IMG/VR virus record: IMGVR_UViG_3300037219_000061
Span: 1 to 43,134 of that record
Direction: 5' to 3' (one strand)
DNA length: 43,134 nt
Source of the DNA: a virus
The position numbers and the translations under genes were made by a program. The notes below the pieces were generated by a model, which saw only the letters and a list, made by a program, of their open reading frames with translations, did no database searches and was not told the DNA's origin. This document shows, one piece after another, positions 1 to 43,134 of the stretch. Each line of letters starts with the position of its first letter. Position 1 is the stretch's first letter.

Positions 1-390
1 CACACGCCCGCGTGGCTTCGTCTCGCAAAACTGGATGCGCACGCGGACGCGCTGTCCGCCCTACCCGAAATCACGGCGATGACCGCAATCCCATCCGTCC
101 GAGGCCCTATAGAGGCGGCGAGACGCGCTGCGGTAGCCGCCGGGGCTGCCGCCAGGGCTGCTGCCTGGGCTGCCCGGGATGCATCCCGGGATGCTGCCTT
201 GGCTGCTGCCTGGGATGCTGCCGGGGCTGCTGCCTTGGATGCTGCCCGGGCTGCTGCCTGGGATGCTGCCTTGGCTGCTGCCGGGGCTGCTGCCTGGGCT
301 ACTGCCCGGGATGCTCTAAAGCCCACCCGCGACTTTTTAATCCGATCCGTCGCCAACCTGGTCGAGCGGATGATCGTAGCGGAGGCTTGA
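1..390 (+). CDS. Ala-rich tetrapeptide-repeat phage protein, 3' part (gene continues from the window's right end)
   Basis: This is the C-terminal part of a gene whose 5' part lies at 42457-43134; the reading frame is open from base 1 and ends in TGA at 388-390. It shows the end of a conserved globular region (HTPAWLRLAKLDAHADAL and onwards), then about 15 Ala-Ala-x-x units, then a short charged tail (LKPTRDF to IVAEA). The repeat should form a long Ala-rich helix. Proteins with this layout are common in phages, but I know of no established function. The stop codon lies one base before the ERF start, so the two genes should be translationally coupled. Compared with the copy at the other end of the window, the array has different length and composition, and edge units carry unusual codons (agg, gca tcc, act). 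A high-Cys reading in another frame of the same DNA is a shadow of the repeat. Confidence 0.85.
   Translation, partial: HTPAWLRLAKLDAHADALSALPEITAMTAIPSVRGPIEAARRAAVAAGAAARAAAWAARDASRDAALAAAWDAAGAAALDAARAAAWDAALAAAGAAAWATARDALKPTRDFLIRSVANLVERMIVAEA
136..312 (+). repeat. 12-base tandem array, allele 1 (AAxx repeat)
   Basis: Fifteen units of the form GCT GCC NGG GNT encode Ala-Ala-(Trp/Gly/Arg/Leu)-(Asp/Ala). One unit is shortened by a codon. Inner units keep the Ala codons strictly as GCT then GCC and vary almost only at the third codon (TGG, CGG, GGG, TTG) and at the middle base of the fourth (GAT or GCT). The outer units are more degraded. Lack of synonymous drift points to recent homogenisation by slippage or recombination. 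Confidence 0.9.
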
Positions 391-399
391 GATGACCGA
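381..399 (+). repeat. 19-base direct repeat, copy 2 (translation-start cassette of ERF)
   Basis: A GGAGG ribosome binding site, a six-base spacer CTTGAG and the first codons ATGACCGA are identical to bases 42446-42464, which start the repeat gene. The two copies flank the whole repeat gene on the circular map. Confidence 0.85.
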
Positions 400-1273
400 T
401 TACGATGCGCAGACCGGCGAGATTATCGAGCAATCCCGCGCGACCGTACCGGCGCCGGTTGCCGAGAGCCGGCAACAAAACCCGATTTTCGCCTCGCCGG
501 AATGCGCCCAGGTCTTCGGCGCCCTCTGCGCCATGCAGGGAGTGTGCGAGGCGCCGAAGCGGACCAAGGAAGCGAAGGTTGCCGGCAAGTCCAGGGGCGG
601 CTCAGACTTCAACTACAGCTACAAATATGCGCCGCTCGAGGAAATCTACGAGACGGTCAAGAAGCCGATGGCCGATGCCGGCCTGGCGCACCGCCAGTTC
701 CTCGCCTCGCGCAGCGGCGCCTGGGTGATGCGCACGATCATCGCGCACCAGAGCGGCGAGTGGTTCGGCTGCGACTATCCGATCTTCTTCGACGAGAGCC
801 GGGGCGCGCAGGGCTTTGCCTCCGGCGTCACCTACGCTCGCCGCTACGGCCTCATGCTGGCCCTCGGCCTCGCCGCGGAGGACGATGACGACGCCAATGT
901 CGCGACAGGCAACACCGCGTCGATCGCGCCAGCTCGGGCGCGCGCCGCGTCGCCTCCGCGAGAAAGTCAGCCGGCGACCAACGGGAGCGCGCCCCAGCCG
1001 CCTCCGCAACCCGATATGGCTGAGGCCAAGAAGCAAAGCCTCGCCGATCACCAAGCGCTGCTGAAGGCCATCGATGCGGCGATGACGGTGCCCGACATCG
1101 ACGCGATCCTGCGCAGCGCGGACTGGACGCAGCTGCACAGCGACATAGCGCGGATCGAGACTGGGGAAATCGCGCTCAACGTGATGCGCAAGCTCGCCGA
1201 GAGGGCGGACAGGCGCAAGACGCTGCTGCTGCACGACCGCGACGAGCTGCTGGGCTACGGAGGTGTCAGATGA
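392..1273 (+). CDS. erf: ERF-family single-strand annealing protein
   Basis: This 293-residue protein should anneal complementary single strands during phage recombination or genome circularisation. The ERF core lies at about residues 40-170: the motif YSYKYAPLEEI, then a stretch leading to TYARRYGLMLALGLAAEDDDDAN, which matches the family pattern TrRY followed by an acidic cluster. A Pro/Ala-rich linker and a helical C-terminal segment follow, as is usual for phage ERF proteins. GGAGG lies six bases before ATG. On the circular map the gene follows a YqaJ-type nuclease (41360-42241), and nuclease plus annealase is a standard two-component recombination pair. The end overlaps the next gene by ATGA. 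Confidence 0.9.
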   Translation: MTDYDAQTGEIIEQSRATVPAPVAESRQQNPIFASPECAQVFGALCAMQGVCEAPKRTKEAKVAGKSRGGSDFNYSYKYAPLEEIYETVKKPMADAGLAHRQFLASRSGAWVMRTIIAHQSGEWFGCDYPIFFDESRGAQGFASGVTYARRYGLMLALGLAAEDDDDANVATGNTASIAPARARAASPPRESQPATNGSAPQPPPQPDMAEAKKQSLADHQALLKAIDAAMTVPDIDAILRSADWTQLHSDIARIETGEIALNVMRKLAERADRRKTLLLHDRDELLGYGGVR

Positions 1274-1656
1274 CCGACCTATCGAAGGCCTCCCTGAGGG
1301 TATGTCCGTTTTGCGGCGAGGCGATGCAGTTGCGAGCCGCGCTATGGCCGAGCGGGGGAGATACGGACTCCGTCATCCACGCCGCGCCGACGCACTGCCC
1401 GATGACGGACTTCAACAACCGCACTTTCGACCTGAGTGTCGTTGACGAATGGAACCGGAGAGCAGACCCCGAAGGTCTAATCGCGGCGCTGCGGGAAGCG
1501 CTCGAATTCCAGAACGAAGACTCGGAGTGCCTCGTTACTGACGATGATACCTACGCCGCTGCATGCCCGGACCGCCGCTGCAGGGTCCGCGGCTGCATGG
1601 TTCTGCGTGTCAACCGCTGGCGCGCCGCGCTCGCCAAGGCGGAGGGCCGGGAATGA
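1270..1656 (+). CDS. Lar-like zinc-finger protein (restriction alleviation family)
   Basis: A 128-residue protein begins with a CPFCG motif at about residue 12 and carries VVDEWNRR at about residue 56. This is the Lar signature: a zinc knuckle, a spacer and a terminal WN-R motif. A second Cys set (CPDRRCRVRGC) near residue 105 may complete another zinc site. Lar proteins of Rac prophage and relatives are linked to alleviation of type I restriction; many phage homologues have no tested role. The start overlaps the ERF stop by ATGA. The C-terminal half is longer than a minimal Lar domain and its role is unknown. Confidence 0.65.
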   Translation: MTDLSKASLRVCPFCGEAMQLRAALWPSGGDTDSVIHAAPTHCPMTDFNNRTFDLSVVDEWNRRADPEGLIAALREALEFQNEDSECLVTDDDTYAAACPDRRCRVRGCMVLRVNRWRAALAKAEGRE

Positions 1657-1817
1657 TCATCGTCGAGAGCCGCATGCCGCAGCATCGCGCCGATGAGCTG
1701 GCCGATGTCCTGCTCTGCCGCCGGCCGCTGTGGTGGCGGCTTGCCGAGCCCGCTCTGCTGGCTGCCGGCTTCTTCGCCCTGGGTGCCGTCTGGGGCGTGA
1801 TCTGGGGGATGGGATGA
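1653..1817 (+). CDS. small single-span membrane protein
   Basis: A 54-residue protein has an amphipathic, charged N-terminal half and one strongly hydrophobic segment (about residues 31-51, rich in Ala, Leu, Gly and Trp). The start was chosen at the ATG that overlaps the preceding stop as ATGA; an upstream in-frame ATG would lie inside the Lar-like gene. I do not recognise the family. It is the first of two adjacent tiny membrane proteins, so they may act together at the inner membrane. Confidence 0.6.
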   Translation: MIIVESRMPQHRADELADVLLCRRPLWWRLAEPALLAAGFFALGAVWGVIWGMG

Positions 1818-1954
1818 AGCCCGAACGCTTGATCCTGGGCGGCTCGGTCTCGCGCGGCCTGTATCGCTATAAAGTTACCATCTTCAGAATGCTCATGTGG
1901 ACGCTGCTAGGCGTCCTGCTGGGCTTCGTGTTGTGGCGGATATTTCTGGCATGA
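1814..1954 (+). CDS. small single-span membrane protein
   Basis: This gene encodes 46 residues: a basic N-terminal part (MKPERLILGGSVSRGLYRYK) and a membrane helix (LMWTLLGVLLGFVLWRIFLA) ending close to the C-terminus. The ATG overlaps the previous stop as ATGA, and the stop again overlaps the next start as ATGA. No family is recognised. Its short length and conserved coupling argue for a real gene rather than a chance frame. Confidence 0.55.
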   Translation: MKPERLILGGSVSRGLYRYKVTIFRMLMWTLLGVLLGFVLWRIFLA

Positions 1955-2121
1955 CCCCGGAAGAGCGCATCGAGGCGCTGATCGAGATGGCGAAGGAAGC
2001 CGACGTCTCGCCGTCTGCGGTGGAGCGGATCAAGAAGCTCGGGCCGTTCAAGGCTAGCGAGGCGGTGGACACGCCGGCCAAGCTCGACAAGCTTATCGAG
2101 GAATGGAGGAAATCGAAATGA
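1951..2121 (+). CDS. hypothetical small helical protein
   Basis: The product has 56 residues, mostly charged and predicted helical (MTPEERIEALIEMAKEADVS, then SAVERIKKLGP and a Lys-rich tail). It has no Cys and no membrane segment. The start overlaps the previous stop by ATGA, and the end overlaps the next start by ATGA. The short helix pair could be a small DNA- or protein-binding element, but nothing in the sequence proves it. Confidence 0.55.
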   Translation: MTPEERIEALIEMAKEADVSPSAVERIKKLGPFKASEAVDTPAKLDKLIEEWRKSK

Positions 2122-2453
2122 ACCAGCTACCGCCGCTCAAGGCATGGATCGTTGCCGTGCTGTTCCGAGACCCCGACAAGCTCGCCGGTATAATCTCGGC
2201 CAACGCCATCATGGCGCCCGACGCACATACGGCTGCCTCGATGTACGCGAGCCGCGTGGTTCAGCAGAACGGCCTCACTATCCCGCTCGACTCGGTGACG
2301 GTCGACGAGCTGCGGCCCGAGTTCATGCGCTCGGCGCTCAACGGCGGGCGCGACGGCCAAGTGGTGCCGCTTCAGGTGGTGCAGGCCGGCGAGCCGGCGG
2401 CGGAGCCGGAGAAGGTTGAGTGGGACGGGAGGCCGCCACCGATCGGCTCTTAA
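2118..2453 (+). CDS. hypothetical protein
   Basis: A 111-residue protein starts MNQLPPLKAWIVAVLFRDPD and ends in a Pro/Glu-rich tail. The ATG overlaps the previous stop (ATGA); an in-frame ATG 15 bases upstream is less likely because it lacks this coupling. The order of hydrophobic and charged residues suggests a small mixed alpha-beta fold. I do not recognise the family. It precedes the beta-hydroxylase-like gene by 14 bases. Confidence 0.55.
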   Translation: MNQLPPLKAWIVAVLFRDPDKLAGIISANAIMAPDAHTAASMYASRVVQQNGLTIPLDSVTVDELRPEFMRSALNGGRDGQVVPLQVVQAGEPAAEPEKVEWDGRPPPIGS

Positions 2454-2467
2454 GCAAGAGCCCTGGC

Positions 2468-3013
2468 ATGTCTAACTTCACGCCCGTCTGCTGGCTCGAC
2501 ACCTGGAAGCTCGCCTGCTCCCTAGAGGCGCGCTGGGGGCTGTTCGATGCCGAGACGCCGGGCCTCCCGAAGACGATCATGCTGCGGGCACCGCGCAAGG
2601 GTGCGGACCCGGAGGACGGGGCCGCCTATGTGCGGACCCGCGAGTTCTCGCGCTGGGAAGAGTGCCGCAACGTCGTCGAGCGCATCCGGCGCATCGCCGT
2701 CGCCACGGTCGGCGAGATCGAGTTCGGCCGCATCTTTCTCGAATTGCTGCCGGCCGGCGCCGTGCTGCCCTGGGAACGGGCGAGCGGCGGCTATGCCGAG
2801 AAGTTCCTGCGCGCGCACCTGGCGCTGCGCAGCAACCCGCAGGCGATCATGCTGAGCGGCATCGAGGGTGCCTGCCTGCTGCCGGGCAACCTCACCATCG
2901 TCAGCCGGGCGATGCCCTGCTCGGCAATCAACCTGGGCCAGGCGCCTAGGGTGCATCTGGTCGCGGACTGGAGACGGAAAGCCGACGATCAGAACTCCAG
3001 CCCGGCGACGTAG
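2468..3013 (+). CDS. aspartyl/asparaginyl beta-hydroxylase-like protein lacking iron ligands
   Basis: The 181-residue product has the layout of the cupin-type Asp/Asn beta-hydroxylase domain in its second half: LPAGAVLPWE, FLRAHLALRSNPQAIML, a Gly turn, then SAINLGQAPRVHLVADW. In active members the first block holds an H-x-D iron motif and the third an iron-binding His before the conserved Asn. Here these places read PWER and PCSAIN, so the His and Asp ligands appear lost. The fold may therefore serve binding rather than 2-oxoglutarate-dependent catalysis. The end overlaps the convergent ATP-grasp gene by 25 bases, with no terminator visible. The family call is from motif order only. Confidence 0.5.
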   Translation: MSNFTPVCWLDTWKLACSLEARWGLFDAETPGLPKTIMLRAPRKGADPEDGAAYVRTREFSRWEECRNVVERIRRIAVATVGEIEFGRIFLELLPAGAVLPWERASGGYAEKFLRAHLALRSNPQAIMLSGIEGACLLPGNLTIVSRAMPCSAINLGQAPRVHLVADWRRKADDQNSSPAT

Positions 3014-4293
3014 CCAAGCTCCTGAAGCTGGGGGATTTCGCGGCTGAGGCGCGAGCCGATGTCGGGGCGGTAGTAGGGCGTCTCCGGCGCCTCAATCCGC
3101 CTTATCGTGCGGTAGGCCGAATCGCGGGCCTGGCGCACCGTCGGCGCCGTCCCGGTCGCCACCAGCACATAGTCGCCCGCCGTGGCGTAGCACGCCTCGC
3201 CTTCGAACTCTCCGGCCATCGCCTGCGCAAAATGGATGTCGTTGACCGAGCGGGCGTCGACGCCCCACAGCGGCACGCCGACGACTTCCTCCTGCGGCTT
3301 GCGGCTGTACGGCCAGTCGCCGATCGCCAGCACGACGCCGACGGCAACCTCGCCGTAGCGGTGCGCAGCCTTGGGCGGCTTGTCGGCGAGGAGGCCGGCC
3401 AGGAACTCGATCGGATCGACCGCGAAGAGCGCCTGCTCGATGTTGAAGGCCGGCCAGCCGCAGCGCATGGTGAATTCGAGCGGCCAGGGCGTGCCGTCCT
3501 CGTCGACGATGCAGTTGACGTCGACATTGCCGACATAGCCGAGGCGGGCAAGCTGCGGCTCCAGCGGCGCCAGCACCTTCTCCGCCAGTTTGGAGCGCTT
3601 GACGTAGCGCATCACGGTGCCGGCCTCGCCGCAATTGATCCCGATGTCGCCCGCACCGATTTTCTTGAACTCGAAATTCTCCTCCCATCCCTCGGCAAAG
3701 CCGCCGGGACCGAACCAGGCGCCGACGGCGGTCTCGATGCCGCTGATCTTCTCCTGCAGGATGAATTCGAGGCCGGGCCGCTTGCCGGTGAGGCGCCATT
3801 TGTTGAGCTTCCAGCGCAGCCCGGCGGCGCTCTTCGGCACGTGGCTCAGCCCCTTGTCGTCGCATTTGCCGGACGGTTTCGAGACGAAGGGGCGGTCATT
3901 GCGCCCGACATAGGCGATCGCCTCGCCGTAATCGGTGAAGCTGCGGAACGGCGGCGCCGGGATGCCGGCGCGCTTGAAGACCGCCATGCCGAGCGCGCGG
4001 TCGCTTTCCCAGGCGGCGCTTTCCGGGGTGCCGCCGATGATCGGGACGCCCTTCGCGCGCCACGCGGCGAACTCGGTCATCGCATAGTCGTTGCCGCCGA
4101 GGATGACGAGATCGGCCCACATCATCGAGCCGCGCCAGTCGGCGGCGCGCGTCACCAGCCCGCGGCCGTTGGGCATCTTGTGCTGGTCGTATTCCTTGAG
4201 GAAGTAGCGGCACTCATGGCCCTGCGCCTGGGCGCGGATCGCGATGTCGAGGAGCCCGTCAGCCGTCCGCTCGATGAAGAGGACGCGGCCCAT
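2989..4293 (-). CDS. ATP-grasp ligase, glycinamide ribonucleotide synthetase (PurD)-like
   Basis: The 434-residue protein has the PurD/ATP-grasp order: an N-terminal Rossmann-like part, a linker (GIPAPPFRSFTDYGEA), an ATP-binding Lys region (RPFVSKPSGKCDDKG), then GYVGNVDVNCIVDEDGTPWP and LEFTMRCGWP, and a C-terminal B-type domain. PurD joins glycine to phosphoribosylamine in purine synthesis. The PurD signature after the LEF motif is normally GDPE-Q; here it reads GWPA, so the substrate may differ. The start was set at MGRVLF, where TGATG overlaps the stop of the ejection protein; a longer frame would run into that gene. It is the last gene of the late unit. A role in nucleotide supply or in modifying a phage or host product are both possible. 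Confidence 0.6.
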   Translation of the reverse strand: MGRVLFIERTADGLLDIAIRAQAQGHECRYFLKEYDQHKMPNGRGLVTRAADWRGSMMWADLVILGGNDYAMTEFAAWRAKGVPIIGGTPESAAWESDRALGMAVFKRAGIPAPPFRSFTDYGEAIAYVGRNDRPFVSKPSGKCDDKGLSHVPKSAAGLRWKLNKWRLTGKRPGLEFILQEKISGIETAVGAWFGPGGFAEGWEENFEFKKIGAGDIGINCGEAGTVMRYVKRSKLAEKVLAPLEPQLARLGYVGNVDVNCIVDEDGTPWPLEFTMRCGWPAFNIEQALFAVDPIEFLAGLLADKPPKAAHRYGEVAVGVVLAIGDWPYSRKPQEEVVGVPLWGVDARSVNDIHFAQAMAGEFEGEACYATAGDYVLVATGTAPTVRQARDSAYRTIRRIEAPETPYYRPDIGSRLSREIPQLQELGYVAGLEF

Positions 4294-7200
4294 CAGTGCG
4301 GGTGCGTCAGCGGTTCCATCGGCGGCCCCTGGAGGCCGAGCTGACGCGCCGTCCAGTTCCACAGGCTGTTCATGTCTTTTTTCTCCGCGGCATAGCCCCG
4401 GCCGTGGCGGATGACATCCTCTTCCGAGGGCAGAGTGACGGGCAGCGTCTCCTCAGCCAGTACGCGGCCGGGACCGCGCCTGCCGGTGATCATGTCGAGG
4501 ATGTCGCGCGCTTGCGGGGCCGAACCGAGGAGGTGGTGGCCGATCTCGACCGCCGCATGGTCGGGGCGTCGCGGATCGTAGATCGGCTTTTTGGCATAGA
4601 AGTCGGTATTGACCCCTAGCTCCATCAGGTTGACGAGGCCGGGTGCCGGGGTGAGCAGGCTTTCCAGTTCCGAGGTGAACTCGCGCTGGCCTTGGGTCAG
4701 CTCAAGGTTCGTGCCGGGCACCTTGACCCCGCCGCCGGCCCCGCCCTTGTCGGCCAGCCAGGCCCCGGTGTCGATCGCCCCCTGGACGAGGCCCATCGAG
4801 CCGCCGCGCCGGATCGTCGCGTTCTCGTTCCCGGTTGCCTTGCGCAGCGCCGCCGTCAGCAGCGGGTAGCCGACAAAGATGCTGAGGCCAACGATCATCA
4901 TCTGCCCGGCCGCCTCCAGCTTTTGCGCCGGGGTGCCCTTGACCATGCGGCCGACCATGTTGGCGTAGCCCTTGAAGAGATCATAGTGGTAGCCGGCAAA
5001 GACATCGATGTTGCGGTTCTGCATGATCTCCGACATCGCGCGCGAGCCCATAACTTCGGCAGGAATGCGCATGTTGCCGATGGTGCGCTCGGCTTCCTTG
5101 ATCGCCTCCTCGCGCGACATCCCCTTGCCCTGCAATTCGAGGATGCGCTGGCGCAGGTAGACATCGTTCATCAGCCACATCATGTCGCTGGACTTCTTCA
5201 CCACCCATTTGCCGAGTTCCTGGGCGCTCCTGAAGCCGGATAGCCGGGCGATGGGCTCCCATTTGCCGGCGTTGCGCTCGATCTCGCCGCCCATCGTCTT
5301 CATCATGAACTCGTGATAGTTGGCCGTCGCCGAATCGATGTAGCGGTAGCCGGCCCCGGCGCGCTGATCGGCGATGTAATCGGGTGCCATCGTGGCGACA
5401 TCGTGGAGCGCGCGGAAGCCGGTCTTCATCAAGCCGGCCCAGCCGCTCGGCGTCAGCCAGTCCCAGCCGCGCGTCATGCCCCAGACGTTGAACAGGTTCC
5501 AATTGTGGTAGAGCGGGTTGAGCACGATCGCCCGCGTCAGCACCCGGTTGATCGCCGAGAACATGCTGTCGCCGCGCATCCCGGCGCCGTAGAAATCGTT
5601 GAGCACGTTGGCGATGCGCGGCTCGAAATGCCAGCCCTGAAGCTGCGGAATGTCGGTCGTGATCCACCGGCCGCTGATCGGCCGCACGCCTGGCGCTGTC
5701 GCAAAGCCGGACCCTTCCAGCCGCGGCTTCATCGATTCGAGGTAGTCGATGTTGCGCTTGACCTGCTTCAGCCGGATCACGTTGTCGAGGCTGTTGGCGA
5801 ACGCGTTCTTGTGATAGCGCACATCGGTCGTTGCCTCGATGTCGCGCGTGGACATGCCCTCATAGGCGCGCTTGTTCATCGCGCCGGTAGTGCGGGAGAG
5901 CGAGCGGCGGCCCATCACGTCGCGCCCGCGCTGGCCCTCCATCCGGTCGTACATCGACCCCTTGTTCTTGACGATGCGGTGGATGTAGCCGTCGGTGTCG
6001 ATCGGATAGCCGTCGCCCCGGATTTCTTCGAGCAGCCGGGCGCCTTCCTCGATGAGCGGCTTGATGATGCTGTCGCGGTAAATCTTCTCGCGCTCGGTCA
6101 GGGGCACCATCGAGTCTCCCTCCTCGATGTTGTGGTAGATGCGCTCCTGCGAGGAGAGGTCCATCGGGAACCTCTTGTTGATCTCCTCGACGAAGCGCAT
6201 GGCGGTAAGCTTGTCGGGACCAAGCTGAGATTGCAGCTTGAAGAGCTGGTCCGCCTCATCGCGCGCCGCTTCCCGGCGCAATTCCTTCTCGACGCGGCCT
6301 TCGCGCACCGAGCCGGGTGCAGGCTTGGGCTGCGGCGGCGGGTCCGTCGTGACATGAAAGTCATGCGGCTGCGGCGGCGGCCCGCCCTCGCCGGCCCCCA
6401 TAGCCGGTCCAGGAACGTTGCCCGGCGGCAGGCGGCCACCTCCACCGCCGGCATCGAGGGGCGGTCCCTGGTTGTGGCCGATGGGGGCGGGCAAGCCGGG
6501 CGTCTCGCCAAGCGGCGGCGGTTCCCGGCGCGCCGGCAGGCGCATGCCCGCGCTCATCGAGCCGGCCGGCGCGGCGCCGAGGACATAGGGCGTCACCGCC
6601 TCCGCCAGCTCGGGAATGCGGCCGGTCCACTCACCATGCTCCATGCCGAGGAGCGGCTTCGGCGGCTCGGCATCGGCCGCACGTTGGGCCTCGTCCCGCT
6701 GGATATCGGTCGAGCGGCCGGGCACGACGCCGGCCTGGGTCAGCAGACGGTCGAGGACATCGTTGCCGGTCGCCTTCGCGGGCGCCGGCATCGGCTGAAC
6801 CAGCGCCGAGCCGGTTGCCGTCGCCGGCAGCGCGCCGGGCGGGATCGTCGGTGGAGGAGGAGGCGCAGGAGGCGGGGCCCGCTGGGGTGCGGCCGAGCCG
6901 ACGCCGGCAATGGGCGCAATGGGCGCGGCTAGAGGCCGCTGAGGGGCCTCAAGCTGCGGACCCTGTACGATGGCCGGTTTTGGGCTTTCGCTCTCCTGGG
7001 GCCTCCCTGGGGCCGTGGCGAGCAGTTTGTCGAGGAGGGCCTGTCCGGCGCTCGGCTGTTCCGGCTTTTCCTCCGGCTGCTGGCCGTAGCGCGACAGCAG
7101 CATGTCGAGGATGAGGTTGCCGGTCTGGTCATTGGCCGGCTGCTGGTCGCGCTGCGGGGTGACGTTGACGTGGAGGCTGCTGCCGTAATGCCCCTCGGGC

Positions 7201-7565
7201 TGCAAGCTGTCCTCGCCGCGGCCGAAATTCTTGCGCCACAGCCGGTAGGCTTCATCCTCCGTCTGCGCGGCGAGGATTTGCGGCCAGGCTTTTGTCGCCT
7301 GCGGATCGCCGCCGGTGACTTCCGAGAGGGCGAAGCGCTGCTGGACAAACGGGTCTTGCCAGTCGGGAAGCCGCTTTAATGCAGCCTGGCGCGGTCCTCG
7401 CCACTGGTGCGTGCCGACCGCGCCCTCGCCGCCGCCCGCAGGATTGAAGGCAAGCGGGTTTTCGCCGCTCTCGACCTTGGCGGAGCGGGCGATGGCGGCG
7501 GCGACATGCGGCGGCACCCCGGCATTGTCGATCCACCATTGGGCAATCGGATCAGCGTCGGCCAT
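4293..7565 (-). CDS. large internal virion/ejection protein with N-terminal tail-lysozyme domain
   Basis: This 1090-residue protein likely leaves the capsid with the DNA and helps it cross the cell envelope. Residues 1-115 resemble a phage tail lysozyme domain: a helical start, ARSAKVESGENPLAFNP with a candidate catalytic Glu, then GAVGTHQW and a Gln-rich helix. A Pro/Ala-rich linker (about 130-430) leads to a long helical region. One hydrophobic segment near residue 900 (MMIVGLSIFVGYPLLTAAL) may insert in the inner membrane. Its size and place next to two other low-complexity virion proteins fit the gp16-like position of T7-type phages, though I see no sequence match to gp16. It begins directly after the TAG of a 49-residue gene (TAGATG) with no clear ribosome binding site, so it is probably coupled. 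Confidence 0.65.
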   Translation of the reverse strand: MADADPIAQWWIDNAGVPPHVAAAIARSAKVESGENPLAFNPAGGGEGAVGTHQWRGPRQAALKRLPDWQDPFVQQRFALSEVTGGDPQATKAWPQILAAQTEDEAYRLWRKNFGRGEDSLQPEGHYGSSLHVNVTPQRDQQPANDQTGNLILDMLLSRYGQQPEEKPEQPSAGQALLDKLLATAPGRPQESESPKPAIVQGPQLEAPQRPLAAPIAPIAGVGSAAPQRAPPPAPPPPPTIPPGALPATATGSALVQPMPAPAKATGNDVLDRLLTQAGVVPGRSTDIQRDEAQRAADAEPPKPLLGMEHGEWTGRIPELAEAVTPYVLGAAPAGSMSAGMRLPARREPPPLGETPGLPAPIGHNQGPPLDAGGGGGRLPPGNVPGPAMGAGEGGPPPQPHDFHVTTDPPPQPKPAPGSVREGRVEKELRREAARDEADQLFKLQSQLGPDKLTAMRFVEEINKRFPMDLSSQERIYHNIEEGDSMVPLTEREKIYRDSIIKPLIEEGARLLEEIRGDGYPIDTDGYIHRIVKNKGSMYDRMEGQRGRDVMGRRSLSRTTGAMNKRAYEGMSTRDIEATTDVRYHKNAFANSLDNVIRLKQVKRNIDYLESMKPRLEGSGFATAPGVRPISGRWITTDIPQLQGWHFEPRIANVLNDFYGAGMRGDSMFSAINRVLTRAIVLNPLYHNWNLFNVWGMTRGWDWLTPSGWAGLMKTGFRALHDVATMAPDYIADQRAGAGYRYIDSATANYHEFMMKTMGGEIERNAGKWEPIARLSGFRSAQELGKWVVKKSSDMMWLMNDVYLRQRILELQGKGMSREEAIKEAERTIGNMRIPAEVMGSRAMSEIMQNRNIDVFAGYHYDLFKGYANMVGRMVKGTPAQKLEAAGQMMIVGLSIFVGYPLLTAALRKATGNENATIRRGGSMGLVQGAIDTGAWLADKGGAGGGVKVPGTNLELTQGQREFTSELESLLTPAPGLVNLMELGVNTDFYAKKPIYDPRRPDHAAVEIGHHLLGSAPQARDILDMITGRRGPGRVLAEETLPVTLPSEEDVIRHGRGYAAEKKDMNSLWNWTARQLGLQGPPMEPLTHPH

Positions 7566-7715
7566 CTATTCGACTTTTAAATATATGCAATATATAACTC
7601 CAATTAAAAATAAAGGAGGCAAGAAAATAAGTGCCAGCAATTCTACGAAGCCGATAAAATAGTCAATTTTTCTTTCTTTATATGCTTTCTTTTCCCAATT
7701 TTCCCTCTCCTTCAT
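7566..7715 (-). CDS. 49-residue AT-rich single-span membrane protein
   Basis: The frame runs from ATG at 7715-7713 to TAG at 7568-7566. The protein has a charged N-terminal third (MKERENWEKKAYKERKIDYF), one hydrophobic helix (about residues 20-46, VELLALIFLPPLFLIGVIYC) and a short tail. It is too short for usual gene finders. Codons such as TTA, ATA, AGA and TAT dominate, which is unlike every neighbouring gene, and the whole stretch is AT-rich in a GC-rich genome. The position between two ejection-protein genes suggests a membrane partner for DNA entry; a holin-like role is an alternative. The stop abuts the next ATG exactly, which supports translation. Confidence 0.6.
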   Translation of the reverse strand: MKERENWEKKAYKERKIDYFIGFVELLALIFLPPLFLIGVIYCIYLKVE

Positions 7716-7739
7716 GTCCACTTTTGCTATTCCTTAATT

Positions 7740-8939
7740 TTATTGCGACGGGGCTGCGCCCGCGTCCGGCGTCGTGCCGGGCTGCTGCGGCTCGGCCAGC
7801 GCCTCGATCTGCTTGTCGATCTGGGCGAGGGCCGCGTAGAGCTTGGTGGAGTCTCCCGCCGACGGATTCTGAACAACGTTTCTGATCTGGTCGTTGAGAG
7901 TCTGCCGCTGGGCTTTTAGGCTCAAGAGCTTCTGCTTCGTTGCCGGATCGGGCGATTGGGCGAGGCGCAACATGAGCCGTTCCATCGCCGCATTGCGCGC
8001 CTCGTAAGCACGCTGATTTGCGGCGTTGATGGCCGTCGCCTGCTCGCGCTCGCGAGCGCCGATGGCGTCGGCCTGTCGGCCGGAAACGGCGTTGAGTCCG
8101 ATCACTTGCCGCTCTCCTGCCGCTGCAATCTGATTGCCCTGCCGGTTGTCGACCGCCGTGATATTGGTGTCTTGCATAAGCAGCTTTGTCAGAAGAGCCG
8201 CCTGCTGCTGATCCGAGCGGTCGCCCTGGGCCATCTTGTAGATTTGTTGCGTCGCCCCCCAGATGTCTTCCGGGCTCGCGTCGGGCGCAACCTGCTTGAT
8301 GCGCCGGGCGACAGCGGAAAAATCGACGTGATGATAGAACTGGCTCACGTCCATCGTCATGCCGTTGCGCAGCGTGACCGTCGTGCCGGGGTTGCCGCCT
8401 TGCGATTGCTGCTGCGGCTGTTGTTGGGGTTGTTGCGGCTGGGGCCGCTGTGGCGCGCCCGGGTCCGCCATGCCGCCCTGGTCGCCAGGTGCGCCCGAGA
8501 CGCTGATATGCTGGCCGCCGGCAAACGGCTCGCGCGCCGCCTCGCCCTGCACCATCTGCTGCGGCGACATGCGGGTGAACTGCTGCGGCGAGGGCTGCGG
8601 CAGGGGCGATTGCGGCTGCTGGGGCGCGGAGGATTGCCCCGGCATCGGCGGCTGCGGTGCGGGTCCGGCCGGCTGGCCGGGCATCCCGCCCGGTGCCCCG
8701 CCCTGCTGTGGACCTGGCGCCTGCGGCATTCCGAAGATATTGCCGCCACCGCCAGCCGGCCCCTCAAGACCGGGAATGCCGCCGGCCAGCACGGCTTGCC
8801 CGGCGAGTTGGTTCTGCCGGTTTTGCGCCTGGATTTGCCGCATGGCGAGCTGCTGGCCCTGCATGCGCGCGGCGTCCTCGCGCCCCTTGATGTAGCCAGG
8901 GGCGAAGGCCGAGAGACCCGCAAGGAAGCCGCCGGCCAT
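7740..8939 (-). CDS. Gln/Pro/Gly-rich internal virion protein
   Basis: The 399-residue product starts MAGGFLAGLSAFAPGYIKGR. Low-complexity Gly/Pro/Gln stretches fill about residues 60-180, followed by a compact region (TLRNGMTMDVSQFYHHVDFS) and a long helical, coiled-coil-like C-terminus rich in Gln, Ala and Arg. The start is fixed by TGATG overlap with the preceding gene; the same frame stays open far upstream but there it is a shadow of the next gene. Composition and location between two other inner-virion candidates suggest an ejection or core protein. No enzyme motif is visible. A 24-base AT-rich spacer separates it from the next small gene. Confidence 0.6.
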   Translation of the reverse strand: MAGGFLAGLSAFAPGYIKGREDAARMQGQQLAMRQIQAQNRQNQLAGQAVLAGGIPGLEGPAGGGGNIFGMPQAPGPQQGGAPGGMPGQPAGPAPQPPMPGQSSAPQQPQSPLPQPSPQQFTRMSPQQMVQGEAAREPFAGGQHISVSGAPGDQGGMADPGAPQRPQPQQPQQQPQQQSQGGNPGTTVTLRNGMTMDVSQFYHHVDFSAVARRIKQVAPDASPEDIWGATQQIYKMAQGDRSDQQQAALLTKLLMQDTNITAVDNRQGNQIAAAGERQVIGLNAVSGRQADAIGAREREQATAINAANQRAYEARNAAMERLMLRLAQSPDPATKQKLLSLKAQRQTLNDQIRNVVQNPSAGDSTKLYAALAQIDKQIEALAEPQQPGTTPDAGAAPSQ

Positions 8940-9868
8940 CAGGCGGCCGCGACTAGCGGGAGAAGGCCGGCGCCGGTATCGGCGAAGCCGCCGTCGCCGC
9001 CGGCAGCAGCCGCACTTCCGGAGCCGCTGCCGAAGCCGCCTCCGCCTCCGCTGCCGGCGCCCGCAAGGTTTGCTAGGCCGCCAAGGCCCTGGCCGAGGCC
9101 GCCGAAGATACTCTCGGTGTTTTGCAGGTTTTGTGCGTTGATCTGCGACTCCTCGGCGCTCGCGTTCTGGCCGAGGTTGAGGTAGCTCATCAGGTCGGAC
9201 AGCACGGTTTGCGGCACGGTGTACTGCTGGTTGCCGGTGCTGACGCCCGACGACAGGGCGCTCAGGTCGTTGCCCTGCATCAGATTGTAGGTGCTGTAAG
9301 GCGCCGCGCCGGTCGAGACTCCGGTGCTGACCCCGGAGGTGCCGGCGTTGAGGCCGCCGCTGAAGTCGGTCGCCGCTGCGCTCGATGCCTGGGCCTGCCG
9401 GGCAAGCTGGTTGTTCTGCCAGTTGATGTCGAAATTGCCCAGCGTGTTCGCGGTATTGCTCGCGCCGTAGGGCGAGGAGCCGAGGCCGGCCATCGCATTC
9501 GCCACGTTGGCCTGGTTGATTACCTGGCCCTGCTGCTGGTTGAAGAGCGCCTGCTGCGGATCGAAGCCGGTGGAAAGCACCTGATTGCCGGCGGAGGTGA
9601 GCGCGCCCATGTCCTGCAACCCGGTCGCCTGGACCTGCTGGCCGCCGGCCGCGCCGCTCTCGGCGGCGCCGAGCGCCTGCTGCTGATAGGGATTGCTGAT
9701 CGTGTTGTTCACCGCCGTCTGGACGGAGGGCCAGAAAAGTTGTCCCGGCGTCGTGCCGCTCGAAATCTGCCCCTCGATCCCCTGGAGGATGTTCTGGTAG
9801 TCGTTCGCGTCCTGCGACTGGTCGACAGGCTGGTAGTTGTCGGGCGTGGTGACGCTGGCGCCGCTCAT
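8939..9868 (-). CDS. internal virion protein, gp14-like position
   Basis: A 309-residue protein rich in Ala, Gln, Asn and Gly. A central block (FDPQQALFNQQQGQVINQAN, then SPYGASNTANTLGNFDINWQ) matches a pattern that recurs in podovirus inner-virion proteins, where a FDPQ-ALY-Q helix is followed by SPYG and a NFDI-WQNNQL-RQ segment. The C-terminus is a Gly/Ser tract. It likely sits inside the capsid or at the portal and takes part in DNA ejection. The start overlaps the GNAT gene stop by ATGA, and the stop overlaps the next start by one base. Confidence 0.65.
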   Translation of the reverse strand: MSGASVTTPDNYQPVDQSQDANDYQNILQGIEGQISSGTTPGQLFWPSVQTAVNNTISNPYQQQALGAAESGAAGGQQVQATGLQDMGALTSAGNQVLSTGFDPQQALFNQQQGQVINQANVANAMAGLGSSPYGASNTANTLGNFDINWQNNQLARQAQASSAAATDFSGGLNAGTSGVSTGVSTGAAPYSTYNLMQGNDLSALSSGVSTGNQQYTVPQTVLSDLMSYLNLGQNASAEESQINAQNLQNTESIFGGLGQGLGGLANLAGAGSGGGGGFGSGSGSAAAAGGDGGFADTGAGLLPLVAAA

Positions 9869-10308
9869 CGCTGGACCACCTTTGCGTAAAGGGTCTCGAT
9901 CGGCGTAAAGCCGCGACGCTTAAAAAACTCCCCGATCGAGGTTCGGTCAACCGCCTTGTGCAGCTTGCAATGCACGACGATCGCCGCCATCCCCGGCAGC
10001 GCCTCGACCGCGGCAAAGGCGTGACGAAACAGATCGAGGCCGGCCTTGCTCGAATGCCGCCACGCCGGATCGACATAGAAGTTGTCCACCGTCGCGAACA
10101 GCGAGTCGCAGTGGTGCGAGTGCGTGGCGACATAGAACGGGATATAGCCGATGAGGGTCTTGCCGGCGCGCGCGGTGAATACCTTGAACCTGCCGATCGC
10201 CTCGAGCCGCAGGTAGAGCGCGAAGTCGATCTTGAGCGGCAGGCTCTTGAAGACCGAAAGCTCCTCCGCCTGCTCGCGGATCATGTCGGCAAGGTTGGGC
10301 GAGGCCAT
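9865..10308 (-). CDS. GNAT-like acetyltransferase domain protein
   Basis: The 147-residue product has the GNAT strand-helix order: FKVFTARAGKTLIGYIPFYV, a central strand with NFYVDPAWRHSSKAGLDLFR in the place of the acyl-CoA binding loop, then a late strand and the terminal FFKRRGFTPIETLYAKVV. GNAT enzymes move acyl groups to amines. A substrate cannot be named; the context between lysis and ejection genes suggests modification of a virion protein or a host target. The start is uncertain: ATG at 10308 or GTG at 10311 both avoid the overlap with the endolysin gene, while the longer frame (to 10419) lies largely inside it. Confidence 0.6.
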   Translation of the reverse strand: MASPNLADMIREQAEELSVFKSLPLKIDFALYLRLEAIGRFKVFTARAGKTLIGYIPFYVATHSHHCDSLFATVDNFYVDPAWRHSSKAGLDLFRHAFAAVEALPGMAAIVVHCKLHKAVDRTSIGEFFKRRGFTPIETLYAKVVQR

Positions 10309-10342
10309 CACATCGGCGACGCCTTCCCAGCCGTAGACGATA

Positions 10343-10951
10343 TCAGATCGGCGGGAAGACGCCGGTCTGGTACCAGCTTTTGAAGTGGGCGAAGGGGATG
10401 GCGAGCTGGTCGAGGTCAAAGTTTCCCGTCTCGCCCCTGAATTGCATCCGGTCGCTACTCTGCCAGATCAGCCATTCCTTTGACCAGTCCGGCGTCGCGA
10501 CGCCGTCCCAGGCCGGTATCCGCGGCTTTGGGGCATATTCTGGCAGGATGCGCGGGCAGGAGGCAATGAGCGAGGTGAGGCTGTCGGGCGGGTAAAGGCC
10601 GTAATAGGCGAGCGGGTAGCGGTCGACTTCGGCGCGCAGGCCGGCGATCCAGGTCTCGACCACATCGTCGGAGACTCCGGCCGTCTCCCAATCGAGGACC
10701 GCCCACCCGGGCCCGGCTTCCGACACGAAATGCTGGACCGTCGCGTCATCGTCGCTCGCCGTGAGGAAGGCATACGGCATCCACAGGATGCCCGCCGCCT
10801 CGGCGCCCTTGGCGTTGGTCTCGAATAGGGGATCGGTGCCCATGCCCTGGGTGCATTTGATGTAGGCGAACTGCACGCCGTCGGCGGCGGCCTTGGGCCA
10901 GTCGATCTTCCCCTGCCAATGCGAGGCGTCCAGCCCGATCGGATACGCCAT
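10343..10951 (-). CDS. GH25 muramidase endolysin
   Basis: The 202-residue protein matches glycoside hydrolase family 25. It starts YPIGLDASHWQGKIDW with the first acidic residue, continues VQFAYIKCTQG, and has the D-x-E pair in AVLDWETAG, followed by YYGLYPPDS and a terminal IWQ with the FDLDQ motif typical of the family. It should cleave the MurNAc-GlcNAc bond of peptidoglycan. No signal peptide is visible, so it needs a holin for export; a holin-like gene lies directly upstream in the same operon. The length equals a bare catalytic domain without a cell-wall binding module, as expected for a Gram-negative host. Confidence 0.85.
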   Translation of the reverse strand: MAYPIGLDASHWQGKIDWPKAAADGVQFAYIKCTQGMGTDPLFETNAKGAEAAGILWMPYAFLTASDDDATVQHFVSEAGPGWAVLDWETAGVSDDVVETWIAGLRAEVDRYPLAYYGLYPPDSLTSLIASCPRILPEYAPKPRIPAWDGVATPDWSKEWLIWQSSDRMQFRGETGNFDLDQLAIPFAHFKSWYQTGVFPPI

Positions 10952-10960
10952 TCTCGCCCC

Positions 10961-11209
10961 CTAGAGATGCAGCGCCGCCTTGAGCAGAAAGCCGGCGAGC
11001 GCGAGCAGCAGGCCGATCGTCGCGACTGCGGCCTTCCAGATCACCCCCAGCATGGTGTCGAGCTTGGTGTCGATCGAGTCGTAGCGCCGCACGCACTCTT
11101 CCTCGTGGCGGTTCTGCCGGCCGTCGATCGACGAGGCGATCTCCAGCGCGCGGGTGTCGAGCCGCTGCTGAAAGCTGGGGTGCGTCCTTGATTTGGTGAC
11201 TCGGGGCAT
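10961..11209 (-). CDS. holin-like protein (XhlA-type layout)
   Basis: The 82-residue product starts MPRVTKSRTHPSFQQRLDTR. It has a charged coiled-coil-like part (about 20-58, RHEEECVRRYDSIDTKLDTM) and one hydrophobic helix (about 59-80, WKAAVATIGLLLALAGFLLK). This layout, with a single C-terminal membrane span, fits the haemolysin XhlA group and other one-span holin or holin-partner proteins. It lies 9 bases before the endolysin, so a lysis role is likely. Start choice: an SD-like GGAAG precedes this ATG by 8 bases; a start 30 bases upstream is possible. An o-spanin or i-spanin pair is not obvious nearby. Confidence 0.6.
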   Translation of the reverse strand: MPRVTKSRTHPSFQQRLDTRALEIASSIDGRQNRHEEECVRRYDSIDTKLDTMLGVIWKAAVATIGLLLALAGFLLKAALHL

Positions 11210-11258
11210 GGCTATGACTTCCATACCACACGAACGCATCGAGCCCGCATCCGTTGCA

Positions 11259-12884
11259 TCAGCAGCCGGCCCCCACGTTGTCGACGATCGTGACGGGGGT
11301 GGTACTGGTGCCAGCGTAGGCGATCAGCTTGCAGGTGCCCGAATTGGTCCCGGCGACAGCTTCAAATTTGATGTTCCCGGCTCCCGGCGCCGTGCCGGAG
11401 GCCGCGACCTTCGGCAGCCCCACCTCGCCGGCCGCCAGAGTAGCGGTCGCCCCCGTCAGCTCAACCGGCCCCGATAGCGTCGACACCGCGGTGCTCGGCG
11501 TGTTCGTCCCGGTGGCCGAGAAGATATCGCCCGCGCCGCTTGCCATGTGGATGGTGTTGCTCTCGCCGGCCGACGCGCAATTCGCATCTCCCCCAGACCC
11601 GAGCAGCAGTACATGCGATCCCGTTTGACACGTGCTGCCGACGCTATATCCCAGCGCCCCGAAATAGGTTCCGGTCGTCAGGGCCTGCAGCGATCGTGAC
11701 CCAAGCTGCGCTATGACGGAACCGCTCGTCAGGCTGTCCAGGCTCCAGAACCCAACGCTGGTGATGTCGTTGCCGCTCATATTGGAGCCGTTCTGCCCTC
11801 CCTGCGCCCCGACGAAGACCGACGCCGAACATGTCGTGCAGTTCATTCCGGCCTGATAGCCGATCGCCACGGTGTAGGACGTGACGCGCGCATTCAGCAG
11901 CGTCTGCGTGCCGACGGCGGTGTTATCAACCAAACCGGCCGCCGCGCCTTGCCCGAGAACGGATTGATAGCCGATCGCCACGTTTCCTATGCTACGCGTA
12001 CCCGCCAGCGCCGCCACGACCTCTGACCCGCTTCCTGTTACAGATGGCGTTACCGTCAACTGCCAGCCATTGATCGTGCTGCCGGGGAAGGCGAAATCGA
12101 CGGAAGCCGCCCCATCGGGAAACGAAGAGCTTGTCGCTTCGATGAAGTACGACGGGCCGCTGACATTAGCCCCCTCCGCCGCCAGCGTGCTCGCCAAGGC
12201 GCTGGCGATAGACGCGAGCGTGTCGCCGCCGATCACCGTATGCGACGCGCTGATGGGCAATCCCGTCACCGTCGACGGCGTGCCGCCCGAAGCCGCCACA
12301 GTGATCGAGACCACGTCTCCCGTCGTCGGAGAGCCCGTCAGCAAAACCCCTGCTGAATTTCCGTTGAGCGCCGCGTGCCCAATCGCAACTTCGGATGTAT
12401 CGGGATTGCCGTGCGCCAGGGCGGCCTGCCCGACAGCGACTTCATTGCCGTCAGCCGTCTCATACGAGATGGCGTCTCGCATCGCATCATCGCCGACCGC
12501 AACCGCGCCGTCCGCCGTAACCTCGGACCCAAGCGCGTGCATCCCGATTGCGGTAGCATTTATTCCACTCGCAAGATATTGAGCCGCCCAAATCCCTAGC
12601 GCCGTATCCTCTCCGTTTATCACATTCAGCGATTGCAGCGCCCCCGCACCCACCCCCACCGATCCGTAGCCGCTGTTTTCCGTGGATGCGGGATAGGCGG
12701 CGCCAGCGTTAAATCCCAGGAAAAAACTCTGCGTGAAAGAATCCTGTATTGCATAGGGCGCCGACTTTACGAGCGGCAAGCTGATGCCGCCCCCGCCGAC
12801 CACAAGGTTGATCTGCGCCTCAGCACCGCCGGGAATCATCGCCAGCGCAAGCATCAGCAGACCAAAGAGCGTGCGCGGCGTCAT
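11259..12884 (-). CDS. secreted YadA-head-like fibre protein with signal peptide
   Basis: The 541-residue product starts with a clear Sec signal: MTPRTLFGLLMLALAMIPGG, likely cleaved after AEA before QINLVV. The body is rich in trimeric adhesin head motifs of the form x-AIG-x or x-AVG-x (ALGIWAAQ, AIGMHALG, AVGDDAM, VAVGQAAL, VAIGHAAL, NVAIGYQS, TAVGTQTL), the left-handed beta-roll of YadA/Hia heads. A Ser/Thr/Gly-rich domain interrupts the roll, and pairs of Cys occur (NCTTCSAS). The last 60 residues resemble a small C-terminal cap. It is either a tail fibre that carries a signal peptide or a phage-coded surface adhesin. The start coincides with a duplicated fragment of the upstream gene set (12881-12910). 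Confidence 0.65.
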   Translation of the reverse strand: MTPRTLFGLLMLALAMIPGGAEAQINLVVGGGGISLPLVKSAPYAIQDSFTQSFFLGFNAGAAYPASTENSGYGSVGVGAGALQSLNVINGEDTALGIWAAQYLASGINATAIGMHALGSEVTADGAVAVGDDAMRDAISYETADGNEVAVGQAALAHGNPDTSEVAIGHAALNGNSAGVLLTGSPTTGDVVSITVAASGGTPSTVTGLPISASHTVIGGDTLASIASALASTLAAEGANVSGPSYFIEATSSSFPDGAASVDFAFPGSTINGWQLTVTPSVTGSGSEVVAALAGTRSIGNVAIGYQSVLGQGAAAGLVDNTAVGTQTLLNARVTSYTVAIGYQAGMNCTTCSASVFVGAQGGQNGSNMSGNDITSVGFWSLDSLTSGSVIAQLGSRSLQALTTGTYFGALGYSVGSTCQTGSHVLLLGSGGDANCASAGESNTIHMASGAGDIFSATGTNTPSTAVSTLSGPVELTGATATLAAGEVGLPKVAASGTAPGAGNIKFEAVAGTNSGTCKLIAYAGTSTTPVTIVDNVGAGC

Positions 12885-12910
12885 TGCCCGTATTTGCACG
12901 CGAAGGCATG
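12881..12910 (-). repeat. remnant of the 3' end of the small secreted gene
   Basis: These 30 bases encode HAFACKYGQ plus stop and match 14048-14077 (HAFVCKYGQ plus stop) at 29 of 30 positions. No gene reads into it now. The similarity continues into the following signal-peptide coding DNA, showing that a junction (end of one gene plus start of the next) was copied as a unit. Confidence 0.85.
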
Positions 12911-12918
12911 AACACGGA

Positions 12919-14043
12919 TCAGCATGATTGCACCACTCCCTGAACGACGACGATGGTTGCACCGCAGGTTTTCGAGGGGCCTTGCGTGCCGGCGATCTCA
13001 AAGGTTCCCGTGACGTTGAGCGTGCCGCTTGCGGTAAGATTGGCGAAGCTGCCATTTCGGCTGCCGTCAATCACTGTGGTGCCGGCGATTTGATATCCGC
13101 TTACCCCGTTGAAGTACCCGGAAAACGATATGATCCCCGTGCTGCCGATGGACGCTATCTTTGTGTCCGTTCCAGCCACCAGAGCATGAAACTCTAAAAT
13201 TCCCGCCTCTGATCCAGAGGTAATGTTTGTCGGCACAGCAAGTATTCGAGAGAAATACTTACTGGCGCTGGCGCTGTTGCCGCCTTGGAAATCAATCTCC
13301 GACATAGCTGTGTTTGCAGTCACATTATCGGAACGAAAGAGGACTAAAAATTCTTCCGATCCGCTGCCGTAAGCGTAAACGCTGTGATTGACGAACTCGG
13401 CATAAGTCCCGGCGGTGACGTCGCCGAGCTTAACGATGCCAGATGTTCCGCCATTGCCTGAATTTGTCCCGAATAGCACGCTGCCGTCACTGAGGGGGGC
13501 GACATGCGCACATACCCAAGCGGCCGACGAATTGCCGATGATGTCGGAATTACACACGTCCATCCAAGCGACGCCATTATTGCCAAAATTGCCGGGCGAT
13601 CCTCGCGGGATTAAATCGAGAGCAAGATTGGCATTAGTGCCGGCAGCGCTGGATGGGTAGAATGCCGGGACAGGAAAAGTAACTGAGTTGTTACCGTTTT
13701 CGAAAATGGTTTGCTGTGTAGACTGTGTACCAGAAACGCCGCCAGTTAGCGTCAAAGTCGTGATCGCGGGGGCCGTTGCCAGAACAACTGCGTCGCTGCC
13801 CGTGACACCATTCGAAAGGTTAGACGCGCTCGGTTGCGCGAAGAGTGGCGCGCCTCCCGTGCTGACGCCGGTCATAAATTGATTTGTCGGCGCGGTCGCC
13901 GCGTTGACGCCGCCAAGTGAGGAAGCGCCTGGCGGCGGAAGAATGTACGGCGGCGCCCCCGGGACGATATTGATTTGCGCCCCGGCGCCGCCGGCAACCG
14001 TCGTCAGAGCAAGAAGCAGGAGGCCGAAGAGGGTGCGCCGCAT
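12919..14043 (-). CDS. secreted tail-fibre-like protein with signal peptide
   Basis: This 374-residue protein starts with MRRTLFGLLLLALTTVAGG and a likely cleavage after GAGA before QINIVPG. The signal is a close paralogue of that of the next fibre gene. The body has fibre-type repeats: GVNAATAPTNQFMTGVSTGG near the start, a beta-rich middle, and SGYQIAGTTVIDGSRNGSFA near the end, a pattern common in tail fibre C-terminal regions. The protein ends with VVVQGVVQSC. The coding DNA is less GC-rich than its neighbours in the first two thirds, a sign of recent acquisition. The start is coupled to the stop of the 128-residue secreted gene. It may be a virion fibre or an exported adhesin. Confidence 0.6.
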   Translation of the reverse strand: MRRTLFGLLLLALTTVAGGAGAQINIVPGAPPYILPPPGASSLGGVNAATAPTNQFMTGVSTGGAPLFAQPSASNLSNGVTGSDAVVLATAPAITTLTLTGGVSGTQSTQQTIFENGNNSVTFPVPAFYPSSAAGTNANLALDLIPRGSPGNFGNNGVAWMDVCNSDIIGNSSAAWVCAHVAPLSDGSVLFGTNSGNGGTSGIVKLGDVTAGTYAEFVNHSVYAYGSGSEEFLVLFRSDNVTANTAMSEIDFQGGNSASASKYFSRILAVPTNITSGSEAGILEFHALVAGTDTKIASIGSTGIISFSGYFNGVSGYQIAGTTVIDGSRNGSFANLTASGTLNVTGTFEIAGTQGPSKTCGATIVVVQGVVQSC

Positions 14044-14047
14044 CGCA

Positions 14048-14434
14048 TCATTGCCCGTATTTGCACACGAAGGCATGGCCGGTCGTGGCGGCATTGATCG
14101 AGAGAGCGCCGGAATGGATCGTGCCCGGCCCCTCGCTATAGGAGTTGCCGGCAGTCAGCTCGATCGACACGCCAGCCGTGGCCGAAGAAGTCCCGGCCGG
14201 ATCGACAAACAGGCTCTCGGTGGCGGTCGAGGGATTTTGCACGAAGATGCCGCGCAGGGGCGCAGCGGGATTAAGCGAGACGGCGGTGCCGCCAGTGGCA
14301 ACCTTTGAGGCCCCGCCCGTACCGCCGCCGAGCGAGCAGTTCTGCCAGCCGATCGGCCTTGCGTCGTATTGAACGTCGGCTTGCGCGGCGCCGGCAACCA
14401 GCGCAAGCGCCGCCGCCAGAGCCCAGAGGCGCAT
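14048..14434 (-). CDS. small secreted beta-rich protein with signal peptide
   Basis: The 128-residue product starts MRLWALAAALALVAGAAQA, an evident Sec signal, followed by DVQYDARPIGWQNCSLGG. The mature part is Gly/Thr-rich and looks like a small beta sandwich (GIFVQNPSTATESLFVDPAG, then a Ser/Gly turn and HAFVCKYGQ at the end). Two Cys, one near each end of the mature protein, could pair after export. A short copy of its 3' end survives at 12881-12910. It lies between fibre genes and is coupled by TGATG to the next upstream small gene. No function is known to me. Confidence 0.6.
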   Translation of the reverse strand: MRLWALAAALALVAGAAQADVQYDARPIGWQNCSLGGGTGGASKVATGGTAVSLNPAAPLRGIFVQNPSTATESLFVDPAGTSSATAGVSIELTAGNSYSEGPGTIHSGALSINAATTGHAFVCKYGQ

Positions 14435-14610
14435 CAGGCCGTCCGGCCGCCCAGCGACTTCGGCGTCGGCGCGGTTCCCGAGCGCTCGGCACCGTCGTCG
14501 ACCGAGCCGCCCTTCTTGTCCATCGACGCGTCTTCAAATCGTGGAGACTTGTTCTCCATGCCCTCGTGCATCACCGAGTGGCGCTTGCCGGGGCGTTCCA
14601 TCTTCGCCAT
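14434..14610 (-). CDS. hypothetical small charged protein
   Basis: A 58-residue, mostly polar protein (MAKMERPGKRHSVMHEGMEN, then a Lys/Asp/Gly-rich tail). It has no hydrophobic core, so it is probably disordered alone. AGGAG lies about seven bases before ATG, a good binding site, and the stop overlaps the next start by TGATG. The order among fibre genes suggests a small assembly factor, but this is inference. Confidence 0.55.
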   Translation of the reverse strand: MAKMERPGKRHSVMHEGMENKSPRFEDASMDKKGGSVDDGAERSGTAPTPKSLGGRTA

Positions 14611-14621
14611 GAAGGCTTCTC

Positions 14622-15506
14622 CTACTTGATGATCTCGCCGCCGAAGAAGCCGCACACCACATCGGAGGCGGCGGCGGTGTTGGTCTGTCCGACGACGCTC
14701 AGCGGGATCGCCGAGGACGGCGAGAAGGTCAGCGTCCCTGCCGTAACGGTGTGGACGCCGAGGAGATCGACATCGGCAAGGTACTGGATGACCGGCGCCG
14801 CCTCGGTCCCGCCCATCACCAGGTCGGTGACGATGGCCCAGGTGCCGGTGTTGCTGGTCGAGGTGCCGGTGATCGCCACGTTGCCGGTCAGCGTCGTGCC
14901 GCCGGGGATGAGGCCGAGGTTCATCCCGATGGTCTTGGAATGCGATGTCGCGCCCAAGGTGCCCCACGCGGTCAGCCGCAAGCGCTGGCCCGCGATGCCC
15001 GAGATCAGCGCCATTGCGCTCGTGCCCGAGGCGGTCGCGGTTGCCGACAGGGCGAAGTTGATGCCGCTGCCGACCGGGGTGCCCGGGTTCTGGCCGGGGA
15101 TCGGATAGGTGATCTGCACGAGGGTCGTGCCCGATTGCAGCAGCGTCCCGGCGCTGTCGAGGACGTAGATCGTGCTCGGCGGGGTGAACGGCAGCGGCGC
15201 GCCGGTGTTGCCGTTGAAGCCGGGAACGCTGGCGATGTCGAGGCCGGTAACGCCGGCAACCAGCGACGATCCCGAGACGATCGTCCCGCTGATCGAGGTG
15301 TTGTAGTAGCCGGCGAGAAAGCCGGGCGGCACCAGCATGGTCTTCAGCGTGTCGGAAGTCGTGTCCGACGTGTTGCCGACATTGCCGGGCTGGTTCTGCA
15401 TCTGCCCGACGTAGCTGTTGAGCGTCAGGATGAGGCTGTTCTGGCGTGCCCGGATGTTCGCCGGGTCGGCGGGCGAGGTATCGAACGGCGTGGTAACGAG
15501 GTTCAT
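14622..15506 (-). CDS. structural protein, fibre-region
   Basis: The 294-residue protein starts MNLVTTPFDTSPADPANIRA and has a helical N-terminal segment (ARQNSLILTLNSYVGQMQNQ) followed by a long beta-rich, Gly/Thr/Ser-rich body. It lacks a signal peptide, unlike its neighbours. The helix plus beta body suggests a fibre- or baseplate-attachment protein. No family is recognised. It is separated by 48 bases from the glycosyltransferase gene upstream and by 11 from the small gene downstream. Confidence 0.55.
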   Translation of the reverse strand: MNLVTTPFDTSPADPANIRARQNSLILTLNSYVGQMQNQPGNVGNTSDTTSDTLKTMLVPPGFLAGYYNTSISGTIVSGSSLVAGVTGLDIASVPGFNGNTGAPLPFTPPSTIYVLDSAGTLLQSGTTLVQITYPIPGQNPGTPVGSGINFALSATATASGTSAMALISGIAGQRLRLTAWGTLGATSHSKTIGMNLGLIPGGTTLTGNVAITGTSTSNTGTWAIVTDLVMGGTEAAPVIQYLADVDLLGVHTVTAGTLTFSPSSAIPLSVVGQTNTAAASDVVCGFFGGEIIK

Positions 15507-15554
15507 TGCCGGTCCTTTCCCGGTGCGCCGATGGAACGGGGCTGCTGCCTCTTA

Positions 15555-16904
15555 CTACAGATTGAACCGTTCGATCAAATCCTCGCTGACGCGGGCGATG
15601 ACCTCGGGCCAGCTTTTAGGGCTTACCTGCTGGTAGAGCGTCATGCTGTCGTACCAGTGCGTCCTGCGCTTCGGCGCGCCGCGGCCCCACCGCCAGTCGT
15701 TGTTGAAGGCGATGAGGTTCCATACCGGAACGCCGAGCGCGCCCGCCAGGTGCGCCGTTGCTGTATCGACAGTGATCAGGAGGTCGAGCTGTTCGAGGTA
15801 GCCGGCGGTCGTTGCGAAGTCGTGGCACAGCGGCCCGAGATCGGTGATCAGCGTGTTGGCGAGGTTGCCGTGAATTTCCTTGGCGCGCGGCCCGACCTGG
15901 AGCGAGAAAAAAGAAATTCCCGAGAGGCCGAGCAGCGGCAGGATTTTCTCGAAAGCGATCGAGCGCTCGGCGTCGAGCGGGTGCGTCCCGGTTCCGGCCC
16001 AGACGATGCCGACGTTACGCCGGAAGACAGGAAGCCTCTCGACCTCCCCGGCAATGCCAGTCGGGACCGCGAAGCAGGGGGCTCCGCTTATCGTCTTTGG
16101 TGTGAGCCGCCCGGCCAGCGACGAGACGGGAAGGTGATAGTCACAGTCCGGCATCGGCTGCCCTGGCGGCCTAGGCTTAACGACGCCAGCGAGCAAGCGA
16201 TGAAGCTCGCCTGGTACGTCGAGGATAACCTCCGCCTGACGCGCGATCTCGGGCAGGAACCGGGCGGCCATGATCGTGTCGCCGAAGCCCTGGTCGTGGT
16301 AAATCCAGATGCGCTTGCCCTTGAGGTCTTCGCCGTTCCACAGCGGGATCGGCACCTTGAGGATGTTCGGGTGATAGAGCTTGAAGCTGTTGTCGTAGCC
16401 AGGCCAGCCCTCCTCGTAGCGCCCCAGCCCCAGGAGGCACAGCGCCCGATCCCAGCCGATGACGAAGTTGTCGGGCTGCAATTCCAACGCGCGATCGAAG
16501 AACGCCAGCCCCTTCTCAAGCTCGCCGGCTCGATTGTAGATCAGCCCCAGGTTGTGAAAGATATCTGGTCGACCTTCTGGCGCGTGATGAAGAGCGCTGA
16601 ACATCACGTTCAATGCCTCCTCGGTGCGCTCCAGCCCCATCAGGGTGCGACCGTAGTTGAACATGATCTCGAAATCATTAGGCGCGGCTTTCAGCGCCCG
16701 CTCGAAAGCAGCGCACGAGGTTTCCCATTTGCCCATGTTGCGCGCGACGACGGCGAAGGCATTGAGCGCGCGGGCGTGGGCCGGATCGATCCCGAGCGCC
16801 GCCATGAAGAGCTGCGCCGCCCCTTCCTGATCGCCGTCGCGGAGCCGGCCGAGGCCCATGTCATGCAGGCGATCGGCCTGCGAGGGGGTTGCCGGGGCGT
16901 CCAT
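15555..16904 (-). CDS. TPR-repeat glycosyltransferase
   Basis: The 449-residue protein has TPR-like helices at about residues 8-165 (GLGRLRDGDQEGAAQLFMAA, then repeats ending in ALxxxPDN), followed by a GT-B type domain: WNGEDLKGKRIWIYHDQGFG, then GIVWAGTGTHPLDAERSI, and near the C-terminus LDLLITVDTATAHLAGALGV followed by a Trp-rich WRWG and WYDSM segment. This is the usual layout of bacterial TPR-GT proteins related to families 9 and 41. It could glycosylate Ser/Thr of the fibre proteins coded on both sides, or modify host surface sugar. The start is ATG at 16904, with GGAGG eight bases upstream; GTG codons upstream are less likely. Confidence 0.8.
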   Translation of the reverse strand: MDAPATPSQADRLHDMGLGRLRDGDQEGAAQLFMAALGIDPAHARALNAFAVVARNMGKWETSCAAFERALKAAPNDFEIMFNYGRTLMGLERTEEALNVMFSALHHAPEGRPDIFHNLGLIYNRAGELEKGLAFFDRALELQPDNFVIGWDRALCLLGLGRYEEGWPGYDNSFKLYHPNILKVPIPLWNGEDLKGKRIWIYHDQGFGDTIMAARFLPEIARQAEVILDVPGELHRLLAGVVKPRPPGQPMPDCDYHLPVSSLAGRLTPKTISGAPCFAVPTGIAGEVERLPVFRRNVGIVWAGTGTHPLDAERSIAFEKILPLLGLSGISFFSLQVGPRAKEIHGNLANTLITDLGPLCHDFATTAGYLEQLDLLITVDTATAHLAGALGVPVWNLIAFNNDWRWGRGAPKRRTHWYDSMTLYQQVSPKSWPEVIARVSEDLIERFNL

Positions 16905-17125
16905 CACCACCACCTCCGGTAGCCGCGTTTCTTCTGCCTAACCTCGCCCTTGTAGACGGGGGCCATGATCCAATCCGCCTGACAGTACGGGCAGACCTGA
17001 CGCAGCGGCTCGTCATGCACGCAGCGGTCGATAAGCAGATGGCTTGGCACGTCGTCGTCATGGGATTTTGGGGGATGCTTTGGGGGATGGTGGGCCGGCG
17101 CCTTGGCCCCTTTCTTGCCGCGCAT
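16904..17125 (-). CDS. small zinc-ribbon-like protein
   Basis: The 73-residue product has a basic, His/Pro-rich N-terminus (KKGAKAPAHHPPKHPPKSHD) and one CPYC motif with a further Cys and His before it (DRCVHDEPLRQVCPYCQADW). These could bind one zinc ion. The start overlaps the preceding stop as TGATG, as does the stop with the glycosyltransferase start. No function is recognised. Confidence 0.5.
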   Translation of the reverse strand: MRGKKGAKAPAHHPPKHPPKSHDDDVPSHLLIDRCVHDEPLRQVCPYCQADWIMAPVYKGEVRQKKRGYRRWW

Positions 17126-17400
17126 CACTTCTGCTCCGGCGCGGGCGGGAACACCCATGCGACGCAGGCCGGTTCCTTGGCGCAGGCGATCCACCAGTCG
17201 CGCTGCTCGGCATAGGCCCCCGCCAGCATCTCGGCGTGCGACTGCGCGTAAAGCGCCTGACCGAGCTGGGCGCGCAACTGCACCGCCTCAAGGTTGCTTG
17301 GCGCGGGCGGCAGCTCGGCGGCGAACGCCACCGAGACCAGCACGACTCCGGCAAGAGTAAAACAACACCCCGCTATCTCGTGAAATACCCATCGCCTCAT
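17125..17400 (-). CDS. small secreted helical protein with signal peptide
   Basis: This 91-residue protein has a hydrophobic N-terminus (FTLAGVVLVSVAFAAELPPA) that fits a Sec signal cleaved near AFA or FAA. The mature part is helical (NLEAVQLRAQLGQALYAQSH) and ends with a Cys pair (WWIACAKEPACVAW). Exported coiled-coil proteins near fibres could be spanin-like, but no second spanin gene is seen, so the role stays open. The start overlaps the stop of the S74 fibre gene (ATGA). Confidence 0.5.
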   Translation of the reverse strand: MRRWVFHEIAGCCFTLAGVVLVSVAFAAELPPAPSNLEAVQLRAQLGQALYAQSHAEMLAGAYAEQRDWWIACAKEPACVAWVFPPAPEQK

Positions 17401-18449
17401 CTGCCGAGCCCTTCAAGTCTTCGCCGCAGGCCTTCGATCTCGGCCTGCTGCTCCTGCACCGCCATGATCAGCGGCAATACCAATTTGCCATAGTCCAGCG
17501 ATTTGACGCCAGGGATCAGCTTCCGTGTGCCGTCGGCCAGCGTGATCGTCTGGTCGTCATGCGTCGCCACGATCTCGGGCAGCATCGCCGCGACGGCTTG
17601 CGCCGGCAATCCAGCCTGGCGACCGGCCTTCGCCGACTCCGCGTCGAGCCAGTCGAAGTGGCCGGGGTGGAGCTGCATGATCATCGAGAGGCCGGGGATG
17701 TCGTAATCCCAATCGTGCTTCAGGCGGGCATCCGAGGTCGAGCAGCCACTCGTCGAATAGGCGACGTTGTGGCTGCTTGTGCTGATGCACAAGGCTGCGT
17801 TGCCCGGCGAGGACGGCAGCGCCGTCGCCAGGATATTGCCGCTGAAGGTCGCGTTGCCGGTGATCGACGGGCTGGCGATCGTCGGCACGTTTGTCAGCAC
17901 GATGTTGCCGGTGCCGGTAACGCCATCGGTGAGATCGGCCGCCGCCAGCGAACAGGACGAGCCGGGCGAACAACTCACTCCCGCAACCGTCGTCGGCTGG
18001 ACGGTCGCGATCCCGCCCGATTCGCCGATCGTCGTGCCGTCCAGTTGGATGAGGCCGAACTGCGCCGTCGTCGCTATCTGGATGGCCGGCGCCGCGTCGC
18101 TGCGCATGAAGGTTGTAGCCGTACCGTTGATCGCGGCTCCGGTCGCCGTCGCGGTCGGGTTGGCCCCCAGCACCGCGGCGGCGGTCACGAACGCCGTCGT
18201 CGCAAGCTGTGTCGTGTTGGTGCCCGGCGCGGCGGTCGGCGCGGCGGGGATGCCGTTGAAAACCGGGCTCGCCAGTGGCGCCAGCAGCGTGTCCTGGCAA
18301 TTGAGGAGGCTGGTGAAATTCGCCATGACCTGCGAGGCGTCGGCGATCGTGCCGTTGAGCAGCGTGTACGGCAGCGACGGGCAGGTCGACGCTCGGCCCG
18401 CGCCCGCAAACGACAGGGCAAAAAGCAACGCAAGGAGAAGACGGCGCAT
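17397..18449 (-). CDS. tail fibre with signal peptide and C-terminal S74 chaperone domain
   Basis: A 350-residue protein begins MRRLLLALLFALSFAGAGRA, a Sec signal, then SLPYTLLNGTIADASQVMAN, a fibre N-terminus pattern widely seen in phages without a signal. The middle is a Thr/Ala/Gly-rich shaft. The C-terminal 115 residues match the intramolecular chaperone/peptidase S74 domain: TSDARLKHDWDYDIPGL with the Ser-x-x-Arg-x-Lys motif used for self-cleavage, later LDYGKLVLPLIMAVQEQQAE and a coiled coil. S74 domains trimerise and then release fibre tips. A Cys pair near the N-terminus (TC, NC) could form a disulphide after export. The frame stays open far upstream, but the real start is ATG at 18449, overlapping the spike stop by TGATG. 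Confidence 0.75.
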   Translation of the reverse strand: MRRLLLALLFALSFAGAGRASTCPSLPYTLLNGTIADASQVMANFTSLLNCQDTLLAPLASPVFNGIPAAPTAAPGTNTTQLATTAFVTAAAVLGANPTATATGAAINGTATTFMRSDAAPAIQIATTAQFGLIQLDGTTIGESGGIATVQPTTVAGVSCSPGSSCSLAAADLTDGVTGTGNIVLTNVPTIASPSITGNATFSGNILATALPSSPGNAALCISTSSHNVAYSTSGCSTSDARLKHDWDYDIPGLSMIMQLHPGHFDWLDAESAKAGRQAGLPAQAVAAMLPEIVATHDDQTITLADGTRKLIPGVKSLDYGKLVLPLIMAVQEQQAEIEGLRRRLEGLGR

Positions 18450-20221
18450 CACCAATTCCCCGTCAGCGTCTTGTGGGTGCCGGTGCCGCCGTCGCTGAGG
18501 CATCCGAGGGCCGTGGAGCCGGCGCAGATGTTGTTGACGATATCGTAATAGTCCGACGCGCCGCCATAGACCTGGACGCCGTAACCCGACGTGCTGCCTA
18601 TGATGTTGCCGTTCACGATGAACTTGCCGACGCCCGCCGCAACCGAGATGCCGTTGCCGGTGCCGCCGCCGATCGTCGCGCCGGTGATGACCGCGCTGCC
18701 GCCCGCAGCGTTCGACAGCAGGACGCCGACGGGAGAAAATATGAAGCCCCCGACATATTGCAGCGCGCCGGTGAAGGTCGAGGTCGCCTGGATTGCCGCC
18801 GTACCGGCCTGGACGACCGCCCCGGCTTCGGTATCGAACAGATAGATGTAGGAGCCTTTGGTCAGGTCGACCGCCGCGCCGAACGATTGCGAGGGAATGC
18901 ACTCGTCGCAGCGGAGGGCGACGGTGTTGCCTGTCGAAAGACTGTCCGTCGTGCAGATCGCGTGCGTGTAATTTCCGGTGATGTCGACCTGCGACCCGTA
19001 AACCTCGGCGGCCTGGCTGTCGAGTTGCCAGGCGCAGGCGCCGACCGGAGAGACGAGCTGCCAGGCCGCGGTGCCGTCCACGATGTCGACGAAGTAATTC
19101 TTCAGGACCGGAAACGAGCAGGAGGAGCAGGACGTGCCGGTCTGCACCAATTGGATATACCAGCCTTGCGTCGTGACGACCGTGCCGAGCGTCGAATACG
19201 CCGTATTCGCGGCCCACGCGTTGATCGTCAGGTTCCCGCCGGGGTAGCCGTAAGGCCAGTTGTTGTCGATCGAGGCGTGCTTCAGCCAGGCGCCGACCGC
19301 GCCACCGCCCTGGCCCTGGAACAGCACGCTGCCGTTGTAGCCGTAATTCGCCCAGACGTTCTCGTAGACCGCCTCGCCATTGGTTTGCAGGATCGCCACC
19401 GAGCCGCCATACGAAAACAGGTCGCGGACGAAAACATTGGCGGTGACCTTGAGCGCCGGATAGGTCGCGCCGAAGCTGTCGCTCGCCCGCATCGTCGCGC
19501 TTTCGGACCATCCCTTTCCCCAAAGGGTCATCTGCTCGATCTGGCCAAAATTCGCGTTGAGCGTGACCATCGGCGCGGTGTTGTCGCCGCACATGTCGAG
19601 GTTGGTCCAAAACCGGCCGGCGCCGCGCAGGATGACCGAGGAAGTGTTGACCACGATGCCGCCGACATTGGGGCTCGTCCCGTTGAGGCAGTAGACGCCG
19701 CCCGCGGCCGGGATCAGCACGACATTGTAGGGCGGCGCGAGATAGCCGGCGGCATTGATCGCGGCCTGGATGCCCGCCTGGGCCGACGGGCTGGTCGAGC
19801 CGTTGCCAAAGGCGCCGAACTGCCGGACATCCATCCCGTCGGAGGGGAAGGATGCATTTGCGCAGCCGCCGTCGGCCATCTTGATCTGCGAGCCGTTGTC
19901 GCCCGCGCCGGAATGCAGTGAGCAAGGGCTTGACGACAGGATGTAGGTGAGCGGCGGCGCGTCGCCCGGCGTCGCGTAGCCGAGCCGCGTCACCGAGAAA
20001 AACTGCGTCGAGGGCAGGAGGCTGACCATCGTGGTGTTGAGCGCAAACGGCAAGCCGACCTGCGAGGCGCCCATGAAGAAAAGGCCGAGAAGCGCAACCA
20101 GCGCCATCGTCCAGCGGCGATCGCGCAGCACGCCGAAAGCGAGGAAGAGCGCGAAGAGGCCGAGGACAAGAAACTCGCGCAGGATCGGCGAGGCGAGATT
20201 GCCGAGGAACGCATGGATCAT
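18449..20221 (-). CDS. beta-helix tailspike-like protein with two N-terminal membrane segments
   Basis: The 590-residue product opens with MIHAFLGNLASPILREFLVL and two hydrophobic helices (about residues 14-32 and 38-57, with RDRRW between). The rest resembles a right-handed beta helix: GMDVRQFGAFGNGSTSPSAQ with the AGIQAAINAAG helix typical of pectate-lyase-like spikes, then many short beta turns with Asn/Gly. Several Cys pairs occur (CSSCSF, CDECIPS, C..C near the N-terminus). A phage spike normally has no membrane segment, so this may anchor in the cell membrane and face the periplasm. Start: ATG at 20221, overlapping the previous stop by ATGA. Confidence 0.65.
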   Translation of the reverse strand: MIHAFLGNLASPILREFLVLGLFALFLAFGVLRDRRWTMALVALLGLFFMGASQVGLPFALNTTMVSLLPSTQFFSVTRLGYATPGDAPPLTYILSSSPCSLHSGAGDNGSQIKMADGGCANASFPSDGMDVRQFGAFGNGSTSPSAQAGIQAAINAAGYLAPPYNVVLIPAAGGVYCLNGTSPNVGGIVVNTSSVILRGAGRFWTNLDMCGDNTAPMVTLNANFGQIEQMTLWGKGWSESATMRASDSFGATYPALKVTANVFVRDLFSYGGSVAILQTNGEAVYENVWANYGYNGSVLFQGQGGGAVGAWLKHASIDNNWPYGYPGGNLTINAWAANTAYSTLGTVVTTQGWYIQLVQTGTSCSSCSFPVLKNYFVDIVDGTAAWQLVSPVGACAWQLDSQAAEVYGSQVDITGNYTHAICTTDSLSTGNTVALRCDECIPSQSFGAAVDLTKGSYIYLFDTEAGAVVQAGTAAIQATSTFTGALQYVGGFIFSPVGVLLSNAAGGSAVITGATIGGGTGNGISVAAGVGKFIVNGNIIGSTSGYGVQVYGGASDYYDIVNNICAGSTALGCLSDGGTGTHKTLTGNW

Positions 20222-20703
20222 TCGACAACCCACTGATTGAGGGTCGCGGAATAGCGGAAGGTCACGCTCTCCCCCGGATTGGTCAGAACAAAGCTCGCGC
20301 CGCCGATGCCGATATCGACAGCGGCGGTGACGGTCAGCGCATAGGCGCCGCTGTGCAGCAGGTCATCGACGGTGTGGCGCTCGCCGTCGCTCGGCGCCAG
20401 CGGCAGCGCGCAGGACGAGACGCCGGGAATCGTCGGCTGCCAGATGGTGACGGTCGCGGTACAGGCGAGCCCGAGCCCGGCGGTGGCGAGGACGCTCACT
20501 GCCTCCTGCGCCGGCAGCAGGTCGCCGAAGGGAAGCTGGGTCGTCTTGCCGCTCTGGATCAGCGCCAGCACGTTCGCGCTCGACGGCGGCAGGGTTGCCG
20601 GCGGGGCGGTCAGCACCGCGTCGGTCCAGGTGATCGAGACCTGCGCGCGCGCCGCCGCCAGCGGGAGGAGCGCCAGCAGGCAGGCGAGGAAAAGACGCCT
20701 CAC
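20218..20703 (-). CDS. small secreted beta-rich protein with signal peptide
   Basis: The 161-residue protein starts at GTG 20703, with GGAGG seven bases upstream and GTGA overlap with the nozzle stop. The N-terminus RRLFLACLLALLPLAAARA is a Sec signal ending before QVSITW. The mature part is beta-rich with a Pro-rich loop (APPATLPPSSANVLALIQSG) and ends with NPGESVTFRYSATLNQWVV, a motif often seen at the end of small phage surface proteins. Two Cys may pair after export. Function unknown; position directly after the tail nozzle gene suggests a fibre-linking or surface role. Confidence 0.6.
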   Translation of the reverse strand: MRRLFLACLLALLPLAAARAQVSITWTDAVLTAPPATLPPSSANVLALIQSGKTTQLPFGDLLPAQEAVSVLATAGLGLACTATVTIWQPTIPGVSSCALPLAPSDGERHTVDDLLHSGAYALTVTAAVDIGIGGASFVLTNPGESVTFRYSATLNQWVVE

Positions 20704-22829
20704 AACCCCACCTCCGGCACGCCTTCGTCGCTGGTCAATGGCACATCCTCGTCGGAAAGCAGTTGGCCGGGCAGGACGCCGGTCATCGTCGGCAGCAGCT
20801 CCTGAAGGATATAGCTCAAGACCTGGTAGCGCATATAGAGGTTGCCGATGCGCAGGCTCGCCGCCGACACCCCCGTCACCATCAGAATGAGTTGCTTGAA
20901 GACCAGCGGGACATGCCAGTTGATCCATTGCTGCTTGAAGGTTCCCGCCGAATCGCTCCACGCAGCCTGCCCCCAGATGAATTGCCCCCAGATTGTCGGC
21001 GCCCCGGGCTGGGCGACCGTCGTCTGGTCGAGCAGCCCGACGCCGATGTCGAGGGCGCTGAGGTTGAGGGTCGCGCCGCCGGGAAGCTGCGTCGCCAGCG
21101 TCATGTCGACGAGCGAGTTGACCGCCACGTCGCCGGTGTCGGGCAGCGGCGGCGTGGTCCACGCCCAGGCGAGGTTCGCCCCGTTCTCGGTATAGACGGA
21201 GACCCCGGACTGATACACGTCAGTCTGATAGACTTGACCGTTGATCCCGGTCTGGGCCGCGACGAAGGTGGCGCCCCAGGCCTGAAGCTGGCTCGATGCG
21301 AAGGTGTGCGGCCCCGACCATATCTTGCGCGCCAGGTCGTACCAGTATTCCGCGGTCGGCTGGCCGGTCGGGGTCAGCGCCTCGGCGGCAATCCGCAGCA
21401 CCCCGACATTCGCCGCGGCGCAGGTTCGCGATGGGTGCGGCGCGTTGATGAACGGCACCGACACGCCGCTGCCGGCAACGCCGACGACATCGGAGACCTG
21501 GCCCGAGAAGTTGACGTAGCGCAGCCCTTGCGGCGAGATGAAGGCGAGGCCGAGCGAGCACGGCACCAGCGACAAGGGCGAGAGCGTGCCGGTCGCCATC
21601 GGCAGCGCGTTCATCTCGAGGTTGCTGGTCGCCGGGTCGCCGGTGATCTGCTGCATCTTGTCGATGCCCTCGAAAGCGATGAGGGCCTGGACGATGCCGC
21701 CGAGGATCGTGTTGAGCGGCAGCGGCCCGATCGCCGTCACCGGCAACCCGTCGTTGGTCAGCAAGACCTGGACGGAAGGGTTGTTCGATATCTGGCAAGG
21801 GAAGCCGCTGTCGGAGAAGGGAATGCCGTCAAGGCCGCAGGCGAAATAGGCGCGGCCGTTGAACTGCGCGACGCCAAGCGGCACCGAGGGGAGGTTGTTG
21901 ATGTTCGTGTCGCCCGCGCCCCATTGCGGTGCGAGCGGCGTCCCGCCGGTCACCGTCAGGCCGGTCCCATTGGCGGTTGCCGTGGCGTTCGCCGAGAGCG
22001 TAATCGTCGCCCCGGAGAAGGTGACGGCGACGCCCGAGGCCGAGGCGGTCGCGGCCTGGGAAAGACCCACCGAGCTCGACGAGTTGATCATCGTGACGGT
22101 CGTTCCCGTGGCGATGCCCTCACCCGCGACGGTCTGCCCGACCGCAACGCCCGCCGTGCTGGCAAGGCCGTTCAGCGTCGTGTTCGAGTTTGTGGTTCCC
22201 GTCGTATCCAGCACGAAGTTTTCCGTCGAGAGCGCCGTCGCGCCGGCCGGGATGCCCGAGCCGATCACCGTCATGCCGGGCTGCACGCCGAGGATTTCGG
22301 GTGCTCCGGTGATCGTCGGCGAGCCGCTGGTGGTATTGCCCGTCGTGCCGACGATGAAGCCCGACACGTCGAACCAGCCGAACTTGAGCGGGCCGCCGGG
22401 GAAGCCGGGATGGCAGACGATCACCCGGTTGCCGACCTGCGCCAGGATCGGCGGCACCCAATCGCCCATCGAGGGCGGCGAGGACGGGACGTTGCCGGCG
22501 GTCACGCCGGTGACGGCGAGGAACGTGTTGCTGCCGAGGTTGAAGGCGAAGGGCTGGTCGTAGCCGGGGTTGAGCGCGGTGGCGATCGTGCCGTAAAGGA
22601 TGTTGCCGACGACCAGCGCACCCGAGATGAAGCCGGGGTTTTCGAGGCTGCCGGGGAAGCCGTTGACCGCAACCGCGCCCGGCCGGCACACCCACACCTT
22701 GTCGGTCGAGGGGTCGGGGATCAGGTTCGCCAATTGCTGCATCGCGCCGGCAAAGGCGTTGCTCCCGTCAACGGCGTCGGAGAGACCCGTCGGCCGGAAG
22801 GTTACGGGTTTGGCTCGGCGGAGCGGCAT
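20700..22829 (-). CDS. tail nozzle-like protein (gp12 / tail tubular B position)
   Basis: The 709-residue protein is placed directly after the adaptor candidate and before fibre genes, as the tail nozzle is in podoviruses. It starts MPLRRAKPVTFRPTGLSDAV and has a beta-propeller-like repeating beta composition. Residues about 160-280 are an added beta module with the motif GMTVIGSGIPAGAT and GLSQAATASASGVAVTF, a form shared with two other virion proteins here. C-terminal residues end in a charged tail. I see no direct sequence match to T7 gp12, so the call rests on size, order and composition. Confidence 0.55.
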   Translation of the reverse strand: MPLRRAKPVTFRPTGLSDAVDGSNAFAGAMQQLANLIPDPSTDKVWVCRPGAVAVNGFPGSLENPGFISGALVVGNILYGTIATALNPGYDQPFAFNLGSNTFLAVTGVTAGNVPSSPPSMGDWVPPILAQVGNRVIVCHPGFPGGPLKFGWFDVSGFIVGTTGNTTSGSPTITGAPEILGVQPGMTVIGSGIPAGATALSTENFVLDTTGTTNSNTTLNGLASTAGVAVGQTVAGEGIATGTTVTMINSSSSVGLSQAATASASGVAVTFSGATITLSANATATANGTGLTVTGGTPLAPQWGAGDTNINNLPSVPLGVAQFNGRAYFACGLDGIPFSDSGFPCQISNNPSVQVLLTNDGLPVTAIGPLPLNTILGGIVQALIAFEGIDKMQQITGDPATSNLEMNALPMATGTLSPLSLVPCSLGLAFISPQGLRYVNFSGQVSDVVGVAGSGVSVPFINAPHPSRTCAAANVGVLRIAAEALTPTGQPTAEYWYDLARKIWSGPHTFASSQLQAWGATFVAAQTGINGQVYQTDVYQSGVSVYTENGANLAWAWTTPPLPDTGDVAVNSLVDMTLATQLPGGATLNLSALDIGVGLLDQTTVAQPGAPTIWGQFIWGQAAWSDSAGTFKQQWINWHVPLVFKQLILMVTGVSAASLRIGNLYMRYQVLSYILQELLPTMTGVLPGQLLSDEDVPLTSDEGVPEVGL

Positions 22830-22849
22830 CGCGCCATCCTACCGTTTTC

Positions 22850-23818
22850 TCACCAACCTATTTTCTTCGTGTTCGGCAGGGTCGAGAAGGCCCGGCCGAA
22901 GGTCCGGCGGTCGAGCTGCACCGATTGGGCGCGGCTCGTCTTGTCGCCCTCCATCCGCTGGTACTCGGCAAGCCGCCTGCCCGCCCGGCCCGGTTGGCGC
23001 GAATCGCCGATGAACTCAATCGTGCGACTGTCGTCGGTGATCTCCATCAACCGGCCGGCCAGCTCCTCGGTCAGGTACGCGTCGTCGGGAAACCACGGAA
23101 AGGCTCCGGCATTGACCTGGGCCTGCGTCAGGTCCGGCATCTGCCGCTGGTAGCGCAGCATCACCGGGTAGGCGCCCGAGGGCGGCGGATAGGCGTAGCC
23201 GATGCCGGGCGTGCCGAAGACCAGCGAGGCGCCGGCAACCGTCGCCGTCGCCGGCAGCGACAGCGAGCAAGCCCCACCCGAGGCGGCGGTCACGACCGAG
23301 CCGGGCGCAACGCCGGTGCCCGCGACGCTCTGACCGATGGCCGGGGTTGCCGTCAGGCCCGCCACCGCCTCGCTGCCGATCGTCAGGTTGCCCGTCGTGT
23401 TGATCGAGACCGCGGCGACGCTCATGTCGGTGGCCCACAGCCAGGGATAGGACTGCATCCCCGCCTGCTGGACCTGGATGTCGAACTCGGCGAGGTCGAC
23501 CGGGATCATCGGATAGGGCACGCCCTGGAGATACCAGATCGAGGATTTCTGCCAGCCTTCCGAGCCGGAGGAGCCGGAGGCGCGCAGGTAATCCATCGGC
23601 AGGTAATTGGGGCCGGAGATGATGATGTTGCCGTTGGCGACTTGCGTCAGGTTTGTGTTGAAGACGAAATTGAACTCGCCGCGCGCGAGGGTCCAGTCGT
23701 CCTTCAGGCACAGGTCGGAGAGGATGGCGTTGAGAAAATCAAGCGCCTGGACCGTGTATTGCGGGCATTTCGCGATCTGCGTCGCCCGCGAGATGATGCT
23801 GGCGGCAGACCGCGGCAT
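22850..23818 (-). CDS. tail adaptor-like protein (gp11 / tail tubular A position)
   Basis: A 322-residue protein with a helical N-terminal part (AASIISRATQIAKCPQYTVQ, LDFLNAILSDLCLKDDW) and a helical C-terminal part (DAYLTEELAGRLMEITDDSR and a Arg-rich end), as in head-tail adaptors of the gp11 type. A beta module is inserted in the middle with the motif SVAGTGVAPGSVV and SLPATATVAG, related to modules in two neighbours. It probably joins portal and nozzle. It begins 4 bases after the end of the gene coded at 23822. Confidence 0.6.
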   Translation of the reverse strand: MPRSAASIISRATQIAKCPQYTVQALDFLNAILSDLCLKDDWTLARGEFNFVFNTNLTQVANGNIIISGPNYLPMDYLRASGSSGSEGWQKSSIWYLQGVPYPMIPVDLAEFDIQVQQAGMQSYPWLWATDMSVAAVSINTTGNLTIGSEAVAGLTATPAIGQSVAGTGVAPGSVVTAASGGACSLSLPATATVAGASLVFGTPGIGYAYPPPSGAYPVMLRYQRQMPDLTQAQVNAGAFPWFPDDAYLTEELAGRLMEITDDSRTIEFIGDSRQPGRAGRRLAEYQRMEGDKTSRAQSVQLDRRTFGRAFSTLPNTKKIGW

Positions 23819-23821
23819 CGC

Positions 23822-24301
23822 CTACTCGGCCGCGGCGCGGAGCGGCGGCCCCCTCACGATGCGGCGACGGTCTTCAAGGTCGGCGCGGAACTTGACGAGG
23901 TTGTCCTTGAGCTGATCGAGCGCCGCCCTCGTCTGGTCGCGGCTCATCCGCGCTTGCGCCGGCAGGCTCTCCACGCCGCCGCGGCGCACTTCGGCGCGAG
24001 CCGACAGCTTCTCTTCCTCGGCGACCAGCAGCTTGCCGTGCTGCGCGATCTGGTGCTCGCAGGCGGCGATCTGGTGCTCGATCTGCGGGATTTCGAACTT
24101 GGCCTTCTGCCGGTCGAGCGCGGCGCCGATGGTGTCGAGGCGTTCGTCGAGCTCGTCCTGGCCGACCGTCGCATCGGGGAAGAACTCGGCGGCGAATGCC
24201 ACGCCGTTCCCGGCGCTGTACTCCATGCGGATGCGCATCGCCGGGACGCTGGTCGGGATCGGGTCGACCACCGCCACGGCCTCGCCTTTGCTCCTCGGCA
24301 T
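23822..24301 (-). CDS. coiled-coil virion-region protein
   Basis: The 159-residue protein has a short beta-like start (MRIRMEYSAGNGVAFAAEFF) and then a long helical, charged stretch with heptad spacing (LDTIGAALDRQKAKFEIPQI, HQIAACEHQIAQHGKLLV). The start is fixed by TGATG overlap with the previous gene; the frame remains open upstream. Function is not recognised; the coiled coil and position between capsid and tail genes suggest a joining or scaffolding role. Confidence 0.55.
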   Translation of the reverse strand: MPRSKGEAVAVVDPIPTSVPAMRIRMEYSAGNGVAFAAEFFPDATVGQDELDERLDTIGAALDRQKAKFEIPQIEHQIAACEHQIAQHGKLLVAEEEKLSARAEVRRGGVESLPAQARMSRDQTRAALDQLKDNLVKFRADLEDRRRIVRGPPLRAAAE

Positions 24302-25092
24302 CAGGCGCCGCCGACGGCGTGCGCCGCGGTGCCGGTCGGCGAGCCGCCGGCCGCCGTCATCCACACGCCGCGCTGCTGGTTGTAGAAGTTGCGGCGCTGG
24401 CCGTCGATCTCCGACTCGTGCCGCCAGCACTGCGATTCGATGTCGCGCAGCGTCTCCATCTGGGCGCGCGTGACGCGCACCGGCGTGCCGTGGAAGAAGA
24501 GGCGGCCGTCGAGCAGGATGTGCGGCCGGCCGCCGTACTGCGAGCCCCAGGCGGAATGCTCCTTGACCGGCAGGTTGACGGTGTGCAGCACCTCCTCGTT
24601 CAGCCGGTCGTCTTCCGCCTCGGCGATGTCGTCCTGAGTCGGACCCAGGCCGGCGGCGCGGCGCGCTTCCTCCAGCGCGGCCCGCTTCAGGAGCGCGATC
24701 TTCTCCTGCCTCAGCTCCTCGGCAACCTGGCGCCGGGCCTCGGCGCGGATCGCCTCAATCTCAGCGTCGCTGATCTCCGGCACCAGCGCGCGGACCTCGG
24801 CATCGCGCGTCTTCAGCACCTCCTCGGCTTCCTCGATCTCCCCGTCCTCGGGATCGTAATCGTCGGGCGGCGCCGGTTCCGGGTCAATCGGGGCGCCGGC
24901 AACGGCCTGGGCAAGGGCGGCGCTCCGGGCAGCCTCTTCCTGCGCCGTCGGCTTGGCTGGGGCGGGCGGGACGGCGGCGCCCTGGGCAGCCGCCTTCGCG
25001 GCAGCCTTGCGCGCCTTGGCGGCGGCGGTATAGGCCGCGCGCTCCTCCTCGGTCATCATGTTCCAGCTCGGCCGGTAGTTATCTCCGCTCAT
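24301..25092 (-). CDS. hypothetical structural-region protein, charged and Ala-rich
   Basis: The 263-residue protein has an Ala/Lys/Pro-rich N-terminal third, a long acidic and helical middle (EDGEIEEAEEVLKTRDAEVR, EIEAIRAEARRQVAEELRQE) and a more compact C-terminal third (SAWGSQYGGRPHILLDGRLF, TRAQMETLRDIESQCWRHES). The C-terminal third has the look of a folded domain. It overlaps the next upstream gene by 4 bases. No known family comes to mind; a head or tail accessory role follows from position. Confidence 0.5.
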   Translation of the reverse strand: MSGDNYRPSWNMMTEEERAAYTAAAKARKAAAKAAAQGAAVPPAPAKPTAQEEAARSAALAQAVAGAPIDPEPAPPDDYDPEDGEIEEAEEVLKTRDAEVRALVPEISDAEIEAIRAEARRQVAEELRQEKIALLKRAALEEARRAAGLGPTQDDIAEAEDDRLNEEVLHTVNLPVKEHSAWGSQYGGRPHILLDGRLFFHGTPVRVTRAQMETLRDIESQCWRHESEIDGQRRNFYNQQRGVWMTAAGGSPTGTAAHAVGGA

Positions 25093-25466
25093 GTATGCGC
25101 TCCCAGGTAATCCCTGATCTCTGCGGCATTCTCCAGGGTGAAGCAGATCAGCGCCCGGATCATCAGCTCCAGAGTCTCCTTCTCGTCATTGCCGTCGCAG
25201 ATGGCAAAATTCGTGTCGAAACAGAGGCCGCGCCCAACCCCGACCATGATGCGGCGAATCTGGTTCGTCGGGTCGGCGGCGTCCGCCTCGGTCAACACGC
25301 GCACCTCCAGGCCGCGGAGCAGGCGTGCGTTTCGCGCCGGATCGTACTGATAATTACCGAACGGATCGGTCCGCCAATTTATCGCGATTAAACAGCCGTC
25401 ATTAACGCCCGTCGGCTCGATCCCGATGGACGCCTTGGTTTCCGTCCGCTGGGTTATGCTGGTCAT
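25089..25466 (-). CDS. hypothetical protein
   Basis: A 125-residue protein with a mixed alpha-beta look: a beta-rich N-terminal half (GCLIAINWRTDPFGNYQYD, RGLEVRVLTEADAADPT) and a helical end (KETLELMIRALICFTLENAA). It lies directly after the Acb2-like small gene and before a structural-region gene. I do not recognise it. Confidence 0.5.
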   Translation of the reverse strand: MTSITQRTETKASIGIEPTGVNDGCLIAINWRTDPFGNYQYDPARNARLLRGLEVRVLTEADAADPTNQIRRIMVGVGRGLCFDTNFAICDGNDEKETLELMIRALICFTLENAAEIRDYLGAHT

Positions 25467-25475
25467 TGAAAGCCC

Positions 25476-25730
25476 TCATGCCGTCAATTCCTTAACCGTC
25501 CACATGACGGCCTCTTCCAGGGCAGTAATGCCCAGACTTCGATACCGGCCCGGCTTCACCTCCTCAAAAAGCGCCAGAAGCTCATCTGCCTTGCCCTTGA
25601 TCGCGTCATGCAGCGCCTTTTCCTCGCCAGTCAGCGCGCGATAGCGTGGACGAAACCGGGAAGGCTGAATATCCCCCGCCTGCCGCTTATCTGTCGGACC
25701 TTCAAAAACATGCTCGGTGCGTTCGCTCAT
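25476..25730 (-). CDS. Acb2-like small protein (candidate anti-CBASS cyclic-nucleotide sponge)
   Basis: The 84-residue protein has the pattern of the Acb2/DUF7681 family: RYRALTGEEKALHDAIKGKA, a second helix (DELLALFEEVKPGRYRSLGI) and the terminal TALEEAVMWTVKELTA. Acb2 forms a hexamer that sequesters cyclic di- and trinucleotides and so blocks CBASS signalling; this is established for a few phages, and many relatives are untested. Residues 1-25 are a variable, polar tail. The start is ATG at 25730; the frame is open further up but that would overlap the next gene. It lies within the late structural operon, between the capsid-region gene and a hypothetical gene, where accessory genes are often inserted. 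Confidence 0.6.
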   Translation of the reverse strand: MSERTEHVFEGPTDKRQAGDIQPSRFRPRYRALTGEEKALHDAIKGKADELLALFEEVKPGRYRSLGITALEEAVMWTVKELTA

Positions 25731-25743
25731 AAACCTCTTCCCC

Positions 25744-26250
25744 CTAGGTGAATGTCCAGGCCGAGCCGGCATACGCCACGGCCTCGTTCGGCACAAGGAT
25801 GATCTCGCCCGAGGGGCCGACGCCGATGTAGTCGTTGGGCAGCAGGTTGAGATACCCGCGGTTCGGCACGTAGAGCGTGCCGAGGAGCGAGAAGGCGTTC
25901 TGAAACGGCTGCAGGGCGACGACGATGTGGACGCCAGAGGCGGTCGCCGTCGCCGCGGCGCTCAGCGTCAGGCTCGTCGCCCCCTTCGCCACCACGATCG
26001 CACCCGCCGGAATGCCCGAGCCGATGATGAAGGCGCCGAGCGGGATGCCGGCCAGCGTCCCGGCCGAGAAGGTGTCCAGCGTCGTGTTCGAGTGCGTCGA
26101 GCAAGTGCCGATGACCGCGGCGTTCTGCACGTACTGGTCGTCGAGCACCTGGGCGTTGAGCGTCGCCACATCAGCCGCCAGCAGCGTGGTCGAGTATTGC
26201 ACCGCAACCAGCGAAGACGATGACTTCGTTCCTAAAGTATGCGTCGCCAT
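25744..26250 (-). CDS. small structural protein, capsid decoration candidate
   Basis: The 168-residue protein starts MATHTLGTKSSSSLVAVQYS, rich in Ser/Thr and Ala. The central beta module has the motif IIGSGIPAGAIVV and SLTLSAAATATASGVHIVV, shared with two other virion proteins. It lies directly downstream of the capsid gene (13 bases apart), a common place for decoration or head-completion proteins. Function is inferred from position and composition. Confidence 0.55.
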   Translation of the reverse strand: MATHTLGTKSSSSLVAVQYSTTLLAADVATLNAQVLDDQYVQNAAVIGTCSTHSNTTLDTFSAGTLAGIPLGAFIIGSGIPAGAIVVAKGATSLTLSAAATATASGVHIVVALQPFQNAFSLLGTLYVPNRGYLNLLPNDYIGVGPSGEIILVPNEAVAYAGSAWTFT

Positions 26251-26263
26251 TTACTTCACCGGA

Positions 26264-27613
26264 TCAAGTAAACGTCGCCGTATTGGAAGCAGAGCTTTCA
26301 ATTCTACAGAAGAATTGTTGGTTTTCAATTAGCGTCCCATAGAATGTCTTCCACCCCACCACGCGCTGCTGGTTCAGCGGGTCGCTCTTGTCGGCGCGCA
26401 GCAGGGCGGTCCACTCGACATCCTTGAGCACGACCTGGGCGTAGGCGCCGCGGCCGAAGATGTAGGTCGGGTAGACGATAACGCCGGTTGCCGGGGCGGC
26501 GGGCGGGGTCTGGGCGAGGCCGATGCCGGTGAGGATGACGGTCGTGCCCGGCGGAAGCTGCACCGCCTGGCCGGTCTGCGGCCCGATCTGCGGACCCGAC
26601 ATACTGGTCGCGAGATTGCCGGGGCTGGTCGTGGTGCCGATATAGGCGCTGTAGGTGTAGCCGGGGGTCGAGGGCGTGGTGATCGAGATCGAGCCGTTGA
26701 CGCCGCTGGTCGTGACCGCGCCCGACACCTGGTAGATCTGCGACTCGTACTGGTTCGTCCCGTCCGAGCCGGTGACGACGATGTAGTAGGTGCCGGCGGC
26801 GAGGTAGCCGGCGTTGCCCGCCGCCGGGCTGATCCCGGTGTTGGCGATGCCGGTCCAGCTCGGCACCATGTTGGAGCGGCAGAAGATGATGCCGCCCCAC
26901 TCGCCGACCTCGTTGTTGTAGAGCCGGTTGATGTCGGAGAACGACCAGGCGGTGACGACCGTCGGGTTCTGCCGCAGGTCGTTCAGCGGCATCGGGTGGC
27001 CGACGCCGACGTAATGCTCGTGGGTGCGCGGGTTGTTCGACGCCTTGGCGCCGCCGGCCTGCGCGGCGAGGCGGGTGTCGGTTTCCTCGTCGCCCATGAA
27101 GTGCGGCGCGCCGATGGTCGAGAGCGTCGCCTCGGTGCGGTTGACGGTGATCGGGTCGAGCACGTCGCCCGACTGGATGAGCGCGCGCGAACCGCGCTTG
27201 TTGACGTAGTTGACCTGCGTCCCGCCGTTCAGGTTGTTGAACGTGTTGCGCTCAAGCGTCTCGGCCATCTGCAGGGCCATCAGCTCGTTCGCCTTCTTGA
27301 TCAGCGGATGCTTGATCGTCAGCTCGCCGACATCGGTGATCGTCACCTTGTCGCCCCACTGCTGGGCGACGGCGCTGACCTGCGAGATCGTCAGCGTCTC
27401 GCCGATCGGCGGCACGCCCTCCGACAAGGGCGCATAGGGCAGCGGGATGCGGTTGAAACGGGTCGCGGTGTAGGTGGTGCCGCGGCCTTCCGGCAGGGTC
27501 GCCGGGTCGCCGAACTGATAGACCACCAATTGCCGCCTCGCCAGCGGCAGGGTCTCGTCGGCGATATATTGCTCGATGTCGCTTTGGAACTGCGAGCTGA
27601 CGTTCACGGCCAC
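26264..27613 (-). CDS. major capsid protein, N4-gp56 family
   Basis: The 449-residue protein matches the N4-gp56 type capsid: a helical N-terminus (QFQSDIEQYIADETLPLARR), the strand motif RGTTYTATRFNRIPLPYAPL followed by LSEGVPP, the conserved SQVSAVAQQWGDKVTITDVG and later NELMALQMAETLERNTFNNL. A 110-residue beta segment (about 262-375) with Gly/Thr turns (AAGTYYIVVTGSDGTNQYES) looks like an Ig-like or fibronectin-like insertion, after which the capsid fold resumes (YIFGRGAYAQVVLKDVEWTA). The downstream neighbour is a small decoration candidate and the upstream one a scaffold candidate, which fits. Confidence 0.85.
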   Translation of the reverse strand: MAVNVSSQFQSDIEQYIADETLPLARRQLVVYQFGDPATLPEGRGTTYTATRFNRIPLPYAPLSEGVPPIGETLTISQVSAVAQQWGDKVTITDVGELTIKHPLIKKANELMALQMAETLERNTFNNLNGGTQVNYVNKRGSRALIQSGDVLDPITVNRTEATLSTIGAPHFMGDEETDTRLAAQAGGAKASNNPRTHEHYVGVGHPMPLNDLRQNPTVVTAWSFSDINRLYNNEVGEWGGIIFCRSNMVPSWTGIANTGISPAAGNAGYLAAGTYYIVVTGSDGTNQYESQIYQVSGAVTTSGVNGSISITTPSTPGYTYSAYIGTTTSPGNLATSMSGPQIGPQTGQAVQLPPGTTVILTGIGLAQTPPAAPATGVIVYPTYIFGRGAYAQVVLKDVEWTALLRADKSDPLNQQRVVGWKTFYGTLIENQQFFCRIESSASNTATFT

Positions 27614-27654
27614 GTGCGATTACCCCTCTGCTGCGGGGCAATGATGGCCCCGGA

Positions 27655-28452
27655 TCAGAACCTGTAGCTTTCGAGGCGCCGCTGCCGGGCCTCGGCCTCG
27701 TTCCCCTGGCGGGTGCGCACCGCGTCGCCGCCGCCGCCGCCGCCTCGGGTGCGCTGTCCGGCAAGCCGGCGAGCGCCTTCCGCTACCTGCCCCGGCCGCG
27801 CTCGCACCGCGCGCTCCCGGATTTCCTTGCCGACGACGTAGTTCAACATGTCTTCGCGCGTGTAGCGCCAGTTGCCTGCGTCGCGGTTCAGCTTCAGCAG
27901 CCGTTCGACCTCCGCCTCGTGGCGCCTCGCGTTCGGGTCGCTCGCCTTGAGCGTCTGGTATCCCGAGCGGTCGGCCTGGTCGAGGGTCTGCAGCTGAAGC
28001 TGGACAAATCTCTGGTTGGTCTCCTGCCTATGCTCCGCAACAATGTCCTGCGCCACTTCCTCCGGGCTCATCATCGAGCGCCGCACGGCCCTCGCCTCGG
28101 CTTCGCGCTGGACCGCCTGCGGGTCAGGACGGCTTACGCGCTGCTCAAGCTCCCGGAACCGCCTGTCGAACTCCTGCCGCTCGCGATCCCGCGCGGCCTC
28201 GGCTTCCTGCGCCCGGCGCCTTAGCGCGCGGACCGTCTCCTGCGAACGGGGTCGGCTCCTGGCGACATCGCCGGCCGCAGCGGCTTCACCTCCTTGGTGA
28301 TCTTCTCCCGTTTCATCCGCGCCGGGCTCGCCGCCGGCATCTCCTTGCCCTTCGGCATCGGCAATGACGCCTTCATCGCCATCCGGTTCGATTTCGTCTT
28401 CGATCGGGCCAAGGTCGTCGATCTCCTCCAGGGGAGCCGGATCAGGCGGCAT
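27655..28452 (-). CDS. capsid scaffold protein candidate
   Basis: The 265-residue protein has an acidic N-terminal third (PLEEIDDLGPIEDEIEPDGD), an Arg/Glu-rich coiled-coil (ALRRRAQEAEAARDRERQEF), and a C-terminal helical part that ends with Arg/Gly-rich tail. This composition and the place between portal and capsid are typical for phage scaffolds. The start at ATG 28452 has GAGGAG about six bases upstream; the frame stays open to 28557 but the extra part has no binding site. A 368-base non-coding gap separates it from the portal gene. Confidence 0.65.
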   Translation of the reverse strand: MPPDPAPLEEIDDLGPIEDEIEPDGDEGVIADAEGQGDAGGEPGADETGEDHQGGEAAAAGDVARSRPRSQETVRALRRRAQEAEAARDRERQEFDRRFRELEQRVSRPDPQAVQREAEARAVRRSMMSPEEVAQDIVAEHRQETNQRFVQLQLQTLDQADRSGYQTLKASDPNARRHEAEVERLLKLNRDAGNWRYTREDMLNYVVGKEIRERAVRARPGQVAEGARRLAGQRTRGGGGGGDAVRTRQGNEAEARQRRLESYRF

Positions 28453-28820
28453 CGTCTCTCCTCGGGCTGCGTTCGCCCGCTCGGGTGCGCGGCTGCGATC
28501 GCCGGCTCGTATCTTGCTCTTTGCGCCAAACGATTGCGGGATGTCAAGCGCCGGCATTGCGTGATAGATTTCGGAACGCTGCGGCGGCGTGGTAGGAACA
28601 CGCTCGGAAGTGTGGGGTCTCGGGGGTTACTGTCGGGAAACCCGGTCGCTCGCTGGTGAGGATTCAGGTTAAAACCACGCCTCACGTCAACAGCGGCGAT
28701 CTGGTCCGGTCATACTGTCGGGGCGAACCTGAGGACACGGCGGGACTGCGCCCACTGCTGAAGTCCCAAGCTGGTGAGATCGCGGTTTACGGGAGCCGAT
28801 ACAAATCCAGCCCGCAGCGC
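28453..28820 (-). other. non-coding gap between portal and scaffold genes
   Basis: No convincing gene is seen in these 368 bases on either strand. The sequence holds two copies of TACTGTCGGG (28628-28637, 28713-28722) and two of GCTGGTGAG (28652-28660, 28770-28778) in the same order, several short hairpins, and on the minus strand a TTGACA (revcomp at 28536-28541 approx.) without a good -10 box. A hairpin at 28655-28685 resembles one at 36308-36336. It is an unusual gap inside an otherwise tightly packed late unit and may code a structured leader, a small RNA or an extra promoter for scaffold and capsid. Confidence 0.5.
28655..28685. repeat. hairpin motif GGTGAGGAT...CCTCAC, copy 1
   Basis: GTGAGG (28656-28661) pairs with CCTCAC (28680-28685). 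An inner inverted repeat GGTT...AACC lies in the loop. The same architecture occurs at 36308-36336. A GANTC site (GATTC) begins at 28661. Confidence 0.6.
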
Positions 28821-31070
28821 TCACATCCGCCGAGGCATGCCCACGGCGCCGGCGGCCGGCATCGCATCGGGCCTGATCGCGCCGACGGGAGCCTTCATCA
28901 TGCGGGGACCGGCCGGCTGCGCGCCCATCCGCGGCGGCGCTCCGCCCCTTCCCGGCTGCGGCGTGCCCGCGACGCCGGGCTGGCCGGCGGCACCCGGAAC
29001 GCCGGGCGCGCCCTGCTGGGCGAGCATCTGCTTCATCTGCGCCTGCGCCTGCGCCTGGGTCTTCATCTGCATCGCGTGGACGTGGCGCTGCATGTGGACG
29101 CGGATCGTGCCGTGCGGGTCGCCGGTCTCGGTCATCGCCTGCTGGTGCAGCTTCAGGTGCTCGGCGTCCGGGTCGAGCGGGTGGACCTGGAGGTCGTAGC
29201 CGTCGGCGAGAAGCGAGTTCTCCAGGTCGGGGGCGACCGACAGCTCCTCGCGCATGTCGCGCAGCACGAGGGGCGCGATGCGGGCGCCGAAGGCCGCCTG
29301 GGCGGCAACCTCGATCACCGGCCCGAGGCGCAGCGAGTAGCCTTCCTGCACGAGGTCTTGGCGCAGCCCGCGCGCGATGTTGATGAAGGCGAGCTGCTGC
29401 TGGATTTGCGCGGCGTTGCGCGCCTGCTCGACGCCCCACCAGCGGAAGAGGTAGCGGTTGCGCGATTGCAGCGGCGGCACCTTCTCCATCGCCGCGCGCA
29501 GGCCCATCTCGCCGAAGGCGCGCACCGTCATGTCGGCGTCGCGGTACTGGTAGTCGAGGTCGACGAACCAGCCCATCAGCGGCGTCGCGATGTTCTCTTC
29601 GAGCACCGAGGTCGCCTCCGCCGTCGACAGCAGCTCGACCTGCTGCTCCATCGCGATCTCGGCCTGGTTGCGCTTCGCCCCGGCGCGTCCGGTCTGCTGC
29701 GGCATCATCGCCGGGCTGACCGAGAGCGCCTGAAGGATCTCCTGCTTGTAGGCCGCGACCTGGGCCATCGCGTCCTGCCACAGCTTCGGGAACTCCATGA
29801 ACTTGACCTTGTTGGGGTCTACTTCCCAGATCGCCGCCATGTTGAGGATGAAGGGGCCGTTCCCCGCCTCCGGGTCTTTCGCGACGATCGGCAGCATCGA
29901 ATAGGTCGCGCTGTCGGCGCCCTTGTTGGCGGCGTCGTTGGCCTCGTACTGCATCGAGGCGATCGGCGCGACCAGCGGCTCGCCCTTGAAGACCCCGGCG
30001 ATCTTCTGCACCGGGGCCGAGAGCAGCGGGCAGAGATCGTTCCAGTAGGGGTTGCGCTTGCAGCCGATGACCGTCGTCGAGGCGCCGAGGTAGAAGCGGC
30101 ACAGCCGCGGCTCGCCCTTCTCGGCATAGCCGCCGTCCTTGGAGAGCGGCAGCATCGCCCAGGTTTCCCATACGAGGGCATGCCCGCCCTTGGCCTTGAT
30201 GCCCACCGCCTCGTTCAATTCCTTCGAGGCGTCGTGCCGGTTGGTCATCTGGTCGTCGGCGGCCTTCGACATCTCCTTCAGCAGCCTCTCGCCATCAAGC
30301 TCACGGATGTCGCCGTCGGCGATGAGCTTTTTGATCTTGCCCTTGGACCAGCGCCGAACGATCGCCACGGCGCCGCCTGAATTCAGCGCCTCGTCGACGC
30401 TACTGGCGGTCGCCGGCAGGACCAGCACGTCGCTGTCGTGCAGCACCTCGACGCCGGGATAGCCGTCGACGATATCATCGACCGCGATGTCCTCGACATC
30501 CTCGCCCGGCAGCTCGATGGGCGGCATGCCGGGGCCGGGCCGCACCCGCAGCCCGCGTGTTTCACGTGAAACAACCTGGCGGCGGATTTCCCGCCAGTCG
30601 ACGATGAGGTTGTACTGGCCCTCGACGTCGCCGTTGCGGCACAGCGCCTTGAAGACCTCGGTCTTCAATTTCTGCTTCTGGATGTAGTGGTCGAGGATCG
30701 CGACGATGGCGTGCGGCATGCTGCCGTCGCTCGACACCGCCTCGACATAGCGGCCGTTCGCCGGGAAAAGCTGGTTGACGAAGCGGGTGGCGCGGGCGTC
30801 GATCGCGTTGCGCACAATCGGCACATAGATTTGCGCGTTGCCGTTGTAGAACTGCTCAGGGCCGAAGCGGCAGTTGTAGATGTTCCAGTAATCGTTCTGC
30901 CGGTTGGAGCGCTCGGCCTGGTCCTGCCAGCCCTTCCTCACGTCCTCCCAAATCTCGGCGAGGCGCTTGCGGCAGGACGAGCCCATGCGGCCGGCGATGT
31001 CGCGGTCGCGTTCCGGCTCGGGATCGTCATCCTCAATTTCCTGGTCGAGGACGTCGGCGTCATCCGGCAT
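28821..31070 (-). CDS. portal protein
   Basis: The 749-residue protein is the portal candidate by size and order (terminase, small gene, portal, scaffold, capsid). The N-terminus has helices followed by NDYWNIYNCRFGPEQFYNGN and YVPIVRNAIDARATRFVNQL, a pattern of podovirus portals. The middle is mixed, and the C-terminal 110 residues form a Met/Gln/Pro-rich tail (QAQAQAQMKQMLAQQGAPGV, then Gly/Pro-rich). Portal proteins form a dodecameric ring through which DNA is pumped and ejected. A stretch near residues 380-440 (YEANDAANKGADSATYSMLP) suits the clip/stem region. Confidence 0.8.
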   Translation of the reverse strand: MPDDADVLDQEIEDDDPEPERDRDIAGRMGSSCRKRLAEIWEDVRKGWQDQAERSNRQNDYWNIYNCRFGPEQFYNGNAQIYVPIVRNAIDARATRFVNQLFPANGRYVEAVSSDGSMPHAIVAILDHYIQKQKLKTEVFKALCRNGDVEGQYNLIVDWREIRRQVVSRETRGLRVRPGPGMPPIELPGEDVEDIAVDDIVDGYPGVEVLHDSDVLVLPATASSVDEALNSGGAVAIVRRWSKGKIKKLIADGDIRELDGERLLKEMSKAADDQMTNRHDASKELNEAVGIKAKGGHALVWETWAMLPLSKDGGYAEKGEPRLCRFYLGASTTVIGCKRNPYWNDLCPLLSAPVQKIAGVFKGEPLVAPIASMQYEANDAANKGADSATYSMLPIVAKDPEAGNGPFILNMAAIWEVDPNKVKFMEFPKLWQDAMAQVAAYKQEILQALSVSPAMMPQQTGRAGAKRNQAEIAMEQQVELLSTAEATSVLEENIATPLMGWFVDLDYQYRDADMTVRAFGEMGLRAAMEKVPPLQSRNRYLFRWWGVEQARNAAQIQQQLAFINIARGLRQDLVQEGYSLRLGPVIEVAAQAAFGARIAPLVLRDMREELSVAPDLENSLLADGYDLQVHPLDPDAEHLKLHQQAMTETGDPHGTIRVHMQRHVHAMQMKTQAQAQAQMKQMLAQQGAPGVPGAAGQPGVAGTPQPGRGGAPPRMGAQPAGPRMMKAPVGAIRPDAMPAAGAVGMPRRM

Positions 31071-31075
31071 CGGCG

Positions 31076-31339
31076 CTAGACCTGGACCCCTTCGGACCAG
31101 TCCTCGGCCGGCGCCGGGGCGGCGGGCGGCTCATAGGGAGCCGGCCGATACGGCTCGGGCTCGGGCTCCGGGGCGGGCTTCGGCTCATCCTTGGGGGCGG
31201 TCGCGATGGCCTGGAACATCAGGAGTTCCATGAAGTCCTGCCGCATCTGCGGGTCGCGCACCATCGCCTCGACCTGGCCCTGTCCCTCGGGACCGGCATC
31301 CTCGCGCGCCTTGCCCAGCGCCTTTGCAAGATCGAACAT
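31076..31339 (-). CDS. hypothetical protein with Pro/Glu-rich tail
   Basis: The 87-residue product has a short helical N-terminal half (MFDLAKALGKAREDAGPEGQ, QMRQDFMELLMFQAIATAPK) and a Pro/Glu/Ala-rich C-terminal half. It lies between terminase and portal, where small accessory packaging or head genes are common. No family recognised. Confidence 0.55.
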   Translation of the reverse strand: MFDLAKALGKAREDAGPEGQGQVEAMVRDPQMRQDFMELLMFQAIATAPKDEPKPAPEPEPEPYRPAPYEPPAAPAPAEDWSEGVQV

Positions 31340-31341
31340 TT

Positions 31342-33420
31342 CTACCTCGCCTCGCGTGATGGCATCGCCGACTCGTAGCGCCGGCCCTGAGCGTCATACG
31401 CGAAGTTCTTGCCGCTGTCATCCGGCGTCGGGCCGATGCCGGATGCGAGGAGGCCGCAAAAGCTTTCCAGCCCCTCGATCAGCACCCGGTACGGCCCCTC
31501 CTCGGCGTGCGCGGCGATGACGCCGTTCTTGCCCAAGGCCCGGCTGTAGCCGCCGGTCAGCGCGCCCAGGGTCCAGCGGGCGTTTTCCGAGACGAGGAGG
31601 GCGGGGGCGCCGCGGGTGCGCCGGCTCATCCGCTCGCGCAGGTATTCGCGCCCCGCGTCCTCGGCGGTGCCGCGGCGCACTTCGGCCGGGATGCGGCGGA
31701 TCGCCTGCGCCAGGCCGACGTTGTTCCAGTCGTTCCAGTGGTGCGGCGGGCAGCGCCAGGCGATCGGCAGGCGAACGAGCTGGCTCCTCGCGGCCGGGAT
31801 TTTCAGCGCCTCGTGCCAGTTGGCGGGCCGCGCGGTCACGTCGATGCGGGTGACGTCGCCCCACAAGGCGGCCTCGGCGTGGATGTCGGAAACCAGTTCT
31901 GGCGGGGTGCCCTCGCGTATCCAGTCGGCGAGGATGCGCAAGGCGCCGCCCTCGGCTTGGAGGAGGATCGCGGTGACGATGGCGCCGGTGGCGTTGGCGG
32001 CGAGGTAGAGCGGCTGGCCCGGCGCGGCGCGCAGGTTCGGGTCGATCGCCTCTTCGGAGAAGTTGTCGTAGATCGGCGCGCCGGGGCGCATCAGGAGGGC
32101 ATAGGCAAGCGCGTTGGGCGCGTCGATGCGGCCGGTCGGAAAGGACATCAGCTGCTCGGCCAGCACCCGCTGCTCGCCGGCGAAGATCACCTCGCGCGCC
32201 TTGAAGAAATCCTGCAGGCCGCGGATGAAGCGGTGCTTGTCGCGCGGCGCGCGCACCGCCTTCAGCGGCACGTCGAGGCGGCGGCGGGCCTTCTCGTGGC
32301 GCAACGGCTGCATCAGGAACTCGTTGAGCCCGTCCTCCTCGACCCCGGCCCAGACCGGGCGGAACTCTTCCGCGGTGTCGAGGATGTCGGCGACGATCTC
32401 GTCGGGTTTCCACAATTGCGCGTCGGAGCGCCAGACCACGAGACGGTTGCTGACCCACGACCACACCGCCTTGCCGGTGGTCGCGCTGCGCCGCTTGGTG
32501 GTGCGCGCCGGGTCGTGCATCGAATAGACCGCCTGCCAGGTGCGCACGCGCGGCTCGACCCGGATCATCTCGGGCAGGAAGTCACGCTCGGCGTCGCTCA
32601 CCGCCTCGCACATGAACTCGCGGCTCCACGAGGTCATCTCGCCGAGGCGGCGGTAAAGCTCGCGCTCGCGCTCGATCCAGTCGGCGGGAAAGGCGGCGGG
32701 CCAGGTCGGGGCGGGCTTGCCCTCGGCGTCAAGGCTCTCGATCGGGTAGACCGCGGTGGTCCAGTCGCTTTCTTTCCAGAGACGCATCGGCACGCTCTGC
32801 TGGTCCATCGGCGTTGCGCGGACGCGCACGCGGCGGTGCGGCGCGCAGGCGGGCAGCAGGTCGGCAAGGAACCAGCGCAGCGTCTTCGCCCGGCCCTCCG
32901 GGGTCTGTACCGTGTCCTTGTCCTCGAAATCATCGGCGAGCACCAGGTCGGGTCGCCATTCGAGATGCTTGATGCCGCGGATGTCCTGGTCGCGGCCCAT
33001 CGCCTGAATGCACACCCCGCCCGCGGTGACGATGCGGGTCTGCGTGTCGGTGGTGAAGTCCTGCGGGCCGAAGACGCGCTCGATGCGCTCGTTGGTCTTC
33101 AGCTCGTGGATGACCGAGGCCAGGCGCTCGGCGGCGCGGCGCTCGGAAGAGCCGATGATGAGGATGTTGCGGAAGAGGAAGCGGTAGCAGGCGGCGAGAA
33201 CGATGTCCTCTTCGGCGTAGGTCGACTTGGCCGAGCCGCGGAAGGCGAGGATTTGCGAGTAGCGGCGCGGCGCCCAGAAATCGGCGACGAAGGCTTTGTG
33301 AATCGGCGAGGCCGCAAGGCGGTGGCGATGCTCGAAGAAAAAGTTATGCGCGAACCACGGATCGTCGATGAACTGGCGGAAGATGTCGCCGCGCTTGGCG
33401 ACGAGCGGATCGTCGCTCAG
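31342..33420 (-). CDS. terL: terminase large subunit (TerL), apparent CTG start
   Basis: TerL packages DNA into the prohead through ATP hydrolysis and cuts concatemers. The 692-residue product shows Walker A as FRGSAKST at about residue 60, Walker B as DLVLADDFED at about residue 150, and an RNase H-like nuclease region from about residue 230. After the expected nuclease end a further 200-residue segment (GQPLYLAANATGAIVTAILL and on) follows, with a weak RNase H-like look but no clear acidic triad. No ATG, GTG or TTG occurs in frame between the upstream stop (33445-33447) and the GTG at 33013-33015, which lies after Walker A. CTG at 33420-33418 has GGAGG six bases upstream, so I chose it. A frameshift from the tiny ATG frame at 33440 is an alternative. 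Confidence 0.8.
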   Translation of the reverse strand: MSDDPLVAKRGDIFRQFIDDPWFAHNFFFEHRHRLAASPIHKAFVADFWAPRRYSQILAFRGSAKSTYAEEDIVLAACYRFLFRNILIIGSSERRAAERLASVIHELKTNERIERVFGPQDFTTDTQTRIVTAGGVCIQAMGRDQDIRGIKHLEWRPDLVLADDFEDKDTVQTPEGRAKTLRWFLADLLPACAPHRRVRVRATPMDQQSVPMRLWKESDWTTAVYPIESLDAEGKPAPTWPAAFPADWIERERELYRRLGEMTSWSREFMCEAVSDAERDFLPEMIRVEPRVRTWQAVYSMHDPARTTKRRSATTGKAVWSWVSNRLVVWRSDAQLWKPDEIVADILDTAEEFRPVWAGVEEDGLNEFLMQPLRHEKARRRLDVPLKAVRAPRDKHRFIRGLQDFFKAREVIFAGEQRVLAEQLMSFPTGRIDAPNALAYALLMRPGAPIYDNFSEEAIDPNLRAAPGQPLYLAANATGAIVTAILLQAEGGALRILADWIREGTPPELVSDIHAEAALWGDVTRIDVTARPANWHEALKIPAARSQLVRLPIAWRCPPHHWNDWNNVGLAQAIRRIPAEVRRGTAEDAGREYLRERMSRRTRGAPALLVSENARWTLGALTGGYSRALGKNGVIAAHAEEGPYRVLIEGLESFCGLLASGIGPTPDDSGKNFAYDAQGRRYESAMPSREAR

Positions 33421-33436
33421 GGTCAGCCTCCGCGGG

Positions 33437-33619
33437 TCATTGCATCACCAGGGCGCCGATCTCGCTGTCATCGGCGTTCTCGATGAAATCGGCGATGGTC
33501 CGCAGCTCGGCCGCCATGCGGTAACGATCGTTCGGCCAGTCGCCCTCCCCCTTGATCCTGACCAGGAGGTCGCGCTGGTCGCCGTAGGAGACGTGCAGCG
33601 TATAGGCCGGCGTCACCAT
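33437..33619 (-). CDS. hypothetical small protein upstream of TerL
   Basis: A 60-residue protein (MVTPAYTLHVSYGDQRDLLV, then a charged helix and DDSEIGALVMQ). The start is chosen at ATG 33619, overlapping the stop of the preceding secreted gene; the frame is open upstream but is a shadow of that gene. Its stop overlaps an ATG at 33440 that opens only a five-codon frame before TerL. A possible small terminase partner, but no recognised motif. Confidence 0.5.
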   Translation of the reverse strand: MVTPAYTLHVSYGDQRDLLVRIKGEGDWPNDRYRMAAELRTIADFIENADDSEIGALVMQ

Positions 33620-33909
33620 GAGCAGAGGAGGCCGGCTACCTTGCTGACCTCCGAATCGCCGGTGGTGTTGGCGAGGGTCTGAATCGAGCAGGCAAGCTGG
33701 GCGGTGTCGGAGAGCACCGTGACGCCGGTGGCGGCGCTCGCGATCCACGCCGGAAGCTGCGGCAGCAGCGTCACCGCCGCGGCGCCGCTCGCAGCTCCGG
33801 CCAGCGGGGCGCAGGCGGACGGCAGCAGCAGGGCCGCCGCGGCTCCGGCCAGCGGGGCGCACACGGACGGCAGCAGCAGGGCCGCCGCAGCCAAGGTCCG
33901 GCGCATCAC
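33613..33909 (-). CDS. small secreted protein with duplicated signal region
   Basis: The 98-residue protein begins MMRRTLAAAALLLPSVCAPL and then repeats the unit LLLPSxCAPLAGAA almost exactly, from a 48-base tandem repeat. The hydrophobic start fits a signal peptide; a Cys in each unit might also suit lipoprotein processing, although the lipobox is not canonical. The mature part is Ala/Thr/Leu-rich with two more Cys. Position upstream of terL in the late unit. Function is unknown. Confidence 0.5.
   Translation of the reverse strand: MMRRTLAAAALLLPSVCAPLAGAAAALLLPSACAPLAGAASGAAAVTLLPQLPAWIASAATGVTVLSDTAQLACSIQTLANTTGDSEVSKVAGLLCSW
33794..33889 (-). repeat. 48-base tandem repeat in the secreted gene
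   Basis: Units at 33794-33841 and 33842-33889 are almost identical; they differ at three or so positions (GG/AC in the middle and the last base). The repeat codes 16 residues per unit and doubles the hydrophobic, Cys-containing start of the protein. It is in frame and looks recent. Confidence 0.85.
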
Positions 33910-34250
33910 GGGAGCGGGGCCGCCGGAGGCGTGGCGACGGGGGCCGCGACGGGCTGGGCCGGGACCGCCGGATGGATGAGGATCAGGTTCGCCAGCGTCA
34001 CCAGGTCGTTCGCCCCCTTGAGGAGCTTGGCAATGCCGCCCTCGCCGGTCGTCATGTCGCTGACGGTCTGCTCGGCCTCGGCCAGCACCGCGGAATTGGA
34101 GACGACGGCTTCAACGTCGGCGAGGATCGAGGTGAACATGGACATGACGGGTTTCCCTTTTGGTCGTTGCAGGACGAGCTTGACGAAGAGGCGGAAGAGG
34201 ATCGCGCGGCCCCAAGCTCCGATGGCGGCGATCAGCCAGCCGAGGAACAT
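33906..34250 (-). CDS. hypothetical membrane-associated protein
   Basis: The 114-residue product has a hydrophobic, partly amphipathic N-terminal helix (GWLIAAIGAWGRAILFRLFV), a helical middle and a Pro/Ala-rich C-terminus. An alternative start, ATG at 34145 (MSMFTSILADVEAV), has AAGGG nine bases upstream and would drop the hydrophobic helix. Both are possible. It sits between the cold shock gene and the secreted gene. Not recognised. Confidence 0.45.
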   Translation of the reverse strand: MFLGWLIAAIGAWGRAILFRLFVKLVLQRPKGKPVMSMFTSILADVEAVVSNSAVLAEAEQTVSDMTTGEGGIAKLLKGANDLVTLANLILIHPAVPAQPVAAPVATPPAAPLP

Positions 34251-34253
34251 GGG

Positions 34254-34466
34254 TCAGCCGGGCGGGACGGCGAGGGCCGTAGCCTGTATTCGGCCATTGC
34301 CGGCGGTCTTGGTCTGGTAGGTGATCTTCTGGTACGGGTCGAGGCGGTCGAGGCCGGCGTCCTTGACGGCGGTGGCGTGGACGAAGATGTCGGGGCCGCC
34401 CGCGTCGTCGGCGATGAAGCCGTAGCCCTTCTGCTCATTGTACCACTTCACGGTTCCGCTCGGCAT
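34254..34466 (-). CDS. cold shock domain protein (CspA-like)
   Basis: The 70-residue protein is a full cold shock domain. It shows GTVKWYNEQKGYGFIADD (RNP1-type) and DIFVHATAV (RNP2-type), the two nucleic-acid binding motifs, with the expected aromatic residues. Cold shock proteins bind single-stranded RNA and DNA, melt RNA structure and can act as antiterminators. It is the first gene of the long late unit, so it may help transcription or translation of structured late mRNA. Confidence 0.9.
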   Translation of the reverse strand: MPSGTVKWYNEQKGYGFIADDAGGPDIFVHATAVKDAGLDRLDPYQKITYQTKTAGNGRIQATALAVPPG

Positions 34467-34503
34467 GGTCCGCTCGCTGCAAGGCCCGGCTGTCGCGAGC
34501 GGG

Positions 34504-34530
34504 ATGACATGCCGGGTTGCGCGGTGTCAA
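34504..34530 (-). promoter_or_regulatory. candidate promoter of the late unit
   Basis: On the minus strand TTGACA (34530-34525) is a perfect -35 box and TGTCAT (34509-34504) a -10 candidate (4 of 6) 15 bases on. The start of transcription would lie about 30 bases before the cold shock gene. It lies directly downstream of the hairpin at 34537-34569. The short spacer and weak -10 keep confidence moderate. Confidence 0.45.
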
Positions 34531-34536
34531 GAAAAG

Positions 34537-34569
34537 AAAACGCCGCCTCGGTTGGGGAGGCGGCGTTTT
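34537..34569. terminator. perfect 13-bp inverted repeat, bidirectional intrinsic terminator
   Basis: AAAACGCCGCCTC (34537-34549) and GAGGCGGCGTTTT (34557-34569) pair perfectly around a seven-base loop. A-tract and T-tract edges make it an intrinsic terminator in both directions. It lies between two divergent operons, so it should insulate each promoter from read-through arriving from the other side. Confidence 0.85.
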
Positions 34570-34574
34570 CCCGA

Positions 34575-34600
34575 TTGACTTGGCCGCGAGGCCTAGGTCA
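34575..34600 (+). promoter_or_regulatory. candidate Caulobacter-type promoter for the 34657 operon
   Basis: TTGACTT at 34575-34581 is followed, after about 10 bases, by CCTAGGTC (34592-34599), close to the GCTANAWC -10 element of the alphaproteobacterial housekeeping sigma factor. This fits a promoter for the gene at 34657. Similarity to the E. coli consensus is weaker. Confidence 0.35.
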
Positions 34601-34656
34601 CTCTGCGGATCAACGCCGGGCTGCATCGGCGGACCCCGCCTTTCGTAGAGGCGCAG

Positions 34657-34929
34657 ATGTCAGGTAGCACCGCACCACCCCGGACACAAGCAGAGATCGC
34701 GGCTTTTTTCGAGCCGGCGCGATATTCCGTGCGGCCCAAGGAATGCCGGCTGCGCGACAGCGAGGACGGGCGCGCGTATCCGTGCTGGGTGCGCGACGGC
34801 CGGGATGCCTGGACGCGCAGGGGTGCGGGCGGCGAGTGCGAGGGTTGCGGCGGGCGCCCGCAGGCCGGCGCTTCCCGGTACCGGAAGATATTGCAGGAAC
34901 TCGTCTTGGCCGCAACGTTAATTCCGTGA
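34657..34929 (+). CDS. hypothetical small protein with Cys pairs
   Basis: The 90-residue protein has four Cys in the order C...C...CEGC between residues 30 and 65, which might bind zinc, and basic residues around them (EPARYSVRPKECRLRDSEDG). GAGG lies five bases before ATG. The end overlaps the GcrA-like start by GTGA. No family recognised. Confidence 0.5.
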   Translation: MSGSTAPPRTQAEIAAFFEPARYSVRPKECRLRDSEDGRAYPCWVRDGRDAWTRRGAGGECEGCGGRPQAGASRYRKILQELVLAATLIP

Positions 34930-35315
34930 ACATCCAGCTCACGCACCAGGTCGAGCGGAACAAGCGGATCATCGCCTTGCGCGAGGAGGGGCTGTCGACG
35001 GCGTGGGTCGCGGCCCGGATGCGCGAGGAGGGCTGGCCGGGGGTGACGAAGAACACCGTCATCGGGGTGCTTCGGCGCGCCATGATGTTGATGCCGGCCA
35101 GCCGCACGGACGCGCCGGTCGCCGGCTATGTCCGCGGGCTGACGACGTTCCAGCGCCTTGATGCGTTGGAAGCGCGGTTCAAGGCGACGATAGCCGAGCT
35201 GGCGAAGCGGTCGAGCCATTTCTGGCGCGCGCCGCAGAAGCCGGGCGAGGGGAATTGCCTACATAGGCGCGCCGGACCATTGGACTATGGGACGGGGGTC
35301 AAGGAAGCACCGTGA
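34926..35315 (+). CDS. GcrA-like regulator
   Basis: The 129-residue protein starts at GTG 34926 (GTGA overlap). Residues about 8-50 (VERNKRIIALREEGLSTAWV, ARMREEGWPGVTKNTVIGVL) match the GcrA DNA-binding region, which in the family reads L-x-EGLSxxxIAxxLGG-xxTRNAVIGKxxRL. GcrA is an alphaproteobacterial cell cycle regulator that acts with sigma-70 at promoters with CcrM-methylated GANTC sites. The expected Trp-Thr at the N-terminus is missing, so it is a divergent member. A phage copy could steer host or phage promoters. The C-terminal half is helical and not recognised. Confidence 0.65.
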   Translation: MNIQLTHQVERNKRIIALREEGLSTAWVAARMREEGWPGVTKNTVIGVLRRAMMLMPASRTDAPVAGYVRGLTTFQRLDALEARFKATIAELAKRSSHFWRAPQKPGEGNCLHRRAGPLDYGTGVKEAP

Positions 35316-35815
35316 CGCGCTACGTCTACGCCGCCTATCGCGAACACATTGCGCTGGTCTCCGAGTGCTGGACCAAGCGCGAGGCCACTGCCCTGGTCAA
35401 GGCCCTGCGAGGGCAGGGCCGGGCTGACGTCAGCCATTGGTTCCTCGACAAGCCGATCGAGCGGGCGATCGTGCCGTGGCCTGCGCTTCGTGCGGCCATC
35501 GAGGCCCGCGCTTCTCTCGATCCCTCGGTTCAGGCCGCCGTCATGCTGCCGGCCGCCAAGGCCGACCCGATCTCCGTGCGCCGCCGCAGGCGCCCCAGCA
35601 AGCCGAAGGTTCCCGCCCTCGCACGCATTACGGTCGAGCGGTCGGGCAACATACCTCGCAAGGACACCGAGAACCGGCCGAAGGCGCACCCGCTGGCCGG
35701 ACTCTCGTGGCTGAAGAAGAACGATCCGTCGCACCAGAAAAGGACAAAGGCAGCGAGACGTGCCCGAGCCAAGGGCTCGCGCATCCACTCGCTCCACCGC
35801 CCGAGCCTGCGCTGA
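35312..35815 (+). CDS. hypothetical basic protein
   Basis: The 167-residue product starts at GTG 35312 (GTGA overlap with the GcrA-like stop). The first 55 residues (TRYVYAAYREHIALVSECWT) look like a small alpha-beta domain; the last third is very basic (VRRRRRPSKPKVPALARITV, KKNDPSHQKRTKAARRARAK), suggesting nucleic acid binding. Not recognised. It is the last gene before a 630-base non-coding stretch. Confidence 0.5.
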   Translation: MTRYVYAAYREHIALVSECWTKREATALVKALRGQGRADVSHWFLDKPIERAIVPWPALRAAIEARASLDPSVQAAVMLPAAKADPISVRRRRRPSKPKVPALARITVERSGNIPRKDTENRPKAHPLAGLSWLKKNDPSHQKRTKAARRARAKGSRIHSLHRPSLR

Positions 35816-36391
35816 CGCTGCGGGCCGGCCGTCACACACCTCCGTGGGAAGGGAACCTACGGAGGGTAGGGCAACTATGGTCAAAACGTCGCGTCAGCGA
35901 CACACCCCCAGCCGGCCCAGCCGGAGGCGCTTCCCGCAGGGCATCGTGCAGCCGATGGACCGAACGGTTTTCGCCGCCTGCGGTAGGGTCGGCAGCCGTC
36001 CGGAAGCGTCGGACAACTGAGAAACCGAAAATCGCTAGCGGTTCGGGAAGGGGGGCAGTAAATCTCGAGCCCACCCCGTCGGCTCCCTGGTTCTCCCCGA
36101 ATAGCACGCGCGCGTGAGAGGCGCGGCAGGGGAGGGCAAACACCCCGGCCTCGCCAGGTGGCGCAGGCGGAAGCAACCGTCGCTGCTCGCGGCAGGCCCA
36201 TGCAGCGGGGGCGCTTGGCCACCCGGCGTGCGACAACATGTAGCACAGGCGGCTCAGTGGCGCACGGGAGTCAGATGCTTTTGTTCTCTGTGCGTTCAGG
36301 TGCTTCGGGTGAGGATAGGTAACCTGATACCTCACCATTCGACGAGCACTGCACGAGCATCATGCACCCGGGCACGTCACGAACATGGGTG
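35816..36391. other. non-coding region with many short hairpins
   Basis: Several long frames exist here but all look like shadows with no binding site or protein pattern. Short stems are frequent: CCTCCGT (35839-35845) with ACGGAGG (35859-35865), GTCGC (35888-35892) with GCGAC (35897-35901), GTCCG with CGGAC around 36000-36012, and AACCG with CGGTT near 36025-36050. The region from 36308 to 36336 forms a clear hairpin. It could be a structured RNA, a replication origin or a packaging site. I found no tRNA with a convincing cloverleaf. Confidence 0.5.
36308..36336. repeat. hairpin motif GGTGAGGAT...CCTCACC, copy 2
   Basis: GGTGAGG (36308-36314) pairs with CCTCACC (36330-36336). The loop contains AGGTAACCT, itself a palindrome. 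The architecture matches copy 1 at 28655-28685. It lies about 55 bases before the -35 box of the next promoter, so an operator role is possible. Confidence 0.65.
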
Positions 36392-36420
36392 TTGACATAA
36401 CCCTTCGATCGCGCCAGCAT
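36392..36420 (+). promoter_or_regulatory. promoter candidate for the 36446 operon, with embedded motif
   Basis: TTGACA at 36392-36397 is a perfect -35 box. With 17 bases spacing the -10 is CAGCAT (36415-36420), weak. The spacer holds ATAACCCTTCGATCGC (36397-36412), nearly the same as 41137-41152 in front of the other plus-strand operon. A GGAGG at 36436-36440 precedes the ATG at 36446. Confidence 0.5.
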
Positions 36421-36445
36421 GAGGCATTGGCAGACGGAGGGTGTG

Positions 36446-36727
36446 ATGACGCAGACCGCACGGATCATCGAGCTACATTCCTCGTCATCGGCAAGGGAGA
36501 ACGTCATGACCGCATCAGCTTGGAACACCATTCTTACCGCCCCCGAACTCGACGCGCACTATGCGCTTACTGCTTCGCTTGATCCTCGATATGCGGCAAG
36601 CGAGCGCGCCTTTTACGAAAGCCGCACGCCGACTCAATTGCGGGTCCTCGCGGCGCAAGCTTGGGATTGCAATGAGCCAACGGCTTATCGACTTGCGCGC
36701 TCTCATGCCGACTTAGTGGAGGTTTAG
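36446..36727 (+). CDS. hypothetical protein
   Basis: The 93-residue protein starts MTQTARIIELHSSSSARENV; GGAGG lies five bases before this ATG, and an upstream in-frame ATG is not preceded by such a site. The product is helical and polar (PELDAHYALTASLDPRYAAS, SRTPTQLRVLAAQAWDCNEP). Two bases separate it from the MazG-like gene. The DNA here is less GC-rich than elsewhere, so the operon may be a later addition. Not recognised. Confidence 0.6.
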   Translation: MTQTARIIELHSSSSARENVMTASAWNTILTAPELDAHYALTASLDPRYAASERAFYESRTPTQLRVLAAQAWDCNEPTAYRLARSHADLVEV

Positions 36728-36729
36728 TC

Positions 36730-37401
36730 ATGGCAAATGATGGCGCATTTCTAACAGTTGCGGTCTCAAGTGAGGAATCCCTAGCTGCTCATATCGTAAA
36801 CGCTAGTGGAGTAGCTGGCACCCCGAGCAAGAGCTTTCAGGCGCGCGTCGGCGAGTGGATGGCCGCAACATTCAGTCCGGAAATCTGTGCCGACACCACC
36901 GAGCGCAATCATCGTTTCCTCGAAGAAGCGCTTGAACTCGTTCAGTCCCTCGGCTGCACGGCGAGCGAGGCGCACCAGCTCGTCGACTATACGTACGACA
37001 GGCCGCAAGGGGATGTGAACCAGGAAGTCGGCGGGGTGATGGTGACGTTGGCTGCCCTATGCCTGGCGGCCGGCAACGACATGGACGCCGGTGGCGAAGC
37101 GGAGCTTGCGCGCGTCTGGACGAAGATCGATCAGATCAGGGCGAAACAGGCAAGCAAGCCGAAGCATTCCCCGCTGCCAGAGGCTAATCTTGAAACTAAT
37201 CTCTGTGATGACTGCCCGCCATTCGATTACACTACTGACGCGACGCGCTGCGCGCCCTGCCCCCGACGTGCCCATCGCATGCTCGGCCCGTCGTGCATGG
37301 GGGCATTGGCAACCAATGAACCGTGTCGTCCCGATGAGACGCTGAGACGTTGCACGATTTGCGGTTTCATCGTGGACACGAAGTTCAAGGCGGAGCTTTA
37401 A
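36730..37401 (+). CDS. MazG-like NTP pyrophosphohydrolase domain protein
   Basis: The 223-residue protein has a MazG-type helical core at about residues 33-140: FQARVGEWMAATFSPEICAD, then ERNHRFLEEALELVQSLGCT with the E-E-x-x-E metal motif, and QEVGGVMVTLAALCLAAGND. Such phage proteins hydrolyse NTPs or may lower ppGpp signals; the precise substrate is unknown here. The C-terminal 80 residues form a separate Cys-rich region (CDDCPP, CAPCP, RRCTICGF) which looks like a zinc ribbon. The combination is a domain fusion seen in phage MazG-like proteins. Confidence 0.7.
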   Translation: MANDGAFLTVAVSSEESLAAHIVNASGVAGTPSKSFQARVGEWMAATFSPEICADTTERNHRFLEEALELVQSLGCTASEAHQLVDYTYDRPQGDVNQEVGGVMVTLAALCLAAGNDMDAGGEAELARVWTKIDQIRAKQASKPKHSPLPEANLETNLCDDCPPFDYTTDATRCAPCPRRAHRMLGPSCMGALATNEPCRPDETLRRCTICGFIVDTKFKAEL

Positions 37402-37405
37402 GCCC

Positions 37406-37912
37406 GTGCCCTCGCTTGAGGCCGCGCATGCCTGGCGCGAGAAGATGCGCGAGGCCAAGCGCCAGGGGCTTATCGATCGCATCCCGGGGCGCCACCGCGA
37501 CCCCAATTTCGTGCGCACCCCGCGCGGCGTTCGTGCCAAGATCACCCCCGGCCGCACCCGCATCGACATCGCAAAGGACTATCTGACCGAGATGGATCAG
37601 AAGGAAGCCTGGGGCGAGCTCATCGCCTTCGACGAGAAGGGCGAGAAGCTGCCGGCGCCGCTCACCTACGGCCAGCGCCTCGAGCAGCTCACCGGGCTCG
37701 CGCTGCGCACCGCGCGCGAAACCCTCGAGATGCCCATCGACATGGAGAAGCCCGATCCGCAACTTCTGCGCATCAAGAACGACATGGCCCGCTCGATCAT
37801 CTCCGCGCAGGTCAAGATCGACCAAAGCGCCTTCAAGGCCCAGCAAGCCGGCCAGATCATCGACCTGCTGCGCGAGATCGCCGACGCCAGGAAAAAGGAT
37901 GACGACCTGTGA
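37406..37912 (+). CDS. hypothetical helical protein, possible terminase small subunit
   Basis: The 168-residue protein starts at GTG 37406, four bases after the MazG-like stop. It is basic at the N-terminus (REKMREAKRQGLIDRIPGRH) and helical at the C-terminus (LRTARETLEMPIDMEKPDPQ, NDMARSIISAQVKIDQSAFK). No TerS is obvious elsewhere, and the late helical part recalls small terminase subunits. This is only a candidate; a replication or regulation role is equally open. It overlaps the next gene by GTGA. Confidence 0.4.
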   Translation: MPSLEAAHAWREKMREAKRQGLIDRIPGRHRDPNFVRTPRGVRAKITPGRTRIDIAKDYLTEMDQKEAWGELIAFDEKGEKLPAPLTYGQRLEQLTGLALRTARETLEMPIDMEKPDPQLLRIKNDMARSIISAQVKIDQSAFKAQQAGQIIDLLREIADARKKDDDL

Positions 37913-38160
37913 GAATATCGGAATGCACCGCGCTCGCGCTCGCTGCGATGGCCCTGAAATTTGCCGGCGCCGTCGCCCATGCCGACGACTGCCCGGCGAT
38001 GCTCAAGTCCCAGCTTCAGCGCCACGTCGGCGAGCTTCAGGCGCAGATCGCCGCGCTCCCCTCGGACAAGCGCCACAGCGCCGAGGACGAAGCGCTGGAG
38101 ATGAGGAACCTGGGGCGCCAGCTTGAGGGCACGCAAGCCGCCCTGGCGCGCTGCAATTGA
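37909..38160 (+). CDS. small secreted coiled-coil protein with signal peptide
   Basis: The 83-residue protein starts at GTG 37909 with a Sec signal (ECTALALAAMALKFAGAVAH), likely cleaved after AHA before DDCPAM. The mature part is helical (LKSQLQRHVGELQAQIAALP, NLGRQLEGTQAALARCN) with a Cys at each end. The pair could form a disulphide. It may act in the periplasm; a spanin or inhibitor role is speculation. The next gene codes a membrane protein. Confidence 0.6.
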   Translation: MRISECTALALAAMALKFAGAVAHADDCPAMLKSQLQRHVGELQAQIAALPSDKRHSAEDEALEMRNLGRQLEGTQAALARCN

Positions 38161-38175
38161 GCGCGGAGGAGCGAG

Positions 38176-38394
38176 ATGGACTGCGACTGCCCGATGAGCC
38201 TTCTCGACGGCATTGTCGGCTGGATACTGCTCATCGACAGGGCTGTCGGCCTCTGGCTGCCGACGATGGTGATCTGCATAACCTGGTGCCTCTTGCGCGA
38301 GCAACTGGAACGCTTGCGCTACTGGCTGACCAGGCCTGGTCAGGTGCGCACACCGGAATACCTGCGCAGGGAACATGACACGCTGCACGGCTGA
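38176..38394 (+). CDS. small membrane protein
   Basis: The 72-residue product has one long or two short hydrophobic segments (LLDGIVGWILLIDRAVGLWL and PTMVICITWCLLREQ) and a polar basic tail. GGAGGAG lies about 5 bases before ATG, a strong site. It follows the secreted coiled-coil gene by 15 bases, so the two may work as a pair at the envelope. The end overlaps the next gene by 20 bases. Confidence 0.55.
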   Translation: MDCDCPMSLLDGIVGWILLIDRAVGLWLPTMVICITWCLLREQLERLRYWLTRPGQVRTPEYLRREHDTLHG

Positions 38395-38662
38395 GGCCGC
38401 CCCGGGCGTCCTCCACGTCGTCAGGACCGAAACCCTCCTGTGGAGGCTCGAAGCCTTCGCCAACGTCCGAGCCGATTACAACAACCATAGGTTCACGCGA
38501 AAGCAGGTCGCCAAACTTCGTGAGATCGCCGCCCGCAAGCGCGCCAAACATGGCGAGGTGACGCAACTTGCCGAGCTGTGGGGTCGCAACTTGCGCGTCC
38601 TCTATACCTATCTCGGCTGGATCAGGCGAGGATGCGAGCCGCGATACTGGCGGCAGATATAG
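38375..38662 (+). CDS. hypothetical protein with HTH-like region
   Basis: A 95-residue basic protein. Residues about 38-80 (NHRFTRKQVAKLREIAARKR, HGEVTQLAELWGRNLRVLYT) could form a helix-turn-helix. It starts at ATG 38375 inside the previous gene's end. It is the last gene of the plus operon and converges on the ATPase gene with a 3-base gap; no terminator is visible there. Function unknown, possible DNA binding. Confidence 0.5.
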   Translation: MTRCTAEAAPGVLHVVRTETLLWRLEAFANVRADYNNHRFTRKQVAKLREIAARKRAKHGEVTQLAELWGRNLRVLYTYLGWIRRGCEPRYWRQI

Positions 38663-38665
38663 CGC

Positions 38666-39523
38666 CTAGCGCGCCCACCACGGCGGCGACACGTCGTCCG
38701 GCCTGACGTAAACCCCCTGCCGCCACTCCAGCGGCAGAGCCTTCAGCTTCGGCCCGTAATTGCTCTTCATGCCGGCAAGCTGAAGCCCGTCCTTGTCCTC
38801 GTGCAAATAGAGCCGCGAGCGCACCGAGTTGTTCCACGCGACCGAGCCGGATTCGCCGGTGCCCAGCGCCCGCCCGGTGTTGCTCGGGTGCTTGGTGAAG
38901 ATCACCACGCCTTGCAGCTTGATCGCCAGCCGCCGCAGCAGCGAGATGTAGGCCACCACGTCCAGCTCGACCAGCTGATTACCGCGAAACGTCTGCGTCG
39001 CCGTATCGACGATCACATACTGCGCCCCGAATTGGGCGGCACGCGCCCAAATCCGGTTGAAGAACTCAGTCGGCTTGGGCTTCCTCGTATAATTCTCGAA
39101 CTCCAGAAGCGTGTTGTCCTGGGCGACGCGCGGCAGCAGCAGCAAGTCCTCGTCCAGGTCGCCGAACTCGCAGCCGTAATGCCGGTTGATGTCCGCCTGG
39201 CGGCGCACCATCTCGGGCTCGTCATCCTCGCAGCCGAGGAACAGCACGCGTCCCGGCCGCACGTCGAGGCCGAGCCATTTGCGCCCACCGCCCCCGGGAG
39301 CTCCAATGGCGGCGACCGTCGCGAGCTGCTGAAGCAGCAGCGACTTGCCGATCCCGCCGTCACCCGAGACCATGCCGACGGTGCCCTTGGCAAAGCACCC
39401 CTCGACCATCCACTCGCGCCGCGGCGGCTCCTTCCCCTGCCACGAGGCGAGCGAAACCCCCCGCAGCTCGTCCCGCTCGAAACCGGCGTCAACCCGCCGT
39501 GGCGCCCCCCAAGGCCCCGCCAT
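38666..39523 (-). CDS. RepA/DnaB-like AAA ATPase (helicase family)
   Basis: The 285-residue protein has a RecA-fold: Walker A GDGGIGKSLL at about residue 54, FLGCEDDEPEMVRRQ, Walker B in YVIVDTATQTF at about residue 165, a sensor VVIFTKHPSNTG, and the GTGESGSVAWNNSVRSRLYL motif. This is the AAA_25/RSF1010 RepA-like group, hexameric helicase-type ATPases in small phages and plasmids. It probably acts in replication initiation as a helicase or loader. It lies in the operon with RusA and two small genes, 12 bases after the next upstream gene. Confidence 0.85.
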   Translation of the reverse strand: MAGPWGAPRRVDAGFERDELRGVSLASWQGKEPPRREWMVEGCFAKGTVGMVSGDGGIGKSLLLQQLATVAAIGAPGGGGRKWLGLDVRPGRVLFLGCEDDEPEMVRRQADINRHYGCEFGDLDEDLLLLPRVAQDNTLLEFENYTRKPKPTEFFNRIWARAAQFGAQYVIVDTATQTFRGNQLVELDVVAYISLLRRLAIKLQGVVIFTKHPSNTGRALGTGESGSVAWNNSVRSRLYLHEDKDGLQLAGMKSNYGPKLKALPLEWRQGVYVRPDDVSPPWWAR

Positions 39524-39535
39524 CGCAACCCCACC

Positions 39536-40144
39536 CTAAGTCGTGATCTTAGGCGTTCCGCTATGCGTTAGCAGCTTATAGAGTTCGTGCCGATGCGCCG
39601 AGTCCTCGGCAATCAGCCGGTCCACCAGCCGCAGCGCCCCGTAGCCCGAGGGGCGCAGCACGCAAACCCCCTCGCCGCCGGCCTTCAGCCAGCCATAAGG
39701 CGTCCTGTGCACCCGCAACGGCTCCTCCGGGTCGCCCACCTCGCCCAGCATCTCCGCGGCGCCCCAGCGCAGCGCCCAGCGCTCCGGCGTGTCCGGGTGC
39801 CAGGCAACCAAATCCTCGACGCCGTAGAGATAGCCCAGCCACGGATCATCCTCAGGCAGCGCGCCCGACCAGGCGATCTGACGCCAGCCCTCCATATCGA
39901 TCGACATAGCTGGCGTGACAAACGCCTGGACGCCGCCTTCGTGAGGCTGCCACAAGCCGCCGTCCGAACTGAGCATGATCCGAGCAACGCCAACGAGCGG
40001 AAGAACTTCCTCCGGGAGCCCCGATAGTCGTTCCGGGCTGCATTCCGCCATCGCCGCAATACTTCCCCGCCACTCGCGCAGCCCGCGATCGCCCGATTCG
40101 CGGAACCGACGATAGAGGTACACCCGCGCCTCGGCCGGCGTCAC
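39536..40144 (-). CDS. hypothetical replication-region protein
   Basis: The 202-residue product starts at GTG 40144 (GTGA overlap with the preceding stop). It reads TPAEARVYLYRRFRESGDRG, then a middle with WQPHEGGVQAFVTPAMSIDM, and a later part with DPWLGYLYGVEDLVAWHPDT and RVHRTPYGWLKAGGEGVCVL. It has the look of an enzyme-like alpha-beta domain, perhaps primase-associated by location beside a RepA-like helicase, but I see no firm motif. No Cys cluster. Confidence 0.5.
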   Translation of the reverse strand: MTPAEARVYLYRRFRESGDRGLREWRGSIAAMAECSPERLSGLPEEVLPLVGVARIMLSSDGGLWQPHEGGVQAFVTPAMSIDMEGWRQIAWSGALPEDDPWLGYLYGVEDLVAWHPDTPERWALRWGAAEMLGEVGDPEEPLRVHRTPYGWLKAGGEGVCVLRPSGYGALRLVDRLIAEDSAHRHELYKLLTHSGTPKITT

Positions 40145-40380
40145 GGCCGCAGCGCTTCGTAGGTCTGCGTGTCGTCGAGCAAGCCGTCGCTGCGCGGCTT
40201 GACCCAGCCGTTGCGGATCAGGACCTCCGCCGTCCGCCACGGCACCGCGCAGCCGTTCTGCAGCGAGTAGCGATGCAGCTTCTGGTCGCTGTCATAGGTC
40301 TTCATCAGCGGCGATTGCGCGATCCGCCGCAGCCACATCGTCTGCTCCGTCGTCGGCAGAGCCTTCTTCGCCTTCGCCAT
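40141..40380 (-). CDS. hypothetical small protein
   Basis: The 79-residue basic protein starts MAKAKKALPTTEQTMWLRRI; the helical middle and a Trp-rich short strand (RTAEVLIRNGWVKPRSDGLL) could form a winged-helix type fold. It starts 1 base after the RusA stop and overlaps the next gene. A DNA-binding role is suggested by the operon only. Confidence 0.5.
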   Translation of the reverse strand: MAKAKKALPTTEQTMWLRRIAQSPLMKTYDSDQKLHRYSLQNGCAVPWRTAEVLIRNGWVKPRSDGLLDDTQTYEALRP

Positions 40381-40381
40381 C

Positions 40382-40750
40382 TCATCCCTCCATCGCCCAG
40401 ATAGACACGACGCAAGCTTCGCCGAAGCCGGCGCGCACGATCCGCAAATCATCGATCAGGTTGTCGTCGGCAATGACCGACTGCGCCACGAGAAGGTCCA
40501 GCAGCGGCTTCAGCGCGTTGTCCACGTCGCGCCGCCGGTGCAAAGGCGCCTCGATCAGCACTCGCACCAAGCCAGCGATCGGCCCCACCTTCTGCAGCTT
40601 CACCGCCCAGCCGGCATCGTGCAGCCAGCGCCGGTAATCGGGCGATTTGCGGCGCGAGCGCAAGCCGTAGGACGGGAAAAGATTGTTGGCCGACGGCGGG
40701 ATCGGCGCCGTGAAGCGCCGCGCCGGAGCCTCACTCGGCCAGGACGGCAT
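40382..40750 (-). CDS. rusA: RusA-family Holliday junction resolvase
   Basis: The 122-residue protein matches RusA: IPPSANNLFPSYGLRSRRKS, the strand VLIEAPLHRRRDVDNALKPL with the D-x-D-N-x-x-K catalytic pattern, and SVIADDNLIDDLRIVRA with the third conserved Asp. RusA resolves Holliday junctions after recombination and replication. It fits with the YqaJ/ERF recombination pair. Start ATG 40750 lies 20 bases inside the upstream regulator gene; the frame is open upstream but is a shadow. Confidence 0.85.
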   Translation of the reverse strand: MPSWPSEAPARRFTAPIPPSANNLFPSYGLRSRRKSPDYRRWLHDAGWAVKLQKVGPIAGLVRVLIEAPLHRRRDVDNALKPLLDLLVAQSVIADDNLIDDLRIVRAGFGEACVVSIWAMEG

Positions 40751-41072
40751 CGTCCGCGACCTTGCGCCGCCAGGCCCGCGTCCGGCGCAGGCCCTCGATC
40801 TTCGTCGCCCGCACCGCATCCTCCGCCAAGGTGCCGACGCTGATCCCGGTAAAGCCCGAGACCTTGCCCAGCACCTCGCTATCCAGCCGCACCGTCGGGC
40901 GCGAGGCGGCGCCATACGCCTTCGGGGGGCGCAGTCCGCAGAGCTTGTAGGCGGTGAAGACGGCAACCCCCGCCAGCTCGGCAAAGTCCACCGGCGACAG
41001 CGAGTGCGCCGCCATGAACCGTCCCAGCTCGGTATCCGACGCCAAGAGGCGGCTGCGCAGATCGTCTCTCAT
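40731..41072 (-). CDS. putative regulator, possibly leaderless
   Basis: The 113-residue protein starts MRDDLRSRLLASDTELGRFM; residues about 25-45 (LSPVDFAELAGVAVFTAYKL) resemble a helix-turn-helix, and a second helical pair follows (LDSEVLGKVSGFTGISVGTL). It heads the minus-strand replication operon and its ATG lies about 7-8 bases after a candidate -10 box, so the mRNA would have almost no leader, as for lambda cI. It faces the recombination operon across the shared promoter region. A repressor or control protein is likely; it could also be a replication factor. Confidence 0.5.
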   Translation of the reverse strand: MRDDLRSRLLASDTELGRFMAAHSLSPVDFAELAGVAVFTAYKLCGLRPPKAYGAASRPTVRLDSEVLGKVSGFTGISVGTLAEDAVRATKIEGLRRTRAWRRKVADDAVLAE

Positions 41073-41079
41073 GGAGAGG

Positions 41080-41109
41080 CTTGTATCAAAAACCCTGCGT
41101 TCGTACAAT
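41080..41109. promoter_or_regulatory. overlapping divergent promoter pair
   Basis: Plus strand: TTGTAT (41081-41086), 17 bases, TACAAT (41104-41109), a good sigma-70 type promoter. Minus strand over the same DNA: TTGTAC (41108-41103), 17 bases, TACAAG (41085-41080). The two promoters share their boxes face to face, so only one can be used at a time. This is a switch-like layout between regulator/replication and recombination operons. Confidence 0.6.
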
Positions 41110-41136
41110 AGGGCTTGCGTGCCGCGGAGGATCGTG

Positions 41137-41152
41137 ATAACCCTTCATTCGC
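41137..41152 (+). promoter_or_regulatory. candidate operator, motif shared with 36397-36412
   Basis: ATAACCCTTCATTCGC differs from ATAACCCTTCGATCGC at two of 16 bases. Both lie within 35-50 bases upstream of the first gene of a plus-strand operon. It may bind a common repressor or activator. Confidence 0.45.
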
Positions 41153-41171
41153 AACACACATGGAGGCGGTG

Positions 41172-41363
41172 ATGGACGAAACCTACCTGGGCGATAGCGT
41201 CTATGCCGAGCATGACGGCTTCCACGTCTGGATATGGACCAACAACGGCATCGACCGCAGCCGGAAGATCGCCCTCGAGCCGGCCGTCCTGGATGCCTTG
41301 GCGGCGTACCGGGGCGAGCTTGTCGAGCGCCGCCGCGCGGCCTTGCTGGAGGGGCAGCCGTGA
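41172..41363 (+). CDS. conserved small phage protein of the recombination operon
   Basis: The 63-residue protein (MDETYLGDSVYAEHDGFHVW, later SRKIALEPAVLDALAAYRGE) belongs to a widely seen small phage protein type with the YLGDxVYAxxDG start and the IxLEP helix. These genes often lie near recombination genes; I know of no established function. GGAGG is five bases before ATG. A 12-codon frame (GTG 41134) just upstream ends in TGATG overlap with this start. The end overlaps the nuclease start by GTGA. Confidence 0.6.
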   Translation: MDETYLGDSVYAEHDGFHVWIWTNNGIDRSRKIALEPAVLDALAAYRGELVERRRAALLEGQP

Positions 41364-42241
41364 TCACCACCAGCCTCTCGCCCGAGGCGCTGGCGCAGCG
41401 TCGCCTCGGCATCGGCGGCAGCGATGCGCGGATTGTCGTGCATGGCGAGCCGGCTGAACGCTACGCGCTCTGGAAAGACAAGATCGGCGAGGCCAAACCA
41501 AAAAAGATCATGTCGGATTGGAATTATGCGCTGCGCATGGCGACGGAAACCCTTCAGCTCGACTGGTACGAGCACTGCAACCCAGGGGCCAGGGTCCACA
41601 ATCGCGGAAGCGTCCTTGTGAGCGAGGACTATCCGTTCATGCGCTGCACCCTGGACGGCGTTCTTAAGCCCACCAACGTTCCGATCAACGCCAAGCACGT
41701 CAGCCGGTGGACCAAGGAAGCGCGCGAGTGGTGCATCGAGCACTACACGCCGCAGGTCACGCACGAGGCCATCGTCTGCGAGGCGGATTACGGCCTCCTC
41801 TCGCTGCTTCACGGCGAGAAGGAGCCGGAGATTATCCGCATCGACGTGGACCCGATCTACGCCGAGCACCTGATCGCCCGCGAGCGCGATTTCTGGCGCC
41901 GCGTCGAGGAGCGGACACCGCCGGAGGACTGCGCCGAGCTGGACGCGCCGAAGACGGCGGTCAAGGTCGAGCGCCTGCGCCATCTGACGATCGACGGCGA
42001 GCCCGGTTCGCCCGCCTGGGTCGAGATGGTGAGGCGCAACCAGTGGGTGCCCGAGCTGGTGACGCTCTTCGGCGATTTCAGCCGGACCCACGCGGCCGCC
42101 GCGGTACATGCGATCACCCGCGAGAACATCAAGAAGCTGCTGCCCGACGACGTCGGCGAGGTCGAGCATGCGCTGGCGCGCGTCACCCGCAACCGCGCCG
42201 GCAGCGTGACGATCGCCCTGAAGGAGAAACCCGATGCCTGA
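41360..42241 (+). CDS. YqaJ-like viral recombinase/exonuclease
   Basis: The 293-residue protein starts at GTG 41360. It has the YqaJ entry RLGIGGSDARIVVHGEPAER, then the catalytic region YPFMRCTLDGVLKPTNVPINAKHV, and a later helix with THEAIVCEADYGLLSLL. In the family the Asp of the LDG motif and an E-x-K (or D-x-K) motif bind metal. Here the E-x-K place reads N-A-K, an unusual Asn. It should degrade one DNA strand to make substrate for ERF. Loss of acid would impair it unless another residue substitutes. Confidence 0.75.
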   Translation: MITTSLSPEALAQRRLGIGGSDARIVVHGEPAERYALWKDKIGEAKPKKIMSDWNYALRMATETLQLDWYEHCNPGARVHNRGSVLVSEDYPFMRCTLDGVLKPTNVPINAKHVSRWTKEAREWCIEHYTPQVTHEAIVCEADYGLLSLLHGEKEPEIIRIDVDPIYAEHLIARERDFWRRVEERTPPEDCAELDAPKTAVKVERLRHLTIDGEPGSPAWVEMVRRNQWVPELVTLFGDFSRTHAAAAVHAITRENIKKLLPDDVGEVEHALARVTRNRAGSVTIALKEKPDA

Positions 42242-42455
42242 GCCTCTTATGCGCCCGCTGCGGTCGAGCAACATCGCCGCCGCCGGCTATGACGACGAAA
42301 GCCGCACGCTCTTCGTCGAGTTCCTTTCCGGCTCGCTCTATGCCTATGACGGCGTGCCTCGCGAGGTTTACGACGATCTTTGCGGCGCCCCCTCGCCCGG
42401 CCGCTACTTCGCCTCGCGGGTCACGGGCGTCTACACCTATCGGCGGGAGGCTTGA
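42234..42455 (+). CDS. KTSC domain protein
   Basis: The 73-residue protein carries a full KTSC domain: SSNIAAAGYDDESRTLFVEF, SGSLYAYDGVPREVYDDLCG and SPGRYFASRVTGVYTYR. The fold is a small beta barrel linked to nucleic acid binding or to lysyl-tRNA-synthetase-like proteins, but its phage role is untested. AAGGAG lies seven bases before ATG 42234. It overlaps the nuclease end by 8 bases. Confidence 0.8.
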   Translation: MPEPLMRPLRSSNIAAAGYDDESRTLFVEFLSGSLYAYDGVPREVYDDLCGAPSPGRYFASRVTGVYTYRREA

Positions 42456-42464
42456 GATGACCGA
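42446..42464 (+). repeat. 19-base direct repeat, copy 1 (start of the Ala repeat gene)
   Basis: GGAGG, CTTGAG and ATGACCGA match the ERF start region (381-399) over all 19 bases. The binding site and start codon of two neighbouring genes are thus identical. Confidence 0.85.
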
Positions 42465-43134
42465 GATTTTGCCCATCGACGAACAAAAGCTTGCCCTCAT
42501 CGAGAGCTTCCATCTCGGCAGGGGGGGGCATTCATCCTTTGCCGTCGGGGCCTGCGCGCTGGAGTTGGTCAGCTATGTCGCGGGCGAGCCGTGGTCCGAT
42601 CATCCGGCGTGCGTCTGCCCGGTGCTGGGCGCGTTTTTCCGAGCCTGGAATGACGGGCTGCCGGACGACGAGCGAAACACGATCCTCAAGCCGTTTCTCC
42701 CGCGGCTGATCGGCACGAACGGCGGCCCCGCGCTTGCCGAGCGACGGGCGCTGATGGCGGCGGATTGGCTGATCCGCGTTCACACGCCCGCGTGGCTTCG
42801 TCTCGCAAAACTGGATGCGCACGCGGACGCGCTGTCCGCCCTACCCGAAATCACGGCGATGACCGCAATCCCATCCGTCCGAGGCCCTATAGAGGCGGCG
42901 AGACGCGATGCGGTAGCTGCCGGGGCTGCTGCCTGGGATGCTGCCTGGGCTGCTGCCGGGGCTGCTGCCCGGGATGCTGCCCGGGCTGCTGCCTGGGATG
43001 CTGCCCGGGCTGCTGCCGGGGCTGCTGCCTGGGATGCTGCCGGGGCTGCTGCCTGGGATGCTGCCTGGGATGCTGCCTGGGCTGCTGCCTGGGATGCTGC
43101 CTTGGCTGCTGCCGGGGCTGCTGCCCGGGATGCT
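42457..43134 (+). CDS. Ala-rich tetrapeptide-repeat phage protein, 5' part (runs off the window)
   Basis: 226 codons are present with no stop. Residues 1-150 form a conserved globular region of a widespread phage protein type: MTEILPIDEQKLALIESFHL, then VGACALELVSYVAGEPWSDH with PACVCPV (Cys pair), RAWNDGLPDDER and RALMAADWLIRVHTPAWLRL. Eighteen Ala-Ala-x-x units follow, up to the last base. The gene continues into 1-390 on the circle, but that copy has a different array. GGGAGG lies six bases before ATG. This family is broad in phages, and the role is unknown; the repeat should form a long helix or interaction surface. Confidence 0.85.
   Translation, partial: MTEILPIDEQKLALIESFHLGRGGHSSFAVGACALELVSYVAGEPWSDHPACVCPVLGAFFRAWNDGLPDDERNTILKPFLPRLIGTNGGPALAERRALMAADWLIRVHTPAWLRLAKLDAHADALSALPEITAMTAIPSVRGPIEAARRDAVAAGAAAWDAAWAAAGAAARDAARAAAWDAARAAAGAAAWDAAGAAAWDAAWDAAWAAAWDAALAAAGAAARDA
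42781..42907. repeat. 127-base terminal repeat, identical to bases 1-127
   Basis: All 127 bases match bases 1-127, and the first mismatch is at 42908 against 128. The repeat marks a circular or terminally redundant genome. Confidence 0.95.
42916..43131 (+). repeat. 12-base tandem array, allele 2 (AAxx repeat)
   Basis: Eighteen complete units, all with GCT GCC in the Ala positions. The variable codons follow the order G-A, W-D, W-A, G-A, R-D, R-A, W-D, R-A, G-A, W-D, G-A, W-D, W-D, W-A, W-D, L-A, G-A, R-D. The final WD-LA-GA units resemble the end of allele 1. The array is cut by the window end. Confidence 0.9.

What the first reader, a model, noticed from the sequence alone, without database searches (positions are those of the whole stretch)
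42916..43134. Hypervariable 12-base protein-coding array with two different alleles in one assembly
The same gene appears at both window ends with a perfectly shared upstream part but different arrays (18 or more units against 15). Variation is almost confined to two positions per unit, TGG/CGG/GGG/TTG and GAT/GCT, and Ala codons show no synonymous change in the inner units. This fits fast slippage or recombination within a phage population, giving a combinatorial set of Trp/Arg/Gly/Leu and Asp/Ala faces on an Ala helix. No reverse transcriptase is present, so a diversity-generating retroelement is not the cause. It would be a second kind of diversity mechanism.
Basis: partly seen in the sequence, partly recalled or inferred. 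Interest (0 to 1): 0.75.

Follow-up and report, generated by a model that had tools for sequence, protein, structure and literature searches.

The report
Phage gene with shuffling repeat array
A phage known from sequence data carries a gene whose 12-base repeat array exists in two versions in one assembly; it is a distant relative of a known mycobacteriophage gene (Tweety gene 54) whose repeat number tunes its ability to overcome host defences, so the mechanism is not new but its spread is wider than known.

Summary
Window 42457-43134 encodes a 150-residue N-domain plus 18 tandem 12-b units (allele A2); window 1-390 holds the end of the same domain plus a different 15-unit array, C-terminal helix and stop (allele A1). 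The shared stretch is exactly 127 b, which looks like an assembler k-mer branch. Internal exact repeats (23 and 34 nt) are far shorter, so two array versions probably coexisted in the sample. Variation sits at unit positions 7 and 11; Ala codons are frozen (18/18 GCT, 18/18 GCC although GCT is 6% of nearby Ala codons).

The claim of a second kind of diversity mechanism does not hold. The N-domain is homologous to mycobacteriophage Tweety gp54 (hhalign E 4e-9; single hit in the Tweety genome, E 2e-10), a published protein with the same 12-b AA-x-y array, whose repeat-number mutants overcome prophage defences. The C-terminus is unrelated to Tweety's.

New here: about 80 viral relatives; 26 of 80 contigs break in the array (1.5 expected), eight with both ends in it; codons homogenised within but not between arrays; array-less chromosomal relatives. 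Best explanation: a variable-length helical arm, changed by unequal exchange, of a counter-defence protein. Function is inferred.

The parts
42457..42906 (+). N-terminal domain (150 aa) with the invariant AGEPWSDHP motif; all-helical AlphaFold model; homologous to the Tweety gp54 N-domain
42916..43134 (+). Array allele A2: 18 units of 12 b (AA[WGRL][DA]), runs off the contig end
42781..42907 (+). 127-b stretch identical to window 1-127; likely assembler branching k-mer
1..127 (+). Second occurrence of the 127-b stretch (end of the N-domain), start of the contig
128..315 (+). Array allele A1: about 15 units, inner units homogeneous, first units with degenerate Ala codons
316..390 (+). C-terminal helix LKPTRDFLIRSVANLVERMIVAEA and stop codon; conserved in relatives, not in Tweety
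392..1273 (+). Downstream neighbour: ERF single-strand annealing protein
   Evidence: PF04404, 3e-15
42234..42455 (+). Upstream neighbour: KTSC domain protein
   Evidence: PF13619
41234..42241 (+). Upstream neighbour: YqaJ/RecE-like recombination exonuclease

Best explanation
The gene is an accessory, probably early, phage gene distantly related to Tweety gene 54. It encodes a helical N-domain, a tandem array of four-residue Ala-Ala-x-y units and a C-terminal helix. Shown: the N-domain homology, the array structure, homogenisation of synonymous sites within arrays, and two array versions in this assembly. Inferred: whole units are gained, lost and copied by replication slippage or unequal recombination; the array forms two long helices folding back so that the C-terminal helix docks on the N-domain, making an arm whose length and surface (Trp/Arg/Gly/Leu, Asp/Ala) change with the array; and the protein acts inside the cell as a tunable counter-defence factor, as Tweety gp54 does, so that array variants are selected by different host or prophage defences.
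For: N-domain: the family HMM scores the Tweety gp54 N-domain at 34 bits against 7.4 for the best of 2000 shuffles; hhalign prob 96%, E 3.6e-9; one hit in the whole Tweety genome, E 2.5e-10; a Methylorubrum relative finds 148 mycobacteriophage records by plain tblastn. Array: Tweety has the same 12-b unit with invariant first six bases and changes at codon positions 1 and 2 (PMC2884959). Tweety escape mutants have more or fewer repeats and gain activity against prophage defences (PMC9262239, PMC8549241). Turnover: Ala-codon diversity 0.04 within arrays against 0.68 pooled over 57 arrays; 15 extra synonymous types against 226 extra amino-acid types; Tweety and Taj share an identical N-domain but have gene lengths of 1125 and 909 b, with equal 5' and 3' units and a different middle. 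Population variation: 127-b branch with internal repeats of only 23 and 34 nt; 26 of 80 contigs end in the array, expected 1.5; eight of them have both ends in the array, L077 with a 126-b shared stretch and two different continuations as here. Structure: two helices 133-187 and 194-249 in the relative L005, C-terminal part at pLDDT 93-97.
Against: No function was tested; the closest protein with a shown function is only about 26% identical in the N-domain and its C-terminus is unrelated. The array part of the model has pLDDT 40-60 towards the tip. Arrays are identical in several groups of close relatives. Contig breaks can also come from low coverage of GC-rich repeats; one isolate (Methylobacterium variabile, L125) also breaks there. 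Gene neighbours differ between relatives.
Confidence: 0.62

Rival explanations
1. The two versions are two gene copies in one phage genome (whole or partial duplication), not alleles.
For: The contig ends do not exclude it; a 127-mer shared by two copies would give the same branch.
Against: All 29 relatives' records searched hold exactly one copy; the record closes on itself as a circle with one set of flanking genes.
Confidence: 0.12
2. Assembly artefact: the array cannot be assembled from short reads and one version is chimeric.
For: Contigs of relatives break here often; one clonal isolate breaks here too.
Against: Internal exact repeats are 23 and 34 nt, far under 127, so a single version should assemble; both versions are in frame with clean unit structure and share the unit order WD-LA-GA...RD at the 3' end.
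Confidence: 0.12
3. The array is a DNA-level element (recombination, packaging or replication site) that happens to lie in a gene.
For: It neighbours ERF and a RecE-like exonuclease.
Against: The unit's DNA is not conserved between relatives (all four Ala codons serve as the array consensus of the first Ala, in 21, 20, 9 and 7 arrays), while the four-residue pattern is; those neighbours are not conserved.
Confidence: 0.05
4. The array is a host-recognition or virion surface repeat diversified for adsorption.
For: Variable Trp/Arg/Gly faces resemble binding-surface diversification (inference).
Against: The virion genes found lie on the other strand (4-31 kb: tape measure, tail fibre, major head) and this gene sits by recombination genes; Tweety 54 has a reported counter-defence role.
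Confidence: 0.08

Closest known systems
Mycobacteriophage Tweety gp54 (with Che8 gp57, PMC gp51; PMC2884959, PMC9262239)
   Same: Homologous N-domain; central array of 12-b units with invariant Ala-Ala codons and changes at codon positions 1/2 of residues 3 and 4; unit number varies (48/26/15) between close relatives; outside the virion genes
   Different: Units are AA[WRGL][DA] instead of AA[GWQ][SY]; C-terminal region unrelated; about 26% N-domain identity; host not known, though close relatives lie in Methylobacterium/Methylorubrum; counter-defence not shown here
Bordetella phage BMP-1 bbp36 VR2 (as described in PMC2884959)
   Same: Variable-number in-gene tandem repeat in a dispensable phage gene
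   Different: 24-b element of a 19-b repeat plus spacers; homology was not tested
Diversity-generating retroelements
   Same: Local protein diversification in phages
   Different: No reverse transcriptase in the window; changes come as whole repeat units, not adenine-directed substitutions

Membership tests
Tweety gp54-type tetrapeptide-repeat protein | Homologous N-terminal domain | tested here: met
Tweety gp54-type tetrapeptide-repeat protein | Array of 12-b units, first six bases invariant, variation at first/second codon positions of residues 3 and 4 | tested here: met
   literature
Tweety gp54-type tetrapeptide-repeat protein | Array differs between otherwise near-identical genes | tested here: met
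   two versions in this assembly after the same 127 b; Tweety/Taj/Wee
Tweety gp54-type tetrapeptide-repeat protein | Homologous C-terminal region | tested here: not met
   the family C-terminal HMM scores Tweety's C-terminus at -0.1 bits, below many shuffles; hence filed as a variant, not a plain member
Tweety gp54-type tetrapeptide-repeat protein | Repeat-number-tuned counter-defence activity | not testable with these tools
   needs phage-host assays
Diversity-generating retroelement | Reverse transcriptase near the variable gene | tested here: not met
   with positive controls ringing

The most novel reading that the evidence does not exclude
Across many environmental phages this family keeps standing array polymorphism within populations, and the order of Trp/Arg/Gly/Asp units, not only the length, is a specificity code matched to local defence systems, so that one phage population holds several counter-defence specificities at once.
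Probability: 0.25. Interest if true: 0.8.

Novelty: new variant of a known kind. Interest (0 to 1): 0.5.

Why it matters
Tweety gp54 is a puzzling, little-studied example of a counter-defence protein tuned by repeat number. These results tie it to a large family in uncultured phages and in bacterial genomes of Alphaproteobacteria and Actinobacteria, show the same signature of array turnover, and give evidence of coexisting arrays in nature. That makes the tuning idea testable outside mycobacteria, and warns that short-read phage genomes are often cut open at this locus.

Tried and rejected
Pfam, NCBIfam and PADLOC gave no usable family for the protein (the FliH matches to Tweety lie in its Ala-rich array and are far below cut-off). 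PHROG 3416 (unknown function) matches only weakly. Foldseek against the PDB gave no significant match for the N-domain or a full-length relative; the second look found only short rubrerythrin-helix matches with Z 4 or less. tblastn of the window N-domain itself in phage records found one hit; a Methylorubrum relative was needed to reach the mycobacteriophages directly. Synteny with ERF, KTSC and YqaJ was tested as a clue and is not conserved. The genome of isolate L125 was searched for the missing half of its gene; only the N-side was found. Constant hypermutability was rejected because several lineages share an identical array. A wish to name the gene after the text string AGEPWSDHP in the literature led nowhere.

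Full report
What is in the sequence. The window is a whole IMG/VR record of 43134 b. An ORF starts at 42457 and runs off the right end: 150 residues of a domain, then an array of 18 units of 12 b. The left end of the record starts inside the same ORF: bases 1-127 equal 42781-42907 exactly, then the two diverge; the left copy continues with about 15 units, a C-terminal helix and a stop at 390. So the record looks like a circle opened at this gene, with two different arrays after the same 127-mer. A shared stretch of 127 b is what a de Bruijn assembler with k=127 leaves at a branching point (my own knowledge of JGI assemblies); one relative, L038, has contig ends overlapping by exactly 127 b. 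The longest exact repeats inside the two arrays are 23 and 34 nt, so one array alone should not have caused a branch.

Is it more than chance. In the right array all 18 first Ala codons are GCT and all 18 second are GCC; in the neighbouring genes GCT is 8 of 129 Ala codons. Differences from GCTGCCTGGGAT lie at unit positions 7, 11 and once 8. This is what amplification of a single founder unit gives, with changes at two amino-acid positions.

Relatives. A search of viral contigs with the N-domain gave 80 loci at 40-66% identity. Nearly all have an Ala-rich array downstream, and most complete ones a C-terminal helix of the kind LxPTxxxLQxSAxxLVxRM. In 26 of 80 the contig ends inside the array, against 1.5 expected from contig lengths, and only 2 contigs end in an equal stretch upstream (the upstream count is read). 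For 29 records the far end was fetched: in eight the far end is also array or C-terminus, so these too look like circles cut at the array (L007, L009, L034, L036, L038, L060, L076, L077). L077 repeats the window's case: 126 shared bases, then two different continuations. All 29 records hold one copy of the gene. Arrays that did assemble have internal exact repeats of at most 121 b, which fits a k of 127 as the limit.

How arrays evolve. Over 57 arrays, nucleotide diversity within arrays is 0.53 at unit position 7 and 0.41 at position 11, but 0.04 for the Ala codons, while the Ala codons differ freely between arrays (pooled diversity 0.68). There are 15 extra synonymous codon types against 226 extra amino-acid types. 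Residues x and y are linked within arrays. Units are therefore most simply seen as copied whole, by slippage or unequal exchange, while variants that change x and y persist. In the mycobacteriophages, Tweety and Taj have identical first 390 b but different arrays with the same outer units and a changed middle, while Ochi17, Modragons, Seabastian, OfUltron and Jinglebell, from separate places, have identical genes. Among viral contigs, three groups with near-identical N-domains have identical arrays, and pairs at 85-90% N-domain identity have entirely different arrays. Turnover is faster than the domain's divergence but not constant.

What it is related to. No protein library names it. The literature gave Tweety gp54: 12-b units with the first six bases invariant, variation at first and second codon positions, and 48, 26 and 15 units in Tweety, Che8 and PMC (PMC2884959), and escape mutants with altered repeat number that overcome defences of prophages Phrann and MichelleMyBell (PMC9262239, PMC8549241). 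The homology was tested: HMM 34 bits against 7.4 for the best of 2000 shuffles; hhalign 96%, E 3.6e-9; one hit in the Tweety genome, at gp54; tblastn from Methylorubrum aminovorans reaches 148 mycobacteriophage records, among them phages also found with Tweety 54 itself. The C-terminal regions are not related. It is therefore filed as a variant of the Tweety kind rather than a plain member.

Wider family. In bacterial genomes the N-domain occurs with an array in Methylobacterium variabile, Methylorubrum aminovorans, Frankia, Microbacterium and a Myxococcales MAG, and without an array as a chromosomal gene in Kribbella, Nocardioides and other Actinobacteria.

Structure. The N-domain model is all-helical, mean pLDDT 88.8, without a solved match. 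The full-length relative L005 is modelled as the N-domain, two helices of about 55 residues separated by a short turn, and a confident C-terminal part. The array tip has pLDDT 40-60, so the hairpin is a hypothesis. I did not inspect contacts; docking of the C-terminal helix on the N-domain is inferred from the confidence values.

How it most likely works. Shown: homology, array anatomy, unit copying, two versions in one assembly. Inferred: the array is an arm whose length and face set which defence component the protein engages, and population variants are selected by different defences. The link to function rests on Tweety gp54 only.

Verdict. A real, well-read observation. The proposed novelty of mechanism is not supported, since the kind is published; the spread of the family, the recurrent cutting of assemblies at the array, and the coexisting versions are the useful additions.

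Noticed in passing
L130-L174 (genome contigs): The AGEPWSDHP N-domain occurs without any array in chromosomes of Kribbella (many species), Nocardioides, Agromyces and others; function unknown, no Pfam family.
   Followed up: partly
window 33784-33911: A second in-window tandem repeat, period 48, 91% matches.
   Followed up: no
window 36730-37401: ORF strongly matching PHROG 8593/14118 (E about 1e-60), unknown function.
   Followed up: no
window 38666-39523, minus strand: AAA_25 (PF13481) ORF, E 4e-26.
   Followed up: no
L080, L074, L065, L073, L081, L128: Relatives whose arrays depart from the AA-x-y pattern (RDLALA or AVAVAAAD types) behind the same N-domain.
   Followed up: no
KY385384.1 (Mycobacterium phage SimranZ1) 37654-37974: Its relative of the N-domain is annotated 'RecB-like protein' in GenBank, probably a misannotation.
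   Followed up: no
window 128-200: The first units of allele A1 have degenerate Ala codons (GCC, GCA, TCC) and a 3-b register shift, while inner units are uniform, as expected if exchange homogenises the middle of an array.
   Followed up: partly
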